A DNA stretch of 64,000 nt from Prochlorococcus sp. AG-402-G10 (GTDB lineage: Bacteria > Cyanobacteriota > Cyanobacteriia > PCC-6307 > Cyanobiaceae), in NCBI GenBank assembly GCA_003279445.1, contig QCHT01000002.1, forward strand, positions 62,001 through 126,000. Direction: 5' to 3'. Shown piece by piece: positions 1 through 64,000 of the stretch; position 1 is the stretch's first letter; each line of letters opens with the position of its first letter. Under the pieces are notes generated by a model. It saw only the letters and a program-made list of their open reading frames with translations, made no database searches and was not told the origin of the DNA. The position numbers and the translations under genes were made by a program.

Positions 1-265
<265 letters not shown>

Positions 266-343
266 AAACTACATCTAACAATTTTAAATCCACCAAATTC
301 TTTTTTACATATTTAATCAAATAGATCATCGAAGAATTCTTTC

Positions 344-898
344 TCATATTGGAGAAGAAGTTAAGGAAGCATCGCTGGCCAACTTGAGTCTTTTTGAAAG
401 CTCAGCATCTATCGCAATCAATTCGTCTCTATGGGCCCGTATTCTTAAAACGGTTTCTGCATCATTAAATGAGCTAATTAGTCTGATCTCAAGAGACTCT
501 TGCCTAGAAGATCTAGTGCGATAAAACATACCCGCAAAAGGTCCTAAACCAGCCAAAATTAATGGCCACCAACTCAAACCTGGATAAAGCTGAAAAACAA
601 CTAATCCCAAGCAAGCGCCTCCTAAACCACACAACAGAGAAAGAAAAATAGCAAGCGCTGGGCTTGAGGAGACAGTTCCATTAAATTTCAGAATTCTCCT
701 ATCAGCATCTCCTCCTTCCCCTCTCCAACCCCGCTCTTCCAACCAAGCACTCAAGCCTTCAAGAACAGGAAGAGGTGGCAAAGGCGAAGAAATATTTACA
801 ACAGTTGTTCGATCTTTACTTGCTGCTCGAAGAAAAAATGCCAATCCAATAGCTAATAAAATAGTTAAAGTAAATGTCGAAATATATGATGATTGCAT
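344..898 (-). CDS. Cofactor assembly of complex C subunit B (CCB2/CCB4-like)
   Basis: The 184-residue protein has one N-terminal membrane helix (about residues 5-24) and a second hydrophobic block (about 78-126) that can form two more helices, with a soluble C-terminal part rich in charged residues. Sequence and topology match the cyanobacterial family called cofactor assembly of complex C subunit B. In plants its relatives CCB2 and CCB4 help attach heme ci covalently to cytochrome b6 in the thylakoid membrane. The ATG at 898 is the only good start. It is convergent with hemF, so two tetrapyrrole-related genes sit end to end. The family assignment is from memory of the sequence; the exact role in cyanobacteria is inferred. 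Confidence 0.75.
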   Translation of the reverse strand: MQSSYISTFTLTILLAIGLAFFLRAASKDRTTVVNISSPLPPLPVLEGLSAWLEERGWRGEGGDADRRILKFNGTVSSSPALAIFLSLLCGLGGACLGLVVFQLYPGLSWWPLILAGLGPFAGMFYRTRSSRQESLEIRLISSFNDAETVLRIRAHRDELIAIDAELSKRLKLASDASLTSSPI

Positions 899-1100
899 CC
901 CTAAATAATCAAAAGGTCTGAATTAAATTTACCTGAAGATCTTAATTTCCTACCAATTAAGGCATATATTGGGAAAAGATAACAAGTGATCAAAAACAAT
1001 ACAGGGAATTTGCAAGCAACTAAATTTAAAAAAGCTATTGACGAAAGTATAGAAAAACTTTCTTATTAAATAGTCTAAGGTCAATTGTCTGTATCAACCT

Positions 1101-1745
1101 ATGACCAATTTTGCCCAAAAACCAGTAAGTTTTAAAGTCTTTAGAAAAGACCTTGATGAAGAAAGCACCAAAAAGTTTGGTAAGAAAGTGGCATTAGCTA
1201 TTGATTCTGAAGCAATGGGGCTCATCCATGGTCGAGACAGGCTTTGTCTAATACAAATTTGCGATGATGAAGATAATGTTGCTTGTATCAAAATTGATCA
1301 AGGTCAGACAAAAGCACCAAATTTACAGTCCCTAATGGAGAACAAATCAATTGAAAAAGTTTTTCATTATGCAAGGTTTGATGTCGCTGCATTAGCTAGC
1401 AATCTAAATATAGAAGTGACACCAATTTTCTGTACTAAGATTGCTAGCAAAATGGGTAGGACCTATTCACCTAGACATGGACTAAAGGAAGTGATTTCAG
1501 AGCTTGTAGGAGTAGAACTCGACAAACAAGCACAAAGTAGTGATTGGGGTCTAGTAGAGGAGCTTTCTGAAAAACAGCTGGAGTATGCAGCTAATGATGT
1601 TCGATTCCTGCTTGCAGCAAAGACAAAACTTAAAAATATGCTAATCAGAGAGAAAAGATGGGATATAACAAAACGATGTTTTGAATGTCTTCCAGTAATT
1701 TGTGAACTAGACAGATTGAGATTTAACAACATTTTTGAACATTAG
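1101..1745 (+). CDS. rnd: Ribonuclease D-like 3'-5' exonuclease (DEDDy)
   Basis: The protein has 214 residues with a complete DEDDy exonuclease set: Asp35 and Glu37 (AIDSEAMG), Asp94 (HYARFDVAAL) and Tyr162/Asp166 (YAANDVRFLL). These residues bind two metal ions in RNase D and related enzymes that trim the 3' ends of tRNA and other small RNAs. It is much shorter than Escherichia coli RNase D (about 375 residues) because the C-terminal HRDC domains are absent, which is normal for cyanobacterial homologues. The ATG at 1101 is used; a roughly 200-base gap with no clear regulatory element separates it from the CCB gene. The exonuclease call is firm; the RNA substrate is unknown. Confidence 0.85.
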   Translation: MTNFAQKPVSFKVFRKDLDEESTKKFGKKVALAIDSEAMGLIHGRDRLCLIQICDDEDNVACIKIDQGQTKAPNLQSLMENKSIEKVFHYARFDVAALASNLNIEVTPIFCTKIASKMGRTYSPRHGLKEVISELVGVELDKQAQSSDWGLVEELSEKQLEYAANDVRFLLAAKTKLKNMLIREKRWDITKRCFECLPVICELDRLRFNNIFEH

Positions 1746-1764
1746 TAAATTGCTTCTCAAGGAA

Positions 1765-2034
1765 TTAATCCTCTACCATAAAATTTTCTTCTTCGGCAAG
1801 AGCTTCTAACAAAGAGTCTAATTGATGAGTATTTCCTTTTTTGTCAGACGAAGATTTTTCACGTGCTTCTGCTAGTAACATTTCCGCTATTGCCTTCCGA
1901 GAAGAAATATCTCTTGCACCTTTTTTTGAAGCTTCAACATCTATTTTCTTTTTTGCAGCAGCAATACTAATGGTTAAAAACGATGCTAATTCCGCGCATA
2001 TTTTTAAGTAATCATGTTCCTTAATACTTGACAT
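1765..2034 (-). CDS. Hypothetical protein, 89 residues, helical and charged
   Basis: This is a short minus-strand gene starting at an ATG (2034) and ending 20 bases from the stop of the RNase D gene. The product is rich in Ala, Lys, Glu and Ser (AAAKKKIDVEASKKG, KAIAEMLLAEA) and should be largely alpha-helical and soluble, with no signal peptide, membrane segment or cysteine. I do not recognise a family. The length, clean start and position between two real genes support it as a small gene. It might be co-transcribed with the lipid-A-synthase-like gene behind it, from which it is 55 bases away. No function can be given. Confidence 0.6.
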   Translation of the reverse strand: MSSIKEHDYLKICAELASFLTISIAAAKKKIDVEASKKGARDISSRKAIAEMLLAEAREKSSSDKKGNTHQLDSLLEALAEEENFMVED

Positions 2035-2089
2035 AAATCAAAAATAAACTTAAGCGTCTATCTTATTGGAAAAAGTCTCAAATTTTTAA

Positions 2090-3340
2090 TTATTTACTAT
2101 TAAGAAACTCCAAAATCCTCTGAGCTAAAGCTTCGCTACCTCCAGAGTTACCCATCCGCCTTTTTCCTATAAAGGATAAGCGCTCCCGCAAATGGGAATC
2201 TTGAAGCAATGACTGAACTGTTTGAACCATTTCAAAAGAATTTTGACAAGGAATTACACTTCCACCTAATAATCGACTCTGTCTGATTGCAAATCCATTT
2301 TTAAATTGCGGTCCTTTACCAGGCAGTGAGACACAAGGCACTCCAAGTCCTACTAGTTGCTCTGTAGCAGTTCCAGCATTGGCAATGCCAACCTCAACAA
2401 ATCTAGACCACTGCTCAAATTTCCCAACACCAAGAACAAGTCGTAAACCATTCTTCTCAAAAAAAGTATCTGTATCCATCTCAATGAATGGAGAGATGGT
2501 TTTCTTATAACCTTTGTCCTTTAAAGAATCTTCTAGCAACCTTATGGAAGGTTCTGAACCAATCGCGACAAAGACAATCAATGGGGTCTTTCTTTCAATT
2601 TGTTCAATAGCATTAAGTAATCGTTTGAAATTTGCCATCGCCTCAGGCATTCGACTTCCACAAAGCAATATCAAACGTCTAAAACTTTTCAAATTAATAG
2701 GACACACAACCGGCAGAAATCCATCCATCATCGGATTCCCTGGAGCTATAACTCTTACATTCTTTTTTCTTAAGCCTCTAGCCGTTAATTTATCTCGTAC
2801 TGCAACTATCTTACATCGAGATGCTTTCATCAAGCTCCATTCCCAAGGTTCCCATTCAGTACCTTTAAATGAATGATAAAAATCACTCAAGAACTTGGGT
2901 TTAAAGGTATTCCATGTGTAATCACTTTTTGGAGTGCCAATAAATGCATAGTTTCCACCACTACTCCACGCAAAAAAAAGCGGAAGCAAATCACCTACAG
3001 CAACAATAAAACTTCCATCTTTTGCAGCACTTCTTACAGACGACCAGTTTTTAAAATTCACCCATAGAAAGCCTGCAAACATATCTTGAATGAAACCACT
3101 TATGCTTTGATTGCTAAAGCCACCACTAGGCAATCTCAGGGAAGTACCAGATTTAAACAACCATCGCTCTTCAATTGCATTCGAAAAAGTTCTGCCTTCT
3201 CCTACTAAAGAAATTACTTCCAACTTTAATTCCGGTTTTAATCTGTGCAAAGCTTGCAATATTCTTAAAGCAATCAAATCTTCACCATGACCATTCGAAA
3301 GCACTAAAACATTTTTATTCTTTGGACTGATACGATCCAA
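2090..3340 (-). CDS. Lipid-A-disaccharide synthase-related protein (TIGR03492-like)
   Basis: The protein resembles the LpxB-like glycosyltransferase family found in cyanobacteria. Near the N-terminus is VLVLSNGHGEDLIALRIL, and further on are Rossmann-type segments (FIVAVGDLLPLFFAW, RVIAPGNPMMDGFL) and the donor-binding end (GIANAGTATEQLVGLGVPCVSLPGKGPQ). The open frame continues upstream to 3583, but that part is the antisense translation of the tRNA-Cys gene, so it cannot be coding. The first usable start after the tRNA is a TTG at 3338-3340, giving about 416 residues; a GTG at 3302-3304 is another option. The acceptor is unknown: a role in cell-envelope glycolipid synthesis is inferred from the LpxB similarity only. 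Confidence 0.72.
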   Translation of the reverse strand: MDRISPKNKNVLVLSNGHGEDLIALRILQALHRLKPELKLEVISLVGEGRTFSNAIEERWLFKSGTSLRLPSGGFSNQSISGFIQDMFAGFLWVNFKNWSSVRSAAKDGSFIVAVGDLLPLFFAWSSGGNYAFIGTPKSDYTWNTFKPKFLSDFYHSFKGTEWEPWEWSLMKASRCKIVAVRDKLTARGLRKKNVRVIAPGNPMMDGFLPVVCPINLKSFRRLILLCGSRMPEAMANFKRLLNAIEQIERKTPLIVFVAIGSEPSIRLLEDSLKDKGYKKTISPFIEMDTDTFFEKNGLRLVLGVGKFEQWSRFVEVGIANAGTATEQLVGLGVPCVSLPGKGPQFKNGFAIRQSRLLGGSVIPCQNSFEMVQTVQSLLQDSHLRERLSFIGKRRMGNSGGSEALAQRILEFLNSK

Positions 3341-3364
3341 AGGGGTAATTTTTTTGACTCTCTC

Positions 3365-3435
3365 GGCGGCATGGCCAAGCGGTAAGGCAGAGGATTGCAA
3401 ATCCTTTATCCCCAGTTCGAATCTGGGTGCCGCCT
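3365..3435 (+). tRNA. tRNA-Cys (anticodon GCA)
   Basis: A 71-nt cloverleaf can be drawn. The acceptor stem GGCGGCA pairs with TGCCGCC, there is a short D arm (GCCAAGCGGTAAGGC), an anticodon stem GAGGA/TCCTT around the loop TTGCAAA (anticodon GCA, Cys), and a T arm CCCAG-TTCGAAT-CTGGG. The encoded gene carries no CCA. It lies on the opposite strand immediately upstream of the lipid-A-synthase-like gene and its reverse complement creates a false 5' extension of that reading frame. Confidence 0.96.
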
Positions 3436-3485
3436 TCTTACCTTTCTTAAGAGCAACCCCTGTGATCATTTTCAGGGACTTAATT

Positions 3486-3617
3486 ATGAGGTCTCTTTTC
3501 CTCACTCTTTTTTCCATTCTTAGTAGTAGGACAGTCCATCCTTTATCGACCTCAAATTCATTATCGCAAGAATTTGCAAACAATCCATATAAAGAAATTC
3601 CTCGTGGAAAAAGATAA
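3486..3617 (+). CDS. Possible small exported protein, 43 residues
   Basis: The short frame starts with ATG at 3486, preceded by AGGGA at a spacing of seven bases, which is a reasonable ribosome binding site. The product begins MRSLFLTLFSILSS, a short hydrophobic stretch after an arginine that could be a signal peptide, and ends with a basic tail (KEIPRGKR). I recognise no family. The frame is open upstream through the tRNA, so it is partly there by chance, and the size is at the limit of what can be called. It is listed because the ribosome binding site and signal-like start coincide. Confidence 0.3.
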   Translation: MRSLFLTLFSILSSRTVHPLSTSNSLSQEFANNPYKEIPRGKR

Positions 3618-3764
3618 TTAATTTCAACTACTTAGGAATTCCATTGACTCCAACAAATTTGAATCCTTCTAACCAAGTAACCATAAGAGATATCCATTAT
3701 GAATAGAGAGGTATAGAAAGGATAATAGTCACAAACTTATCTAAAAAACTTTGATAAAAAAAGC

Positions 3765-3823
3765 AAAAAAAAGAGCGCCCTCAGCGAGCAGCGCCCTGTT
3801 GGACATATGTGTGAGGAGTGTCC
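3765..3823 (-). ncRNA. Yfr1-like small RNA with ACUCCUCACAC motif
   Basis: Read on the minus strand, a -10 box TATAGT (3835-3830) is followed seven bases later by a hairpin with arms GGACA and TGTCC (3823-3801). Its 13-base loop together with the closing base contains ACTCCTCACAC, the 11-nt motif that is nearly invariant in the cyanobacterial small RNA Yfr1. After AACA comes a second GC-rich hairpin (3796-3773, GCGCT-CTC-GCT-GAG-GGCGC core with one bulged G) and eight T residues (3772-3765), an intrinsic terminator. The predicted RNA is about 59 nt, the size expected for Yfr1. In described Yfr1 RNAs the motif lies unpaired between two hairpins; here it would be a loop. Yfr1 is known to bind mRNAs through this motif. 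The reading frame across this spot is treated as a shadow. Confidence 0.7.
3773..3796 (-). terminator. Intrinsic terminator of the Yfr1-like RNA
   Basis: A GC-rich stem (GGGCGCT/GGCGCTC with a three-base GCT loop and one bulged G) is followed on the minus strand by T8 at 3772-3765. It is the strongest intrinsic terminator in this part of the window and marks the 3' end of the small RNA. Confidence 0.75.
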
Positions 3824-3829
3824 AAACTC

Positions 3830-3835
3830 ACTATA
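3830..3835 (-). promoter_or_regulatory. -10 box of the Yfr1-like RNA
   Basis: TATAGT on the minus strand lies seven bases before the first base of the 5' hairpin. No convincing -35 hexamer is seen, which is common in Prochlorococcus promoters. Confidence 0.5.
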
Positions 3836-4137
3836 TAGCAATAAAACCATATGTAAAAGTTTCCCTGCAAGCAAAACAGAGCAGAATCGTTCTACAAACT
3901 TTGCTTTAACAAAGTCATTTGCATTTGATATAGGTAAAGTTTTACTCAACTAAAAAAGCAAGGCTTTCTTCTGAAACTTTCAAGATTAGAAATCAATTTC
4001 ACACAAAATACTAAAAACAAGAAATGCTTCCAAGTAACGGGTTATCTCTAAGTCAAACAAGGCTTCTGAATTGTTAAGATGTTTAGCATTATTTTAAAGA
4101 GCCTTATATAGTCTTAAAAAAGAAATTAGTCAATTTC
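3836..4137. other. Intergenic stretch without a recognised gene
   Basis: About 300 bases between the small RNA promoter and the next small gene. It holds a short inverted repeat ACTTTG-CTTTAA-CAAAGT at 3898-3915 and, near its right end, TATATAGT at 4105-4112, a plausible -10 for the gene at 4138. I see no credible reading frame or tRNA here. Confidence 0.5.
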
Positions 4138-4269
4138 ATGGCGCCAAAAGTACAACCTCAAGATTTGACCTTCTCTCTTTTTGGAGTAGTTCAAGTTTCT
4201 GCCGTTATCATAGCCTCCCTTGGTGCTCTCATTGGCTTTGAAAAGGTCTTTTTCCCCTTCTCAGGTTGA
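4138..4269 (+). CDS. Small single-helix membrane protein, 43 residues
   Basis: ATG at 4138 to TGA at 4267-4269 gives 43 residues: a polar N-terminus (MAPKVQPQDLTF), one hydrophobic span of about 23 residues (LFGVVQVSAVIIASLGALIGFEK) and a short FFPFSG tail. The size and single helix are those of small subunits of photosynthetic complexes (Psb, Psa, Pet and Ndh small subunits), but it does not match any that I know by sequence. A TATATAGT -10 sits 26 bases upstream, so it probably has its own promoter. Its function as a small thylakoid subunit is inference only. Confidence 0.6.
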   Translation: MAPKVQPQDLTFSLFGVVQVSAVIIASLGALIGFEKVFFPFSG

Positions 4270-4331
4270 TTTTGAACTGATTTAATTAGTCCAAGAATAT
4301 CAAGTGTTTAACATAAATAATATTTTATTTC

Positions 4332-4487
4332 TTAGTATTCATTGTCAGCGACGCATTTACCAATACAAGATAATCCATTTGCTTTAGTTCTTTTACAATG
4401 AGAGCAAAGTATTTGGTTTTCATTTGAATCATTCTTGTCATCATTTAGTTTAATTTCCTCAGAGACTTGCAACTCTCTAATGAGCAT
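4332..4487 (-). CDS. Cysteine-rich mini-protein, 51 residues (putative metal site)
   Basis: ATG at 4487 to TAA at 4332 gives 51 residues. The first half is acidic and disordered-looking (EEIKLNDDKNDSNENQ). The second half carries four cysteines with spacing C-x2-C-x10-C-x3-C in CSHCKRTKANGL then SCIGKCVADNEY, plus a histidine between the first two. That pattern could bind zinc or an iron-sulfur cluster. The C-terminal CVADNEY segment looks like a conserved signature. It lies upstream of nothing on its strand except the Yfr1-like RNA. I do not know a function for it. Confidence 0.6.
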   Translation of the reverse strand: MLIRELQVSEEIKLNDDKNDSNENQILCSHCKRTKANGLSCIGKCVADNEY

Positions 4488-4510
4488 ATTTGTATCCCCC
4501 ACTTTTCAGA

Positions 4511-5119
4511 TTAATCAGTTATCAATACTGAAGAAGTGGTGCTTGATGGAGGCAAATCAACAATTTTGATAGGTGGTGTGTTCTCCTTCTTAACTTCAGG
4601 TGGGGGACTGTTTTTTGCATGTTCTTCTTTTGCACAAGCCTCCAAGGCCTCTCTTAATAATGAATCAAATGTTGCTCCTGGTAATCGGTGACGAGCAACT
4701 TCAAGAAATGTTCTAGGCAAAGATTCAGTAGCCGCATCTTTTAGAGCAGGATTATTACTTCTGTGCTCTTGCTCACCTTCTATGGCTCTAATAAATCGCA
4801 AGGTCACCTCATGCTTAGTAGAGGCTTTAATCAACGTATCATTATCTTTATTAGTTGTATCGCCTTCTAAATCCGTAATCCTTCTTTCTAAACTGGTTAA
4901 AACCTCTTCTGCTTCTTTAGCAATATGAGCCAATTGTCCATCTGAAAGATTTGGTAAATCAGCAACATATACCTTTCCATGATCTCTCAGTGTAAGGAAG
5001 GTTGGTCTAGGGCCTTGCCTGCTATCTAGTAAAGAACCATTTCCCATTGGTCTTTTAGGAGGCACTGGGCCTGCAGAACTTCTTCTACGAGTTACTCTTG
5101 GTTGATTTTCTGGTGACAT
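4511..5119 (-). CDS. Hypothetical protein, 202 residues, with disordered ends
   Basis: The ATG at 5119 (MSPENQPRVTRRRS) is preferred over an in-frame TTG four codons upstream. The N-terminal 40 residues are Arg/Pro/Ser-rich and probably disordered. The middle (about 45-165) is a helical domain beginning TFLTLRDHGKVYVADLPNLSDGQLAHIAKEAEEVL, and the C-terminus is Pro/Glu/Lys-rich (NSPPPEVKKENTPPIKIV). No catalytic motif, signal peptide or membrane span is visible. It lies about 150 bases downstream of purM on the same strand. I do not recognise a named family. Confidence 0.7.
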   Translation of the reverse strand: MSPENQPRVTRRRSSAGPVPPKRPMGNGSLLDSRQGPRPTFLTLRDHGKVYVADLPNLSDGQLAHIAKEAEEVLTSLERRITDLEGDTTNKDNDTLIKASTKHEVTLRFIRAIEGEQEHRSNNPALKDAATESLPRTFLEVARHRLPGATFDSLLREALEACAKEEHAKNSPPPEVKKENTPPIKIVDLPPSSTTSSVLITD

Positions 5120-5267
5120 TGAAGAATTCAAAATCTAACTTCACAGCTTCCGAAATAATTTTCGGTTTGCAACATGAGGGTTTTAGTATCTACGATCATT
5201 AACTTTAGGTCAAGTAGAACTCTTTATTTGGCTAGGAAAATAAGTTATCCAGGATCCAAGTTTCCTA

Positions 5268-6305
5268 TCACAGAGGAAGTCCAACAACCCTTGAGTCCAC
5301 ATCTGCAGTTTGATCTTCAATCTGGCCAATATTCCAAGCATTAAAAGAATTTGCATGGCAAATCTCCAAGACCTTCTGAGAGTTTTCTGAAGCGACAATG
5401 ATGCAAAAACCAATACCAAGATTAAAAGTATTCCATAAATCAATTTCAGGAATATCCCCTTCAAGACTTAGCCACCTGTAAATAGAAGGTTTTTCCCAAG
5501 AACTTGTGTTGATATAAGCCCTTAAACCATTAGGCAAGCACCTTGGTAAATTCTCAGGCAAACCTCCACCAGTGATATGTGCCATGCCTTTCAGAGGTAT
5601 TTTTTTTTGAAGCAAAGTTTGAACTAAGTCGACATATAACTTTGTTGGCTTGAGTAAATAATCAATCAGAGGCTTCCTATCACTACCAAAGCAAGTATCC
5701 TTATTCACTTTCTTCAATGCAATCACTTTTCGAATCAAACTAAAACCGTTGCTATGCATTCCACTACTTTCTAGTCCAATAATTTGATCTCCAGGTTTAA
5801 TTTTCTTGCCATCGATAATGCTTTTTTCATCAACTACTGCGACACAAAATCCTGCTAAATCATATTGACCGTCAGCATAAAAGCCTGGCATCTCAGCAGT
5901 TTCTCCTCCCAATAAGGAGCATTTTGACTGCTTACAACCATCCGCAATCCCTTTAATTACTTCAGATAAAGCGTCTGGGCCTAATTTCCCTGTAGCAATG
6001 TAATCAAGGAAGAAAAGTGGCTCTGCCCCACTTGTAATTACATCATTAACACACATTGCCACTAAGTCTATTCCTACCCCATAGTGCGATTTATAATCCT
6101 GAGCTAATTCAAGTTTTGTCCCTACTCCATCAGTACCAGAAACCAACACTGGATTTCTTAATCCCTCTGGTAAACGCATAAATCCACCGAAACCACCTAT
6201 GCCCCCAATTACCTCAGGGCGAGAGGTTGATTCCACAGATGATTTAATTCGATTAACGAAGGCCCTGCCTGCCTCAACATTGACTCCTGAAGACTTGTAA
6301 TCCAT
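5268..6305 (-). CDS. purM: Phosphoribosylformylglycinamidine cyclo-ligase (AIR synthetase)
   Basis: The 345-residue protein is the normal length of PurM, which closes the imidazole ring to form aminoimidazole ribonucleotide in purine synthesis. Typical motifs are [12 protein letters not shown] (about 57-68, the nucleotide-binding loop), [40 protein letters not shown] and [15 protein letters not shown] near the C-terminus. ATG at 6305 gives [16 protein letters not shown], the family start. The next gene upstream, panC-cmk, is divergent across a 139-base gap. The assignment is firm. Confidence 0.96.
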
Positions 6306-6444
6306 GGTTTTAATAAATTATGCTTTTGCTTACATCTCTGATATTGATTTGTAATCAAAGATTCAGCCAGTATCCAATAAATACTATTTTTCAATCAAAA
6401 CAGCCTATCAGGGAAAAACTTCAAATGCTTAGTATTAATCCATT

Positions 6445-7995
6445 GTGAACTTAACTATCCTAAAAACAAGATCCGATTTAGAAAATTGGCGCAAACAAAG
6501 TAAAAATCAACCCATTCATTTTGTGCCTACCATGGGCTGCCTTCACCAAGGCCACAAAGCTCTGATAAAAGCAGCCAAATCTTCTTCAAAAGAACAACTC
6601 GCAAGAGTATTAGTTAGCATTTTTGTAAATCCCTTGCAATTTGCAAAAGGAGAAGACTTTTCAACATATCCAAGAAATTTAGAGCAAGATTGCAATACTG
6701 CTATGAGCGCTGGAGCAAGCGCAATTTGGGCCCCTGAGTTCGAAACGCTTTTCCCTAAGGGGAAAGAGCATTATTTCACAATTAAAGCTCCCTCTTCACT
6801 AAAAGAATATTTATGTGGAGCACATCGAAAAGACCATTTCGATGGTGTAGCTACTATCGTACTCAGGTTATTAAACTTCGTTCGTCCCAAAAAACTTTAT
6901 TTAGGTGAAAAAGACTGGCAACAATTAGTCATCTTAAGACAATTAGTTAAAGAGTTAGGACTACAAGTTGAAGTTCGATCAATTCCTACTGTAAGAGATA
7001 AAGATGGTCTGGCGTATAGCTCAAGGAATAAATATTTAACGGCTGAAGAAAGAGCAAAAGCCTTAACTCTTCCCAAATTGCTCCTCCAAGAATCTATTCA
7101 GTTTCAATCAAATAAAGACATTGATTTAAATAAATTAAGCTCAATATTGAAAAAAAATAATTTAGATGTTGAGTATTTAGAAACAGTAGATTGTAAAAGT
7201 CTAACCCCAGTTAATTATTATAAAAGCAAGTTTTGCTTGCTTGCTGCAGCTGTCCACTGTGGGAATACACGTCTTATCGACCACATTTTTCTAATGAATC
7301 GAAAACCAATCGTAGCTATTGATGGTCCCGCTGGAGCAGGTAAAAGCACTGTATCAAAAGGATTTGCAAAAAGACTGGGACTAATTTACTTAGACACAGG
7401 AGCAATGTACCGAGCTGTGACCTGGTTCATTCAAAAAGAAAATATAAATCCAGATAATGAAAAAGAACTAGTGAAGGCTCTCAGCAATCTAAATGTTGAT
7501 ATCAATTTGGCAGATTCAGGAATTCAACATGTCATGCTCAATGATCAAGAAATAAGTAACGAAATTCGCCATCCAAAAGTAACCGCTGCAGTTTCAAAAA
7601 TTGCTTCAAAGGCAGCTGTGAGGGAAAAACTTACTGCACAACAAAAATTTATAGGGTTAAAGGGTGGAATAGTTGCAGAAGGCAGGGATATCGGTTCAAC
7701 TGTCTTCCCTGATGCAGAGCTAAAAGTATTTCTTACGGCAAGCTCAGGAGAAAGAGCAAGACGAAGAGCAAATGATCTAATCAATCAGGGTTTCAGCGTT
7801 CCGAACCTACAAGAGCTTGAAAATGAAATTCAAGAAAGAGATAAAATCGATAGCACAAGAGAAATAGCACCTTTGGTAAAGGCAAAAGATGCAAAAGAAT
7901 TAGTAACTGATGGTATGACAATCGACAAAGTAATAGACACTTTAATAAGAATATTTAGGGAAGAAATACCAGCAGAGGTTTGGCCTTCTAATTAA
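6445..7995 (+). CDS. panC/cmk: Bifunctional pantoate-beta-alanine ligase / cytidylate kinase
   Basis: Two complete enzymes are joined in one 516-residue chain. Residues 1 to about 283 are pantothenate synthetase, with FVPTMGCLHQGH near residue 30 and YLGEKDWQQLVILRQL, joining pantoate and beta-alanine with ATP. From about residue 284 a cytidylate kinase begins: DGPAGAGKST is the P-loop near residues 293-302, followed by LDTGAMYRAVTW and EGRDIGSTVFPDAELKVFLTA. This fusion is a known feature of cyanobacteria and links coenzyme A and pyrimidine nucleotide supply. It starts with GTG at 6445 (translation MNLTILKTRSDL). The gene overlaps the convergent phosphatase by eight bases. Confidence 0.95.
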   Translation: MNLTILKTRSDLENWRKQSKNQPIHFVPTMGCLHQGHKALIKAAKSSSKEQLARVLVSIFVNPLQFAKGEDFSTYPRNLEQDCNTAMSAGASAIWAPEFETLFPKGKEHYFTIKAPSSLKEYLCGAHRKDHFDGVATIVLRLLNFVRPKKLYLGEKDWQQLVILRQLVKELGLQVEVRSIPTVRDKDGLAYSSRNKYLTAEERAKALTLPKLLLQESIQFQSNKDIDLNKLSSILKKNNLDVEYLETVDCKSLTPVNYYKSKFCLLAAAVHCGNTRLIDHIFLMNRKPIVAIDGPAGAGKSTVSKGFAKRLGLIYLDTGAMYRAVTWFIQKENINPDNEKELVKALSNLNVDINLADSGIQHVMLNDQEISNEIRHPKVTAAVSKIASKAAVREKLTAQQKFIGLKGGIVAEGRDIGSTVFPDAELKVFLTASSGERARRRANDLINQGFSVPNLQELENEIQERDKIDSTREIAPLVKAKDAKELVTDGMTIDKVIDTLIRIFREEIPAEVWPSN

Positions 7996-8464
7996 CTCTA
8001 ATATCTTCAATTAATCCATCAATAGCAACTTGAAGAAGATCTAGTACTTGATCAAATCCCTTATCCCCTCCATAATATGGGTCAGGAACCTCTATAAGAT
8101 CTGTCTGATTAGAATAAGAAAGTAAAGGCTTAATTTTAGCCTTAGATGTAGTACTTAATGCCTTAGCAAGAGATTGAACTTGCTTTAAGTTATCATTATC
8201 CATAGTCAGAATTAAATCAAACTGACTAAAATCATCAAAGGATATTTGTCTGCCCCTACTTTTAATACTTATTCCTCTATTTGATGCTGCCTCTCTCATC
8301 CTAGAATCTGCCAGCTTACCTACATGCCAATTACCAGTACCAGCAGAGTCAACATCAAATTGGTCTATTAAGTTTAGTTTTTCAAGTTTATTCAGAAGAA
8401 GAGCTTCTGCTGCTGGAGAGCGGCAAATATTTCCTAAGCAAACAAACAAAATTCTTTGTTTCAT
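7988..8464 (-). CDS. Low-molecular-weight protein-tyrosine phosphatase
   Basis: The 158-residue protein has the LMW phosphatase loop FVCLGNICRSPAAE (catalytic Cys9, Arg15) and the general-acid loop DPYYGG (Asp128). These enzymes hydrolyse phosphotyrosine through a cysteinyl-phosphate intermediate. The length and the ATG at 8464 fit the family. The start lies in an AT-rich region with two inverted repeats (8472-8507). An arsenate-reductase role is less likely because the second catalytic cysteines of that branch are not evident. The substrate in cyanobacteria is unknown. Confidence 0.9.
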   Translation of the reverse strand: MKQRILFVCLGNICRSPAAEALLLNKLEKLNLIDQFDVDSAGTGNWHVGKLADSRMREAASNRGISIKSRGRQISFDDFSQFDLILTMDNDNLKQVQSLAKALSTTSKAKIKPLLSYSNQTDLIEVPDPYYGGDKGFDQVLDLLQVAIDGLIEDIRVN

Positions 8465-8471
8465 GAGGTCT

Positions 8472-8507
8472 TATGACATCAATAAAGTCATATAATAATT
8501 ATTATAT
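8472..8507. repeat. Two overlapping inverted repeats upstream of the phosphatase gene
   Basis: TATGAC and GTCATA flank nine bases at 8472-8492. Overlapping them is an 18-base perfect palindrome, ATATAATAATTATTATAT, at 8490-8507. They begin eight bases upstream of the phosphatase start, so they could be an operator or simply AT-rich promoter DNA. Confidence 0.4.
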
Positions 8508-8537
8508 AATAACAATTGGTGCAAATTTTTAATAAGC

Positions 8538-9314
8538 TTAATCTATCTTGAAAAGAACTTTGTGAATATAGTCTTCAGTCCATTCCTTTCCGTAAAAACG
8601 AGTAAGCATTCCTCTGGCAGGATCTTTATAAGACCTATAGTTTAAATAAGACTTCTGACCAGCTTGAAGTTTTAAAGAGAAGTCTTTAGAGACTCTTTCA
8701 GCATTAGAAGCTAATTCAAGGTATAAAGATAAATATTCTCTAAATGCAGGCCTAATAACTTCCTGAATGGTTAAATTACTGTTTTTTTCTAAAGGCAATC
8801 TTGTCCATAAGAACCCAGGAGAGAAATATGGCTTAGCTTCAGTCGGAATATCACCTCCATCCGGAAGTAAAGATTGCCATCGATTATGTATTGGAAGCAA
8901 CTTTTGCCAAACATCCGCTGTATGAAATCTGTCACTTTTTAAAACTGGTTGTAAATCTAAAGCAAGCAAATGTCCATTAGGTAATGTGACAAAATCAGCT
9001 CCAAAGAAAGGCAGATTATAATCTATCGAGGGTATAATTACTAAGTTAAGAACAGAGAGGTATCCTTTTCCTTCAACACAAGCTGCACGAATTTGTTTAA
9101 CCTTATCAAATTTACTTGCCCATGTTGAAGTAGTAATTTCAATTGGTTTCTTTGAGTTTCCAGTAACAACTCTCTTATATAAGAATTCAACAGGTATTGG
9201 ATAATTTTGAAGCTTGAATATAGATAATAATTCAAGCATATCGTTAAAAATAGGCTGCCATAGCCAATCTTTTAAGTTTAAAGGGGATAGGCTATTTAAT
9301 CGTGTTAATGTCAT
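8538..9314 (-). CDS. pebB: Phycoerythrobilin:ferredoxin oxidoreductase
   Basis: This 258-residue member of the ferredoxin-dependent bilin reductase family reduces 15,16-dihydrobiliverdin to phycoerythrobilin. Family landmarks include the substrate-pocket strands GYLSVLNLVIIPS and FFGADFVTLPNGHLLALDLQP, and the C-terminal YRSYKDPARGMLTRFYGKEWTEDYIHKVLF. It is the last gene of the ho1-pebA-pebB operon, with its ATG at 9314 only three bases from the pebA stop, which fits translational coupling and the known PebA-to-PebB substrate handover. PebB rather than PebA is chosen from the sequence and gene order. Confidence 0.93.
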   Translation of the reverse strand: MTLTRLNSLSPLNLKDWLWQPIFNDMLELLSIFKLQNYPIPVEFLYKRVVTGNSKKPIEITTSTWASKFDKVKQIRAACVEGKGYLSVLNLVIIPSIDYNLPFFGADFVTLPNGHLLALDLQPVLKSDRFHTADVWQKLLPIHNRWQSLLPDGGDIPTEAKPYFSPGFLWTRLPLEKNSNLTIQEVIRPAFREYLSLYLELASNAERVSKDFSLKLQAGQKSYLNYRSYKDPARGMLTRFYGKEWTEDYIHKVLFKID

Positions 9315-9317
9315 CTT

Positions 9318-10028
9318 TTATCTCCGATTATTACAATTTGGGAATAAGAATTCTTGAACAAAATCATCGGCCCATTCCTTTCCAAAATAGCTCTTAAATA
9401 GCCCATGTGCAGGATCTACTTCTGCATTATAGGCATCATAAGAAATATGCAATTCTTTTATTTTCTTAGGAGATAATTTCTGATAATTTTGCACAGGGTC
9501 TTTATGGATCAACCAATATTTATCCAAAAAATCTATAAAAACTTCTCTTAAAGAATACTTTAAATTATTGCCCTCACCGACATAAAAAAGTACCCATGGA
9601 GAGAAATATTTTTGTGAATCATATAGATTCATTTCTTTATTAGAGTCAAAGTCAGGATAATTCTTCTTTAGGGTCTTCAAGCCTTCAAAGTGCCTCATAA
9701 AATAATTCTCGTTCTGTATAAGAGGTTGAAAATCAAGCACAGCTACAAGTTTTCCTTTTTTTTCAAACCATAGAAGATCGATTCCCAAAATTGGTTGCTC
9801 ATTAGAATAATTAGGATACGCAACAGAATTGAGAACTTGAAGCTTCTCTCCTCCATCCATCCTTGTTACTCTCCAACGTCTAAATCCAGGAACATCCCAT
9901 AGAAAACTTCTTATAACAGTATCTTTTTTCTTAGAAAAGTATTCCTGAAATCTCTTTTCAACATTTACCTTATGCCCACCATGTGAAACAATACTGGAAT
10001 TTAACTCTTCAAGAATTTGATTAAACAT
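9318..10028 (-). CDS. pebA: 15,16-dihydrobiliverdin:ferredoxin oxidoreductase
   Basis: The 236-residue bilin reductase takes the first step from biliverdin IX-alpha to 15,16-dihydrobiliverdin using reduced ferredoxin. The PebA signature WDVPGFRRWRVTRMDGGEK and LQVLNSVAYPNYS is clear, followed by ILGIDLLWFEKKGKLVAVLDFQP and the C-terminal DPAHGLFKSYFGKEWADDFVQEFLFP. It is the middle gene of the bilin operon, 98 bases after ho1. No phycoerythrin structural gene or lyase is present in this window. Confidence 0.93.
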   Translation of the reverse strand: MFNQILEELNSSIVSHGGHKVNVEKRFQEYFSKKKDTVIRSFLWDVPGFRRWRVTRMDGGEKLQVLNSVAYPNYSNEQPILGIDLLWFEKKGKLVAVLDFQPLIQNENYFMRHFEGLKTLKKNYPDFDSNKEMNLYDSQKYFSPWVLFYVGEGNNLKYSLREVFIDFLDKYWLIHKDPVQNYQKLSPKKIKELHISYDAYNAEVDPAHGLFKSYFGKEWADDFVQEFLFPNCNNRR

Positions 10029-10126
10029 AACTATAGGTGTCTATAAAAGGTTTAACCTTCCGTAGCGATAAAACAGAAAATATAATCTTCTCATTTATGG
10101 ATTGCAAAATGAATAATCTGTAAAAT

Positions 10127-10840
10127 TTAAGAGCTTTCAGTGCTACCTATACGGGATTTTCTAGTCAAAAAGGAAAATAGTAATTTACCAATTACAGCAA
10201 TAAGATTACCTTCAAGTTCTTGGAACATGTCCATATTATATTTAAAAGCTAGGTTAGCCTCATCTACAATTGAATCAGCCATCTTTTGATCTATTGGTAA
10301 TGAATTTAGTGTTTCACTATATTTTAACTTGAATTCTTTTGGATCCTTAATCTGAGCAAATTCATAAAACTTTAAACCATTATCTCCGGATATATTCATT
10401 GCTTTTTTAGCAATTCTTTTAAGAATCTGACCTCCTGAAAGATCTCCTATATATCTTGTATAGTGGTGACCTATTAGCAACTCAGGTTGAGTAACAGCAA
10501 TGTGCTTAATTCTATCTTTATAGGCTTTGGCAGAAGAAGAGACAGGTAATAAATTATTCCAATTTTCTCCAAAATAAAAGCTTAAATCTGCTTCAAGGGA
10601 ACTACATCGATTGAGTTCTTCAAAATCTATTAAAGAAACAACAGGGTGATGTTCTTTAATTAATCTCGAAAGCTCTTCTTCCATTGTAAAATAAACAAAA
10701 TATAAGTCTGCAATTAATTTCCTATAAGTTGACTTATCAACAACACCCTTTAAAAAACAACTTACAAAGCCTGTATTCTCAGCCATTGTATGGGACTTTT
10801 TTGTCCCTTCTCTAAGTTGTGTTGCAAGAGCTACTGGCAT
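10127..10840 (-). CDS. ho1: Heme oxygenase, biliverdin-forming
   Basis: The 237-residue protein has the HO-1 pattern: LREGTKKSHTMAENTGFV with the heme-ligand His near residue 17, then YFVYFTMEEEL, and the distal-helix glycines in HHYTRYIGDLSGGQILKRIA. It opens heme to biliverdin with reduced ferredoxin and supplies PebA and PebB encoded directly downstream. The ATG at 10840 is the only good start, and a TATATATT box lies upstream at about 10870-10880. The last 20 residues (FSFLTRKSRIGSTESS) are hydrophobic and basic. Confidence 0.95.
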   Translation of the reverse strand: MPVALATQLREGTKKSHTMAENTGFVSCFLKGVVDKSTYRKLIADLYFVYFTMEEELSRLIKEHHPVVSLIDFEELNRCSSLEADLSFYFGENWNNLLPVSSSAKAYKDRIKHIAVTQPELLIGHHYTRYIGDLSGGQILKRIAKKAMNISGDNGLKFYEFAQIKDPKEFKLKYSETLNSLPIDQKMADSIVDEANLAFKYNMDMFQELEGNLIAVIGKLLFSFLTRKSRIGSTESS

Positions 10841-10929
10841 GGGATAACTTGCAAAAGACTTTGATTCAGAAATATATATCTACTCTAATAAGCTTTTTGA
10901 AGAAAAAGAAGAGGTTCAAAAACTTAAAC

Positions 10930-11358
10930 TCAATCTGAAGGAAATAGAGCAAATAAATCGCGGCATAAAGACTGCAACTGTTCCATTGCAGAAGATTGAG
11001 GCAAATGCGAGCCTGTTAGCTTCCAATCACCTATTGTTGCAAGTCTCCATCTTTCACCATGAAATGTTACTCCTCTCAAAATTACACCCAATAAGCGAGG
11101 TGACTCCTTTGACTGATCTTTAAGAACTCTAAGCTGTATCAAAAGACTCCTACATTGAAGCTTAGGGCTCCAACCTGGAAACTGAATTGCCAAATCCAGG
11201 CTATCGTCTTCATACCATAATCTTGTATTAGGATCTTCTCTCCAAGGACTGAAATCAATAGATGCACCTGGGAAATAATTTTTCAAAAGGTTCCCAGAAG
11301 AAGCTAGAAGCTCTACATAACAAATATTTTCTACTTGCTCAGCAGCATTCAAAACCAT
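10930..11358 (-). CDS. Conserved-looking hypothetical protein, 142 residues
   Basis: The protein has 142 residues and is mixed alpha/beta with many tryptophans (DFSPWREDPNTRLWYEDD, FPGWSPKL, GERWRLATIGDWKL). There is no signal peptide, membrane span or recognisable active site. It is 89 bases upstream of ho1 on the same strand, so it could be expressed with the bilin operon, and is divergent from icd. I do not recognise a family; a link to bilin or heme use is only a guess from position. Confidence 0.65.
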   Translation of the reverse strand: MVLNAAEQVENICYVELLASSGNLLKNYFPGASIDFSPWREDPNTRLWYEDDSLDLAIQFPGWSPKLQCRSLLIQLRVLKDQSKESPRLLGVILRGVTFHGERWRLATIGDWKLTGSHLPQSSAMEQLQSLCRDLFALFPSD

Positions 11359-11415
11359 GTCCTCCCCTTTTCATTAAAAGATGCCACGCAAATCAACTCA
11401 TGCCATATTTCAAAA

Positions 11416-11429
11416 GTAAATATCAATAC
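11416..11429 (+). promoter_or_regulatory. NtcA binding site upstream of icd
   Basis: GTA-N8-TAC (GTAAATATCAATAC) matches the consensus for NtcA, the cyanobacterial nitrogen regulator. Twenty bases downstream is TATTCA (11450-11455), a fair -10, the spacing expected for an NtcA-activated promoter. icd is an established NtcA target in other cyanobacteria, because isocitrate dehydrogenase makes 2-oxoglutarate. Confidence 0.7.
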
Positions 11430-11514
11430 TGCGTTCTGATTTGCGCATTTATTCAAAGAGTTGCCAAAACGTCATATTCTCTAGAAAGACCATCTAGAGG
11501 AAATTCAAATTTAA

Positions 11515-12940
11515 ATGGCGAATTTTGATAAGCTTTGCCCTCCAAGTAAAGGAAAAAAAATCAAATTTAAAAATGGCCTTCCTATAGTCCCTGATAACCC
11601 AATTGTCCCTTATATACGAGGAGATGGAACAGGAGTAGATATTTGGCCAGCAACACAAAAAGTAATTGATAGCGCAGTCAAAAAAGCCTATGGAAATTCC
11701 AGAAGAATTGAATGGTTCAAAATTTACGCAGGCGATGAAGCTTGTGATGTTTATGGAACTTATCAATATCTTCCTAATGACACCATAGAAGCAATCAAAG
11801 AATATGGTGTGGCAATTAAAGGGCCATTGACAACTCCCATTGGGGGGGGGGATTAGATCTTTAAATGTTGCATTAAGACAAATCTTCGATTTATATAGCT
11901 GTGTTCGTCCATGTCGTTATTACAAAGGAACTCCAAGTCCCCACAAATATCCTGAAAACTTAGATGTAATTGTTTACCGTGAAAATACTGAAGATATTTA
12001 TATTGGCATCGAATGGGAAGCAAATGATCCAATTGGGATAAGCCTAATTGATCATCTAAACAATAATGTAATACCTTCTAGTCAATCAATTAAAAATAGA
12101 AGAATACCCCAAGGTTCAGGTATTGGAATTAAACCAGTAAGTAAGAAAGGCAGCCAAAGACATATTCGGAAAGCAATTCAACATGCACTAAAGCTTTGTG
12201 GAAAGCAACGGCATGTAACTTTGGTGCATAAAGGAAATATTATGAAGTTTACAGAAGGTTCATTCCGTGACTGGGGCTATGAGTTAGCCACAACTGAATT
12301 CCGTGATGTTTGTATTACCGAAAGAGAAAGCTGGATACTATCGAATCTTGAAAAAGAGCCTAGCCTAAACATAGAAAATAATGCAAAAAAGATCGAGCCT
12401 GGCTATTCATCTTTAACTCAAGAAAAAAAAGATTTTATCTGCAATGAGGTGCAATCAGTAATTAGCAATATCAATAAGACTCATGGAAATGGAAAATGGC
12501 GAGAGATGGTTTTAGTGGATGACCGAATAGCAGATAGTATTTTTCAACAAATTCAAACAAGGCCTCAGGAATATTCAATACTTGCGACACTAAACCTTAA
12601 TGGTGATTACATCTCAGATGCTGCTGCTGCAATAGTTGGTGGATTAGGCATGGCACCAGGTGCCAATATTGGCGATCAGGCTGCAATATTTGAAGCAACA
12701 CATGGAACAGCTCCCAAGCATGCTGGACTAGACAAGATCAACCCAGGGTCCGTAATTCTTAGCGGAGTTATGATGCTTGAATTTTTAGGATGGGGGGAGG
12801 CTGCAAATTTAATTACCAAAGGATTAAGTCAATCAATTTCTGACAAAAAGGTAACTTATGACCTTGCAAGACTTATGGATCCGCCTGAAGATCCATTGTC
12901 TTGTAGTCAATTTGCAGATGCAGTTATTGCAAGATTCTAA
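11515..12940 (+). CDS. icd: NADP isocitrate dehydrogenase, interrupted by a +1 frameshift
   Basis: The first 110 or so residues (ATG at 11515) read as the N-terminus of a bacterial isocitrate dehydrogenase, including [15 protein letters not shown]-type sequence and [11 protein letters not shown]. Then the frame runs into TAG at 11854-11856. The remainder follows in the next frame ([77 protein letters not shown]) to the stop at 12940. Removing one G from the ten-G run at 11842-11851 restores one 474-residue protein of normal cyanobacterial length, with the invariant [13 protein letters not shown] intact. All active-site regions are preserved, so this is a single-base error in the read, a recent mutation, or a slippage site. 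An NtcA box lies upstream. Confidence 0.9.
11842..11851 (+). repeat. Ten-G homopolymer in icd
   Basis: Ten consecutive G residues encode, in the expected frame with nine, three GGG glycine codons. It is the point at which the two icd frames join, and the longest G run I see in this AT-rich window. Confidence 0.95.
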
Positions 12941-12962
12941 AATTTTTTCCTAAATATTTCTT

Positions 12963-14309
12963 TTAACAAGATTCCATAATTTTTAAGGTCTCTAACAAAG
13001 TTCCTTTATCTCCTAGATTGCCAGGGAAAGTAATAATAGGCAGTTTTGACTTATCTTTATCACAAGAGCATACAACAGATAAGCCTGGTAAGATTTGGCC
13101 TTTTAGTTTGACAAATTTAATCTTTAAACCTTCAGATATTAGTATATGCGTAGTAATACCCCCTTTACAAATAATATATCCCAACCTGTCTGAGATTCTA
13201 TTCACTAAGCGGCCCATTAATTGTGCAAGAAATATACCAAATCTCATTCTTTGTTGTATAGAGGTAAAAGAGATTTCACCTCTGCTAGTAAATAAAACTG
13301 GGATCTTGTTAGAATCAAGAATATTTAATATTTGTTGGAGGTAAAGGTTCTCTAATTTAGCCAGTAAGCTATCTTCTTCTTCAAAAAGAATTGCAATTTT
13401 CTTTACAGGTAATTCAACACCAACGCAAAATGAATCTTTCAATAAAACTTGAAGTTGATCGTCAGCTAATTTCACATGAGAGCCAACAAGTACAATACCT
13501 GGTTTAAAATTACCATTTTCTTCTTTAAGTCTTAAAAGTGAAAAATTTTTCATACTATTGTTCTCAGGGTAGATCTGAGACAAGGAATTAATAAGACTTG
13601 CTGCTGAACGAAAAAGAAATCTCTTTGTATCTCCTAATGCTTTTATTCCAGAGACTAGGATGTCAAGATCTTTAGAAGATTCAGCATCAACAACAACGGG
13701 TTGATTGGATGAAAGGGTCGAGAGAAATTTGACAAATTTGTTCATCCCACTGCGATTCAAATTTGCTTCTCTTAATTGATCAAGGTTAATAGATTGAACA
13801 TCTTTGGCCTTAATTTGGAAATTACTTTTTTCTTCTATCCAATAAGCCAAGTGACTTGTTGAAAAACCAAAGATTTTATCTTTAGCAAAAATAGTTTGAT
13901 GAACAGGGACCCCATTAAGGAGGTGAATGCTATTAACTGTAGTCCTACCACCCTCAAAAAATGCTGGGACATAAAAAGTAGCATCAAAAGGGCCTAGTTC
14001 TTCATTAATTACTTTTGGCTCTAAAAGCGAATGTCCTCTTAATGTTGAATCTCCTCGAGTGATAAAAAAAAATTTATCAAGCCCTAATTTATTTTCTTGA
14101 ATCACTTCCTTTACATTTTTACAAATTTCTCTAAGTCTTTTCTCAGCAACTTCAGGTGATAAGGATCTTGTATTTGTTAACAGAAAGAGTAACGGAGAAG
14201 GATCATTTATGCCTTTAGTCAATAGTGCTTTATCCCAATGAAAAAGTAATGGACATCCATACACAGTTTGAGAACCTGTGGGATCATCATCAAAAACAAC
14301 AATCTTCAT
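12963..14309 (-). CDS. Four-carbon acid sugar kinase family protein (DUF1537-type)
   Basis: The 448-residue protein begins MKIVVFDDDPTGSQTVYG, the substrate-binding start of the family that includes D-threonate, D-erythronate and 3-oxo-tetronate kinases. RGDSTLRGH lies near residue 110, and the C-terminal part has the nucleotide-binding segment GIVLVGSHVKLADDQ and later ICKGGITTHILI with PGLSVVCSCDKDKSKLPIITFPGNLG. It closes a minus-strand group behind the hydroxyacid oxidase (seven bases apart) and D-lactate dehydrogenase. The usual partners, a PdxA2-type dehydrogenase and OtnI or aldolase, are not here, so the substrate could be another short hydroxyacid. The kinase family is clear; the substrate is not. 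Confidence 0.8.
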   Translation of the reverse strand: MKIVVFDDDPTGSQTVYGCPLLFHWDKALLTKGINDPSPLLFLLTNTRSLSPEVAEKRLREICKNVKEVIQENKLGLDKFFFITRGDSTLRGHSLLEPKVINEELGPFDATFYVPAFFEGGRTTVNSIHLLNGVPVHQTIFAKDKIFGFSTSHLAYWIEEKSNFQIKAKDVQSINLDQLREANLNRSGMNKFVKFLSTLSSNQPVVVDAESSKDLDILVSGIKALGDTKRFLFRSAASLINSLSQIYPENNSMKNFSLLRLKEENGNFKPGIVLVGSHVKLADDQLQVLLKDSFCVGVELPVKKIAILFEEEDSLLAKLENLYLQQILNILDSNKIPVLFTSRGEISFTSIQQRMRFGIFLAQLMGRLVNRISDRLGYIICKGGITTHILISEGLKIKFVKLKGQILPGLSVVCSCDKDKSKLPIITFPGNLGDKGTLLETLKIMESC

Positions 14310-14316
14310 TCACAAG

Positions 14317-15489
14317 TTAATTCCAACTATCAGGAATAGTTACATAAGAGCCATTTAAATCCTTGACAGATGAACAGCCTAATAATTTCATTGTTCGTAA
14401 AACATCAGTTTTAATAATCTCAATTGCTCTCGCAACACCAGGTCCTCCTGCTGCTGCTAAGCCATAAGCATATGCTCTACCGATTAAAACACCTTTAGCT
14501 CCTAGACATAAAGCTTTTACAACATCTCCTCCACGTCTGATTCCACCGTCTAATAAAACATCTATCTGGCCATTTACAGCATTTACCACTTCCGGTAAAA
14601 CTCGAATCGTTGGAGCAACGCTATCTAACTGACGAGCTCCATGATTAGATACCACAATCGCATCCACACCTAAATCAACCGCTTTTTTTGCATCATCACC
14701 AATATGGACTCCTTTAACAACAATATTTCCGCCCCACGCTTCTCGAATCCATTTAAGATCTTCCCAAGTCACTACAGATGCTTCTAATGCAGGGCCAATT
14801 TCTGTATAACCCATAGGACCATCATCTAATTCAACATTTGGGAAGCTCATCAAACCTCCATCACTTAACCACTGGGTCATCCAACATGGCTTAACAAGAA
14901 TTTGAGCAAGGTAAGGGAGCATCTTGATTGGATTCCTGGAAAGTAATTCTTTTGTACCATTTCGCAAGTCACGTTCACGCAAGCCTGATACTGGCGTATC
15001 AATCGTTACAACTATTGCAGAAAACCCTGCTTTCTTTGCTCGATCAATTGTTTTCAAGGCAACATCTCTCCCACCTAGTAAATAAAGCTGGTACCAAGCT
15101 GGGTAATTTGTCGCCTGCTTAACGTCTTCTAATCTGCATCCAGATAAAGTCGAAAGTGTGTATCCAGTTCCAGCTATTCCCGCCTCACGAGCTGCAACAA
15201 CTTCCCCTTTTGGAAAAAATAAACGACTACTTCCTACTGGAGCAAGCATAAAAGGAAGCTGAAACTCCTGATTCAGAACAGACGTTGTTAAATCACAGGA
15301 AGGAGTAGCAACTGCGCACTTAGGGCGAAACAATATCTCATTATATGCAGTGCAATTCTGAGATAAGGTTTGCTCTCTATCTGCACCACTATCGATATAG
15401 TCAAAAACCATTCGAGGAACACGTTTCTCTGCTAAGAAGCGAAGATCACTAATATTTACTACTGAAGGAGAAGAAACATTAGCTTTCAT
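14317..15489 (-). CDS. FMN-dependent alpha-hydroxyacid oxidase/dehydrogenase (L-lactate or glycolate type)
   Basis: This is a 390-residue TIM-barrel flavoenzyme of the LldD/glycolate oxidase family. Landmarks are FDYIDSGADREQTL near the start, LAPVGSSRLFFPKGEVVAAREA, WYQLYLLGGRD, VVTIDTPVSGLRERDLRNG, the catalytic histidine and arginine in VSNHGARQLDSVAPTI, and DGGIRRGGDVVKALCLGAKGVLIGR. It oxidises an L-2-hydroxyacid such as L-lactate or glycolate with FMN. The gene lies between dld and the sugar-acid kinase on the same strand. A TATAGT box (15542-15537) and a perfect 12-bp palindrome (15512-15523) precede its ATG, so it probably has its own regulated promoter. Oxidase versus dehydrogenase and the preferred substrate cannot be told by eye. 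Confidence 0.88.
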   Translation of the reverse strand: MKANVSSPSVVNISDLRFLAEKRVPRMVFDYIDSGADREQTLSQNCTAYNEILFRPKCAVATPSCDLTTSVLNQEFQLPFMLAPVGSSRLFFPKGEVVAAREAGIAGTGYTLSTLSGCRLEDVKQATNYPAWYQLYLLGGRDVALKTIDRAKKAGFSAIVVTIDTPVSGLRERDLRNGTKELLSRNPIKMLPYLAQILVKPCWMTQWLSDGGLMSFPNVELDDGPMGYTEIGPALEASVVTWEDLKWIREAWGGNIVVKGVHIGDDAKKAVDLGVDAIVVSNHGARQLDSVAPTIRVLPEVVNAVNGQIDVLLDGGIRRGGDVVKALCLGAKGVLIGRAYAYGLAAAGGPGVARAIEIIKTDVLRTMKLLGCSSVKDLNGSYVTIPDSWN

Positions 15490-15511
15490 ATTTCAAAGAG
15501 AAAGGAACGTA

Positions 15512-15523
15512 AGAATGCATTCT
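15512..15523. promoter_or_regulatory. Perfect 12-bp palindrome in the leader of the hydroxyacid oxidase gene
   Basis: AGAATGCATTCT lies between the putative -10 (TATAGT, 15542-15537) and the ATG at 15489, ending 22 bases before the start codon. Its position just downstream of the expected transcription start is that of a repressor operator. Confidence 0.45.
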
Positions 15524-15609
15524 AAGATATTAAATGACTATAAAATACTTCCATCGCGAAAGTGTTATGAGGTTTAAGCGTAAACTCTCCTATAGATATA
15601 GTTCAATAA

Positions 15610-17310
15610 TTACTGATAATTTTTCTTCTTTGAGGTTTTACCAATACCTGAATTAAAAGTATTAGTGGGATCTAGCTCTTGATAAAAATTCTTAAGATCT
15701 TCTTCTGCTCTATACAAATGGCCCACATTATGCTCAGCAGGATATTTAGCATTATTCTTATCTAAAATAGCTAATATATTTTCCTTAAGAGAAACTATAT
15801 TTACGCCTTTCTTAACAACGAAATCCCAATGAAAAACCATACATAAAAAATGTCCCATCTGAAATGATTCAGCCATTTGAGAGAGGATTTCATTAGGTAG
15901 AAGCTTGGACCAAGAGACACAGTTTCTTGGTAATGCTACATCCAAAGGGATAATACCTTCTGAATCTTCTGAATTTAGCTTTTGATATCTTCCTGGTGCA
16001 GAACCTGCTACATAACGATGCAGAAGTGCATCTTTACCTTCACTTTTTGTACATTTAATATATTGATAGTCTTGATCCATTTTAGTTTCTTCATCAAGAA
16101 GAGTTACCATTGAATCTATGGATTCATCAGATGCTAGAAATAACATGAGATGTTCATAATCATCACGATATTTCAGCAAGATTTTTGGAAGGTGATTTGG
16201 CATTATAGAGGCTAAAAATTGTAAGGCTTTATCAGAAAAGTTGTTTGGCAAGAAATTATAATCCACTACAAATTCATCAATAATTCTTTTAAGGTAGAAG
16301 ATCCGTGGCAACGATTTTGTTCCAAAAAATTTAATTAGTATAAAAAGATCCTTACAGTATTTATATGATCCATCAAAGTAACTTCTATGCATATATTCAC
16401 CCATATCAGGCAAAATAGGAAACTCTGTGAGAATTCTTTGCCTTAATTTGCTCAGATTATCTGAGTTATTTGTTCCTACAAAGAAAACTTGTTCTCTTTC
16501 TGGAAGTAAAAAAGTATCTAGCCTGACTGCAAAAACAGCAATTTTACCAGCACATCCACTAGATTCATAAAGTCTTCTTTTATCAGCATTAAATCTTGCA
16601 GGTGAGCTTGCATAAATATCCCTGACACGGTTTTGATAATCGCTATCAGAAGCTATTTTCAATGAAGGAATCACATTTTCTTTGCTGAAATTAACAGCTT
16701 CTAGATTTACAAAGATCTCCTCAACAGACTTACCTAATTCAATTCCTAAATGATTAACTAATTCCAGTTTACCATTGCGATTTAATCTGGCAAAAAGAGA
16801 TAACTCTGTATATGCAGGGCCTCTCTTAACTAGATTTCCACCAGAGTTATTGCAAACACCTCCAATCACTGAAGCGCCAATACAAGATGAGCCTATAACA
16901 GAATGTGGCCCTCTCCCCAAAGGTAAAAGATTATCTTCTAATTGGTATAAAGTAGTCCCAGGGAAAGCAATCACTTGTTGACCTTTATTAATCAAAATTA
17001 ATTTATTTATATTAATTGTATTTATAATAATTACATCCCTATCATAATCATCTCCAAAAGGAGTAGATCCACCAGTCAAACCAGTATTTGCGGCCTGTAT
17101 AATAATTATTTTGTCAAAAGATATACATATTTCTAAAATCTTCCAAAGATCCAATAATTTACGAGGAAAGACAACCATGGATGCTTTACCATTCCCAACT
17201 CTGATTCCAGTTCTATAAAAGCGAGTCTTTCTAGGGTCAATCAATAAATTCTCAGAACCAACTATAGAAATCAATTCACCCTTAAGTTCTTCAATGCGGA
17301 CTCCTTTCAT
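15610..17310 (-). CDS. dld: Quinone-dependent D-lactate dehydrogenase, Escherichia Dld type
   Basis: The protein matches the E. coli respiratory Dld architecture from end to end: an N-terminal FAD-binding domain (ANTGLTGGSTP, FPGTTLYQLE, GPHSVIGSSCIGASVIGG then VCNNSGGNLVKRGPAYTE) and the membrane-binding and cap region, ending in AEHNVGHLYRAEEDL and LDPTNTFNSGIGKTSKKKN. It feeds electrons from D-lactate to the quinone pool. The open frame extends to a TTG at 17349, but the ATG at 17310 (MKGVRIEELKGELISIVG) aligns with the E. coli start and gives 566 residues (Dld: 571). Dld of this type is common in proteobacteria and unusual in cyanobacteria, so transfer is possible. The next gene downstream is the L-hydroxyacid oxidase. 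Confidence 0.92.
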   Translation of the reverse strand: MKGVRIEELKGELISIVGSENLLIDPRKTRFYRTGIRVGNGKASMVVFPRKLLDLWKILEICISFDKIIIIQAANTGLTGGSTPFGDDYDRDVIIINTININKLILINKGQQVIAFPGTTLYQLEDNLLPLGRGPHSVIGSSCIGASVIGGVCNNSGGNLVKRGPAYTELSLFARLNRNGKLELVNHLGIELGKSVEEIFVNLEAVNFSKENVIPSLKIASDSDYQNRVRDIYASSPARFNADKRRLYESSGCAGKIAVFAVRLDTFLLPEREQVFFVGTNNSDNLSKLRQRILTEFPILPDMGEYMHRSYFDGSYKYCKDLFILIKFFGTKSLPRIFYLKRIIDEFVVDYNFLPNNFSDKALQFLASIMPNHLPKILLKYRDDYEHLMLFLASDESIDSMVTLLDEETKMDQDYQYIKCTKSEGKDALLHRYVAGSAPGRYQKLNSEDSEGIIPLDVALPRNCVSWSKLLPNEILSQMAESFQMGHFLCMVFHWDFVVKKGVNIVSLKENILAILDKNNAKYPAEHNVGHLYRAEEDLKNFYQELDPTNTFNSGIGKTSKKKNYQ

Positions 17311-17402
17311 TGTCCTTAAGCAGTGGCTCCTAGAGTAAAGATAACTCAAAAACCAAAGAAAGAGATTATTAAATCATTTATAATAGGAACTTAAGATAAC
17401 TT

Positions 17403-18266
17403 TTAAGCCAATTGATTAAATATAAAATGACATTTTAGGGCCTGCATTCCCCCAGGCCTAAGAACAATTGTACGATCTCCATTAATTAAAGAATTCCTAG
17501 GACTTGTCCATGGTTCTAAGCAAACCATTTGTCTAGGTGGATCAGTCCAAACAACACTTAAGTCAAAAGGTTCCTCAGACTTCATTTCCAAAGAGACTTG
17601 ATCTGTTAAATCTAATAAGACTGTGGAATTAGTAGGCCCTGCAATAAGATCAATACCATTACTAAGTTGTTTCAACTCAAAACTAGTCTCAGACTTTTTC
17701 ATCTTTTTCTGATTTATACATTCCTTAGTGAGACCATCAATTCGTACATGGTTTAAATCTTTAATATAAAAATAAGGGTGCAAACCAAAACTAAAAGGCA
17801 TTAATTTATTACTATTATTTATTATTTTTGCAAGAATCTCTAATGAATTAATCTTTAATCTTATTTCCATCTCTAAAGTAAACTCAAATGGATAAGAGTT
17901 CAAGGTTGATTGTGTCTCTTTAAGCCTCATTAAGACACCAGATTGATCTTCAATAACATGTATTTGCCAACTAGCATCTCTAGCAAAACCATGCTGTTTC
18001 AAATAATATTCATTCTTATCTACCATAAATTTATTATTTGGCAAATCTCCACAAATAGGGAAAAGAACTGGTATTCCCCCTCTGACACTTTTCAAAGGAT
18101 TCTTAAATCGGACCTGATCAAGATACAAAATCTCTCTTCCATTACAAATCCAACTAGTTATTAATCCGCCGCGCTCTGGAACAATTCGAATAGAATCCCC
18201 ATTATCTGAATTTATATATTCCCAATGTTTATACGGAAGCTCTTTTTGAGAAAGAATAAGTGTCAT
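17403..18266 (-). CDS. Aldose 1-epimerase family protein (galactose mutarotase-like)
   Basis: The 287-residue beta-sandwich protein has the mutarotase pattern: VRGGIPVLFPICGDL with the substrate-binding arginine region, KQHGFARDASWQ, FSFGLHPYFYI containing the second histidine, and VCLEPWTSPRNSL with the catalytic glutamate. It belongs to the branch close to glucose-6-phosphate 1-epimerases and YeaD. The ATG at 18266 lies eight bases behind the stop of the alpha/beta hydrolase gene on the same strand, so both may be one transcript. It probably equilibrates anomers of a hexose or hexose phosphate, but the substrate is not known. Confidence 0.85.
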   Translation of the reverse strand: MTLILSQKELPYKHWEYINSDNGDSIRIVPERGGLITSWICNGREILYLDQVRFKNPLKSVRGGIPVLFPICGDLPNNKFMVDKNEYYLKQHGFARDASWQIHVIEDQSGVLMRLKETQSTLNSYPFEFTLEMEIRLKINSLEILAKIINNSNKLMPFSFGLHPYFYIKDLNHVRIDGLTKECINQKKMKKSETSFELKQLSNGIDLIAGPTNSTVLLDLTDQVSLEMKSEEPFDLSVVWTDPPRQMVCLEPWTSPRNSLINGDRTIVLRPGGMQALKCHFIFNQLA

Positions 18267-18274
18267 TTAATTCA

Positions 18275-19225
18275 TTACTGACCTTGAAGCCAAGTCAGCA
18301 TCTCTTTATTAACTAAATCAGGCACTTCATCATGAGGGCAATGTCCTGCATTTAAAAGCACTTCCTTAACTTGTAAAGAAGCTTTTTGAGCAAATAAGCG
18401 GAATTTGTCTTGTTTTAACTTTGCATTTCTCAACCAAGGATCGCTGTCGCCCCAAAGGAGTAGCAATGGAGCTTGCAAGTCTTGAAATAATTCATCAATA
18501 GGTTTACCCTTGAGCCCTCGAGCTTGGAAAACTTTTTGAAAAACTTTAAATGCACCTGGGTCTAAGGAAGGTCTGCGAATCGACTCAATTAAATAATCAT
18601 CAACATTCGTTGAATCAATATAAACTTGCTTAAGGGTGCTCCTAATAACATTAGGTCTACGCAAATTCTCAAAAATTAGTCTCTGAATTAGTGGATAAAT
18701 CAACCATTTGACTACAAGATCTCTAGAAATCCCATTAGCAATAATCTTTCTAATTCTTGCACTTAATTCCTTTGGTTCAGATGTAAGGCTCTCATCGCTG
18801 AAATATCCAGCAGCATTAAGTAAAACCACACCGGCAGATTCAGATTTCAGAGCAGCTCCTGCAGCCAGAGCTGCATATCCCCCTAGGGAATTTCCTACGA
18901 TTACAGTTCGTCTTTTGATGCGCTCTTTGACATATGAAACTATCTGATCCTTCCATAACTCACCTCCATACTCCAAGTCTGCAGGTTTCTGACTACGTCC
19001 AAATCCAAGCAAGTCAATTGCGTGCACTTCATGAGTTTTAGACAGTTCTGGAATGTTGTAGCGCCAATGGTCTGTCGAAGCTCCAAAGCCATGAACTAGT
19101 AATACAACTGGGTTATTTCTATAAGCTTCATTGTCAGAAATATCGGGCGATTGACTACTCACGGAATAAACTTCGTAACCTAAATGGTTCCAAGTCGGAT
19201 TGGGTTGAGCGTTGATAACAGACAT
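18275..19225 (-). CDS. Alpha/beta hydrolase
   Basis: The 316-residue protein shows the hydrolase fold: oxyanion-hole region VLLVHGFGASTDHWRYN, then HAIDLLGFGRSQKP, the nucleophile elbow VGNSLGGYAALAA with the catalytic serine, LLLWGDSDPWL with the acid, and NAGHCPHDEVPD with the histidine. The ATG at 19225 is preferred to a TTG one codon upstream. The closest resemblance within the window is the paralogue at 50318, which shares the HGFGA-DHWR-N and GHCPHDE-P motifs. Many cyanobacterial members are chloroplast-like esterases of unknown substrate, some linked to pheophytin or lipid breakdown. The specific substrate is unknown. Confidence 0.85.
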   Translation of the reverse strand: MSVINAQPNPTWNHLGYEVYSVSSQSPDISDNEAYRNNPVVLLVHGFGASTDHWRYNIPELSKTHEVHAIDLLGFGRSQKPADLEYGGELWKDQIVSYVKERIKRRTVIVGNSLGGYAALAAGAALKSESAGVVLLNAAGYFSDESLTSEPKELSARIRKIIANGISRDLVVKWLIYPLIQRLIFENLRRPNVIRSTLKQVYIDSTNVDDYLIESIRRPSLDPGAFKVFQKVFQARGLKGKPIDELFQDLQAPLLLLWGDSDPWLRNAKLKQDKFRLFAQKASLQVKEVLLNAGHCPHDEVPDLVNKEMLTWLQGQ

Positions 19226-19341
19226 CAAGAAATAAAAGCAATGAAAAATAGCACTATGGTTAGCTGCCTTAAGACAACCAAAGGTTTAACTAAGATTTGT
19301 TATTCGTCAAAATAATGCATGAACTAATTTCGAACAATTCT

Positions 19342-20715
19342 TTAAACTAAACCAACTGGGTCTGCAGCTATATCATCAGGAATTGAATTACCTCCTCCAG
19401 GCTTTTTGTCTTTAAGAACAATACGAAGAAGTACAGGTGCAAGAAAAGTTGTCCCAATTACCATTAACAAAATCGCAGCTTCTAAGGAAGGAGTAAGCAA
19501 TCCTGCACTAGTACCAAGACCTAGGAAAATTAGCCCCACTTCACCTCGAGGCATCATTCCTAATCCAACAACTAACCGATCAGTAGGCTTATCAATTACA
19601 AATGACCACCCAGCTGCAATTTTACCAATAATTGCAACTACCAAAAGGAAGCCGGCAACAATTAAAGCAGACCGACTTGATGGATCTAAAGGATTAATGA
19701 CTGACAAATCCATTCCAGCTCCAACTAAGACAAAGAAAATCGTTGCAAAGAGTGAGACTAAAGGTAGAACAGATTGTTGAATTGCATGATTATTTTTTGA
19801 ACTACTCAAAATTAAGCCAGCCGCAAAAGCACCCAAAGCAGCTTCTAATCCTATTGCGGTGGCTACAAAACAACTTAAAACAAGAATTACAAATGATGCA
19901 ACGACAACTGCCCCAGGTGCCTTAAGTCGCTCTAATAACCAATCAAAAGCTGGAGCAGCAGTTCTACTTAAAGCAATTGCGGCTATTACAAAAACAGTTG
20001 CAGCAACAACCAATTTCACAATTGGAGCGACCTGTAGTGAGCCTCCTGTAGCTAAAGCAACTACAACAGCAAGAATTACAATTCCAAGAATATCGTCCAA
20101 CACTGCTGCACCAATAACTATCTGACCTTCTCGAGTTTTGAGATAACCCAGTTCTCCAAAAACACTTGCCGTAATTCCAATACTTGTTGCTGTCATAGAA
20201 GCACCAGCAAAGATTGCTGGTATTAAGCCCACATGGAAAATGAACATAAGGCCAAATGTTCCAAATGCAAAAGGCAAAATCACACCTGCCATAGCAACAG
20301 TAAAAGCCTGAGCTCCAACTGCAACCAATTCTTCTAATTCACTCTCTAGGCCAGTAAGGAAGAGTAATGCATATAAACCAAGGGTTGCAACTGCCTGCAA
20401 AGAAGGAAAAGTCTCAAAATACAAATCTGGAACCGCCTCTTTAGGGATCGAAGCGAGAGAACTGATTACATTAATGAACCCTTGATTTAAAGCCACATGA
20501 GCGCTAGGTGGAATAAGTAAATGCAGGCCAGATGCTCCAATCAAGACCCCTGCCAATAGTTCCCCAACAATGGTAGGCAAGCTTAAACGAACTAAAATCT
20601 CTGCCAAAACCCTTGCAGCAACAAAAATAAGTAGAAAGCGAATAACACCTATTAATGTTTCTGCAACCTCTATATCATGTGTACTGAGAACAGAAAAAAC
20701 TTGCGATAGCAACAT
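19342..20715 (-). CDS. Na+/H+ antiporter, CPA2 (NapA/KefB-like) family
   Basis: The 457-residue integral membrane protein has 12 to 13 hydrophobic segments. Typical features are the N-terminal LPTIVGELLAGVLIGASGLHLL, FLTGLESELEEL, GASMTATSIGITASVFGELG and the ion-binding pair of aspartates in AAVLDDILGIVILAV. The C-terminus ends soon after the last helix, without the regulatory NAD-binding domain of KefB. The DD pair points to an electrogenic sodium/proton antiporter, likely used for pH and salt balance. It is divergent from glgP; the 164-base gap contains a strong inverted repeat. Confidence 0.9.
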   Translation of the reverse strand: MLLSQVFSVLSTHDIEVAETLIGVIRFLLIFVAARVLAEILVRLSLPTIVGELLAGVLIGASGLHLLIPPSAHVALNQGFINVISSLASIPKEAVPDLYFETFPSLQAVATLGLYALLFLTGLESELEELVAVGAQAFTVAMAGVILPFAFGTFGLMFIFHVGLIPAIFAGASMTATSIGITASVFGELGYLKTREGQIVIGAAVLDDILGIVILAVVVALATGGSLQVAPIVKLVVAATVFVIAAIALSRTAAPAFDWLLERLKAPGAVVVASFVILVLSCFVATAIGLEAALGAFAAGLILSSSKNNHAIQQSVLPLVSLFATIFFVLVGAGMDLSVINPLDPSSRSALIVAGFLLVVAIIGKIAAGWSFVIDKPTDRLVVGLGMMPRGEVGLIFLGLGTSAGLLTPSLEAAILLMVIGTTFLAPVLLRIVLKDKKPGGGNSIPDDIAADPVGLV

Positions 20716-20799
20716 AATCTAAAAATTGAAGCCTTAATCTATGAGAAGCATAAATTACAAGATCACCATTTTTACATAGTTTCTACTAAACAAACTTTG

Positions 20800-20820
20800 T
20801 CAGATCAGGTGTTGATCTGA
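20800..20820. promoter_or_regulatory. 8-bp inverted repeat between the antiporter gene and glgP
   Basis: TCAGATCA and TGATCTGA are perfect inverted arms separated by GGTGT. The site is 60 bases before the glgP ATG and 85 bases from the antiporter ATG. No T-run follows on either strand, so it is more likely an operator than a terminator. Confidence 0.5.
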
Positions 20821-20879
20821 ACTTACTAAAGATCGGATTCGAAAACCTTAGCTAGCGTCCATCAATATAAATATCCAAT

Positions 20880-23402
20880 ATGAGCAGCTCACAGCATAAA
20901 GATCTGCGTCTGCCCACCCCCGGATGCTACGCAGATCCAATAAAAGCAGGTATTGATGCGGATGCAGTCTTTGATGGAATGACTGAGCATCTATTTTTTA
21001 CTCTTGGGAAACTAGCTACTACAGCAAGCCTTAGAGATCTTTATATGGCATTGAGTTATGCCGTACGAGATAGGTTAATGACTCGATATCTGGCATCTCA
21101 AGAAGCTATCCGAGCCAAACCTCAGAAAACAGTTGCCTATCTTTCAGCCGAATTTCTAATCGGTCCTCAACTTAACAATAACCTCCTGAACCTTGGAATA
21201 ACAAACGAAGCTGAAGAGGCCGTACGTAGATTTGGGATTGAATCATTAAGCCATATTCTTGAAGTGGAGGAAGAGCCTGGATTAGGAAATGGAGGTCTAG
21301 GAAGGCTTGCTGCTTGCTATATGGAATCACTGGCAAGCTTGCAAGTACCTGCAATTGGTTATGGGATTCGTTATGAATTTGGAATATTTAATCAAATCAT
21401 TCGAGATGGTTGGCAAGTTGAAGTCACAGATAAATGGCTTAAAGGTGGATGGCCCTGGGAATTACCTCAACCAGATGAATCATGTTTTGTAGGATTTGGA
21501 GGTCGAACGGAAAGTTATATAGATGACAAAGGTAAATATCGTTCCAGATGGATCCCTTCAGAGCATGCAATTGGGGTTCCACATGACATACCAATTCTTG
21601 GCTACAGGGTAAACAATTGCGATCGACTTCGTCTTTGGAGAGCAGATGCAACTGAAAGTTTTGATTTTTATGCTTTTAATATTGGTGATTATTATGGCGC
21701 AGTAGAAGAGAAAGTTGCTTCAGAAACCATTTCCAAAGTACTTTATCCAAATGATGGCACTGATGAAGGAAGACGTTTAAGACTAAAACAACAACACTTC
21801 TTTGTAAGCTGTTCATTGCAAGATATGCTGAGAAGCCTTGAAAAGCGAGGAATAGACGTTGCTAATTTCTCAAAACATTGGACAGTTCAACTGAATGATA
21901 CGCACCCTGCTATTGCTGTAGCAGAACTAATGAGATTACTGATTGACCATCATCACTTCGAATGGGAAAAAGCCTGGGAAATTACTACAAGCTCTGTTGC
22001 ATATACAAACCACACCTTGCTTCCTGAAGCACTTGAAAAATGGGATTTAAATTTATTTCATAGTCTGTTACCAAGGCACTTAGAAATTATTTACGAAATA
22101 AACAAAAGATTCCTGCAGCAAGTTCGTCTACGTTATCCAGGGAATGATGTAATTTTGAGGAAACTCTCAATCATTGATGAGGATGGATGTAAAGCTGTGA
22201 GAATGGCTCATTTGGCAACGATTGGTGCTCACCATGTCAACGGAGTCGCTGCATTACATTCTGATCTCATTAAAAGGCAATTGATGCCTGAATTTGCTGA
22301 ATTGTGGCCAGAAAAATTTACTAATATTACCAATGGAGTAACCCCTCGTAGATGGGTCAGTTTGGCTAACCCTGAGTTATCTTGCCTCCTTGATAAAGAA
22401 GTTGGAAAAGATTGGATCACAAATATGGAACTACTAAAAAAACTAGAAAAAAAGGAAAACGATTCTCAATTCCTAGACTTATTTGCTAAAACAAAACTTT
22501 CTGGAAAAAGAAAACTCGCCGGATACATTCATAGACAAACTGGCGTTTTAGTGGACCCATCGAGCTTATTTGATGTTCAAGTAAAAAGGATTCATCAATA
22601 TAAGCGCCAACATCTCAATGCTCTACAAGTAATTACCCAATATCTCCGCATTAAAAATGGATCGACTAAGGATATTGCACCTAGAACTGTAATTTTTGGA
22701 GGGAAAGCAGCACCTGGTTATTTCATGGCAAAATTGATGATTAGGTTCATTAATGGTATCGCTGAGGTTGTAAATGCAGATCCTGATATGGATGGTCGCT
22801 TGAGAGTTGTCTTTCTTCCTGACTACAATGTAAAGCTTGGCGAGCAAGTCTATTCTGCGACTGATCTATCTGAACAAATTTCTACAGCTGGTAAAGAAGC
22901 CTCAGGAACTGGCAATATGAAATTTGCTATGAATGGTGCACTTACAATTGGAACCCTTGATGGGGCAAACATCGAAATTCGTGACAGAGTTGGTCCAGGA
23001 AACTTCTTTCTTTTTGGCAAAACAGAAAGTGAGATAATGAAATTAAGAGATGAAGGTTACGACCCTAAGAAATATATTGAAACCTGCGAAGAATTATCTG
23101 AGGCATTGAGATTAGTAGAAGTAGGTCATTTTAGTAATGGGGATAATGAATTATTCCTTCCGCTAATTAATAGTCTTACAGGGAGTGACCCATTCTTTGT
23201 TATGGCTGATTTTGCAGATTATCTTAGAGCTCAAGACGAAGTCAACCAAGCCTGGAAAAACCCTACAGATTGGAATCGAATGGCTCTTCTTAATACTGCA
23301 AGATCTGGTTTCTTTTCATCTGACCGTTCTATACGTGAATACTGCCAATCTATCTGGAAAGTAAATCCTTTAAATGTCGAAATCTCCTGTGATATGAGTT
23401 AA
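20880..23402 (+). CDS. glgP: Glycogen phosphorylase
   Basis: The 840-residue protein shows the full family pattern: KTVAYLSAEFLIGPQLNNNLLNLG, EEPGLGNGGLGRLAACYMES, YGIRYEFGIFNQ, VQLNDTHPAIAVAELMRLLID and the pyridoxal-phosphate lysine region EASGTGNMKFAMNGALTIGTLDGANIEI. It releases glucose 1-phosphate from glycogen, the night-time carbon store. It starts with ATG at 20880 and ends one base from the stop of the convergent gene at 23404. An inverted repeat at 20800-20820 may regulate it. Confidence 0.97.
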   Translation: MSSSQHKDLRLPTPGCYADPIKAGIDADAVFDGMTEHLFFTLGKLATTASLRDLYMALSYAVRDRLMTRYLASQEAIRAKPQKTVAYLSAEFLIGPQLNNNLLNLGITNEAEEAVRRFGIESLSHILEVEEEPGLGNGGLGRLAACYMESLASLQVPAIGYGIRYEFGIFNQIIRDGWQVEVTDKWLKGGWPWELPQPDESCFVGFGGRTESYIDDKGKYRSRWIPSEHAIGVPHDIPILGYRVNNCDRLRLWRADATESFDFYAFNIGDYYGAVEEKVASETISKVLYPNDGTDEGRRLRLKQQHFFVSCSLQDMLRSLEKRGIDVANFSKHWTVQLNDTHPAIAVAELMRLLIDHHHFEWEKAWEITTSSVAYTNHTLLPEALEKWDLNLFHSLLPRHLEIIYEINKRFLQQVRLRYPGNDVILRKLSIIDEDGCKAVRMAHLATIGAHHVNGVAALHSDLIKRQLMPEFAELWPEKFTNITNGVTPRRWVSLANPELSCLLDKEVGKDWITNMELLKKLEKKENDSQFLDLFAKTKLSGKRKLAGYIHRQTGVLVDPSSLFDVQVKRIHQYKRQHLNALQVITQYLRIKNGSTKDIAPRTVIFGGKAAPGYFMAKLMIRFINGIAEVVNADPDMDGRLRVVFLPDYNVKLGEQVYSATDLSEQISTAGKEASGTGNMKFAMNGALTIGTLDGANIEIRDRVGPGNFFLFGKTESEIMKLRDEGYDPKKYIETCEELSEALRLVEVGHFSNGDNELFLPLINSLTGSDPFFVMADFADYLRAQDEVNQAWKNPTDWNRMALLNTARSGFFSSDRSIREYCQSIWKVNPLNVEISCDMS

Positions 23403-23403
23403 T

Positions 23404-23868
23404 TCAACTTGAGTTTTTGTCAGGGAGATCTGGAGTTTGATGTAACAAACGATTCAATCTAAGGCGATCAGGGTTTAATGGATCAGGGGCTAATTCTCCA
23501 GCTAGCTCTTTGAATTTATCTTCTACAATCTCTGGGACTCTGACATCAAATATTTTCTCCATTAATACCTCAATTGAAAACAGATGTGCATTAATATTTT
23601 CTAAATCAGTTAAAGCTTGCTGTAATTCCTCACTAATCTCATCTTCACTAAGAAGATCAGCATTAGTTTCCAAAGAAGGTTCAGTCAGTTTATAACCATA
23701 TTGCTTTTGAAAATCCTCTAAAACTCTACCCGCCAAAGTCCTAAAAGACTGTAAAGCTGCCCAATTTAGCTCTTGCTGTTGACGAAGAGTAGGAAATTCA
23801 CGAACCAAGCGATCATGTTCTTTATAGAACCTTAGGCAGTCAGGGCATTGGCAAGGTTCTTCAGGCAA
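23404..23868 (-). CDS. Hypothetical protein with N-terminal cysteine motif, 154 residues
   Basis: The translation begins at a TTG (23868), MPEEPCQCPDCLRF, with three cysteines in a C-x-C-x2-C pattern that could bind metal. The rest is acidic and helical (LSEDEISEELQQALTDLENINAH) and lacks a signal peptide or membrane span. No ATG start is available near the beginning. It is convergent with glgP and 70 bases downstream of the 98-residue gene on its own strand. I do not recognise the family. Confidence 0.65.
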   Translation of the reverse strand: MPEEPCQCPDCLRFYKEHDRLVREFPTLRQQQELNWAALQSFRTLAGRVLEDFQKQYGYKLTEPSLETNADLLSEDEISEELQQALTDLENINAHLFSIEVLMEKIFDVRVPEIVEDKFKELAGELAPDPLNPDRLRLNRLLHQTPDLPDKNSS

Positions 23869-23938
23869 AAGAATACCTATATCTCATTACTATCATGACA
23901 CCCTACAGGTCACCAAAAACAAAAAACTAAAAATTATT

Positions 23939-24235
23939 TTATGTGTCCTCTAATTCATCTGAACTTTCAGGGATTGGGACCTCAATACTGGTGACAACTT
24001 GAATAACATCCCTCAACCTCATTGAATCAGCAAACCAACCCATTGCTTGCTCTGTATCTCCTCTAGTTTCTGCTTCACTTGCCTGATCTTCATGTGCTTC
24101 CGCTAAGAGTGCTAGCCAACACAAGCATCTAGCTTGAACGACTGAAAGATCTAAATCAGTAGGTTGAGATTTAGCAATTTGCTCACTCTCTTGTTGAACC
24201 AAGAGACGAAGTCGTAAATCGTGAAGCTGTGTCAT
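23939..24235 (-). CDS. Hypothetical protein, 98 residues, helical
   Basis: The small acidic protein starts at the ATG at 24235. It is predicted to be helical throughout (LRLRLLVQQESEQIAK, VVQARCLCWLALLAEAHEDQASEAE) with an acidic end (PESSDELEDT). There is no known motif. Its start is about 90 bases from the tRNA-Arg gene on the same strand. Function unknown; it is probably co-transcribed with the cysteine-motif gene downstream. Confidence 0.62.
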   Translation of the reverse strand: MTQLHDLRLRLLVQQESEQIAKSQPTDLDLSVVQARCLCWLALLAEAHEDQASEAETRGDTEQAMGWFADSMRLRDVIQVVTSIEVPIPESSDELEDT

Positions 24236-24325
24236 CTAATCTCTTTCCCTAATTACACGCTAGCGAGAGAGTAGGTAGTTTGGCCACCTACTACATGTAG
24301 CTTATGCAACTATTTTTATCATTTA

Positions 24326-24399
<74 letters not shown>

Positions 24400-24437
24400 A
24401 CTGGAAGATTGTCCCTCTTCAAGGCATTATGGAATCT

Positions 24438-24844
24438 GAAAGCAGGAGAGGTGATCGCAATCGAGATTTGTTGGATTTCCACAATAAAGCCTCGGTTGAG
24501 GAAAGTCCGGGCTCCCAAATGGTCGAACTTGCTGGGTAACGCCCAGTGCGGGTGACCGTGAGGATAGTGCCACAGAAACACACCGCCGATGACTTTTTAT
24601 TGGGCCATGCTCATAACCAGAACAGGCAAGGGTGCAAAGGTGCGGTAAGAGCGCACCAGCAGTATCGAGAGGTGCTGGCTTGGTAAACCCCGGTTGGGTG
24701 CAAGGCAAAGGTTTTAGGATGGCCATCTTGCCTATCTCCTATATAAAGGCCGCTAGAGGCTGTTGGCAACAACAGTCCCAGATAGATGATCGCCCACTAT
24801 CTAAACTTAGATAGTGAACAGAACCCGGCTTATGACCTGCTTTC
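24438..24844 (+). ncRNA. rnpB: RNase P RNA
   Basis: The conserved elements of bacterial type A RNase P RNA are present: GAGGAAAGTCCGGGCTCCC near 24497, GTGCCACAGAAACACACCGCC near 24567, the GGTAAACCCCGG segment, and the 3' element GAACCCGGCTTATGACCTGC. The ends are set by the P1 helix, GAAAGCAGG (24438-24446) pairing with CCTGCTTTC (24836-24844). A CATTAT -10 sits at 24425-24430. The RNA processes the 5' ends of pre-tRNAs. It is followed 47 bases later by the RNase III gene, so two RNA-maturation genes are neighbours. Confidence 0.96.
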
Positions 24845-24891
24845 ACTTTCTTCAATTCATAATGATCAAATAATGTATCTAGTAATAGAAA

Positions 24892-25638
24892 ATGACTACT
24901 AAAAAAAAAGAAGTTATCACTGTTGCAAGAATTAAGAGCATTTATGCTTTGCTTGAAAATAGCAATTTACAAATCAGAGATATAAATAGAATCAAAGAAA
25001 ACGAAGCTTTATATATGAAAATACTTAATGAAGCCTTGACACATACTTCCACAAACCTATCAGTAAACCATGAAAGACTAGAATTCCATGGGGATGCAGT
25101 TTTAAGACTAGCTGCCTCAGAATATATTCAAATTCATTTTCCTAAGCTAAAAGTTGGAGACCGGTCAGCATTGAGAGCTCAATTGGTAAGTGATGAATGG
25201 CTAGCCAAAGTAGGCTATAAAATAAGAATAAAAGAAGCAATGCTTATAGCTCCTAAAGCTTTGAAAGATGCAGCAGCTACAGAAACAATTTGTGCAGAAG
25301 GCACTGAAGCCTTAATAGGGGCATTGTATGAATGTTTAGAAAGTATCCGATCAATACAAGATTGGCTAGAGCCTTATTGGGAGCTGGAAAGCAAAGAAAT
25401 ACTAGCTGATCCTCATAAGCAAAATGCCAAATCAGCTCTTCAGGAATGGAGCCAGGGTAAAGGGTTAAATCAACCTATATATGAAATCAAAGAAATGTCA
25501 AAGCAACATGGCGACCTCAAAAGGTTCTATTGCAAAGTGCGAATTCAACAAGATTTAATGGGAGAGGGTTGGGGTAGTTCAAGAAAAAAAGCTGAGAAAG
25601 AATCTGCAAAAGAAGCACTCAGAAATTTAAAAAACTAA
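24892..25638 (+). CDS. rnc: Ribonuclease III
   Basis: The 248-residue protein has the RNase III signature HERLEFHGDAVLRL and a C-terminal double-stranded RNA-binding domain (from about residue 180: NAKSALQEWSQGKG, ending KKAEKESAKEALRNLKN). It cleaves double-stranded precursors of rRNA and mRNA. In the second catalytic block, ETICAEGTEALIGALYE, the position of the usual metal-binding Asp (Asp114 in E. coli) appears to be Glu, while the Glu of EALIGA is kept. The gene follows rnpB and overlaps ndhS by four bases at the 3' end. Confidence 0.92.
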   Translation: MTTKKKEVITVARIKSIYALLENSNLQIRDINRIKENEALYMKILNEALTHTSTNLSVNHERLEFHGDAVLRLAASEYIQIHFPKLKVGDRSALRAQLVSDEWLAKVGYKIRIKEAMLIAPKALKDAAATETICAEGTEALIGALYECLESIRSIQDWLEPYWELESKEILADPHKQNAKSALQEWSQGKGLNQPIYEIKEMSKQHGDLKRFYCKVRIQQDLMGEGWGSSRKKAEKESAKEALRNLKN

Positions 25639-25820
25639 ATAAGGTCAAGCTCATTTAATGGAATAGTCAACAACTTGTCCCAATTCCCTCCCTCAAAAAG
25701 AACAGCTGCTTTTCTCTCCGTAATACGCTGTACAAAACCTTTGTATCCATTATAAATAGAAGAAGGGTTATTCACAATGACCGATGATCCTGGAAGGATT
25801 ATTTCTTCTGAATTACTCAC
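25635..25820 (-). CDS. ndhS: NAD(P)H-quinone oxidoreductase subunit S
   Basis: The 61-residue SH3-like protein carries the NdhS pattern: ILPGSSVIVNNPSSIYNGYKGFVQRI and KAAVLFEGGNWDKLLTIPL. NdhS sits on the ferredoxin-binding side of the photosynthetic NDH-1 complex and is needed for cyclic electron flow around photosystem I. The start is the ATG at 25820. It overlaps rnc by four bases, convergently. The assignment comes from memory of the short conserved core, so it is good but not certain. Confidence 0.82.
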   Translation of the reverse strand: MSNSEEIILPGSSVIVNNPSSIYNGYKGFVQRITERKAAVLFEGGNWDKLLTIPLNELDLI

Positions 25821-25866
25821 GTTTTTAGTTCAATCAATTGTTATTTTAAATCTCTTCTAACTAAGG

Positions 25867-26397
25867 ATGTATAAAGAAATCATTTGGTTAACTGTTGGAG
25901 AGATTGTTGCACCCCATGGTCTTCGAGGTGAAGTAAGGGTTAATCCTAGTAGTGACTTCCCTGAAAGATTTTTGGAGTCAGGTCAAAGATGGCTCCAAGA
26001 CAAAGATGAAGAGCCTCAAAAGATTGAATTATTATCTGGAAGACAAATTCCAGGTAAATCTATTTATGTAGTTTCTTTTCTAGGAATAGATAACCGTACG
26101 TCAGCAGAATTGTTAGTTGGCAAAAAAGTATTAGTTAATTCCACCCAACGACCGAAACTTGAGGAAGGTGAATTCCACTTTTTAGACCTTTTGGGATTAA
26201 AAGTAAAACTTCAACCAGAGGAGCGTGAAATTGGAAAGATAATCAATCTGATAAATGCTGGAAACGACCTTTTAGAAATAGAACTGAATTCAGGGAAAAA
26301 AGTTCTTGTTCCTTTTGTCACACAAATAGTTCCTACAATAAATCTTAAAGAAGGGTGGGCAATTATTTCACCACCACCAGGTCTATTTAATCTATAA
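25867..26397 (+). CDS. rimM: 16S rRNA processing protein RimM
   Basis: The 176-residue protein begins WLTVGEIVAPHGLRGEVRVNP, the RimM N-terminal domain signature. It ends with a PRC-barrel domain (FHFLDLLGLKVKL, GKIINLINAGNDLLEIEL, VLVPFVTQIVPTINLKEGWAIISPPPGLF). RimM binds ribosomal protein S19 and helps 30S subunit maturation. The ATG at 25867 lies 46 bases from the divergent ndhS start. Length and domain order are normal. Confidence 0.93.
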   Translation: MYKEIIWLTVGEIVAPHGLRGEVRVNPSSDFPERFLESGQRWLQDKDEEPQKIELLSGRQIPGKSIYVVSFLGIDNRTSAELLVGKKVLVNSTQRPKLEEGEFHFLDLLGLKVKLQPEEREIGKIINLINAGNDLLEIELNSGKKVLVPFVTQIVPTINLKEGWAIISPPPGLFNL

Positions 26398-26431
26398 AAA
26401 GAAAGAGAAACTATAAATAGTAGATTGATAC

Positions 26432-27886
26432 ATGAGCCTAATCAATTTAGTGACTATCAATTCAATAACTCCTGTAATCCTTTGCGGAGGATCAGGTACA
26501 AGGCTATGGCCATTGTCAAGAGAAAGTTATCCAAAACAATTCTGGGCCCTAAACAATAAAAGTGATAAGACATTACTCCAGCAAACTTGTCAACGTATTC
26601 AAGGGATTAAAAAGCTTGAACGCCCTTTTTTGATTTGTAATGAGGAGCATCGGTTCATAGTTGCAGAACAGATGCGTCAAATAAATCTCAAAGAAAGTAC
26701 TATTTTTCTTGAGCCAATAGCCAGAAACACAGCTCCAGCAATAACAATCGCAGCATTGAAAGCAAAGGAATCCGGCAAGGATCCTCTACTACTCGTTCTA
26801 TCTGCTGATCACATTATTGGGGACAAGAAAAGCTTTTTAGAAGCAATAGAGGCTGGACGTTCTGACGCAGATTCAGGAAGACTTGTGACTTTTGGAATCT
26901 GTCCAACCGCACCTGAAACAGGCTATGGATATATCGAAGCATGTGCCACTAAAAATAATGAGTCGACATCATCAACCATTAAAAGATTTGTAGAAAAGCC
27001 TGATAAAGAAACTGCTCAAAAATTCATTAGTGATTCTCACTTTACTTGGAATAGTGGCATCTTTCTATTTAAAGCAAGCATAATTCTTAAAGAACTAGAA
27101 AAGTTAGCACCTGAAATTCTTCTTTCATGCAAACAAGCCCTCGAAAAGAATTCAGAAGATCTCGATTTTCAAAGATTAGATAAGCAAGCCTTTTCTAAAT
27201 GTCCGAATTTATCCATTGATGTAGCAATTATGGAGAAAACTCAACTAGGAACAGTTATTCCTCTCAATGCTGGATGGAATGACATTGGGAGCTGGGAATC
27301 ACTCTGGAAAGAGTCTGCAAAAGATATCAATGGAAATGTATTACAAGGAAAGGTGATTTCAAAAAATAATTCAAACTGCTATTTAAGAAGTGAACATCGC
27401 TTAATAGTTGGACTTGGCATAAAAGATTTAATTGTTGTTGAAACAGATGATGCTATTCTGATTACAGAGCGAAGTAAATCTCAGGATATAAAGTCAATAG
27501 TTAATATGTTAAAAGAAGAAAATAATAGCTTAGGGAAAACCCATACAAAAGTATATCGTCCTTGGGGACATTACACTTCACTTGTCCATAAAAAAAGTTG
27601 GCAAGTAAAAAAAATCCAAGTAAACCCTGGAGCAAGCCTCTCTCTACAACTGCATCATCATCGCGCAGAACATTGGGTAGTCGTTAAAGGTACTGCATTA
27701 GTAGAAAATGGTTCTAAGAATGAATTACTAGAGGAAAATCAAAGTACCTATATACCCTTAGGGTGCAGACATAGGCTTACAAATCCTGGTAAAATACCTT
27801 TAGAGTTAATAGAAATACAAAGTGGGAGTTATATTGGAGAAGATGATATAGTTAGATTTGATGATAATTATGGCCGTACAAATTAA
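26432..27886 (+). CDS. manC: Mannose-1-phosphate guanylyltransferase / mannose-6-phosphate isomerase
   Basis: The 484-residue, two-domain protein starts with the nucleotidyltransferase motif TPVILCGGSGTRLWPLSRESYPKQFW (about 13-38) and continues with LSADHIIGD and VEKPDKETA. The C-terminal cupin isomerase domain has VYRPWGHYTSLV, NPGASLSLQLHHHRAEHWVVVKGTA and IPLGCRHRLTNPG. It makes GDP-mannose from mannose 1-phosphate for cell-surface polysaccharides. The gene starts 34 bases after rimM on the same strand. The isomerase domain is complete by motif, so the enzyme is probably bifunctional. Confidence 0.92.
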   Translation: MSLINLVTINSITPVILCGGSGTRLWPLSRESYPKQFWALNNKSDKTLLQQTCQRIQGIKKLERPFLICNEEHRFIVAEQMRQINLKESTIFLEPIARNTAPAITIAALKAKESGKDPLLLVLSADHIIGDKKSFLEAIEAGRSDADSGRLVTFGICPTAPETGYGYIEACATKNNESTSSTIKRFVEKPDKETAQKFISDSHFTWNSGIFLFKASIILKELEKLAPEILLSCKQALEKNSEDLDFQRLDKQAFSKCPNLSIDVAIMEKTQLGTVIPLNAGWNDIGSWESLWKESAKDINGNVLQGKVISKNNSNCYLRSEHRLIVGLGIKDLIVVETDDAILITERSKSQDIKSIVNMLKEENNSLGKTHTKVYRPWGHYTSLVHKKSWQVKKIQVNPGASLSLQLHHHRAEHWVVVKGTALVENGSKNELLEENQSTYIPLGCRHRLTNPGKIPLELIEIQSGSYIGEDDIVRFDDNYGRTN

Positions 27887-27965
27887 ATCTATTACTTTCA
27901 AATTCACCTATTCAAATATTACAATAGAGCATAGAGAGTCTTCAATGAAAGTGCGTAAATTGGAA

Positions 27966-29870
27966 CTACTCCACCGTTACACTTTTTGCTAGGTTGCGAG
28001 GTTGATCAACATCTAAACCGCGTTGCGCAGCAATATGATAACTCAATAATTGAAGTGGAATAACTGTTAATAATGGGCTAATCCATTCGCTTACTTTAGG
28101 AATAGGCAGTAAATGGTCAAAGATTTCCGTCTCGGATGATTCAGGAGCGATACCAATTAAACAAGCATTTCTAGCCTTAGCCTCTTGAGCATTGCTCAAA
28201 ACTTTCTCAAAAACAACTCCGTGAGTAGCTATTGAAATAACAGGAACTTTGTGATCTAACAATGCAATAGGTCCATGCTTCATTTCCCCTGCAGGAAAAC
28301 CTTCAGCATGGATATAACTAATCTCCTTCAATTTCAATGCAGCTTCTAATGCTATTGGATAATTAATTCCTCGGCCTAGAAAAATTACATCTGTAGTATT
28401 AACGAACTGATAGGCTAATTTTTCAGTGAGTTGATTATGGTTGTTAATTAAATCTCTTAGATAATTTGGAACTAATCTCAACTGATCACATATATCATTG
28501 ATTTCTTTTATAGATCGTTTTTTATTCCTGGCTGCAATCATTATCGCTAAGCCATAAAAAGCTAATAACTGACCTAAGAAAGTTTTTGTAGCTGCAACTC
28601 CTACTTCTAAACCAGCTCCTATATCAATGATATTAGTCAAGTCACGAGCTAATGAACTTTCTATTCTATTAGTTATTCCAAGCATCTTAGAGGAAAACAA
28701 ATCATCTTGAAGAGCAGAGCGTCTTTCAGATTCCATATTCAATGCCGCAAGGGTGTCCGCTGTTTCTCCTGACTGAGTAACACCAATAGTTAAAATATTG
28801 GGAGCCAGAGGAGGTGGAGCATAACGAAATTCACTTGCAAAGAAAACTGTTGATGGAATGCCAGCAAATTGTTCCAAAAGATATGCACCAACCATCGCTG
28901 CATGTCGACTAGTACCACAAGCTAAAATTTGAACTGCTTCTATAGATTCATAAAAGGAGTCCTCAAAGGGAAAAGCAATTGGTGATGAAGCAGGCAATTC
29001 ATCAGGCAAAAATCGCGTAATCCACTGATCAGCAGTTTCAGGCTGCTCATAAATCTCTTTAAGCATGAAATGTCGAAATTGACCTTTATCAATATTCTTT
29101 TCAGAGCCAACTATCAATGAAGGTGTTCTATGTTGACGTTTCCCTTGAGAATCATATATCTCTACTCCTAAAGGAGTGAGTAAGGCCAATTCTGTATCTT
29201 CCAAAGGCAAAACGGTTTTTGTAAATCCAGCAAAAGCTGTCGAATCACTAGCACAAAGAAACTCACCTTGAGCAAAACCTATTAATAATGGGGCTTTATT
29301 CTTAGCAACAATCAAAATATCTGGAGTCTCAGCCCATATAACTGCCAGTGCATATGATCCTTGCAATAAATTAAGAACCTCCCTCACAGCTAAAAACAAC
29401 ATTTCTCCTTTAGGAACAACCGCCTCCTGTTTTAATCGAGTCAATGCTTCTGAAATCAAATGGGGAATAACCTCAGTATCAGTATCTGAAGCAAATTTAA
29501 TGCCTTGTTTCTGCAGTTTTTCTCTCAAGCAAGTGTAATTCTCAATGATCCCGTTTTGAACAACAGCAACTTGGCCTGAAGAATCAAGATGAGGGTGAGC
29601 ATTTCTAACTTCTGGCTTCCCATGCGTAGCCCATCTTGTATGGCCGATTCCAATATTGCCTTGGGCACCTTCCTTTGCTAGCAAATTGAAAAGGTTAACT
29701 AATTTACCTTTAGCCTTCCTACATGTAATAAAAGCTTTTTCACTACCTTCTTTAGTACTTACAGTAGCCAGTCCAGCAGAATCATATCCTCTATATTCCA
29801 GCTTCTTAAGCCCCTCTAATAGAATCGGAGATGCCTCACGAAACCCAACTAGTGCGACTATTCCACACAT
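27966..29870 (-). CDS. glmS: Glutamine-fructose-6-phosphate aminotransferase (isomerizing)
   Basis: The 634-residue protein begins MCGIVALVGFREA with the catalytic Cys exposed after Met removal, followed by a glutamine amidotransferase domain (YRGYDSAGLAT, GHTRWATHGKPEVRNAHPH). Two SIS sugar-isomerase domains follow (VQILACGTSRHAAMVGAY, VTQSGETADTLAAL, FLGRGINYPIALEAALKLKEISY) and the end is QPRNLAKSVTVE, the family terminus. It makes glucosamine 6-phosphate, the entry into peptidoglycan and lipid A. No glmS ribozyme-like sequence is visible upstream, as expected outside Firmicutes. Confidence 0.97.
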   Translation of the reverse strand: MCGIVALVGFREASPILLEGLKKLEYRGYDSAGLATVSTKEGSEKAFITCRKAKGKLVNLFNLLAKEGAQGNIGIGHTRWATHGKPEVRNAHPHLDSSGQVAVVQNGIIENYTCLREKLQKQGIKFASDTDTEVIPHLISEALTRLKQEAVVPKGEMLFLAVREVLNLLQGSYALAVIWAETPDILIVAKNKAPLLIGFAQGEFLCASDSTAFAGFTKTVLPLEDTELALLTPLGVEIYDSQGKRQHRTPSLIVGSEKNIDKGQFRHFMLKEIYEQPETADQWITRFLPDELPASSPIAFPFEDSFYESIEAVQILACGTSRHAAMVGAYLLEQFAGIPSTVFFASEFRYAPPPLAPNILTIGVTQSGETADTLAALNMESERRSALQDDLFSSKMLGITNRIESSLARDLTNIIDIGAGLEVGVAATKTFLGQLLAFYGLAIMIAARNKKRSIKEINDICDQLRLVPNYLRDLINNHNQLTEKLAYQFVNTTDVIFLGRGINYPIALEAALKLKEISYIHAEGFPAGEMKHGPIALLDHKVPVISIATHGVVFEKVLSNAQEAKARNACLIGIAPESSETEIFDHLLPIPKVSEWISPLLTVIPLQLLSYHIAAQRGLDVDQPRNLAKSVTVE

Positions 29871-29948
29871 ATATAAAAGTATGAACTTAAATCCATAGCC
29901 TTACGGACCGTAAAGAACATACTCCAAAGACTAATTTTACAAAAGGAC

Positions 29949-30212
<264 letters not shown>

Positions 30213-30328
30213 TTACTTGTAAAAAACTTTACTCAATTTGGTTCAACATAAAGAGATTCATGCATCTGGCTTCACTCTTGTTAACTCGCGACCATTAACT
30301 CGTAAGATATGAACAAATCTCTAGAATT

Positions 30329-30571
30329 ATGTCTCAGGAAGCAATTCTCGAAAAAGTTCGTTCCATCGTTGCAGAGCAACTTAGCGTTGATGCAGGCGAA
30401 ATCAAGCCAGATTCCAATTTCCAGAATGACCTGGGAGCAGACTCTCTTGACACCGTTGAATTGGTGATGGCTCTCGAAGAAGCATTTGATATCGAGATTC
30501 CAGATGAATCTGCAGAAGGCATAGCCACAGTGGGTGATGCCGTCAAATACATAGAAGCCAAGCAATCCTGA
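30329..30571 (+). CDS. acpP: Acyl carrier protein
   Basis: The 80-residue acidic protein has the phosphopantetheine attachment site [19 protein letters not shown], with the modified serine in DSLD, and the typical helix ending [16 protein letters not shown]. It carries the growing chain in fatty acid synthesis. It lies seven bases before fabF on the same strand, so the two form an operon, as in many bacteria. Confidence 0.97.
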
Positions 30572-30578
30572 GGGCCTA

Positions 30579-31826
30579 ATGATGGAGAACCTCCATCGAG
30601 TTGTAATAACTGGTCTTGGCGCTATTACCCCTATTGGCAATACCGTCAAAGATTATCTCCTTGGATTACAGTCTGGCCGAAATGGGGTCGGACCTATAAG
30701 CCTGTTTGATGCTTCTCAGCATGCTTGCAGGTTTGCTGCAGAAGTTTCCAATTTTGATCCAACTGGAATTCTCGAGCCAAAAGAGTCCAAAAGATGGGAT
30801 CGATTCTCTAAGTTTGGTGTTGTCGCTGCAAAAGAAGCAATTGCAGATTCAGAACTAACAATTAATGAAAGCAATGCATCTCGTATTGGTGTCATTATTG
30901 GATCTGGAGTTGGGGGCTTGCTCACTATGGAAACGCAAGCCCAAGTTCTTAATAGCAAAGGTCCAGGAAGAGTTAGCCCTTTTACTGTTCCAATGATGAT
31001 CCCCAACATGGCAACAGGTCTTGCTGCAATTGCTCTTGGTGCAAAAGGCCCAAGCTCAGCTGTCTCAACAGCCTGTGCTGCAGGTTCTAACGCTATTGGA
31101 GATTCATTTAGGCTTCTTCAATTAGGGAAAGCAGACGCAATGATATGTGGAGGTGCCGAGGCCAGCATTACTCCTCTTGGAGTAGCAGGATTTTCAAGTG
31201 CCAAAGCTCTATCATTCCGTAATGATGACCCTTCTTCTGCAAGCAGACCTTTTGATGCTGATAGAGATGGTTTCGTAATAGGAGAAGGGTCAGGCATACT
31301 AGTGCTTGAGACACTTGAGCATGCAAAAAATCGTAATGCTCAAATTTATGCTGAAATGATTGGATATGGCACTACCTGTGATGCTCATCACATTACAGCG
31401 CCTTCTCCAGGCGGCATAGGCGGATCAAAAGCTATTACTGAGGCTCTTAAAGATGGAAGCATAGATCCTCAAGAAATTGATTACATCAATGCTCATGGAA
31501 CAAGCACATCTGCTAATGATAAAAATGAAACTTCAGCAATAAAAACTGCACTAGGAGATAGGGCTAAACAAATCCCAGTTAGCTCAACAAAATCTATGAC
31601 AGGTCATCTTCTTGGAGGGTCTGGGGGCATTGAGGCCGTAGCATGTGTACTTTCTATTAGCCATGGAGTAGTTCCACCAACCATCAATTACTCCAAACCA
31701 GATCCTGACTGTGATCTGGACTACGTTCCTAACACTGCTAGAGAAAGCAAATTAAATGTTGTATTGTCTAACTCATTTGGTTTCGGAGGGCATAACGTTT
31801 GCCTTGCCTTCCGGAAAATGAGCTAA
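30579..31826 (+). CDS. fabF: 3-oxoacyl-[acyl-carrier-protein] synthase II
   Basis: The 415-residue thiolase-fold enzyme has the catalytic triad in family context: Cys in SSAVSTACAAGSNAIGD, His in YINAHGTSTSANDKNET and His in KSMTGHLLGGSGGIEA, and ends FGFGGHNVCLAFRK. It elongates acyl-ACP with malonyl-ACP. Two ATG codons in a row begin the frame; either start is possible. acpP is directly upstream and transketolase follows after 48 bases. Confidence 0.96.
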   Translation: MMENLHRVVITGLGAITPIGNTVKDYLLGLQSGRNGVGPISLFDASQHACRFAAEVSNFDPTGILEPKESKRWDRFSKFGVVAAKEAIADSELTINESNASRIGVIIGSGVGGLLTMETQAQVLNSKGPGRVSPFTVPMMIPNMATGLAAIALGAKGPSSAVSTACAAGSNAIGDSFRLLQLGKADAMICGGAEASITPLGVAGFSSAKALSFRNDDPSSASRPFDADRDGFVIGEGSGILVLETLEHAKNRNAQIYAEMIGYGTTCDAHHITAPSPGGIGGSKAITEALKDGSIDPQEIDYINAHGTSTSANDKNETSAIKTALGDRAKQIPVSSTKSMTGHLLGGSGGIEAVACVLSISHGVVPPTINYSKPDPDCDLDYVPNTARESKLNVVLSNSFGFGGHNVCLAFRKMS

Positions 31827-31874
31827 GCAACTACTACTCAACCAGTCTGAATCTTTCAATTACCAATTAACAAA

Positions 31875-33884
31875 ATGGTCGCTGCGCCCGCTTCACTTGA
31901 ATCACTCTGCATCAATAGCATCAGAATGCTTGCAGTTGACGCTGTAAATAAATCTAATAGTGGTCACCCAGGTCTGCCAATGGGCTGCGCTCCTATGGGG
32001 TATACACTATGGGATCAATTTCTCCGTCATAATCCTAAAAATCCAAAATGGTTTAACCGAGATCGTTTTGTTCTATCAGCTGGACATGGGTGCATGTTGC
32101 TTTATGCACTTTTACACCTCACTGGCTATGACTCAGTATCTATAGAAGATATAAAACAGTTCAGACAATGGGGAGCTAAAACACCAGGTCATCCAGAAAC
32201 ATTTGAAACGCCTGGAGTTGAGGTAACAGCAGGACCACTAGGAGCTGGAATTTCTAATGCAGTAGGGCTTGCGATAGCCGAAGCTCATTTGGCGGCTAAA
32301 TTTAACAAGCCAGATTCCAAAATTGTTGATCATTTTACTTATGTGATCATGGGGGATGGATGCAATCAAGAAGGTGTTGCTTCAGAAGCATGTTCACTAG
32401 CAGGACATCTGAAGTTAGGAAAATTGATTGCTCTATATGACGACAATCACATCACTATTGATGGAAGGACTGATGTTTCTTTCACTGAAGATGTTCTAAA
32501 AAGATATGAATCTTATGGTTGGCATGTTCAGCACGTCCCTGATGGAAATAAAGACGTAAATGCAATTGCAAATGCTATTCAAAAAGCAAAAGAAGTTACT
32601 GACAAACCTTCTATAATTAAAATCACTACAACTATTGGGTATGGATCGCCTAATAAAAGTGATACCGCAGGGGTTCATGGTGCTCCTCTTGGTGCAGAAG
32701 AAGCGGATTTAACCAGAAAATCATTAGATTGGTCTTATGGTCCTTTCGAAATTCCTCAAGAAGCCTACGGACAGTTTAGAAAAGCAATCGAAAAAGGAGC
32801 AGCCCTAGAAAGTGATTGGAATGAGCAATTAAACAATTATCGAAGAAAATATCCTTCAGAGGCCAAGCAGTTTGAACGCTCATTAAGAGGAGAACTCCCC
32901 GAGAACTGGGACAAAGACCTCCCTACTTATACAACTGCTGATCAAGGTTTAGCTACAAGAAAACATTCACAAATTTGCCTAGGTGCACTTGGGCCAAACC
33001 TTCCTGAACTCATTGGTGGCTCAGCAGACTTAACACATTCCAACTACACCGATATAAAAGGTGAAAGTGGTTCGTTCCAAGCAGAATCACCTGAAAAGCG
33101 CTATCTCCACTTTGGAGTTAGAGAGCATGCGATGGCAGCTATCCTTAATGGAATTGCTTACCATGACAGTGGTTTAATTCCTTATGGTGGCACGTTTCTT
33201 GTATTCGCTGACTATATGAGAGGTTCAATGCGACTATCAGCATTGAGCGAACTCGGAGTAATTTATGTCCTTACTCATGATTCCATTGGAGTTGGTGAGG
33301 ATGGTCCTACTCATCAGCCGATTGAAACAATTCCATCGCTCCGTGCAATACCAAATATGTTGGTTTTCCGACCTGGAGATGGCAATGAAACTAGTGGGGC
33401 GTACAAAGTTGCAATTAGCAATCGCAAACGGCCAAGTTCTCTTTGCTTAAGTAGACAAGGAATGCCAAATCAAGCCAATTCATCAATAGAGAAAGTAGGT
33501 TTAGGTGGCTATATTCTTGAAGATTGCTCAGGAACACCTGAATTAATCTTTATCGGAACAGGTAGCGAGTTGCATTTATGTGTTGAAGCTGCCAAGGAGT
33601 TAACCAATCAAGGGAAAAAAATTAGAGTGGTATCCATGCCCTGCGTAGAGCTTTTTGAAGAGCAAAGTGACTCTTATAAAGAAGAAGTTTTACCATCCAA
33701 TGTACGTAAACGCATTGTTGTAGAAGCCGCTGAAACCTTTGGATGGCATAAATATATTGGGCTTGATGGAGAGAGTGTCACTATGAGTAGCTTTGGTGCT
33801 TCTGCTCCAGGAGGAACTTGTATGGAAAAATTTGGTTTTACAGTTGAAAATGTATTAAATAAAGCAAAGACACTTCTTAGTTAA
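31875..33884 (+). CDS. tktA: Transketolase
   Basis: The 669-residue thiamine-diphosphate enzyme shows [53 protein letters not shown], the cofactor motif GDGCNQEG with its downstream DDNHITIDG, and the C-terminal domain with [17 protein letters not shown] and [18 protein letters not shown]. It moves two-carbon units in the Calvin cycle and pentose phosphate pathway. The neighbouring convergent gene, thiC, makes the pyrimidine part of its cofactor. A strong terminator (33901-33930) separates the two. Confidence 0.97.
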
Positions 33885-33900
33885 GATTAAAAAAAATTCA

Positions 33901-33930
33901 AAAGGGCTTAATTATTGAATTAAGCCCTTT
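33901..33930. terminator. Bidirectional terminator between tktA and thiC
   Basis: A 13-bp perfect stem (AAAGGGCTTAATT / AATTAAGCCCTTT) with an ATTG loop is flanked by an A-run on the left and a T-run to 33934 on the right. It can therefore end transcripts from both convergent genes. It is the longest perfect hairpin I see in the window. Confidence 0.88.
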
Positions 33931-33935
33931 TTTTG

Positions 33936-35354
<1,419 letters not shown>

Positions 35355-35381
35355 TTAGAACCATGCCTTGATCACTCTCTT

Positions 35382-35468
35382 TCACTTTCCTTCGCCGGGC
35401 TTAACCGTATCAGGTTCAGAGGGTGTGATCTCAGCCAAAAGCAAAAGCTCGTATGGCACCCCTAGTGA
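35382..35468 (-). promoter_or_regulatory. TPP riboswitch (thi box) upstream of thiC
   Basis: The minus strand carries the conserved thi elements in order: P1 arm TCACT, GGGGTGCC, GGCTGAGATCACACCCT, GAACCTGATACGGTTAA and GCCCGGCGAAGG, closed by AGTGA. These form the pyrimidine- and pyrophosphate-sensing helices of the thiamine pyrophosphate aptamer. It ends about 54 bases before the thiC start, room for a ribosome-binding or terminator switch. No clear terminator is visible between them, so translational control is likely. Confidence 0.93.
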
Positions 35469-35524
35469 GTATGTTCAAGCTAGCTATTTTTCAGCAATAA
35501 GTCCTTTTCTGTAAAATCAAATTA

Positions 35525-35743
35525 TTAATTCAAAGTCTTTCGTCTATTCAGCATTTCATTTAACAATTTTTTCCGCCTTTTAGTTCTACCAAAAGCATTA
35601 GAACAAATAAGACCTATTCCAACAAGTAAAGCTGGTACTGCTTGAACCCGATCATTATCTTTACGATAAAAAAAACCCAATAGTGAAATAAAGATAAAGC
35701 ATGGTGCAGCAAGAGATACAAACAAATTCTTAGAATTGTTCAT
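35525..35743 (-). CDS. Small membrane protein, 72 residues (DUF3188-like)
   Basis: The protein has two likely membrane helices: about residues 7-25 (LFVSLAAPCFIFISLLGFFY) and 34-51 (VQAVPALLVGIGLICSNAF), with a basic C-terminus (TKRRKKLLNEMLNRRKTLN). It resembles the short cyanobacterial family DUF3188, recalled rather than searched. Its ATG overlaps the stop of the M20 amidohydrolase gene by four bases, so it is translated from the same message and is the last gene of the ruvB-TPR-amidohydrolase operon. Function unknown. Confidence 0.7.
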   Translation of the reverse strand: MNNSKNLFVSLAAPCFIFISLLGFFYRKDNDRVQAVPALLVGIGLICSNAFGRTKRRKKLLNEMLNRRKTLN

Positions 35744-36939
35744 TTTGAAAGCCCTCTAACCTGAAATTTTTGTTTATTCATCCAAGTCATTAAGGTTTGA
35801 AAAATTACACGGATTCCAACTTCAATACTTTTTTCATCAGGAGAAAAATAACCGTTATGTAGTGGAGCACATCCATTAGGAGGTGCTACTCCTAGACGAA
35901 ACATTGTCCCAGGCACATCTTCTAAAAATTCTGCAAAATCCTCTGCACCCAAAGAAGGTAATTCTAAGTGCTTCACATTAACTGCTCCAAGCACAACTTT
36001 ACCTGCTTCTTCAACGAAGGATGTTAGCCCAGGGTCATTCCAAACAGGAGGTGCAATAGATGTATATGTAACCAAAGCCTCTGCCCCTAAGCTATTAGCA
36101 ATTCCTTTGACTGTATCTTCGATCCATTTCGGAAGAGTTTCATTTAAACTTGCATCTAAACAACGAACTGTACCCAAAAGCTTTACTTGATCTGCAATTA
36201 CATTAAAAGCTTGGCCACCTTCAATTTTGCCAAAACTTACAACAACTGGCATTAATGCATCTAGTTGCCTTGCAATCGCTTCTTGAATTCCACTAATAAC
36301 CTTTGATGCTATCCAAATTGAATCAATAGTTTGATGAGGCCTAGCACCATGTCCTCCATTACCAATAATTTTGATTTCCAACTTACCAGCTGCCGCAGTT
36401 AATGTTCCACTTCGAACACCAATGCTACCAATAGGAAGTTCTGGATAAACATGAACGCCAAAGAGAGCGTCTAAACCTTTAGTCGCTCCATCTTTCTTCA
36501 TCCATCTTGCACCAGAAGCAATCTCCTCAGCAGGTTGAAATAAGAGTCTGATGCCAGTTACTTGGTCTTGATTTTCGGCAAGTAATCTTGCAACACCTAG
36601 GCCTATGCAAGTATGAATATCATGCCCACATGCATGCATAAGACCTTGTCTTAAAGAAGAATAGGGAAGCCCTGTCTTTTCTTCTACAGGCAAAGCATCC
36701 ATATCTACTCTTAAACCAACTAAAGGAGTAGATATATTTCCCAACTCAGCAATCAACCCTGTTCTACCTATTGATTCTGTGACAGTCCATCCGTACTTTC
36801 TTAATTCGCCCGCCACAAGTGCAGCTGTTTGATGCTCTTCACCACTCAACTCAGGATGAGCATGAAAATGCCTCCTGAGGTCAATTAATTCAGGCAAAAA
36901 AGACTCTAAGGTCACAGATGACTTCTTCAAAACATTCAT
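35740..36939 (-). CDS. M20 family amidohydrolase
   Basis: The 399-residue metal hydrolase is related to N-acyl-L-amino-acid and IAA-amino-acid hydrolases. Visible motifs are DLRRHFHAHPELSGEE, VGLRVDMDALPVEE, GLMHACGHDIHTCIGLG with metal-binding Cys, His and Asp, LLFQPAEEIASGA with the catalytic Glu, and GAEDFAEFLEDVPGTMFRLG. It removes acyl groups from amino acids or peptides; the natural substrate is not known. It overlaps the TPR gene by four bases upstream and the small membrane protein by four bases downstream. Confidence 0.9.
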   Translation of the reverse strand: MNVLKKSSVTLESFLPELIDLRRHFHAHPELSGEEHQTAALVAGELRKYGWTVTESIGRTGLIAELGNISTPLVGLRVDMDALPVEEKTGLPYSSLRQGLMHACGHDIHTCIGLGVARLLAENQDQVTGIRLLFQPAEEIASGARWMKKDGATKGLDALFGVHVYPELPIGSIGVRSGTLTAAAGKLEIKIIGNGGHGARPHQTIDSIWIASKVISGIQEAIARQLDALMPVVVSFGKIEGGQAFNVIADQVKLLGTVRCLDASLNETLPKWIEDTVKGIANSLGAEALVTYTSIAPPVWNDPGLTSFVEEAGKVVLGAVNVKHLELPSLGAEDFAEFLEDVPGTMFRLGVAPPNGCAPLHNGYFSPDEKSIEVGIRVIFQTLMTWMNKQKFQVRGLSK

Positions 36940-37730
36940 ACTGGTTCCAAATCCAAAAATGCCATCAGATCATGGATTGGATCGGAAGGCCACCGTCTTA
37001 CATTTACAAGCCATTTTTCTTCTCTGTATCTGCTGTCGAGTCCGATTGCTGCAGTCCAATGACTTTCAGCTTCTCCTAGTGATCCTTCTCTCCACAACAG
37101 AGCAGTCAATGCTGCCCTTGCATCTGCAAACATTGGATATTTACGAATAAGTGTCCTCAGCTCTTTTTCTGCCTGAGCAAAGTCATTTAATTGATAAGAA
37201 GCCAAAGCGTTACTAGATCGAGCCATAACATCTCCTGGATTAGCTATGGATGCTTTGTTAAATAACTCTTTTGCTTGTAACCAATCACCTCGAATAGACC
37301 CCACAACGTTTCCTAAATTATATAAAGCAGAAGCATTTTCTGGCTCTCTGGTAAGAACCCATTGATAATCAATAATAGCTTCATCCCATTGACCTAAGGT
37401 TTCCTCAGCAATACCTCGATTTAAATGTGGATCAGTTTCCGAAGGGAGAATCTTAATTGCACTGGTTTGATCAAGAATTGCACCTTCAGAATCACCCAAC
37501 GCTAAACGTACATTTCCACGATTACTTAAAGCCGCAGCATCTGTTGGAGCAGACACTAAAAAACGATCCCAACTTTCTAATGCATCTACAAAATTACCTT
37601 CTTTGCTTTCATACAATGCCTTTGCAAACAAGGATGCATTAGCTTCATTCCCTGCTTCAACAGCAAACAATGGAAAACCGACCCAAACTAAACAAGATAT
37701 AAGCAAAGGAAGGAAAATCTTCTGTCTCAT
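36936..37730 (-). CDS. Exported TPR-repeat protein
   Basis: The 264-residue protein has an N-terminal signal peptide (about residues 1-26, FLPLLISCLVWVGFPLFAVEAG). About five tetratricopeptide repeats follow, recognisable by ALSNRGNVRLALGDSEGAILD, HLNRGIAEETLGQWDEAIIDY and ALYNLGNVVGSIRGDWLQAKELF. Such repeats mediate protein contacts, here probably in the periplasm or thylakoid lumen. Its start follows the ruvB stop with no gap, and its end overlaps the amidohydrolase. Partner unknown. Confidence 0.87.
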   Translation of the reverse strand: MRQKIFLPLLISCLVWVGFPLFAVEAGNEANASLFAKALYESKEGNFVDALESWDRFLVSAPTDAAALSNRGNVRLALGDSEGAILDQTSAIKILPSETDPHLNRGIAEETLGQWDEAIIDYQWVLTREPENASALYNLGNVVGSIRGDWLQAKELFNKASIANPGDVMARSSNALASYQLNDFAQAEKELRTLIRKYPMFADARAALTALLWREGSLGEAESHWTAAIGLDSRYREEKWLVNVRRWPSDPIHDLMAFLDLEPV

Positions 37731-38801
37731 TTAACTAGGCATCCTTGTGCTTTTATCAAAATGAAGGTGATCTATTGCTGCTGAAGTGACAATTCTTCCA
37801 CGAGGTGTTCTTTTTAAAAAACCAATCTGTAAAAGAAATGGCTCCACCACAGTTTCCAATGTAGAGCTTTCTTCTCCTAATGCAGCAGCAAGAGTCTCTA
37901 ATCCCACTGGACCATTATCATGCGCTTCAACAATAAATGACAAAAAACGTCTATCTGTCTGATCTAAACCACACTCATCTACTTGATGCAATTTTAAAGA
38001 TTCATTCACAACATCTTTATCAACTATTTGAATGTTCTCTTGGACAGTGGCAAAATCTCTAACTCTACGAAGCAATCTATTAGCAATTCGTGGGGTACCT
38101 CTACAACGACGAGCAATTTCCATACTTCCTTCAGTAGATAACTTCAATTCCAAAAGATCTGCTGCTCTTTGGATGATCTTCTGTAGATCATCCAACTGAT
38201 AAAAATTCAATCGATGCGTAATACCAAAACGATCTCTTAAAGGTGAACTAATTGAAGCGGGGCTAGTAGTTGCACCAATGAAAGTAAAGCGAGGAAGATC
38301 TATTTCCCGTGTTCGTGCTGTTGTACCTTTCCCAACAGTTAAGTCCAGTCGGAAATCTTCTAATGCAGGGTATAAAAGCTCTTGCGCAACCTTTGTAAGT
38401 CTATGAATTTCATCAACAAACAATAATTCATGAGATTTTAAGTTCAGCAATAAGCCAATTATGTCTCTTGGCCTTTCTAAAGCTGGGGCACTTGTAATAC
38501 GACATTGAACTCCTAGCTCTCTGGCGAGAACCAAAGCCATAGTAGTTTTTCCCAAACCTGGAGGTCCATACAACAACACATGATCCAAGGCTTCTTTTCT
38601 GGATAAGGCTGCTTTGACAGAAATAGACAGTACTTCTTTTAAGTCAGATTGACCTACAAATTCATTCAAAGATTGAGGCCTTAATGAGTCGTCTTTACGT
38701 TTCTTTGTGTCCTCTTCAAGCCTCTTTGGATCCAACAACCTTGTCTTTCCATTAAGGTTATATGAAGAAGATTTCTTTGAGCCGGAAGACACAATTGCCA
38801 T
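37731..38801 (-). CDS. ruvB: Holliday junction branch migration helicase RuvB
   Basis: The 356-residue AAA+ ATPase has [19 protein letters not shown], Walker [19 protein letters not shown], Walker [11 protein letters not shown], the sensor/arginine-finger region [23 protein letters not shown], and the winged-helix end [14 protein letters not shown]. It drives branch migration of recombination junctions with RuvA. It leads a four-gene minus-strand operon and is divergent from smpB, 50 bases away. Confidence 0.97.
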
Positions 38802-38851
38802 ATTCGAAGGATAGGGACAGTTGTGTACTCACAAAAGAGTAATGTCGGAAA

Positions 38852-39349
38852 ATGTCCAAAGCTAGTCATAAAAAAAAGTCAAAACAATCAAAAGCCAAGC
38901 TCAACAAAAACTTGGCTGAAAACCGTTTTGCTAGATATCAATATGAAATATTGGACACATTGGAAGCAGGCATTGAACTTTTGGGAACAGAAGTTAAATC
39001 AATTCGCGCAGGCAATGTTAATTTAAGAGATGGATTTTGTCTGATCCGTGATGGAAATCTTCAGTTGCATAATGTTCATATCTCAAAATTTAATAACGCA
39101 GGTAATTTTTTCAATCATGAGCCATTACGAGTACGTCAATTGTTAGCTCATCAAAAAGAAATAAGCAAATTAGAATCAAATCTCAACAAAAAAGGCCTGA
39201 CATTAATCCCAATAAAACTTTATCTGAAAGGTTCCTGGATAAAAATAACAATCGGTCTTGGTAAAGGGAAAAAAATTCATGATAAAAGAGAGTCTGAAAA
39301 GAGAAAGCAAACTGCTAAAGAGACAAAAGAAGCTCTTTCCAGGTATTAG
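38852..39349 (+). CDS. smpB: SsrA-binding protein SmpB
   Basis: The 165-residue protein includes [39 protein letters not shown], the SmpB oligonucleotide-binding barrel, and a basic C-terminal tail ([25 protein letters not shown]). SmpB brings tmRNA to stalled ribosomes. The N-terminus has a Lys-rich extension of about 25 residues. No tmRNA half is seen next to it. Confidence 0.95.
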
Positions 39350-39381
39350 TCTATGGTAATAAAGAATGATGCTATTTAAGA

Positions 39382-39612
39382 ATGGAAAGAGAACAAAAAA
39401 GAATTGCATTAAAATTGCAACGAGAAAAATTAATCAGCGCGCTAGATAAGGTATACAAAAATGCATTTAATGAACTTAGTACGTTAGATATTGAAGAAGG
39501 ATCATTAGCAAAACTTTCACAAATATTTCTTTTATCTAGAGAAGCAGCAATTAGTTCATTACAGCAAGAAATAGAAAAACCAATCATCACTAAATCGCCT
39601 CAAAGAGAATAA
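39382..39612 (+). CDS. Hypothetical protein, 76 residues, helical
   Basis: The short frame, with ATG at 39382, follows smpB by 32 bases on the same strand. The product is all-helical and charged (MEREQKRIALKLQREKL, ALDKVYKNAFNELSTLDIEEG, LSREAAISSLQQEIEK) with no motif I recognise. Spacing suggests co-transcription with smpB. It could be a small coiled-coil protein; no function can be stated. Confidence 0.55.
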   Translation: MEREQKRIALKLQREKLISALDKVYKNAFNELSTLDIEEGSLAKLSQIFLLSREAAISSLQQEIEKPIITKSPQRE

Positions 39613-39783
39613 ATCTCATTAGAATTAAAAAATTTAATTTTGCCTGACATAGAAAAAAGTCGCGAATGTCAGCGAATCCTTGCAAATAAAACCGATTTTA
39701 TTTCGAGCAGGCGCCGTTAAACGGCAAAAATATGATCAGGTTTTCTACAAAAAAGAAATTTTTTGACAGTTGAGGTAAAGAAA
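39613..39783. other. Structured gap between two small genes
   Basis: This 171-base gap has several short perfect inverted repeats: AAATAAAA-CCGA-TTTTATTT (39687-39706), GCCGT-TAA-ACGGC (39713-39725) and CAAAAAA-GAAA-TTTTTTG (about 39748-39765). It also has a direct repeat GCGAAT-GTCA-GCGAAT (39662-39677). No reading frame or known RNA motif is seen. Confidence 0.4.
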
Positions 39784-40047
39784 TTATTTTGCTGATGAAG
39801 GGGGTTCAAGGCTCACATTGTCAGGAGGAGGGGTTGGGTCAGGATCTGCAATCAACATATGTTGCAAAACAATTTCAGGGCGCTCACTATCCCTCCATCT
39901 AATGCGATAGGCAGGCATTTTAGTTCCACGACTAGTTGTCTGCTCTACAGGTTCCATCACCCAACCTCGTCTAGAACGACCTTGAGGATTGCGCTTAACC
40001 ACAGCATCAGTGTGCTTAAACCTGAAACCAACGCGCTCTCCGCTCAT
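39784..40047 (-). CDS. Hypothetical protein, 87 residues, basic with Pro-rich tail
   Basis: The start is ATG at 40047 (MSGERVGFRFKHTDAVVKRN). The core is basic and beta-like (RSRRGWVMEPVEQTTSRG, PAYRIRWRDSERPEIVLQHML), followed by a proline-rich tail (DPDPTPPPDNVSLEPPSSAK). It could be a small SH3-like domain. It is 53 bases downstream of lysS on the same strand. I have no family name for it. Confidence 0.65.
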   Translation of the reverse strand: MSGERVGFRFKHTDAVVKRNPQGRSRRGWVMEPVEQTTSRGTKMPAYRIRWRDSERPEIVLQHMLIADPDPTPPPDNVSLEPPSSAK

Positions 40048-40100
40048 CCCTAGACGTCTTCATACTGGATCTATTATCCACTTTGATGGGTCCCTTTTGA

Positions 40101-41609
40101 TTACTGAGAACCGGCCTCAGGGCGAAGCAATGGAAAAGCAATAACATCTCTTATAGATGAACTATCTGTTAAAAGCATTACTAAGCGATCAATCCCAATG
40201 CCAAGACCACCAGTAGGGGGCATCCCAACCTCTAAAGCATTAAGAAAATCTTCATCTATTGAATGAGCCTCTAGATCACCATCATTTTTACGATTCTGTT
40301 GCTCCTGAAGCCGCTCTCGTTGATCAATGGGATCAATTAATTCACTAAAAGCATTAGCAGTCTCTCGTCCAGCAATAAACAATTCAAATCTCTCAACCAT
40401 CCCGTCTTTGTGACGGTGTTTTCTAGCTAATGGTGAAATTTCAATTGGATAATCAATGACAAAAGTAGGCTGAATTAATTTTGGTTCTACTGCTTGCTCA
40501 AAAACCTCATTCATTAGTCTGCCAGCAGAATTGGCGTCGTTAGAGACTTCTAAACCAGCATTAATCATTGCAGAAGCTGCCTTTTCCCTATCATTACCAA
40601 AAGCATCAAAATCTAATCCTGTTGCTTCTAAAACAAGATCCTGCATAGTTTCTCGACGCCAAGGGGGCGTAAAGTCCAGTTCTTTTCCTTGATAAGAAAT
40701 TTTTGTAGATCCACAAACCTGCAAAGAAATTGATGAAAGCAGCTGTTCTGTTAAATCCATCATCTGGTTGTAATCAGCAAAAGCTTGATAAATCTCCACT
40801 GATGTGAACTCCGGGTTATGTCTTGTGCTAATACCTTCATTCCTAAAGATTCGACCTAGCTCATAAACACGTTCAAAGCCTCCTACTACTAACCTCTTTA
40901 AATGAAGTTCTGTCGCTATTCTGAGATACAAAGGCACATCAAACGTGTTGTGATGAGTAATAAATGGTCTTGCCTCAGCACCACCAGCTTCTGCCTGCAA
41001 AACAGGAGTTTCAATCTCCAAAAAACCACGATCATCCAACCATCTACGTATGGCACTAACAGCAAAGGCTCTTTTCTTAAAAGTCTTACGTGACTCTGGG
41101 TTTACAATTAAATCAAGGTAGCGCTGTCTATATCTCTTTTCTATATCTGAAAGACCATGCCATTTATCAGGTAATGGTTGGAGAGATTTAGATAACATCG
41201 TCCAAGATTGAACCTTTATGGACAATTCACCACGATCTGTTCGCCTCAACACTCCTTGAACTCCTAACCAATCTCCTGTATCAACAAAATCTGTAATTTG
41301 TTTAAATGCACCAGGCTCTTGTAACTCCGGACTAAATTCTTGAAGGGTGGCTTTTTCCAGAAATAGTTGAATCGAGCCACTTTCATCAGACAAAGTAAAA
41401 AAAGCCAGCTTCCCCATAACACGACGTGCAATAACACGTCCTGCAAGGCATACTTCAACATCCCTCTCTTGGCCATTAGCCAAATCCTTATGCTCTATCT
41501 GCAACTCCGCAGCTGTTGAAGTAGGTTTAAAACCAATGGCATAAGGTTCCCTGCCAACTTTTCGCAATGCAGAAGCCTTAGCTATACGAGTTTCTCTTAA
41601 GTCAGACAA
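40101..41609 (-). CDS. lysS: Lysyl-tRNA synthetase, class II
   Basis: The 502-residue synthetase has an N-terminal OB-fold ([23 protein letters not shown]) and the class II core: motif 2 in [23 protein letters not shown] and motif 3 in [35 protein letters not shown]. It charges tRNA-Lys. The start is a TTG at 41609 ([15 protein letters not shown]); no better ATG is available upstream. It follows the response-regulator gene by 71 bases on the same strand. Confidence 0.97.
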
Positions 41610-41680
41610 AGGAAAATGAAAAGGAGCTATTTACATTGAGACTAGTTAGTCAAGGGAATAAAAAGAATAATTTTTTATAT

Positions 41681-42490
41681 TTAAGAGTTAACAGGAGGGA
41701 ACTCCCCCAATCTCTGAGAAGAATAGCCAATACCTCTCACAGTAAGTATTAATTCAGGATTGCGAGGATCAGGTTCTAGTTTCCCTCTTAAACGTGCAAC
41801 ATATACATCAACAACTCTGAGATCAGCAGCTCGTCGAGGAGGGTAGCCCCAAAGCTGTTCCAAGATCTCTGCTCGTGGGACAACCTTCCCTGGATCACGG
41901 AACAGTAATTCAAGCAAGCTAAATTCTGTATACGTTAGTCCAATCCTCTCTCCACCTCTACTTACCTGCCTACGGTTGGTATCAACAACTAATTCCCCTA
42001 GTTTCATTACTCCTTGCCCTGCAGGTATCTCTCTTGGCTCAGCAACAGATGCCCCGGGACCCATTCGGCGTAAAATCGTGGCTATGCGTGCTTCTAACTC
42101 TTTTGGGCTAAAAGGCTTAGACAAGTAATCATCAGCCCCTAAATCCAATCCTGCAACTCTCTCAGAGATAGCCTCAAGAGCACTAAGAAAAATTATGGGG
42201 ACAATTGATTCGGCCCTTAATCTCCTACAAACTGCAAAGCCATCCAACTTTGGAAGCATTACATCTAAAACAACTAGGTCAGGGGATTCCTTATGAAATA
42301 CATCTAAAGCCTCTTCTCCATCTTTAGCAGAAACAACTTTATACCCCGACAACTCAAGCCTTGTAACCAAGACTTTTAAAACTGCAGGTTCATCATCAAC
42401 AACCAAAATAGTTGCATGATTGCGAGATGAAACCTTTAAGACAGGTCCATCATTGCTCTTCTCAAGCATGGATGAACCTTCTTCATACAT
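41681..42490 (-). CDS. OmpR/PhoB-family response regulator, RpaB-like
   Basis: The 269-residue protein has a receiver domain, with acidic pair in ILVVDDEPAVLKV, phospho-acceptor Asp76 in VVLDVMLPKLDGF, and Lys125 in DDYLSKPFSPKELEARI. The winged-helix DNA-binding domain (EFSLLELLFRDPGKVVPRAEILEQLWGY) ends with DLRVVDVYVARLRGKLE and LILTVRGIGYSSQRL. The conserved Thr of the receiver switch is a Ser here (IIFLSALE, residue 103). PFSPKELEAR is shared with RpaB, but overall it differs from the RpaB sequences I remember, so I call it a paralogue. No sensor kinase gene is adjacent. ATG at 42490, or Met8, is the start. Confidence 0.88.
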   Translation of the reverse strand: MYEEGSSMLEKSNDGPVLKVSSRNHATILVVDDEPAVLKVLVTRLELSGYKVVSAKDGEEALDVFHKESPDLVVLDVMLPKLDGFAVCRRLRAESIVPIIFLSALEAISERVAGLDLGADDYLSKPFSPKELEARIATILRRMGPGASVAEPREIPAGQGVMKLGELVVDTNRRQVSRGGERIGLTYTEFSLLELLFRDPGKVVPRAEILEQLWGYPPRRAADLRVVDVYVARLRGKLEPDPRNPELILTVRGIGYSSQRLGEFPPVNS

Positions 42491-42696
42491 GATGATGATC
42501 TCTCATTCAGCCCTCATAATAATCCTACACCCCCACCCCAACTCAATTGCTATAGCCATAAATATTCTATTTCCCAAATTTTTTAATATTTGCCAGGTAT
42601 TGACCATCCATAGATCAATTGTTATGAATATTAGAATCTATATTGGATTGGTTTTTACTGTAACTGATTGATAAAGCATCTCCTGCGTTTCAATTG

Positions 42697-43194
42697 TTAG
42701 CCTTTTCCTCGAAAGAAACTATTTAATGATAGTGAACAAAGCAATGGGGCAATAAGTCCAGAAACAATTGATCCTGCAAGTACATTATGCAAAGCCCAAG
42801 CATTGAAAAAGCTTCCATGCACTTGAAAAATTTGTTGAAGCCATATGCTAAAACCACTAAGAAAAGATCCAGATAAAATTAGAATTCCAAGTACAAAACT
42901 CTTCTCCGAATATCTACTTTTACTGCCTAAACAACCCCACCAATAACCAAGAAAAATCAGAGCAGGTATCTGTGTTGAACCATCCAGATTAATTCCATCC
43001 AACACAAGACCTAAACAAAATCCAGCAAATATTCCTGCAACAGGTCCTTCTTCTAAAGCCCAAGGCAATAACCACAACTCAGCCCACCTTGGTCCAACTC
43101 CTGAAATAGAAAGCCAAGTTGGTGAGAGAAGTGTCATAAAAGGTACCAACAAAGCTAAGCACTGATAAAAAATTCTGTTTTTATCTCTTTTCAT
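42697..43194 (-). CDS. mreD: Rod shape-determining protein MreD
   Basis: The membrane protein of about 165 residues has five to six hydrophobic segments (CLALLVPFMTLLSPTWLSI, GIFAGFCLGLVLDG, IPALIFLGYWWG, VLGILILSGSFLSGFSIWL, VLAGSIVSGLIAPLLCSL). Position after mreC identifies it as MreD, an inner-membrane partner of MreB and MreC in side-wall growth. The ATG at 43194 overlaps the mreC stop by 14 bases; the longer frame to 43239 would overlap more. The MreD call depends mainly on operon context and topology. Confidence 0.85.
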   Translation of the reverse strand: MKRDKNRIFYQCLALLVPFMTLLSPTWLSISGVGPRWAELWLLPWALEEGPVAGIFAGFCLGLVLDGINLDGSTQIPALIFLGYWWGCLGSKSRYSEKSFVLGILILSGSFLSGFSIWLQQIFQVHGSFFNAWALHNVLAGSIVSGLIAPLLCSLSLNSFFRGKG

Positions 43195-43936
43195 TACTCG
43201 TTTGAACTTGGACCCAATCAATAGCCTCTGGAGAAGCAATTAACTGAACAATGGCATATGGGGAGGGGAGGTTTTGATCATCAATTGACTGAATCACTCC
43301 CACTGGAAGATTTGGTGGCATTAAAGTGCTAACAGGAGAAGTACTAATAATGTCACCTAGTTTTGCATCAGGCATTTTCTCTAAAAAATTTAGCTGAGGA
43401 CGGTTAGTGCCTACTCCTGTTAAAACCCCATGCACCTTTGAACGCTCAATCCATACTCCCAACTTAGTTGAAGGCGCAGTTAACAATCTCACCCTAGAAG
43501 TTGTATATGTCACAGTTTCAATTAGCCCAAGCAATCCTCCAGGACCAAGTACTGCATCTCCTTCATTGATCCCATCTTTCGCACCTTTGTTCAACTCCAA
43601 TTGCTGCCAGAAATCTCTCGATCGTCTTGAAATCACAGCAGCAGAAACCTGACTCTTTGTACTGGAATTTTGCAACTTTAATATCTCTCTAAGTCGTTGA
43701 TTATCTTTTTCTAATAAGTCAATCCTGATTTGTTGCTCCAAGTTAATACCATTTACAATCCATTCCTTCTGGGCTGTTCCAGGCCAGAAAGGTCTGGAAA
43801 AAATAGCAAAAACATCAAGGAGAAAAGCTCCTTTAGAAAAGCGAATAAATAGCAAAAATATACTTAGAAAAAATAAATACCAAAAACTTTTTCTAGACCA
43901 CCAACGAAAAGCTACTTTTCGTCGAGTATTCAGCAT
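43181..43936 (-). CDS. mreC: Rod shape-determining protein MreC
   Basis: The 251-residue protein has one N-terminal membrane helix (about 18-36, WYLFFLSIFLLFIRFSKG), a coiled-coil stretch (EQQIRIDLLEKDNQRLREILKL) and the MreC beta-domains (AAVISRRSRDFWQQLELNKGAKDGINEGDAVLG, GGLLGLIETV, GVLTGVGTNRPQLNFLEK). It links the MreB cytoskeleton to the periplasmic wall machinery. It sits four bases after mreB and overlaps mreD. Confidence 0.93.
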   Translation of the reverse strand: MLNTRRKVAFRWWSRKSFWYLFFLSIFLLFIRFSKGAFLLDVFAIFSRPFWPGTAQKEWIVNGINLEQQIRIDLLEKDNQRLREILKLQNSSTKSQVSAAVISRRSRDFWQQLELNKGAKDGINEGDAVLGPGGLLGLIETVTYTTSRVRLLTAPSTKLGVWIERSKVHGVLTGVGTNRPQLNFLEKMPDAKLGDIISTSPVSTLMPPNLPVGVIQSIDDQNLPSPYAIVQLIASPEAIDWVQVQTSNEKR

Positions 43937-43940
43937 AGAT

Positions 43941-44993
43941 TCAGTCTCTTACGGCATTTCTAGCAAAATCAGGAGTATCCACTACTCTTTTCAGGCGTCT
44001 AAAATCATCTAAAACGTGTCCACATCCATTCACGACACATAACAAAGGATCTTCAGCAACATGAGTAAAAATACCTGTCTCATGACTAACTAGATCACTG
44101 ATGCCTCTTACTAATGCTCCACCACCTGCAAGCATAATTCCTCTATCAACAATATCTGCAGCCAATTCGGGTGGAGTTCTCTCTAAAACTCTTTTAACAG
44201 CTTCAACAATCTTGTTGAGCGGCTCAGACATTGCTTCTCTCAACTCTCCAGCTTGCAAAGTAATCGAACGAGGTAACCCAGAAAGCAAATGGAGTCCGCG
44301 AACATCCATTGATTGCAAGTCAAATTCATTATTAGGAAAAGCAGAGCCAATCCGAATCTTGATTTCTTCTGCAGTTCGTTCTCCCACAACCAAATTGTGC
44401 ACTTTCTTCAAATAAATTGCTATCGAATCATTTATCTCATCGCCAGCAACACGCACAGATTCGCTCAGTACTGTTCCACCTAAACTAAGAACTGCAACCT
44501 CTGTAGTTCCACCACCAATATCAACAATCATAGTGCCTATTGGTTCCGTAACAGGTAAATGTGCACCAATCGCAGCTGCTACAGGTTCATCAATTAAATG
44601 GACCTCCCTAGCTCCTGCTAGACCAGCCTCTCGAACTGCTCGACGCTCAACACTAGTTACCCCACTTGGTATGCCTACAACTAATCTTGGTGCAAGAATT
44701 CCCCGTCCTTCATTGCATTTTTGAATAAAAGACTTGAGCATTTGCTCTGCTGCATCAAAATCAGCAATCACTCCATCTCTTAAAGGCCTCACTGCTCGAA
44801 TATTCCCTGGAGTACGGCCTAGCATCAATTTGGCATCGTCACCAACTGCTAATGGCTCTCCTTCCTCTAGATCCATTGCAACTACAGATGGTTCTTCTAA
44901 AACAATCCCTTTACCTTGAACGTATATCAAGGTATTTGCTGTTCCAAGATCTATACCAATATCACGCGATAAACGAAAACGTCTGAAAAACAC
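43941..44993 (-). CDS. mreB: Rod shape-determining protein MreB (actin-like)
   Basis: The 350-residue actin homologue has phosphate-binding loop IGIDLGTANTLIYVQGKG, the second loop IVDIGGGTTEVAVLSLGG, the adenosine-site motif GIMLAGGGALVRGISD and the PSVVAMD segment near residue 36. Translation starts at a GTG (44993, MFFRRFRLSRD). MreB filaments direct insertion of peptidoglycan. It leads the mreBCD operon and is divergent from ssb across 131 bases. Confidence 0.97.
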   Translation of the reverse strand: MFFRRFRLSRDIGIDLGTANTLIYVQGKGIVLEEPSVVAMDLEEGEPLAVGDDAKLMLGRTPGNIRAVRPLRDGVIADFDAAEQMLKSFIQKCNEGRGILAPRLVVGIPSGVTSVERRAVREAGLAGAREVHLIDEPVAAAIGAHLPVTEPIGTMIVDIGGGTTEVAVLSLGGTVLSESVRVAGDEINDSIAIYLKKVHNLVVGERTAEEIKIRIGSAFPNNEFDLQSMDVRGLHLLSGLPRSITLQAGELREAMSEPLNKIVEAVKRVLERTPPELAADIVDRGIMLAGGGALVRGISDLVSHETGIFTHVAEDPLLCVVNGCGHVLDDFRRLKRVVDTPDFARNAVRD

Positions 44994-45124
44994 GGTCTTA
45001 TCAAAAAGTTATTAGTCACTAAGACTAGAAGAATCTTCAAAAAAAACAAAAAGTCGTTTCAGAAAAAACACTTTTACTTAGGAAGATTCCGGTTATACTT
45101 TGCAAGTCACTAGATATTTAAATA

Positions 45125-45496
45125 ATGAGTATTAATGCCATTAATCTTGTAGGAAGAGCAGGACGAGATCCTGAAGTCAGGTATTTCGAATCAGGAAGCT
45201 TAGTTGCAAACTTTACTCTTGCTGTAAATAGACGCAGTAGGAATGAGGACCCTGATTGGTTTAATTTAGAAATATGGGGTAAACAAGCGCAAGTTGCTGC
45301 TGATTATGTAAAAAAAGGTTCTCTCTTAGGAATCAGTGGGAGTTTTAAATTAGATCAGTGGAGGGATAAAACAACTGGAGAAAATAAATCTAAGCCAGTT
45401 ATTAGAGTAGATAGACTAGAACTTTTAAGCTCAAGAAGAGATTCTATGAATAATGAATCATCCAATAATCAAAACAATAACAATATTCCATTCTAA
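45125..45496 (+). CDS. ssb: Single-stranded DNA-binding protein
   Basis: The 123-residue OB-fold protein has INAINLVGRAGRDPEVRYFESG, VANFTLAVNR, the WFNLEIWGKQAQVAADYVKKG core and RVDRLELLSSR. It coats single-stranded DNA in replication and repair. The C-terminal tip is QNNNNIPF: the final Ile-Pro-Phe is the usual SSB tip, but the aspartates normally before it are asparagines, and the tail is short. It ends four bases into the convergent DedA gene. The SSB call is firm. Confidence 0.95.
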   Translation: MSINAINLVGRAGRDPEVRYFESGSLVANFTLAVNRRSRNEDPDWFNLEIWGKQAQVAADYVKKGSLLGISGSFKLDQWRDKTTGENKSKPVIRVDRLELLSSRRDSMNNESSNNQNNNNIPF

Positions 45497-46149
45497 TTTG
45501 ACTTCTTAAGAAAAAAGAAGCGTATACATAGCCAAGCAAATGTAATAAATATTGAAAAGGCCAATATGAATTTAACTCCCTTAGAAAAAGGCTCAATCCA
45601 AATTTCAACTGCACTATAACTTTCACCTAAAAGTATACCTGCAACTGTTAAAAAAATAATCCACAGAAGACTCCCTGCAGTTGTCCAAAATACAAAAGGT
45701 GGGAGAGGCATTAATTGAATTCCAGCAGGCACAGAGATTAATGTGCGTATACCAGGAATTAACCTTCCCCAAAAAACCAAAGCTATTCCATACCTAGAAA
45801 ACCAACTATGACTTTTATATAAGTCAGTAGGAGTAATACCTAACCATTTCCCATATTTAGCAATCCAAATCTCTATCTTTTCTTCATTGGCTAACCTGCC
45901 TAATCCATACCAAGGGAATGCCCCTAATACCGTGCCAATCAAACCCGCAATAATAACTGGAAAAAAACTTAATTGGCCTTGAGCAATATAAAAACCACCA
46001 AGGGGCATAATTAATTCAGAGGGTATAGGAGGAAATAAATTTTCTAAAAACATCGCAATTAAAATTGCCCCATAACCAAGCCACTGATTAGACTGAACTG
46101 CATTACCTATAAGATCAGGCAAGGAAAGCAAGGTATCAGCAATATTCAT
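45493..46149 (-). CDS. DedA family membrane protein
   Basis: The 218-residue DedA/SNARE-associated protein has motifs FLENLFPPIPSELIMPLGGF, GTVLGAFPWYGLGRL, FSRYGIALVFWGRLIPGIRTLISVPAG and several membrane helices. DedA proteins are proton-coupled lipid carriers or flippases in bacteria and affect membrane homeostasis. It starts with ATG at 46149, 27 bases after the ahcY stop on the same strand, and overlaps ssb by four bases at the 3' ends. The exact substrate is unknown. Confidence 0.92.
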   Translation of the reverse strand: MNIADTLLSLPDLIGNAVQSNQWLGYGAILIAMFLENLFPPIPSELIMPLGGFYIAQGQLSFFPVIIAGLIGTVLGAFPWYGLGRLANEEKIEIWIAKYGKWLGITPTDLYKSHSWFSRYGIALVFWGRLIPGIRTLISVPAGIQLMPLPPFVFWTTAGSLLWIIFLTVAGILLGESYSAVEIWIEPFSKGVKFILAFSIFITFAWLCIRFFFLKKSN

Positions 46150-46176
46150 GAATGGATATTTAAATAGTTAGGCTGA

Positions 46177-47607
46177 TTAATAACGATATTGCTCTGGTTT
46201 ATAAGGTCCTTGAACAGGAACGTTAATATAATCAGCTTGTTCACTAGTAAGTTGTGTTAATTGAGCACCTATCTTTTCTAAATGAAGACGAGCAACCATC
46301 TCATCTAAATGTTTAGGTAATACATAAACATTGTCACTATATTCATTTCCTTTAGTAAACAATTCTATCTGAGCTAAAACTTGATTTGTAAATGAATTGC
46401 TCATTACAAAACTGGGGTGGCCAGTTGCACATCCCAAATTAACTAAACGGCCTTCAGCTAAAAGAATTATCTTATTGCCGCTAGGAAGAGTTATATGATC
46501 AACTTGAGGCTTAATATTCTCCCAGTGATAAGACTTTAACGAAGCAACATCAATTTCATTGTCAAAATGTCCAATGTTTGAAACTATAGCTTCATCTTTC
46601 ATTCTAATTAAGTGCTCATGACAAATAACTTGATAATTGCCAGTCGCAGTAACAAAAATATCAATTTGTTCAACCACATCATCTAATCGAACGACCCTAT
46701 ATCCCTCCATTGCTGCTTGCAAAGCACAAATTGGGTCAATTTCTGCAATCATTACTGATGCACCAAGTCCTCGTAAAGATTGTGCGGAACCTTTACCAAC
46801 ATCACCATATCCAATAACTAAAGCCACTTTGCCAGCAACCATGACATCAGTTGCTCTCTTAATTCCATCCACTAGAGATTCACGGCAACCATAAAGATTG
46901 TCAAATTTACTCTTAGTAACTGAATCATTCACATTAATTGCAGGGAAAGGGAGTTCACCAGTCTTTTGCATTTGATATAGTCTTGCAACTCCAGTAGTTG
47001 TTTCTTCAGTAACGCCCTGAATCATCCCTTTAATGCGTGAATAGAATAATGCGTCTTCAGACAATTTTTTGCGAATAGAAGCAAAAAGCGCTATCTCTTC
47101 TTCGTTTGAAGGGTTGTCCAGCACTGAAGGATCCTGAGAAGCTTTATCTCCAAGAATTACTAAACCAGTTGCATCTCCACCATCATCCAAAATCATATTC
47201 GGCCCTTCCAAAGCACCCCACTCAAGAATTCGATGGGTATAAGACCAGTATTCAGTTAATGTTTCTCCTTTTTTTGCAAAAACTGGTATGCCATTTTTTG
47301 CAACCGCAGATGCTGCATGATCTTGTGTAGAAAAAATATTGCAAGAAGCCCATCTGACTTGAGCTCCTAAGGCCACTAAAGTCTCAATCAATACTCCTGT
47401 CTGAATTGTCATATGAAGGCTTCCCGCAATTCGAGCACCTTGCAAAGGCTTTTCCTTACTATATTTTTCCCGCAATGCCATTAACCCAGGCATCTCTTTC
47501 TCTGCTATAGCAAGCTCTTTACGGCCAAAATCAGCAAGCTCGATATCTGCGACTTCATAAGAGGAATCATTAACTAATTTTGAACTTGATACTCTAGAAG
47601 AAACCAT
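46177..47607 (-). CDS. ahcY: Adenosylhomocysteinase
   Basis: The 476-residue NAD enzyme has [39 protein letters not shown], the insert-bearing middle, [49 protein letters not shown], and the C-terminal [45 protein letters not shown]. It clears S-adenosylhomocysteine after methylations. The ATG at 47607 ([11 protein letters not shown]) is preferred to one 14 codons upstream, which would run into the divergent tsaE promoter region. No SAH riboswitch is seen in the short 44-base gap. Confidence 0.96.
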
Positions 47608-47651
47608 AATTAACAAGAAGCAAGGTGTTTGGGAAAATAAAAATTCCAACC

Positions 47652-48140
47652 ATGATCACTAACTACTCTAACGAATCAAAATGGATTCTTAAAAATCATG
47701 CCAGCACAATAAAATTTGGCGAATCCTTAGCGCAAGAACTTTCCAGTATAAAAGTGCTTTTATTAGAAGGTCCGCTAGGAGCAGGTAAAACGTCTTTAGT
47801 ACAAGGAATAGGTAAAGGATTGAAAATAAGCGAGCAAATCACAAGTCCAACTTTTGCTTTATCCCATCATTATCTTCACGGCAAAAGGGCTCTATTTCAT
47901 TTAGATCTTTATAGGTTAGAAGAACCAAGCGCAGCCAATGAATTGTTCCTTCAAGAAGAAGAAATATCTAGCCAATGCAATGGTCTACTAGTAATTGAAT
48001 GGCCATCTCGATTAACTATCTCAATTGATAATGCTTGCAAAATTTTCATAATGTACCTAGCCAATGAAGGACGGGAGATTCAAATAATGTCGTCTTCTAA
48101 CGAAGCTAAGAGTTTTTCCACTTCTGAAGAACTTGGTTGA
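47652..48140 (+). CDS. tsaE: tRNA threonylcarbamoyladenosine synthesis ATPase TsaE
   Basis: The 162-residue ATPase has Walker [20 protein letters not shown], the [15 protein letters not shown] segment and the [10 protein letters not shown] Walker B-like motif typical of TsaE (YjeE). It works with TsaB and TsaD to make t6A37 in tRNAs. The start is the ATG at 47652 ([13 protein letters not shown]). The coding region overlaps the convergent sugar-kinase gene by 61 bases, longer than any other overlap here. Confidence 0.92.
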
Positions 48141-49099
48141 GGGTCAATGGCTCCTTTCCCACCACAAACTAAAGCTCCACATGCAGCAGCAAAACGAATA
48201 ATTTTTTCTGCTTGAAGCTTATTTCGTGGATAAAAAGAATGAGTTGAAAGTTGAGAAATAATGCCAGCAAAAAAAGAGTCGCCAGCACCTGTTGTATCAA
48301 CTACTGATGCTGGTGATGATATTGCTTTGGTTTCACCTGAAAAAGCTCCTAAAAGCCATCGAATAGGTTGAGCGCCATCAGTGACAATTACACTTGGCCT
48401 ATTTGGTAAAGATTCCGCTATATCTATCGGGTTATCATTGTTAAAAAAACAAAGAGCTTCTTCCTTAGCAAGCTTAAGCAAAGAAGCTTGCTCCAAAAAA
48501 GGTTTCAAGAGAGAGCAAGTTTCAAAATTCGGAGGACTATCTGGATCCAACGATGAATCCCAAAAAGTTGGGCGCCAATTCAAATCAATTGCAATATTAA
48601 GGTTATTTTTTCTAGCATTTTCTAGAACCCAAGTTACAGCTTGCCTCGATGACTCTGATGCAAATGGAATAGTGCCAAGTAACAACCAGCTTGCACCTTT
48701 AGATAGAGAAGGCCAAATCGATTTTATTTTCTGCAAGTTTAGTTTTTGATCGGCAAATGAATTATTAGCTCCTCCAACAAAACCTCCGAAAGAACGTTCT
48801 CCTTTAATATCGCGATGCACAAGGACGATACGAGTTGGCAATTCATCATTTAGCTGTATTCCAGAAGTATTTATATCTAAAGAAGTAAATAAATCACAAA
48901 ACTCTTTTCCAATAGAATCATTTCCTAGGCTCCCAAGAAATGCTACATCTACACCCAACTTAGATAAACCACATGCAACATTGGCAGGAGCTCCACCTAA
49001 CAAATCATCAAAATCCTTATTCAAAGAAGGGTTTCCACCAGGGGTTCCTAAACGATCAACCAAAGCTTCACCTATACAAATTACTTTAGAGTTACTCAT
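48080..49099 (-). CDS. PfkB-family carbohydrate kinase (fructokinase-like)
   Basis: The 339-residue ribokinase-fold protein has KVICIGEALVDRLG near the start, LLGGAPANVACGLSKLGV (substrate glycine loop), FLGSLGNDSIGKEF, and the catalytic motif VVDTTGAGDSFFAGIISQL with the base Asp. The overall pattern is that of fructokinases, which phosphorylate fructose. The starting ATG is at 49099. It overlaps the tail of tsaE by 61 bases on the other strand. The sugar cannot be fixed by reading alone. Confidence 0.9.
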   Translation of the reverse strand: MSNSKVICIGEALVDRLGTPGGNPSLNKDFDDLLGGAPANVACGLSKLGVDVAFLGSLGNDSIGKEFCDLFTSLDINTSGIQLNDELPTRIVLVHRDIKGERSFGGFVGGANNSFADQKLNLQKIKSIWPSLSKGASWLLLGTIPFASESSRQAVTWVLENARKNNLNIAIDLNWRPTFWDSSLDPDSPPNFETCSLLKPFLEQASLLKLAKEEALCFFNNDNPIDIAESLPNRPSVIVTDGAQPIRWLLGAFSGETKAISSPASVVDTTGAGDSFFAGIISQLSTHSFYPRNKLQAEKIIRFAAACGALVCGGKGAIDPQPSSSEVEKLLASLEDDII

Positions 49100-49153
49100 T
49101 TTCTTCAGTAATAAGTATTAGATTTAAATGCAAAATACTGGAAAATACAAACC

Positions 49154-50305
49154 TTATGGGTTTTGATTAGAAACTAGATAATCTTTTATTGCGGAAATCA
49201 TTTTTTGATTGGCGGCTGGAAAAGGGTAGTTGATTAATTCACTGGGGGGTACCCATTTAGTTTGAACACTTGCTAAGGGTTGTGGAACACCAGAAATCAA
49301 CTGACAAATATAAACAACAAAATGAAGCTTCTGATGTGAGTAGGAATGATCAAATTCCACAAGTTTCTTCGCAACTTTGACCTTAATACCTAATTCTTCA
49401 GACAATTCTCGAATCACTGTAGATTCAACAGCCTCACCTTCCTCTTGCTTCCCTCCAGGGAATTCCCACATTCCAGCCATACTCTGACCATTTGTCCTTT
49501 GATCAATAAGCACTTCTCCTAAGTCATTGAACACTAAACCAATACCAATAACTGAATATGGCAAAACTTTTCTAGAACCCTTAATTGGGAAGTCAGATGG
49601 ATTTCCTTCATGATAGGCAAAACAATATTTCTGCCATGGACAACAAAAACATTTCGGATTCTTAGAAGTACAAATTTTTGCACCTAGGTCCATCAGCGCC
49701 TGATTGAAGTCCCTAGGGTAATCAGGGTCCAAAAGCACATCACTCAACTTCCAAAGCCTTTTTAAGTCTTTGGACAAACTCTCTTGACTCCCAATTAATC
49801 TTGAAAGAATCCTTTTAACATTTCCATCCAATAAAGCTTCAGGAATATTAAATGCTGAAGAAATTATGCTTGCTGCAGTAGTACGCCCAATCCCAGGTAA
49901 AGCAATCCAACTTTCTTTATCATTAGGCCAAGACTCTGGATTCAAATGATCACTATCGCCCAAAACGTTTCGCAATACTTTGGATGTCTTATGAATCCTA
50001 TGAGCTCGAGAGTAATAACCAAGTCCCTGCCAAGCAAGTAAAATCTCGTGATCTAAAGCGCTAGCTAAATCAAAAACAGTTGGGAAAGTCTTCATCCAGT
50101 TTTCCCAATAAGGCAATACGACATTGAGTTGTGTTTGCTGAAGCATTACTTCTGCAACCAAGATTGGATAAACAGGAAGTTTTTCTGACTTTTTGGGTAC
50201 GCTACCATCTGGTTTAAGCTTCCAAGGAATCGAATGCCTTCCATGGCATGCATACCATTTCAATAGCTCAAATCTCATTTTTTCAATACTCTCAAAATTT
50301 TCCAT
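49154..50305 (-). CDS. mutY: A/G-specific adenine glycosylase
   Basis: The protein removes adenine mispaired with 8-oxoguanine. The glycosylase domain has ILVAEVMLQQTQLNVVLPYWENW, GLGYYSRAHRIHK, WIALPGIGRTTAASI and LDGNVKRIL with the catalytic Asp. The iron-sulfur motif C-x6-C-x2-C-x5-C is complete in CTSKNPKCFCCPWQKYC. A C-terminal NUDIX-type domain follows, with GGKQEEGEAVESTVIREL and SEELGI. The ATG at 50305 (MENFESIEKMRF) is chosen; a further 11 codons upstream would overlap the divergent hydrolase. Confidence 0.95.
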   Translation of the reverse strand: MENFESIEKMRFELLKWYACHGRHSIPWKLKPDGSVPKKSEKLPVYPILVAEVMLQQTQLNVVLPYWENWMKTFPTVFDLASALDHEILLAWQGLGYYSRAHRIHKTSKVLRNVLGDSDHLNPESWPNDKESWIALPGIGRTTAASIISSAFNIPEALLDGNVKRILSRLIGSQESLSKDLKRLWKLSDVLLDPDYPRDFNQALMDLGAKICTSKNPKCFCCPWQKYCFAYHEGNPSDFPIKGSRKVLPYSVIGIGLVFNDLGEVLIDQRTNGQSMAGMWEFPGGKQEEGEAVESTVIRELSEELGIKVKVAKKLVEFDHSYSHQKLHFVVYICQLISGVPQPLASVQTKWVPPSELINYPFPAANQKMISAIKDYLVSNQNP

Positions 50306-50317
50306 GGGACTACAATT

Positions 50318-51229
50318 TTGACTAATACGAATACACATATTCTGAACTGGAATGGATTAGAAGTTGCTTGGAAAAAACAAGGAGGGTTGATGAACTTGCA
50401 ATTAGCAACATTATTAATCCATGGTTTTGGTGCTAACAAAGATCATTGGCGACACAATCAAGCTGTCCTTGGAAGTATTAGCGAATGTTATGCAATAGAT
50501 TTAATTGGATTTGGAGAAAGTAGTCAACCAAACTCTTGTGTTCAAGGGGAGAGAAAAAGCCCAGATCACTTCTGCTACAACTTCGATAACTGGGGTCAAC
50601 AAATTGCAGACTTTACAAGATTAGTTATTAAAAAGCCAGTAATCCTAATTGGTAATTCAATTGGCGGAATTATTGCACTAAGAGCAGCCAAGATTCTTGG
50701 TCTTAACTGTAAAGGAATTATTTTAATAAATTGTGCTCAAAGATTAATGGATGATAAGAACCTTGCAAAGCAATCTTTCGTTCAAAAAGGCTTGAGACCG
50801 TTCCTAAAATTCTTCACTCGGCAAAGATGGCTTAGCAAAAACCTTTTTAGAAATGCTGCCAAGCCTGATTTCATCGAAAAAGTTCTTAAAAAAGCTTATC
50901 CAAGTGGCTCGAATATAGATGAAGACTTGATTAATCTGCTTTATCAACCAACAAAAGGTTTAGGCGCTCCTGAAGCTTTTCACGGTTTCATAAATATCTT
51001 CAATGATTACTTAGCTCCTGAGCTCATGAAACAACTTGATATACCAGTAAATATGATTTGTGGAGAAGAAGATCCTTGGGAGCCAATTTCAGAAGCAAAA
51101 GATTGGTTCTCGTATATTGAATGCATTCGATCGTTAGAGATAATACCTAAGTCAGGCCATTGTCCTCACGATGAAACCCCTGAACTAGTTAACCCTATTT
51201 TATTAAAACTAATTCAAGACGCCACATAA
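50318..51229 (+). CDS. Alpha/beta hydrolase (paralogue of 18275-19225)
   Basis: This 303-residue hydrolase has LLIHGFGANKDHWRHNQAVL, YAIDLIGFGESSQP, the nucleophile elbow IGNSIGGIIALRAA, the acid in ICGEEDPWEP and the His in SGHCPHDETPELV. It shares these motifs with the hydrolase at 18275, so the two are paralogues. The likely start is a TTG at 50318 (MTNTNTHILNWNGLEVAW), 13 bases from the divergent mutY start. It is convergent with the sigma factor gene (16-base overlap at the ends). Substrate unknown. Confidence 0.85.
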   Translation: MTNTNTHILNWNGLEVAWKKQGGLMNLQLATLLIHGFGANKDHWRHNQAVLGSISECYAIDLIGFGESSQPNSCVQGERKSPDHFCYNFDNWGQQIADFTRLVIKKPVILIGNSIGGIIALRAAKILGLNCKGIILINCAQRLMDDKNLAKQSFVQKGLRPFLKFFTRQRWLSKNLFRNAAKPDFIEKVLKKAYPSGSNIDEDLINLLYQPTKGLGAPEAFHGFINIFNDYLAPELMKQLDIPVNMICGEEDPWEPISEAKDWFSYIECIRSLEIIPKSGHCPHDETPELVNPILLKLIQDAT

Positions 51230-52254
51230 GCCTCTACAGCATTCCTAAATTTCCTAAGTCCTTTAAGTCCATCACGTTCGAGGTTCCTTACTCTATCTCT
51301 ACTAATTCCCAAAATGCGGCCGATCCCAGTCAAAGTCATAGGGTCTTCACCGTTGATCCCATAACGCATTCTTAGAACTCTATTTTGTAGTTCAGGTAAC
51401 TTTTGCAAAAGAACTTCTAAATCTCCTTTCATGCAATCTATTTCAATCTTTTGACTGGGCAAATCACTCTCTGAAGAAAGTAAATCTAATAGAACCGTAT
51501 CTTCTCCATCGCCTACCCTTGATTCCAAACTCACAGGTTGACTAGCCCTAAACATTAATTCCTTAACTTCGTCAATTGGAATATCTAAATAATTTGCTAG
51601 TTCTTGCATAGATGGGGTTCTAGCTAACTGCTGGCTCAACTCTCTTTGCCCTTTCTTTAATTTATTGAGGACCTCTGTGACATGAATTGGCAAACGAATA
51701 ATTCGGCTTTTTTCCGCAATAGCCCGTGTTATTCCCTGCCGAATCCACCAATAAGCATATGTTGAAAATTTATATCCTCTTGCTGGATCAAATTTTTCAA
51801 CACCTCTAACAAGACCGATTGTGCCTTCTTGGATTAAATCAAGAAGTTCCATATTCCTCTTTGTATATTTTTTCGCAACGCTTACTACTAATCGTAAATT
51901 AGCTGCAACCATTCTCTCTTTGGCACGATTTCCTCTCCGAAATGTCTTCAGTAAATCATCAATCTTTGTTCCAGCATCTTTAGCCAATTCTTCCTTAGAA
52001 GGTTTTTTGCCATTGGCGCTTTCTATCTCCTTTTCCAACTTTTCAAGATGCATCAAATCTTGCACTTGGCGACCTAATGTAATTTCCTGCTCATTTGTTA
52101 AAAGTGGAACTCTCCCAATATCTCTGAGATAGGAACGAACTAAGTCAACCTCAGCTATGGATTTCTTTACTGGAGTAAGCACAGGTGATTGGGTGGGCGT
52201 ACTTTGAGGACTTGTCACGGTGACAACTCTGTTGAGTTTTGTAAAGAATATCAT
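51214..52254 (-). CDS. RNA polymerase sigma factor, group 2 (RpoD-related)
   Basis: The 346-residue sigma-70 family member has region 1.2 (LVRSYLRDIGRVPLLTNEQEITLGRQV), region 2 (ERMVAANLRLVVSVAKKY, LDLIQEGTIGLVRGVEKFDP, GYKFSTYAYWWIRQGITRAI), region 3 (IRLPIHVTEVLNKLKKGQREL) and region 4 (LRMRYGINGEDPMTLTGIGRILGISRDRVRNLE). There is no long N-terminal region 1.1, so it is an alternative (group 2) factor, of which marine picocyanobacteria have several. Which Sig letter it carries cannot be told. It starts at the ATG at 52254. Confidence 0.92.
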   Translation of the reverse strand: MIFFTKLNRVVTVTSPQSTPTQSPVLTPVKKSIAEVDLVRSYLRDIGRVPLLTNEQEITLGRQVQDLMHLEKLEKEIESANGKKPSKEELAKDAGTKIDDLLKTFRRGNRAKERMVAANLRLVVSVAKKYTKRNMELLDLIQEGTIGLVRGVEKFDPARGYKFSTYAYWWIRQGITRAIAEKSRIIRLPIHVTEVLNKLKKGQRELSQQLARTPSMQELANYLDIPIDEVKELMFRASQPVSLESRVGDGEDTVLLDLLSSESDLPSQKIEIDCMKGDLEVLLQKLPELQNRVLRMRYGINGEDPMTLTGIGRILGISRDRVRNLERDGLKGLRKFRNAVEAYVAS

Positions 52255-52324
52255 TAAGAACTGTAAAGCACAAAAAAATGGCTTGGTTTTGCATCAATTT
52301 AGGTGTAAATACCTATCTCTCGAG

Positions 52325-53746
52325 CTAGCTTCCTATTCTTGCTAATAGCCAGGAAGCTGTTGCAAAATAAATCCAAACACCTGCAACATCAGTTGCGGTA
52401 GTAATAAAAGGAGCTGACATCAACGCTGGGTCTAAGCCCATTCTTTGAAACAATAATGGAAGCGTGGCTCCTGCAGTTGCAGCAAGGGTTGTTATAGCAA
52501 GAAGACTTATCCCCACAGCAGTCCCTACTAAAACACCTTCATCACCTTGCCCAAGCCAAAGTGCGCAAGGAACAACAAATAAAAGCATCAGCAACCCAAG
52601 CAAAGCGCCAGCGATAGCTTCCCGAAACACAGCTTTCATAAGGCCTAGCGTCTGAATTCTTTGAGTGCTTAAACCTCTAATAACAACAGTTGAACTCTGA
52701 GCGCCAACATTGCCCCCTGCTCCTATCAAAAGCGGAATAAAGGCTGCCAATAAAACAATTTGACTTGTAATATCATCATTAGTTGCAATAACTTTGGCAG
52801 TAAGTCCATTAGCAATAACCAAAACAAACAACCAAACGACTCTTCTACGAGCTACTGAAAACAAATTACTTTGAAAATAATCATCTTCATCTCCAGCCTG
52901 TACAGCACCTGCCGCATAAATATCACGAGTCGCTTCTTGCTCAATAACGTCAATCACATCATCAACCGTCACTATCCCAACTAAACGTTTTTCTCGATCA
53001 ACTACTGGTAGAGCTAAGAAATCATACCTTTGGATTGCCCTTGCAACTTCTTCTTGATCAGTATCAGTTCGCACATTCACCACCTCTCTAGTCATGACAT
53101 CACCAATTTTTGTCTCTGGCTCAGCAGTCACCAAATCTCTTAAAGAAAGAATCCCTGTCAAATGTCTCTCTCTATCAGTGACATAAAGGCTGTAAATAGT
53201 TTCTGTATAAGGGGCTTGCCGTCTAACAATGTTCAAAGCCTCAAAAGCAGTATGAAATTCCTTTAAATCAATGAACTCATTAGTCATCAACCTTCCAGCA
53301 GTTTCCGCTTCATATCCCAACATCTGAGCTGTAACACGCCTTTCATCAGGGCTGAGTTCTGCAAGTAATCTCCGAACCACTTTTGCAGGCAATTCATCAA
53401 ATAAACTCACCCTGTCATCAGGGGACATCCTTTCAACCAATTCAAGAACTTCTCCCGATCGAAGTCTGTCAAGAAGGCTCTGCTGAACGGCTGGATCAAG
53501 ATATTCATAAACTTCTATAGCTTCATTCTTGCTTAATAGCCTAAATGCTAATGCCTGCAATATTAAAGGCAAATTCCCTATTGCTTCAGCAATATCAACT
53601 GGCTGAACAGGCTCAAGCAACATTTTCACGCCGTCATAGTTGCCAGCAGACAGCATGGTTTCTAGTTGCTGAGTTACTAACTCAGCAACTAGAGGAACAT
53701 TTACCGATGATTCAACATCAAGAGATGCACCTATCCCTTCATTCAT
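52325..53746 (-). CDS. mgtE: Magnesium transporter MgtE
   Basis: The 473-residue protein contains the MgtE N-domain (DGVKMLLEPVQPVDIAEAIGNL), tandem CBS domains (YSLYVTDRERHLTGILSLRDLV, DFLALPVVDREKRLVGIVTVDDVIDVIEQEA) and five C-terminal membrane helices with the pore region FIPLLIGAGGNVGAQSSTVVIRGL. It admits Mg2+ and is closed by Mg2+ bound to the CBS part. The ATG at 53746 (MNEGIGASLDVE) is favoured over a TTG seven codons earlier. It ends 70 bases from the sigma gene start. Confidence 0.94.
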   Translation of the reverse strand: MNEGIGASLDVESSVNVPLVAELVTQQLETMLSAGNYDGVKMLLEPVQPVDIAEAIGNLPLILQALAFRLLSKNEAIEVYEYLDPAVQQSLLDRLRSGEVLELVERMSPDDRVSLFDELPAKVVRRLLAELSPDERRVTAQMLGYEAETAGRLMTNEFIDLKEFHTAFEALNIVRRQAPYTETIYSLYVTDRERHLTGILSLRDLVTAEPETKIGDVMTREVVNVRTDTDQEEVARAIQRYDFLALPVVDREKRLVGIVTVDDVIDVIEQEATRDIYAAGAVQAGDEDDYFQSNLFSVARRRVVWLFVLVIANGLTAKVIATNDDITSQIVLLAAFIPLLIGAGGNVGAQSSTVVIRGLSTQRIQTLGLMKAVFREAIAGALLGLLMLLFVVPCALWLGQGDEGVLVGTAVGISLLAITTLAATAGATLPLLFQRMGLDPALMSAPFITTATDVAGVWIYFATASWLLARIGS

Positions 53747-53778
53747 TGGCGCACCAAAAGGGCTCAAACATCCTATGT

Positions 53779-54138
53779 CTATAGAGACGGAAATAATTGC
53801 TTAATTGTCTTTCCAAGCAAAAAACCTAACGTTAATGACAAAAATCCAGCAATCAAAGTTGAGCCAATGAAGACACTTGCTCGAAATAAGAAGCCTGAAT
53901 TAATCAATGCAAAGGCATCCACCATCCAACTGCTAAATGTAGTGAAAGATCCACAAAAGCCTAAAATCCAAAAAAAATGAGAGCGAGAATTTAATTTCAG
54001 GCCACAAATTAGGCCCAAAAGAAAAACTCCTAAGATATTTGCAAGAAAAGAATTATCAAGTTGCGAACGCAATAAAGCTCCAGGAATTGCACCTGTGCAA
54101 ACGAATAAGACTTGATTTCTTAACGATATATCCTTCAA
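53779..54138 (-). CDS. crcB: Fluoride channel protein CrcB/FluC, copy 1
   Basis: The 119-residue, four-helix protein has TGAIPGALLRSQLDN near the start, LANILGVFLLGLICG, and the fluoride-lining loop GFCGSFTTFSSWMVD. These fluoride channels are antiparallel dimers. It lies six bases downstream of a second copy (54145-54540), so the two probably form a heterodimer, as in other bacteria with paired crcB genes. No fluoride riboswitch is seen upstream. Confidence 0.88.
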   Translation of the reverse strand: MKDISLRNQVLFVCTGAIPGALLRSQLDNSFLANILGVFLLGLICGLKLNSRSHFFWILGFCGSFTTFSSWMVDAFALINSGFLFRASVFIGSTLIAGFLSLTLGFLLGKTIKQLFPSL

Positions 54139-54144
54139 AAGCTT

Positions 54145-54540
54145 TTAAAGGTTTCCAAAATACTGTCCTAAGAAGACAGAGAAGAGACCTAAAAAAATAG
54201 AGAAAAGAACCATACAAAAAAAATCAATCAATCTATGCTTAAGGGAAAAAGAATAAAGCTCAAATATGAAAGAAGAAAAGGTGCTAAAGCTACCTAAGAA
54301 ACCAACACATAATAATAAATATAATGCTTGATTAGAAGAAATAAACTCTAGTTTTGGTTGAATAGCAAGAAAGAAACCTAGGAAAAATGTGGCAACAGTA
54401 TTCAATATCACTAAACCAAGTAATTTAGATTGAGTATATAAGGCTAATTTCTTAGAAACTTGCATTCTAAGCAAAGCGCCTGGAATTGCCCCACTGATAA
54501 TTAATAAAGAAGACTTATGATCCGCTAAAAAACCCAACAT
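54145..54540 (-). CDS. crcB: Fluoride channel protein CrcB/FluC, copy 2
   Basis: The 131-residue protein shares with its neighbour the start SGAIPGALLRMQVSK, the helix-2 asparagine in LVILNTVATFFLGFF, and the loop GFLGSFSTFSSFIFELYS. The two are clearly paralogous but diverged. It begins with ATG at 54540, which overlaps the end of the SH3-like gene by 26 bases, suggesting translational coupling. Function is fluoride export by family. Confidence 0.85.
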   Translation of the reverse strand: MLGFLADHKSSLLIISGAIPGALLRMQVSKKLALYTQSKLLGLVILNTVATFFLGFFLAIQPKLEFISSNQALYLLLCVGFLGSFSTFSSFIFELYSFSLKHRLIDFFCMVLFSIFLGLFSVFLGQYFGNL

Positions 54541-54862
54541 TAATCCATCCTCGACTTGGTTTCAATCCAGGAGCGTTAAAGAAACTATTCTGAGATAGTT
54601 GAACTTGAAGCCAATTTGAACCATCTGTATTTTGCCAAAGCCTAATGACCCTAAGACTAGTTCCTAAATCTACATTCTTATAAAACTCTGCTGATTCTGA
54701 GGGGAAGGGATATAGAAAACATGAGTCTCCTGCAACACAAATGTCTGCTTCGTTTCTATTGATTAATTTAAGTTGTGTTTTATTTGCTCCTCCTGCAGGC
54801 AATGCAACCGGTGCGATTAATGCAAAAGATAACAAACATCCCCAATGAAATAAAGTTCTCAT
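54515..54862 (-). CDS. Exported SH3-like domain protein, 115 residues
   Basis: The protein has a signal peptide (about residues 1-25, HWGCLLSFALIAPVALPAGG) and a mature part resembling a bacterial SH3 domain: ADICVAGDSCFLYPFPSES, LGTSLRVIRLWQN and NWLQVQLSQNSF, then PSRGWINVGFF. Two cysteines (C42 and C48) may form a disulfide. Such domains often bind cell-wall peptides. It lies between gyrB (8 bases) and crcB (26-base overlap) on the same strand, and may be expressed with them. Specific role unknown. Confidence 0.72.
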   Translation of the reverse strand: MRTLFHWGCLLSFALIAPVALPAGGANKTQLKLINRNEADICVAGDSCFLYPFPSESAEFYKNVDLGTSLRVIRLWQNTDGSNWLQVQLSQNSFFNAPGLKPSRGWINVGFFSGS

Positions 54863-54870
54863 ACTTTCCT

Positions 54871-56877
<2,007 letters not shown>

Positions 56878-57017
56878 TTACAAAATTCATCTACCAGAAA
56901 CCTTAACCTGGCAATTTAAATTTACCACTGGGAACCAAGAAAGACTTAAAAGAAATTGCTAACAAAACAAAAGTTCTTCCCAACCAAGATTTTTCCAGCC
57001 TTATCAAGAAAGTATTC

Positions 57018-57917
57018 ATGCAAAAACCTAAACCAGTTGTAATTGTTTTACTTGGGCCAACAGCAAGTGGAAAAACTGATCTTGCTATCGAAATAGCTAA
57101 GAGAATTAACGTAGGAATTCACAATATTGACTCTCGACAATTATATAAAGGTATGAATATAGGCACAGCTAAGCCAACTTTCAAACAACAAGAACAAGTC
57201 AAGCATTACTTACTTGATCTGAAGGAGCCTAATGAGCAAATAACATTGCATGAATTCAAAACAGAAGCTGAATGTAGCTTAAAAAAAACAATAAAAGAGA
57301 AGAATCTTGGCTTCCTAGTTGGAGGGAGTGGTTTATATTTAAAAGCATTAACAAGCGGTCTTAACCCTCCAGAAGTACCCCCTCAAATACAATTGCGAGA
57401 AGAGCTCAAGAAAATTGGGCAAGTCGAGTGTTATCAAATACTTGAAAAATGCGACCCAATAACATACAAGAAAATAGGAAAGCGCGACTCTATTAGAACA
57501 ATAAGAGCACTAGAAGTTTTTTATGCAACTGGGAAAAGCATGAGTTCCCTTCAATCATTTCAAACTCCTCAATGGAAGCTAATAGAACTTGGTCTAGATC
57601 CCATTGACCTAAGTCAGAGAATTGTAATAAGAACAAAAAAATTATTTGAGAATGGTCTCATTGAAGAAACACAACAACTAATTAAGAGATATGGGAAGGA
57701 ACTTTCATTACTACAAACCATTGGATATAAAGAGTCCCTTGAAGTGATCCAAGGAAATTATTCTTTAGCAGAAGCGCTAGAATCCACAATCCAAAGAACT
57801 AATCAATTTGCCAAAAAACAAAGGACTTGGTTTAGAAGGCAACATAATCCAAAATGGCTAAATGAAAAAAACTCACTAGATGAAGCTCTCTCTTTGATCC
57901 AAAACGTTATAGGGTGA
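57018..57917 (+). CDS. miaA: tRNA dimethylallyltransferase
   Basis: The 299-residue protein has P-loop VLLGPTASGKTDLAIEIAKR, IDSRQLYKGMNIGTAKPT, LVGGSGLYLKALTSGL and the C-terminal QTIGYKESLEVIQG with QFAKKQRTWFRRQ. It adds the isopentenyl group to A37 of tRNAs that read codons starting with U. It starts with ATG at 57018, 171 bases from gyrB, and precedes infC on the same strand by 63 bases. Confidence 0.95.
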   Translation: MQKPKPVVIVLLGPTASGKTDLAIEIAKRINVGIHNIDSRQLYKGMNIGTAKPTFKQQEQVKHYLLDLKEPNEQITLHEFKTEAECSLKKTIKEKNLGFLVGGSGLYLKALTSGLNPPEVPPQIQLREELKKIGQVECYQILEKCDPITYKKIGKRDSIRTIRALEVFYATGKSMSSLQSFQTPQWKLIELGLDPIDLSQRIVIRTKKLFENGLIEETQQLIKRYGKELSLLQTIGYKESLEVIQGNYSLAEALESTIQRTNQFAKKQRTWFRRQHNPKWLNEKNSLDEALSLIQNVIG

Positions 57918-57980
57918 AGCAAGTAGATTTAGAATTGGTTCCTACCAATCTTGTTCTGCTTTATAACCTCAACACACTGA

Positions 57981-58586
57981 ATGCCACCACGTCCCCGGTT
58001 TGATCGTCGCGCTCCTGTAAGAGAGCTTCCAAACATTAATGAACGTATCAAATATCCCAAACTAAGGGTAGTTGATTCTGATGGAGCACAACTTGGAGTA
58101 ATTACCCGTGAAGAAGCATTAGAAGTAGCTCAAGATAGAGAGCTGGATCTAGTTTTAGTAAGTGAAAAGGCAGACCCTCCAGTTTGCAGAATAATGAATT
58201 ATGGGAAATTCAAATTTGAACAAGAAAAGAAAGCAAAGGAAGCTAAGAAAAAATCTCACCAAACCGAAGTCAAAGAAGTGAAAATGCGATACAAGATTGA
58301 CCAACATGATTATCAAGTTCGCATTGGACAAGCAACACGTTTTCTAAAAGCAGGGGATAAAGTTAAATGCACAGTTATTTTTAGAGGCAGAGAAATCCAA
58401 CATACAAACCTTGCAGAATCATTGCTAGCTAGAATGGCTAAAGACTTAGAAGAGCAAGCTGAAATTCAACAAGCTGCAAAAAGAGAAGGGAGAAATATGA
58501 TCATGTTCTTAACTCCTCGCAAGACGCCTTTATTAAAAAAAGAAATAGAAATAAAAACGATCTCAAAGGCAAAAAGAACTATTTAG
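57981..58586 (+). CDS. infC: Translation initiation factor IF-3
   Basis: The 201-residue protein has the N-domain [33 protein letters not shown] and the C-domain [45 protein letters not shown]-3 keeps 30S free of 50S and checks the start codon. The first codon is ATG at 57981. The family's AUU start is not used here. Length is normal for cyanobacteria. Confidence 0.96.
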
Positions 58587-58730
58587 AAAATTCAGAAAAT
58601 CATCTTTCATTAAAATCTTTTTTTTCAGCAAGGGATTCGCCGACCTATCACATAAGCTTGGGACAAACAAACAATTGTCACTCCATCAAGTATTCACTAT
58701 TGTGTTCACATTGAAACCTGACATAAAGGC

Positions 58731-59717
58731 GTGAAGTTCCATATTCAGCAGGAAAGCGATATCCCTGCCTCAACTCAACTTTATAACCAAATCTGTTTTG
58801 CTATTGCAGCAAGGCATTTTCCACCAAGCCACCGGCTACCAAGCACACGGCAACTAGCAATGCAGACCGGCTTACACAGAAACACAATAAGTAAGGTTTA
58901 TCGCCAATTAGAAACTGATGGGGTAGTTGAAGCAATTGCAGGGTCAGGCATTTATGTTCGGAATCAACAAAAAAAGCGAGAGCCGCAAAGCCCTAACAAC
59001 TTCAGAAAAACAGAAATCACAGATCTAGACCACGAAGTTAGAAAAAGCGTGGATGAACTATTGAATGCTGGATGTACTCTTCAACAAACAAGAGAATTAT
59101 TTATTAAAGAAATTGACTGGAGACTTCGATGCGGAGCACGTGTATTAGTAAGTACTCCTAGAGAAGACTTAGGTGCCTCAATGTTAATCGCCGAAGAGCT
59201 TGAACCAAACCTTGACGTACCAATCGAAGTAGTTCCTATGGAAGAGCTTGAAGGCGTTTTAGAAAGCTCAAACATAGGGACTGTTGTAACTAGTAGATAT
59301 TTCCTGCAACCACTAGAAGAAGTTGCGAAAAAGCATCGCGTTAGAGCCATTGCAGTGGACCTGAGTGATTTCAGTAAAGAGCTTGCAATGCTTAAGGAAT
59401 TACGTCCTGGAAGTTGTGTAGGGATAGTTAGCATTAGCCCAGGTATCCTTCGAGCAGCTGAGGTGATATTGCACAGTATGAGGGGTAACGAGTTATTACT
59501 GATGACTGCCAATCCTGATATAGGTAGTCGCTTGCTAGCACTATTAAGAGCAGCTAATCATGTTTTATGTGATAGTCCAAGTCTTCCTTTGGTTGAGCAC
59601 ACCCTTCGTCAAAATCGGTCCCAACTTATTAGAATGCCTCAAGTACATTGTGCTGAAAAGTACCTGAGCGAATCTACGCTTGAGAGACTGCAAAAAGAAA
59701 TCGGTCTACTTAAATAA
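58731..59717 (+). CDS. GntR-family transcriptional regulator with a long C-terminal domain
   Basis: The gene starts with GTG at 58731 (MKFHIQQESDIPASTQLYNQICFAIAARHF). Residues about 8-80 are a winged helix-turn-helix of the GntR superfamily (LPSTRQLAMQTGLHRNTISKVYRQLETDGVV). The remaining 240 residues (ELEPNLDVPIEVVPMEELEGVLESSNIGTVVTSRYF...) are a regulatory domain I cannot name. It resembles no YtrA or MocR aminotransferase domain of normal length. Upstream there is a 144-base gap, and cysE follows 22 bases later, so it may be co-transcribed with sulfur metabolism. Effector unknown. Confidence 0.82.
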   Translation: MKFHIQQESDIPASTQLYNQICFAIAARHFPPSHRLPSTRQLAMQTGLHRNTISKVYRQLETDGVVEAIAGSGIYVRNQQKKREPQSPNNFRKTEITDLDHEVRKSVDELLNAGCTLQQTRELFIKEIDWRLRCGARVLVSTPREDLGASMLIAEELEPNLDVPIEVVPMEELEGVLESSNIGTVVTSRYFLQPLEEVAKKHRVRAIAVDLSDFSKELAMLKELRPGSCVGIVSISPGILRAAEVILHSMRGNELLLMTANPDIGSRLLALLRAANHVLCDSPSLPLVEHTLRQNRSQLIRMPQVHCAEKYLSESTLERLQKEIGLLK

Positions 59718-59738
59718 CTCATTCATTCCTTTGAGCAA

Positions 59739-60485
59739 ATGCTTAAGGCTTTCTATTCAGACTTAGCAATCATTCGTGAAAGAGATCCAGCAGCAAGGGG
59801 TCTTTTAGAAATTCTTCTTTGCTATCCAGGTTTCCAAGCCTTAACCCTTCACCGGATCAGCCATAAACTCTGGAATATCGGATTACCTCTTTTCCCCCGA
59901 GTACTAAGCCAACTCAATCGATCATTAACTGGAATAGAAATTCATCCTGGTGCTCAAATAGGAAAAGGGGTTTTTATAGACCATGGAATGGGTGTAGTCA
60001 TAGGAGAAACTACTGAAATTGGAAACCATTGCCTTCTATATCAAGGCGTTACCTTGGGCGGCACCGGGAAAAGTCATGGGAAAAGACATCCAACCTTATC
60101 GGAAAATGTTGTAGTAGGTGCTGGGGCCAAAGTATTAGGAGCAATTACAGTAGGAGCCAACACTAGAATTGGCGCTGGATCCGTTGTAGTGAGAGACGTA
60201 GAAGCAAATAGCACCGTAGTAGGAGTACCTGGGCGAATTATTCATCAAAGTGGTGCTCGCATAAACCCCTTGGCTCATTCAGCACTGCCAGATGCTGAAG
60301 CAACTATAATCCGAAATCTTATGGAAAGAATTGATTACTTAGAAAGCCAAGTACGTATTTTAAATAGCTCTCTTCAAGAAATTAGACAAGGAAATATTCC
60401 TAAAAAGATATTTCCTGGAGAAGCACAAAATCTTAAAGATAGAGAAATTATTGAATTTCTAGGCGATGATTTACAAGAAAATTAA
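59739..60485 (+). CDS. cysE: Serine O-acetyltransferase
   Basis: The 248-residue enzyme has an N-terminal helical region (YSDLAIIRERDPAARGLLEILLCYPGFQALTLHRISHKLW) and the left-handed beta-helix (IHPGAQIGKGVFIDHGMGVVIGE, LYQGVTLGGTGKSHGKRHPTL, VVGAGAKVLGAITVGA) with catalytic His in FIDHGMG and KSHGK. It makes O-acetylserine for cysteine synthesis. It lies 22 bases after the GntR regulator and ends 8 bases from secA on the other strand. An extra C-terminal tail of about 60 residues is charged and may be regulatory. Confidence 0.95.
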   Translation: MLKAFYSDLAIIRERDPAARGLLEILLCYPGFQALTLHRISHKLWNIGLPLFPRVLSQLNRSLTGIEIHPGAQIGKGVFIDHGMGVVIGETTEIGNHCLLYQGVTLGGTGKSHGKRHPTLSENVVVGAGAKVLGAITVGANTRIGAGSVVVRDVEANSTVVGVPGRIIHQSGARINPLAHSALPDAEATIIRNLMERIDYLESQVRILNSSLQEIRQGNIPKKIFPGEAQNLKDREIIEFLGDDLQEN

Positions 60486-60492
60486 GTCAAGT

Positions 60493-63333
60493 TTATTTTT
60501 CATCTGAAGCAGCTGCCGGTTGAAACATAAACATCGAGTAAATAACATTTCTTCTCATGTTGGTCATCATTTCAAGGAACATGTCATATCCTTCGTTCTT
60601 GTATTCAATAAGTGGATCTTTTTGACCATAGCCTCTTAAACCAACCGATTCTCTTAAAGCATCCATAGATTGCAAATGCTCACGCCATAAAGTATCAATT
60701 TGCTGAAGGATGAAGAATCTTTCTGCCTCTCTCATAAGTCCTGGACGCTGTTCTTCAATTTTCGATTCTTTAAGGTCATAAGCATTGCGTAATTGTTCTT
60801 GAAGAAATGCCTGAAGTTCATCTATATCTAACCCTTCCAGATCCTTAGGTTTTAAATCATTTAACAAGTAAACAAACTCCTGAACTTTACCAACCAATTG
60901 CTTAAGGTTCCACTCTTCAGAGGGTAAATCCGAATTCACATACGCATAAATAATTTCCTTCATAGTCCTTTCTCCATAGCCAATCACCTGCTTTTTCAGA
61001 CCAATTCCTTCTAACACTCTCCGCCTTTCAGAATAAACAGCACGTCTTTGATTATTCATAACCTCATCATATTCAAAAACTTGTTTCCTTATATCAAAAT
61101 AATAAGTCTCTACTTTCTTCTGAGCACTTTCCAGAGACCGGGTAAGCATTCCAGATTCAATTGGCATATCTTCATCAACTCTGAAAGCATTCATTAAAGC
61201 AGCAACTCTTTCTCCTCCAAATATACGCAACAAGTTATCTCCTAAAGATAAGAAAAAGCGAGTACTGCCTAAGTCTCCTTGGCGCCCAGCTCTTCCTCTT
61301 AGTTGATTATCAACCCTACGTGATTCATGTCGCTCAGTTCCAATAACATGCAATCCTCCCGCTTCTCGCACTTGAACTTCTTCCTGATTAACAACAACAT
61401 CGTACTCATTCTTAACTAATGCAATAGCTGATCTCAATGATTGAATCAAAGAATCATTAGTTGGGGCTTTTTCAGCAGCTGTAGAAATTCGATCCTCTAA
61501 TTCTATAGAGCTTAATGTCCTATCTCCCCATTCTCTTATTAACTCTCTCTCTAAAGAAATCAGAACTTCTTCAGTTTCATCTGTTAAAACACAAGGATAA
61601 AGAGTCTCATCAACACTTGTTTTCTGAGACCCATTTGATCTTTTAGATTTTGATTCATCAATTTCTTGACCAAAACCCGAAGATGATCCTTTAGTTCTTT
61701 GAAGAGGAACAGGAGGCTTATGGCCTTCTTCTGGTTTAACTAATTTTGGCAACAATACTTCTCTCAGCTTTAAACGAGCCATGTAATCACTATTGCCACC
61801 AAGAATAATGTCTGTTCCTCGACCAGCCATATTCGTTGCAATAGTAACTGCACCTGCTCGACCAGCTTGAGCAATAATCTCAGCTTCTCTTTCTACATTT
61901 TCTGGTTTTGCATTGAGAAGGTTATGAGGAACTTCTTGCTCAGAAAGCAAAGCACTTAAAACCTCACTCTTCTCAACACTAGTAGTCCCAACTAAAACAG
62001 GTCTGCCTTGCTTATGAATCTCTACAATTTCATTTGCAACAGCTCTCCATTTAGCAACTTCAGTTTTAAACACTTGATCTACCCAATCTTGTCTTGAACG
62101 TGGTCGATTCGTTGGAATTACAGTTGTTTCGAGCTTATAAGTTTTTTCAAATTCGACTTCTTCTGTTTTCGCAGTACCAGTCATTCCTGCAAGTCGTGGA
62201 TATAAAAGAAAGAAATTCTGATAAGTAATTGACGCAAGTGTTTGTGTCTCAGGTTGAATTGATAGTTCTTCTTTTGCTTCTATTGCTTGATGCTGACCAT
62301 CACTCCATCTTCTTCCCGGCATAACACGACCAGTAAATTCATCTACAATCACAGCTTCATCATTCCTCACAATATAATTGACATCCTTAACAAATAATTC
62401 TTTAGCCTTTAGAGCATTAGTTATATAATGAGCCCATGGATCTTGTGGATCAAATAGATCATTTACTTCTAATAAGTCCTCAGATTTAGCAAAGCCTTCA
62501 TCAGTGAGAGTACATGTTCTTTGCTTTTCATCAACTTCATAGTCTCCCTCTGGATCTATACCATCTTTACCCATCTCTGCCGCTCTTGTTAAAGAAGAGA
62601 CAACTTGTGCTGCTTTCTGATATTTCTCCTGCGGACGCTCAACTTGTCCAGAAATAATTAAAGGTGTCCTGGCTTCATCTATCAAAATAGAATCAACTTC
62701 ATCAATAATGCAAAATTGAAAATTTCTTTGAACAATTTCATTCATATCACTAGCCATATTATCTCTTAAATAATCAAAACCAAGTTCAGAGTTCGTTGCA
62801 TAAGTGATGTCACACTCATAGTTTTTACGTCTTGCTAAAGGACTCATGTCCTGTTGAATTAAGCCCACAGACAATCCTAAAAATCTATGGACTTGGCCCA
62901 TCCATTCAGCATCTCGACGAGCCAAGTAATCATTGACAGTAACGACATGAACACCTCTACCGGTAAGAGCATTCAGATAGCTTGGCAATGTTGCTACTAA
63001 CGTCTTACCTTCGCCAGTTTTCATTTCAGCAATTTGCCCCTCATGTAAAACCATTCCGCCAATCAACTGGACATCAAAATGGCGCATCCCCAAAACCCTC
63101 TTGCTCGCTTCTCTAACAACTGCAAAGGCTTCAGGGAGCAAATCATCCAAACAATCTTGTAGCAAATTCTCGGAAGTCTTTTCCAATTGGGATCGAAAAT
63201 CTGCTGTTTTAGATCTCAATTCATCGTCAGTTAAAGAGGTTATGTCCTCTTCTAGAAGATTGATATCAGTCAGAATTGGCTGATAGCGCTTCAGCTTGCG
63301 AGCATTTGGATCTCCCAGCAAAAGCTTGAGCAT
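60493..63333 (-). CDS. secA: Preprotein translocase ATPase SecA
   Basis: The 946-residue motor has nucleotide-binding motifs [26 protein letters not shown] and [21 protein letters not shown], the helicase motif [13 protein letters not shown], and [28 protein letters not shown]. It pushes proteins through the SecYEG channel. The C-terminus ends [11 protein letters not shown] without the zinc-binding cysteine motif of many SecA proteins. A Ser/Lys-rich insert (about residues 545-575, [19 protein letters not shown]) lies in the middle. Start: ATG at 63333. Confidence 0.97.
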
Positions 63334-63413
63334 AATAATTACAACAAATACAAAGACCTTGTCAGCCTAACGACCAATCCACCTAGACGTCACTAAAGGA
63401 TTAAGCGCTATAA

Positions 63414-63938
63414 ATGAAATATATAAATCTCTTCAAAACTAGATGCCTGAAATTAGTTCATGACGTTTTTAAAATGCAAGGTTTAAAGCTTATTCAGCAC
63501 GCAACAGGAGCACCTGGGCTGCGCATGTTTGGCCTTGGGCCAAATTATTTGCCTTCTAAAGGATTATCAAAATTAAAGCTCTTATTTGATCAGCATGCTT
63601 TCTGGACAAAGAATAGAAACTACAAAAGTATTCGGCGATTATTAGCCGGAAGCACAGTTGCTATAACACTTTGGAGAAATGGTGAGATAATCGGATTTGG
63701 TCGTGCAACTAGCGATGGAATCTACAGAGCAGTTTTATGGGACATTATTGTTGCAGACGAATTGCAAAGACAAGGGTTAGGTAGAAAAGTTGTAGAAGCT
63801 CTTCTCGCAAGTCCAAAGATCAACAAAGTTGAGAGAGTGTATCTAATGACAACTAATAGTTCAGAATTTTATAGGCAACTTGGATTTGAAAAATGCACCA
63901 AGCAAAATTTGTTGATAAGATCATCAAAAGATTTTTAA
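63414..63938 (+). CDS. GNAT-family N-acetyltransferase
   Basis: The 174-residue protein has the GNAT acetyl-CoA pattern: LWDIIVADELQRQGLGRKVVEALLASP with the pyrophosphate-binding Q-x2-G-x-G, preceded by the beta strands AITLWRNGEIIGFGRATSDG and followed by VYLMTTNSSEFYRQLGFEKC. An N-terminal stretch of about 40 residues has no clear fold. It is divergent from secA with an 80-base gap. Such cyanobacterial members are often near secA. Substrate unknown. Start: ATG at 63414; internal Met are also possible. Confidence 0.85.
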   Translation: MKYINLFKTRCLKLVHDVFKMQGLKLIQHATGAPGLRMFGLGPNYLPSKGLSKLKLLFDQHAFWTKNRNYKSIRRLLAGSTVAITLWRNGEIIGFGRATSDGIYRAVLWDIIVADELQRQGLGRKVVEALLASPKINKVERVYLMTTNSSEFYRQLGFEKCTKQNLLIRSSKDF

Positions 63939-63982
63939 TAACGGGAATACAAACTTTACAAATAAAGAAATAGTGGATGTTT

Positions 63983-64000
63983 TTATCTTCTACCACCTCG
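63983..64000 (-). CDS. Possible C-terminal end of a minus-strand gene (RGGRR-stop)
   Basis: The last 18 bases, read on the minus strand, encode Arg-Gly-Gly-Arg-Arg and a TAA. Such an RGG-type tail occurs in glycine-rich RNA-binding proteins and helicases. The gene would lie beyond the window, so this is only a suggestion. Confidence 0.2.
   Translation of the reverse strand, partial: RGGRR

Follow-up and report, generated by a model that had tools for sequence, protein, structure and literature searches.

To our knowledge, nearly all cyanobacteria possess the small RNA Yfr1, and why Prochlorococcus SS120 and MIT9211 lost it has been a puzzle. In Yfr1 (RF01116; Voss 2007, PMC2190773), the motif is single-stranded and flanked by a hairpin on either side; in a reporter, the RNA represses PMM1121 (PMC6778093). 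Yfr10 (RF02362; Steglich 2008, PMC2518516; PMC6778093) carries the motif in a loop atop a stem that is followed by a terminator, and its family is poorly conserved in sequence, structure and synteny (Lambrecht 2019, PMC6778093). It has already been reported in MED4 and SS120, in the latter detected as an sRNA (Lambrecht 2019, PMC6778093). Yfr10 binds Yfr2, which is marked by Cyano-1 (PMC8400943), and shares targets with Yfr1; the affinity of Yfr1 and Yfr10 for Yfr2 exceeded that for ppa (PMC6778093). The locus described here lies in a window of 64,000 nt, the whole stretch of DNA that was analysed, from Prochlorococcus sp. AG-402-G10 (GCA_003279445.1, contig QCHT01000002.1, 62,001-126,000). 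Judged from its sequence, it is a Yfr10-type sRNA gene, the ordinary kind for this group, and our analysis suggests that its RNA continues the control that Yfr1 exerts over outer-membrane porin genes. To the published picture we add that this RNA is syntenic across the Yfr1-less clade, that it has paralogues linked to Yfr2 and that porin starts have retained the Yfr1/Yfr10 complement in strains lacking Yfr1; we also provide a covariance model of a group of low-light Yfr10 RNAs that is missed by Rfam.

The gene occupies positions 3765-3823 on the minus strand and is predicted to encode an RNA of about 59-60 nt, its putative 5' end being placed to ±2 nt. The first hairpin (3801-3823, minus strand), supported by folds and by pair changes among copies, consists of the stem arms GGACA (3823-3819) and TGTCC (3805-3801), which form five base pairs with a possible sixth U-A pair, and a 13-nt loop. 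This loop presents an exact match to the Yfr1/Yfr10 undecanucleotide ACTCCTCACAC (3809-3819, minus strand); its first A closes the 5-bp stem and its remaining bases belong to the loop. The GC-rich terminator hairpin GGGCGCTGCTCGCTGAGGGCGCTC (3773-3796, minus strand), recognised by its fold and by covariation, and a T8 tract (3765-3772, minus strand) complete an intrinsic terminator. Folding of the RNA yields these two hairpins and no others, with an energy of -19.6 kcal/mol (z = -2.6). The 11-mer ACTCCTCACAC, with a chance expectation of 0.01 in the window, occurs once in the 1.62-Mb assembly. Upstream, a -10 box TATAGT (3830-3835, minus strand) was identified by promoter scan and by conservation in relatives, where the region reads TTGGTATA..AGT; it overlaps TATATA at 3837-3832 and is preceded by TTGC, or TTGG in relatives. 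The -35-like TTTACA (3852-3857, minus strand), 16 nt upstream of TATAGT, is weak and not conserved. The scan scored TTTACA-16-TATAGT at 10/12, and since shuffles yield 1.0 such sites, the hit is informative only via the conservation in relatives. The box, the 5-bp hairpin with the motif in its loop and closing base, the placement of that motif in a loop rather than single-stranded between hairpins, and the GC-rich terminator with eight T had all been pointed out in the first-pass annotation, and sequence and folds bear out each of them. An open reading frame at 3737-3949 that spans the RNA was rejected as coding because loop length changes among related copies.

In cmscan, the locus matched the Rfam Yfr10 model (RF02362) at 24.5 bits, below the gathering score of 43 (E 0.3 for 701 bases), and this sub-threshold match covers the whole RNA, aligning the motif and both hairpins. 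As the consensus in Rfam is similar to the high-light form (L293) and the family is poorly conserved, we file the RNA as Yfr10-type by its architecture and not as a member of the Rfam family. What it shares with Yfr10 is small size, the undecanucleotide in a loop and the intrinsic terminator that follows; its paralogues in this genome also lie upstream of Yfr2, as Yfr10 does in high-light strains. It differs in having a GGACA/CGACA stem and a GGCGC terminator, where the Rfam model has the stem AUCAGAaA, and the window gene itself sits beside tRNA-Cys and not upstream of Yfr2, a position that is stated for high-light strains only. With Yfr1 it has in common the ACUCCUCACAC seed and porin mRNA as a likely target, but its motif is not unpaired between two stem-loops and its gene is located between tRNA-Cys and purM instead of guaB and trxA, where the Yfr1 gene of genome G016 is found, in agreement with the trxA context given in the first-pass annotation. 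A covariance search with the Rfam Yfr1 model (RF01116), which that annotation had proposed, returned no cmscan match at the locus at E up to 10 and none in the genome. Genome G001 is presumably SS120, G104 presumably MIT9211 and G097 presumably MIT9313. G001 contains two exact motif matches, one without hairpin or terminator and the other, at 1,596,062-1,596,006, orthologous to the window RNA and syntenic with it; because this is the only structured exact-motif copy in that genome, we infer that it is the published SS120 Yfr10. Two exact motif occurrences had been reported for SS120 (Voss 2007, PMC2190773). Yfr12 and Yfr18 of MED4 and Yfr104 of MIT9313 are further Prochlorococcus RNAs with the Yfr1 motif, set beside the window RNA here by description; identity with Yfr103, reported as a multi-copy RNA of 290-328 nt in SS120 and MIT9313, was rejected on size.

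The gene is flanked on one side by tRNA-Cys(GCA) (3365-3435, plus strand) and on the other by a conserved 43-aa open reading frame of no known family (4138-4269, plus strand; 71-100% identity in relatives). Farther on, an open reading frame at 5268-6305 (minus strand) is presumably purM, a name given from its sequence. The conserved order is tRNA-Cys, the RNA, the 43-aa, a 56-aa and a 206-aa open reading frame, and purM. It is kept in 12 of the 14 genomes of the genus, counting G005, whose examined stretch ends before the tRNA, as well as in genera g31 and g54; the two genus genomes lacking a syntenic copy are 82% and 67% complete. Syntenic copies are thus found in 18 Yfr1-less genomes, SS120 and MIT9211 among them, twelve belonging to the genus and six to two other genera. 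Their mean identity is 95% across the initial 24 nt of the RNA, compared with 35% at -60 to -31, and this conservation excludes a chance origin of the motif site. The first-pass reading had been staked on the motif and both stems being conserved in close relatives, and this conservation was looked for and found. No match to the Rfam Yfr1 model was obtained in the genus, whose 14 genomes include three that are 99-100% complete, versus matches in 202 of the 251 genomes of the family, with Synechococcus elongatus as positive control above the cut-off. The first-pass statement that low-light strains such as SS120 and MIT9211 lack Yfr1 therefore stands, and the sRNA locus belongs to this low-light Yfr1-less clade.

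An alignment of 54 distinct copies, the window copy included (A1), served to build the covariance model R1, to which the window RNA, as one of the 54 training sequences, aligns with 75.2 bits (E 7.8e-15). ACTCCTCACA is invariant in all 54 copies. In A1, 98.9% of cells are paired and six pairs are changed on both sides, five of them in the terminator hairpin, giving a covariation score of 0.245 versus 0.119 in shuffles (reached by 0/500) and far above slid controls. As the outermost pair of the seed hairpin, 28 copies have C-G, 25 have G-C and one has G-U. The terminator hairpin has a covarying outer stem and an apex, UNCUCNNUGAGG, that hardly varies among the 54 copies. No partner for the apex was found; a contact of this apex (UUGAG/UUAAG) with the Yfr2 3' loop fits the paralogues of the genus but fails in other genera. 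Of the 251 family genomes, 55 give R1 matches at E < 1e-10, and the others give weak matches or none, those of about 25 bits fitting the high-light Yfr10 form. G097 has two R1 matches. In the present genome there are three strong R1 copies, including the paralogues located by blastn at C14:5464 and C9:18440. When 84,980 genomes were scanned for the pattern, the hairpin accompanied by this terminator was confined to Prochlorococcus among the matches listed.

This genome holds four Cyano-1 (Yfr2) genes, to which the loop is complementary over 10-11 nt with predicted duplexes of -17.1 to -20.3 kcal/mol. One Cyano-1 gene lies about 160 nt downstream of each of the C9 and C14 paralogues, and 17 pairs of a Yfr10-like gene and Yfr2, spaced by 90-164 nt, were seen among the loci examined.

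Richter is said to have shown in 2010 that PMM1119 and PMM1121 are Som porins. Using PF04966, we found nine porin genes in SS120, MIT9211, G002 and G066, and in all nine the dozen or so nt preceding the ATG include (G)TGTGAGGA or a close variant of it. These complements to the loop, 8-11 nt long and situated at the ribosome-binding site, give duplexes of -12.2 to -16.7 kcal/mol, compared with a mean of -4.8 (sd 2.65) for 315 control starts, of which four reach -12 kcal/mol, one of them itself a porin; one in 300 shuffled loops pairs with the porin starts equally well. The nine genes are paralogues chosen from prior knowledge of Yfr1 targets and are not independent, and the match is in part the Shine-Dalgarno AGGA, so the pairing counts as support and not as proof. 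The porin site was assessed in relatives only, since the porin start of this genome falls off a contig edge and the 5' part was not found in the small contigs. For ppa, another reported target, the start shows no notable pairing within the clade, and we rejected it as a target there. Genome-wide, perfect 9-mer complements are not clearly enriched over a reversed control, beyond Yfr2 and the copies themselves. A conserved 9-mer match upstream of a ctpA-like open reading frame proved to be antisense to the petB start, where ATGGCGAACTCCTCACC codes for MANSSP, and was set aside as a coding coincidence. In G011:C11, a Yfr10-like copy (L088:13427, minus strand) and a som porin start (L088:13575, plus strand) diverge from each other at a distance of 148 nt, and this start bears the complementary TGTGAGGA at its ribosome-binding site.

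Based on these data, we consider it probable that the window RNA is a trans-acting RNA of the Yfr10 type that represses porin translation, is held in check by Yfr2 and stands in for the lost Yfr1. According to this model, (i) an RNA of about 60 nt would be transcribed in this strain from its own minus-strand promoter and end at the GC-rich terminator; (ii) the seed ACUCCUCACAC would be offered in the 13-nt loop of the first hairpin; (iii) by pairing with the (G)UGUGAGGA that porin mRNAs (som, OprB-type) have at their ribosome-binding site, the seed would block the start of translation; (iv) Yfr2 (Cyano-1) RNAs, which bear the complementary UGUGAGGAG, could bind the same loop, leading to mutual titration; and (v) in the SS120/MIT9211 clade, where Yfr1 was lost, the locus would represent the conserved core copy that most likely maintains part of the Yfr1 regulon. 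The locus need not act alone, because paralogues and a third motif-bearing RNA exist. The Yfr1-less genomes examined at the locus keep a conserved Yfr10-type RNA, and the porin mRNAs of SS120, MIT9211 and relatives keep a complementary start site, which turns the published idea of Yfr10 covering for Yfr1 into a specific, testable RNA/target pair. More tentatively, and leaning slightly against it, we entertain the idea that across the Yfr1-less clade the RNA at the tRNA-Cys/purM locus took over Som porin control from Yfr1, that the target sites outlived their regulator and that the terminator apex is a second functional element.

The alternative with the most in its favour is that the RNA mainly serves as a sponge, binding Yfr2 more tightly than any mRNA, with its own mRNA targets of minor importance. 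Within the clade, perfect 9-mer complements recur at just one non-coding site, which is Yfr2, the paralogues sit beside Yfr2, and the published affinities of Yfr1 and Yfr10, stronger for Yfr2 than for ppa (PMC6778093), point the same way. However, the porin starts retain their 8-11 nt complements in genomes without Yfr1, and no Cyano-1 gene is found near the window copy within the 64-kb window, and we regard a sponge as its main job as unlikely. Spread of a repeat cassette in Prochlorococcus, be it a miniature mobile-like element or a shared terminator with no regulatory function at the locus, would account for several near-identical copies per genome in differing flanks and for the decayed copy in this genome (C12:28519-28573, minus strand, L295), which reads ACTCGTCACAC and has a broken stem. 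Yet in 18 genomes belonging to three genera the copy is fixed at the window locus, motif and pairs persist where the flanks cannot be aligned, and no terminator-bearing match occurs in viral contigs, which makes such a cassette scarcely probable. Carriage by viruses was likewise discarded: GACACTCCTCACA-N2..9-TGTC matches seven viral contigs, all of them without the terminator and therefore by chance.

A position between genes on both strands might also suit an element that acts in cis on a neighbouring gene, or is antisense to it, in place of a free sRNA, but the RNA has its own -10 box and terminator, its distance to tRNA-Cys varies among relatives from about 155 to over 2000 nt, and its paralogues occur in unrelated contexts; we hold this reading to be very improbable. 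Least probable of all is a rearranged or relocated Yfr1, one of two possibilities raised in the first-pass annotation. The undecanucleotide is identical and Yfr1 is missing from the clade, but the architecture differs, the Rfam Yfr1 model finds nothing even at E 10, and three genomes of other, Yfr1-positive genera (G016, G063 and G079) possess Yfr1 and, separately, a copy at the tRNA-Cys/purM locus. This coexistence refutes a relocation and, as the locus is occupied in Yfr1-positive genera, makes it older than the loss of Yfr1. As for the second possibility, a different RNA with the same seed, the class is a described one, with the architecture of Yfr10.

Further RNAs with the Yfr1 motif were encountered alongside the Yfr10-type copies. 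One, with a GGCACC..GGTGC terminator, occurs at L060:2290 (C14:5789 in this genome) and L080:2811; a Yfr10-like copy lies 325 nt upstream of it, with a Yfr2 in between. A third structural type was seen in L096, L097 and L099 near 2470-2570 and, in this genome, at C13:29138 (L321). In L096 and L099 the motif lies within a long ATCAGAGCC/GGTTCTGAT hairpin with a terminator, and tRNA-Pro and tRNA-Lys are on the same 5-kb stretch; in L097 a Cyano-1 (Yfr2) gene adjoins the motif RNA. Elsewhere in the window, a TPP riboswitch aptamer at 35370-35473 (minus strand) exceeds its Rfam gathering score.
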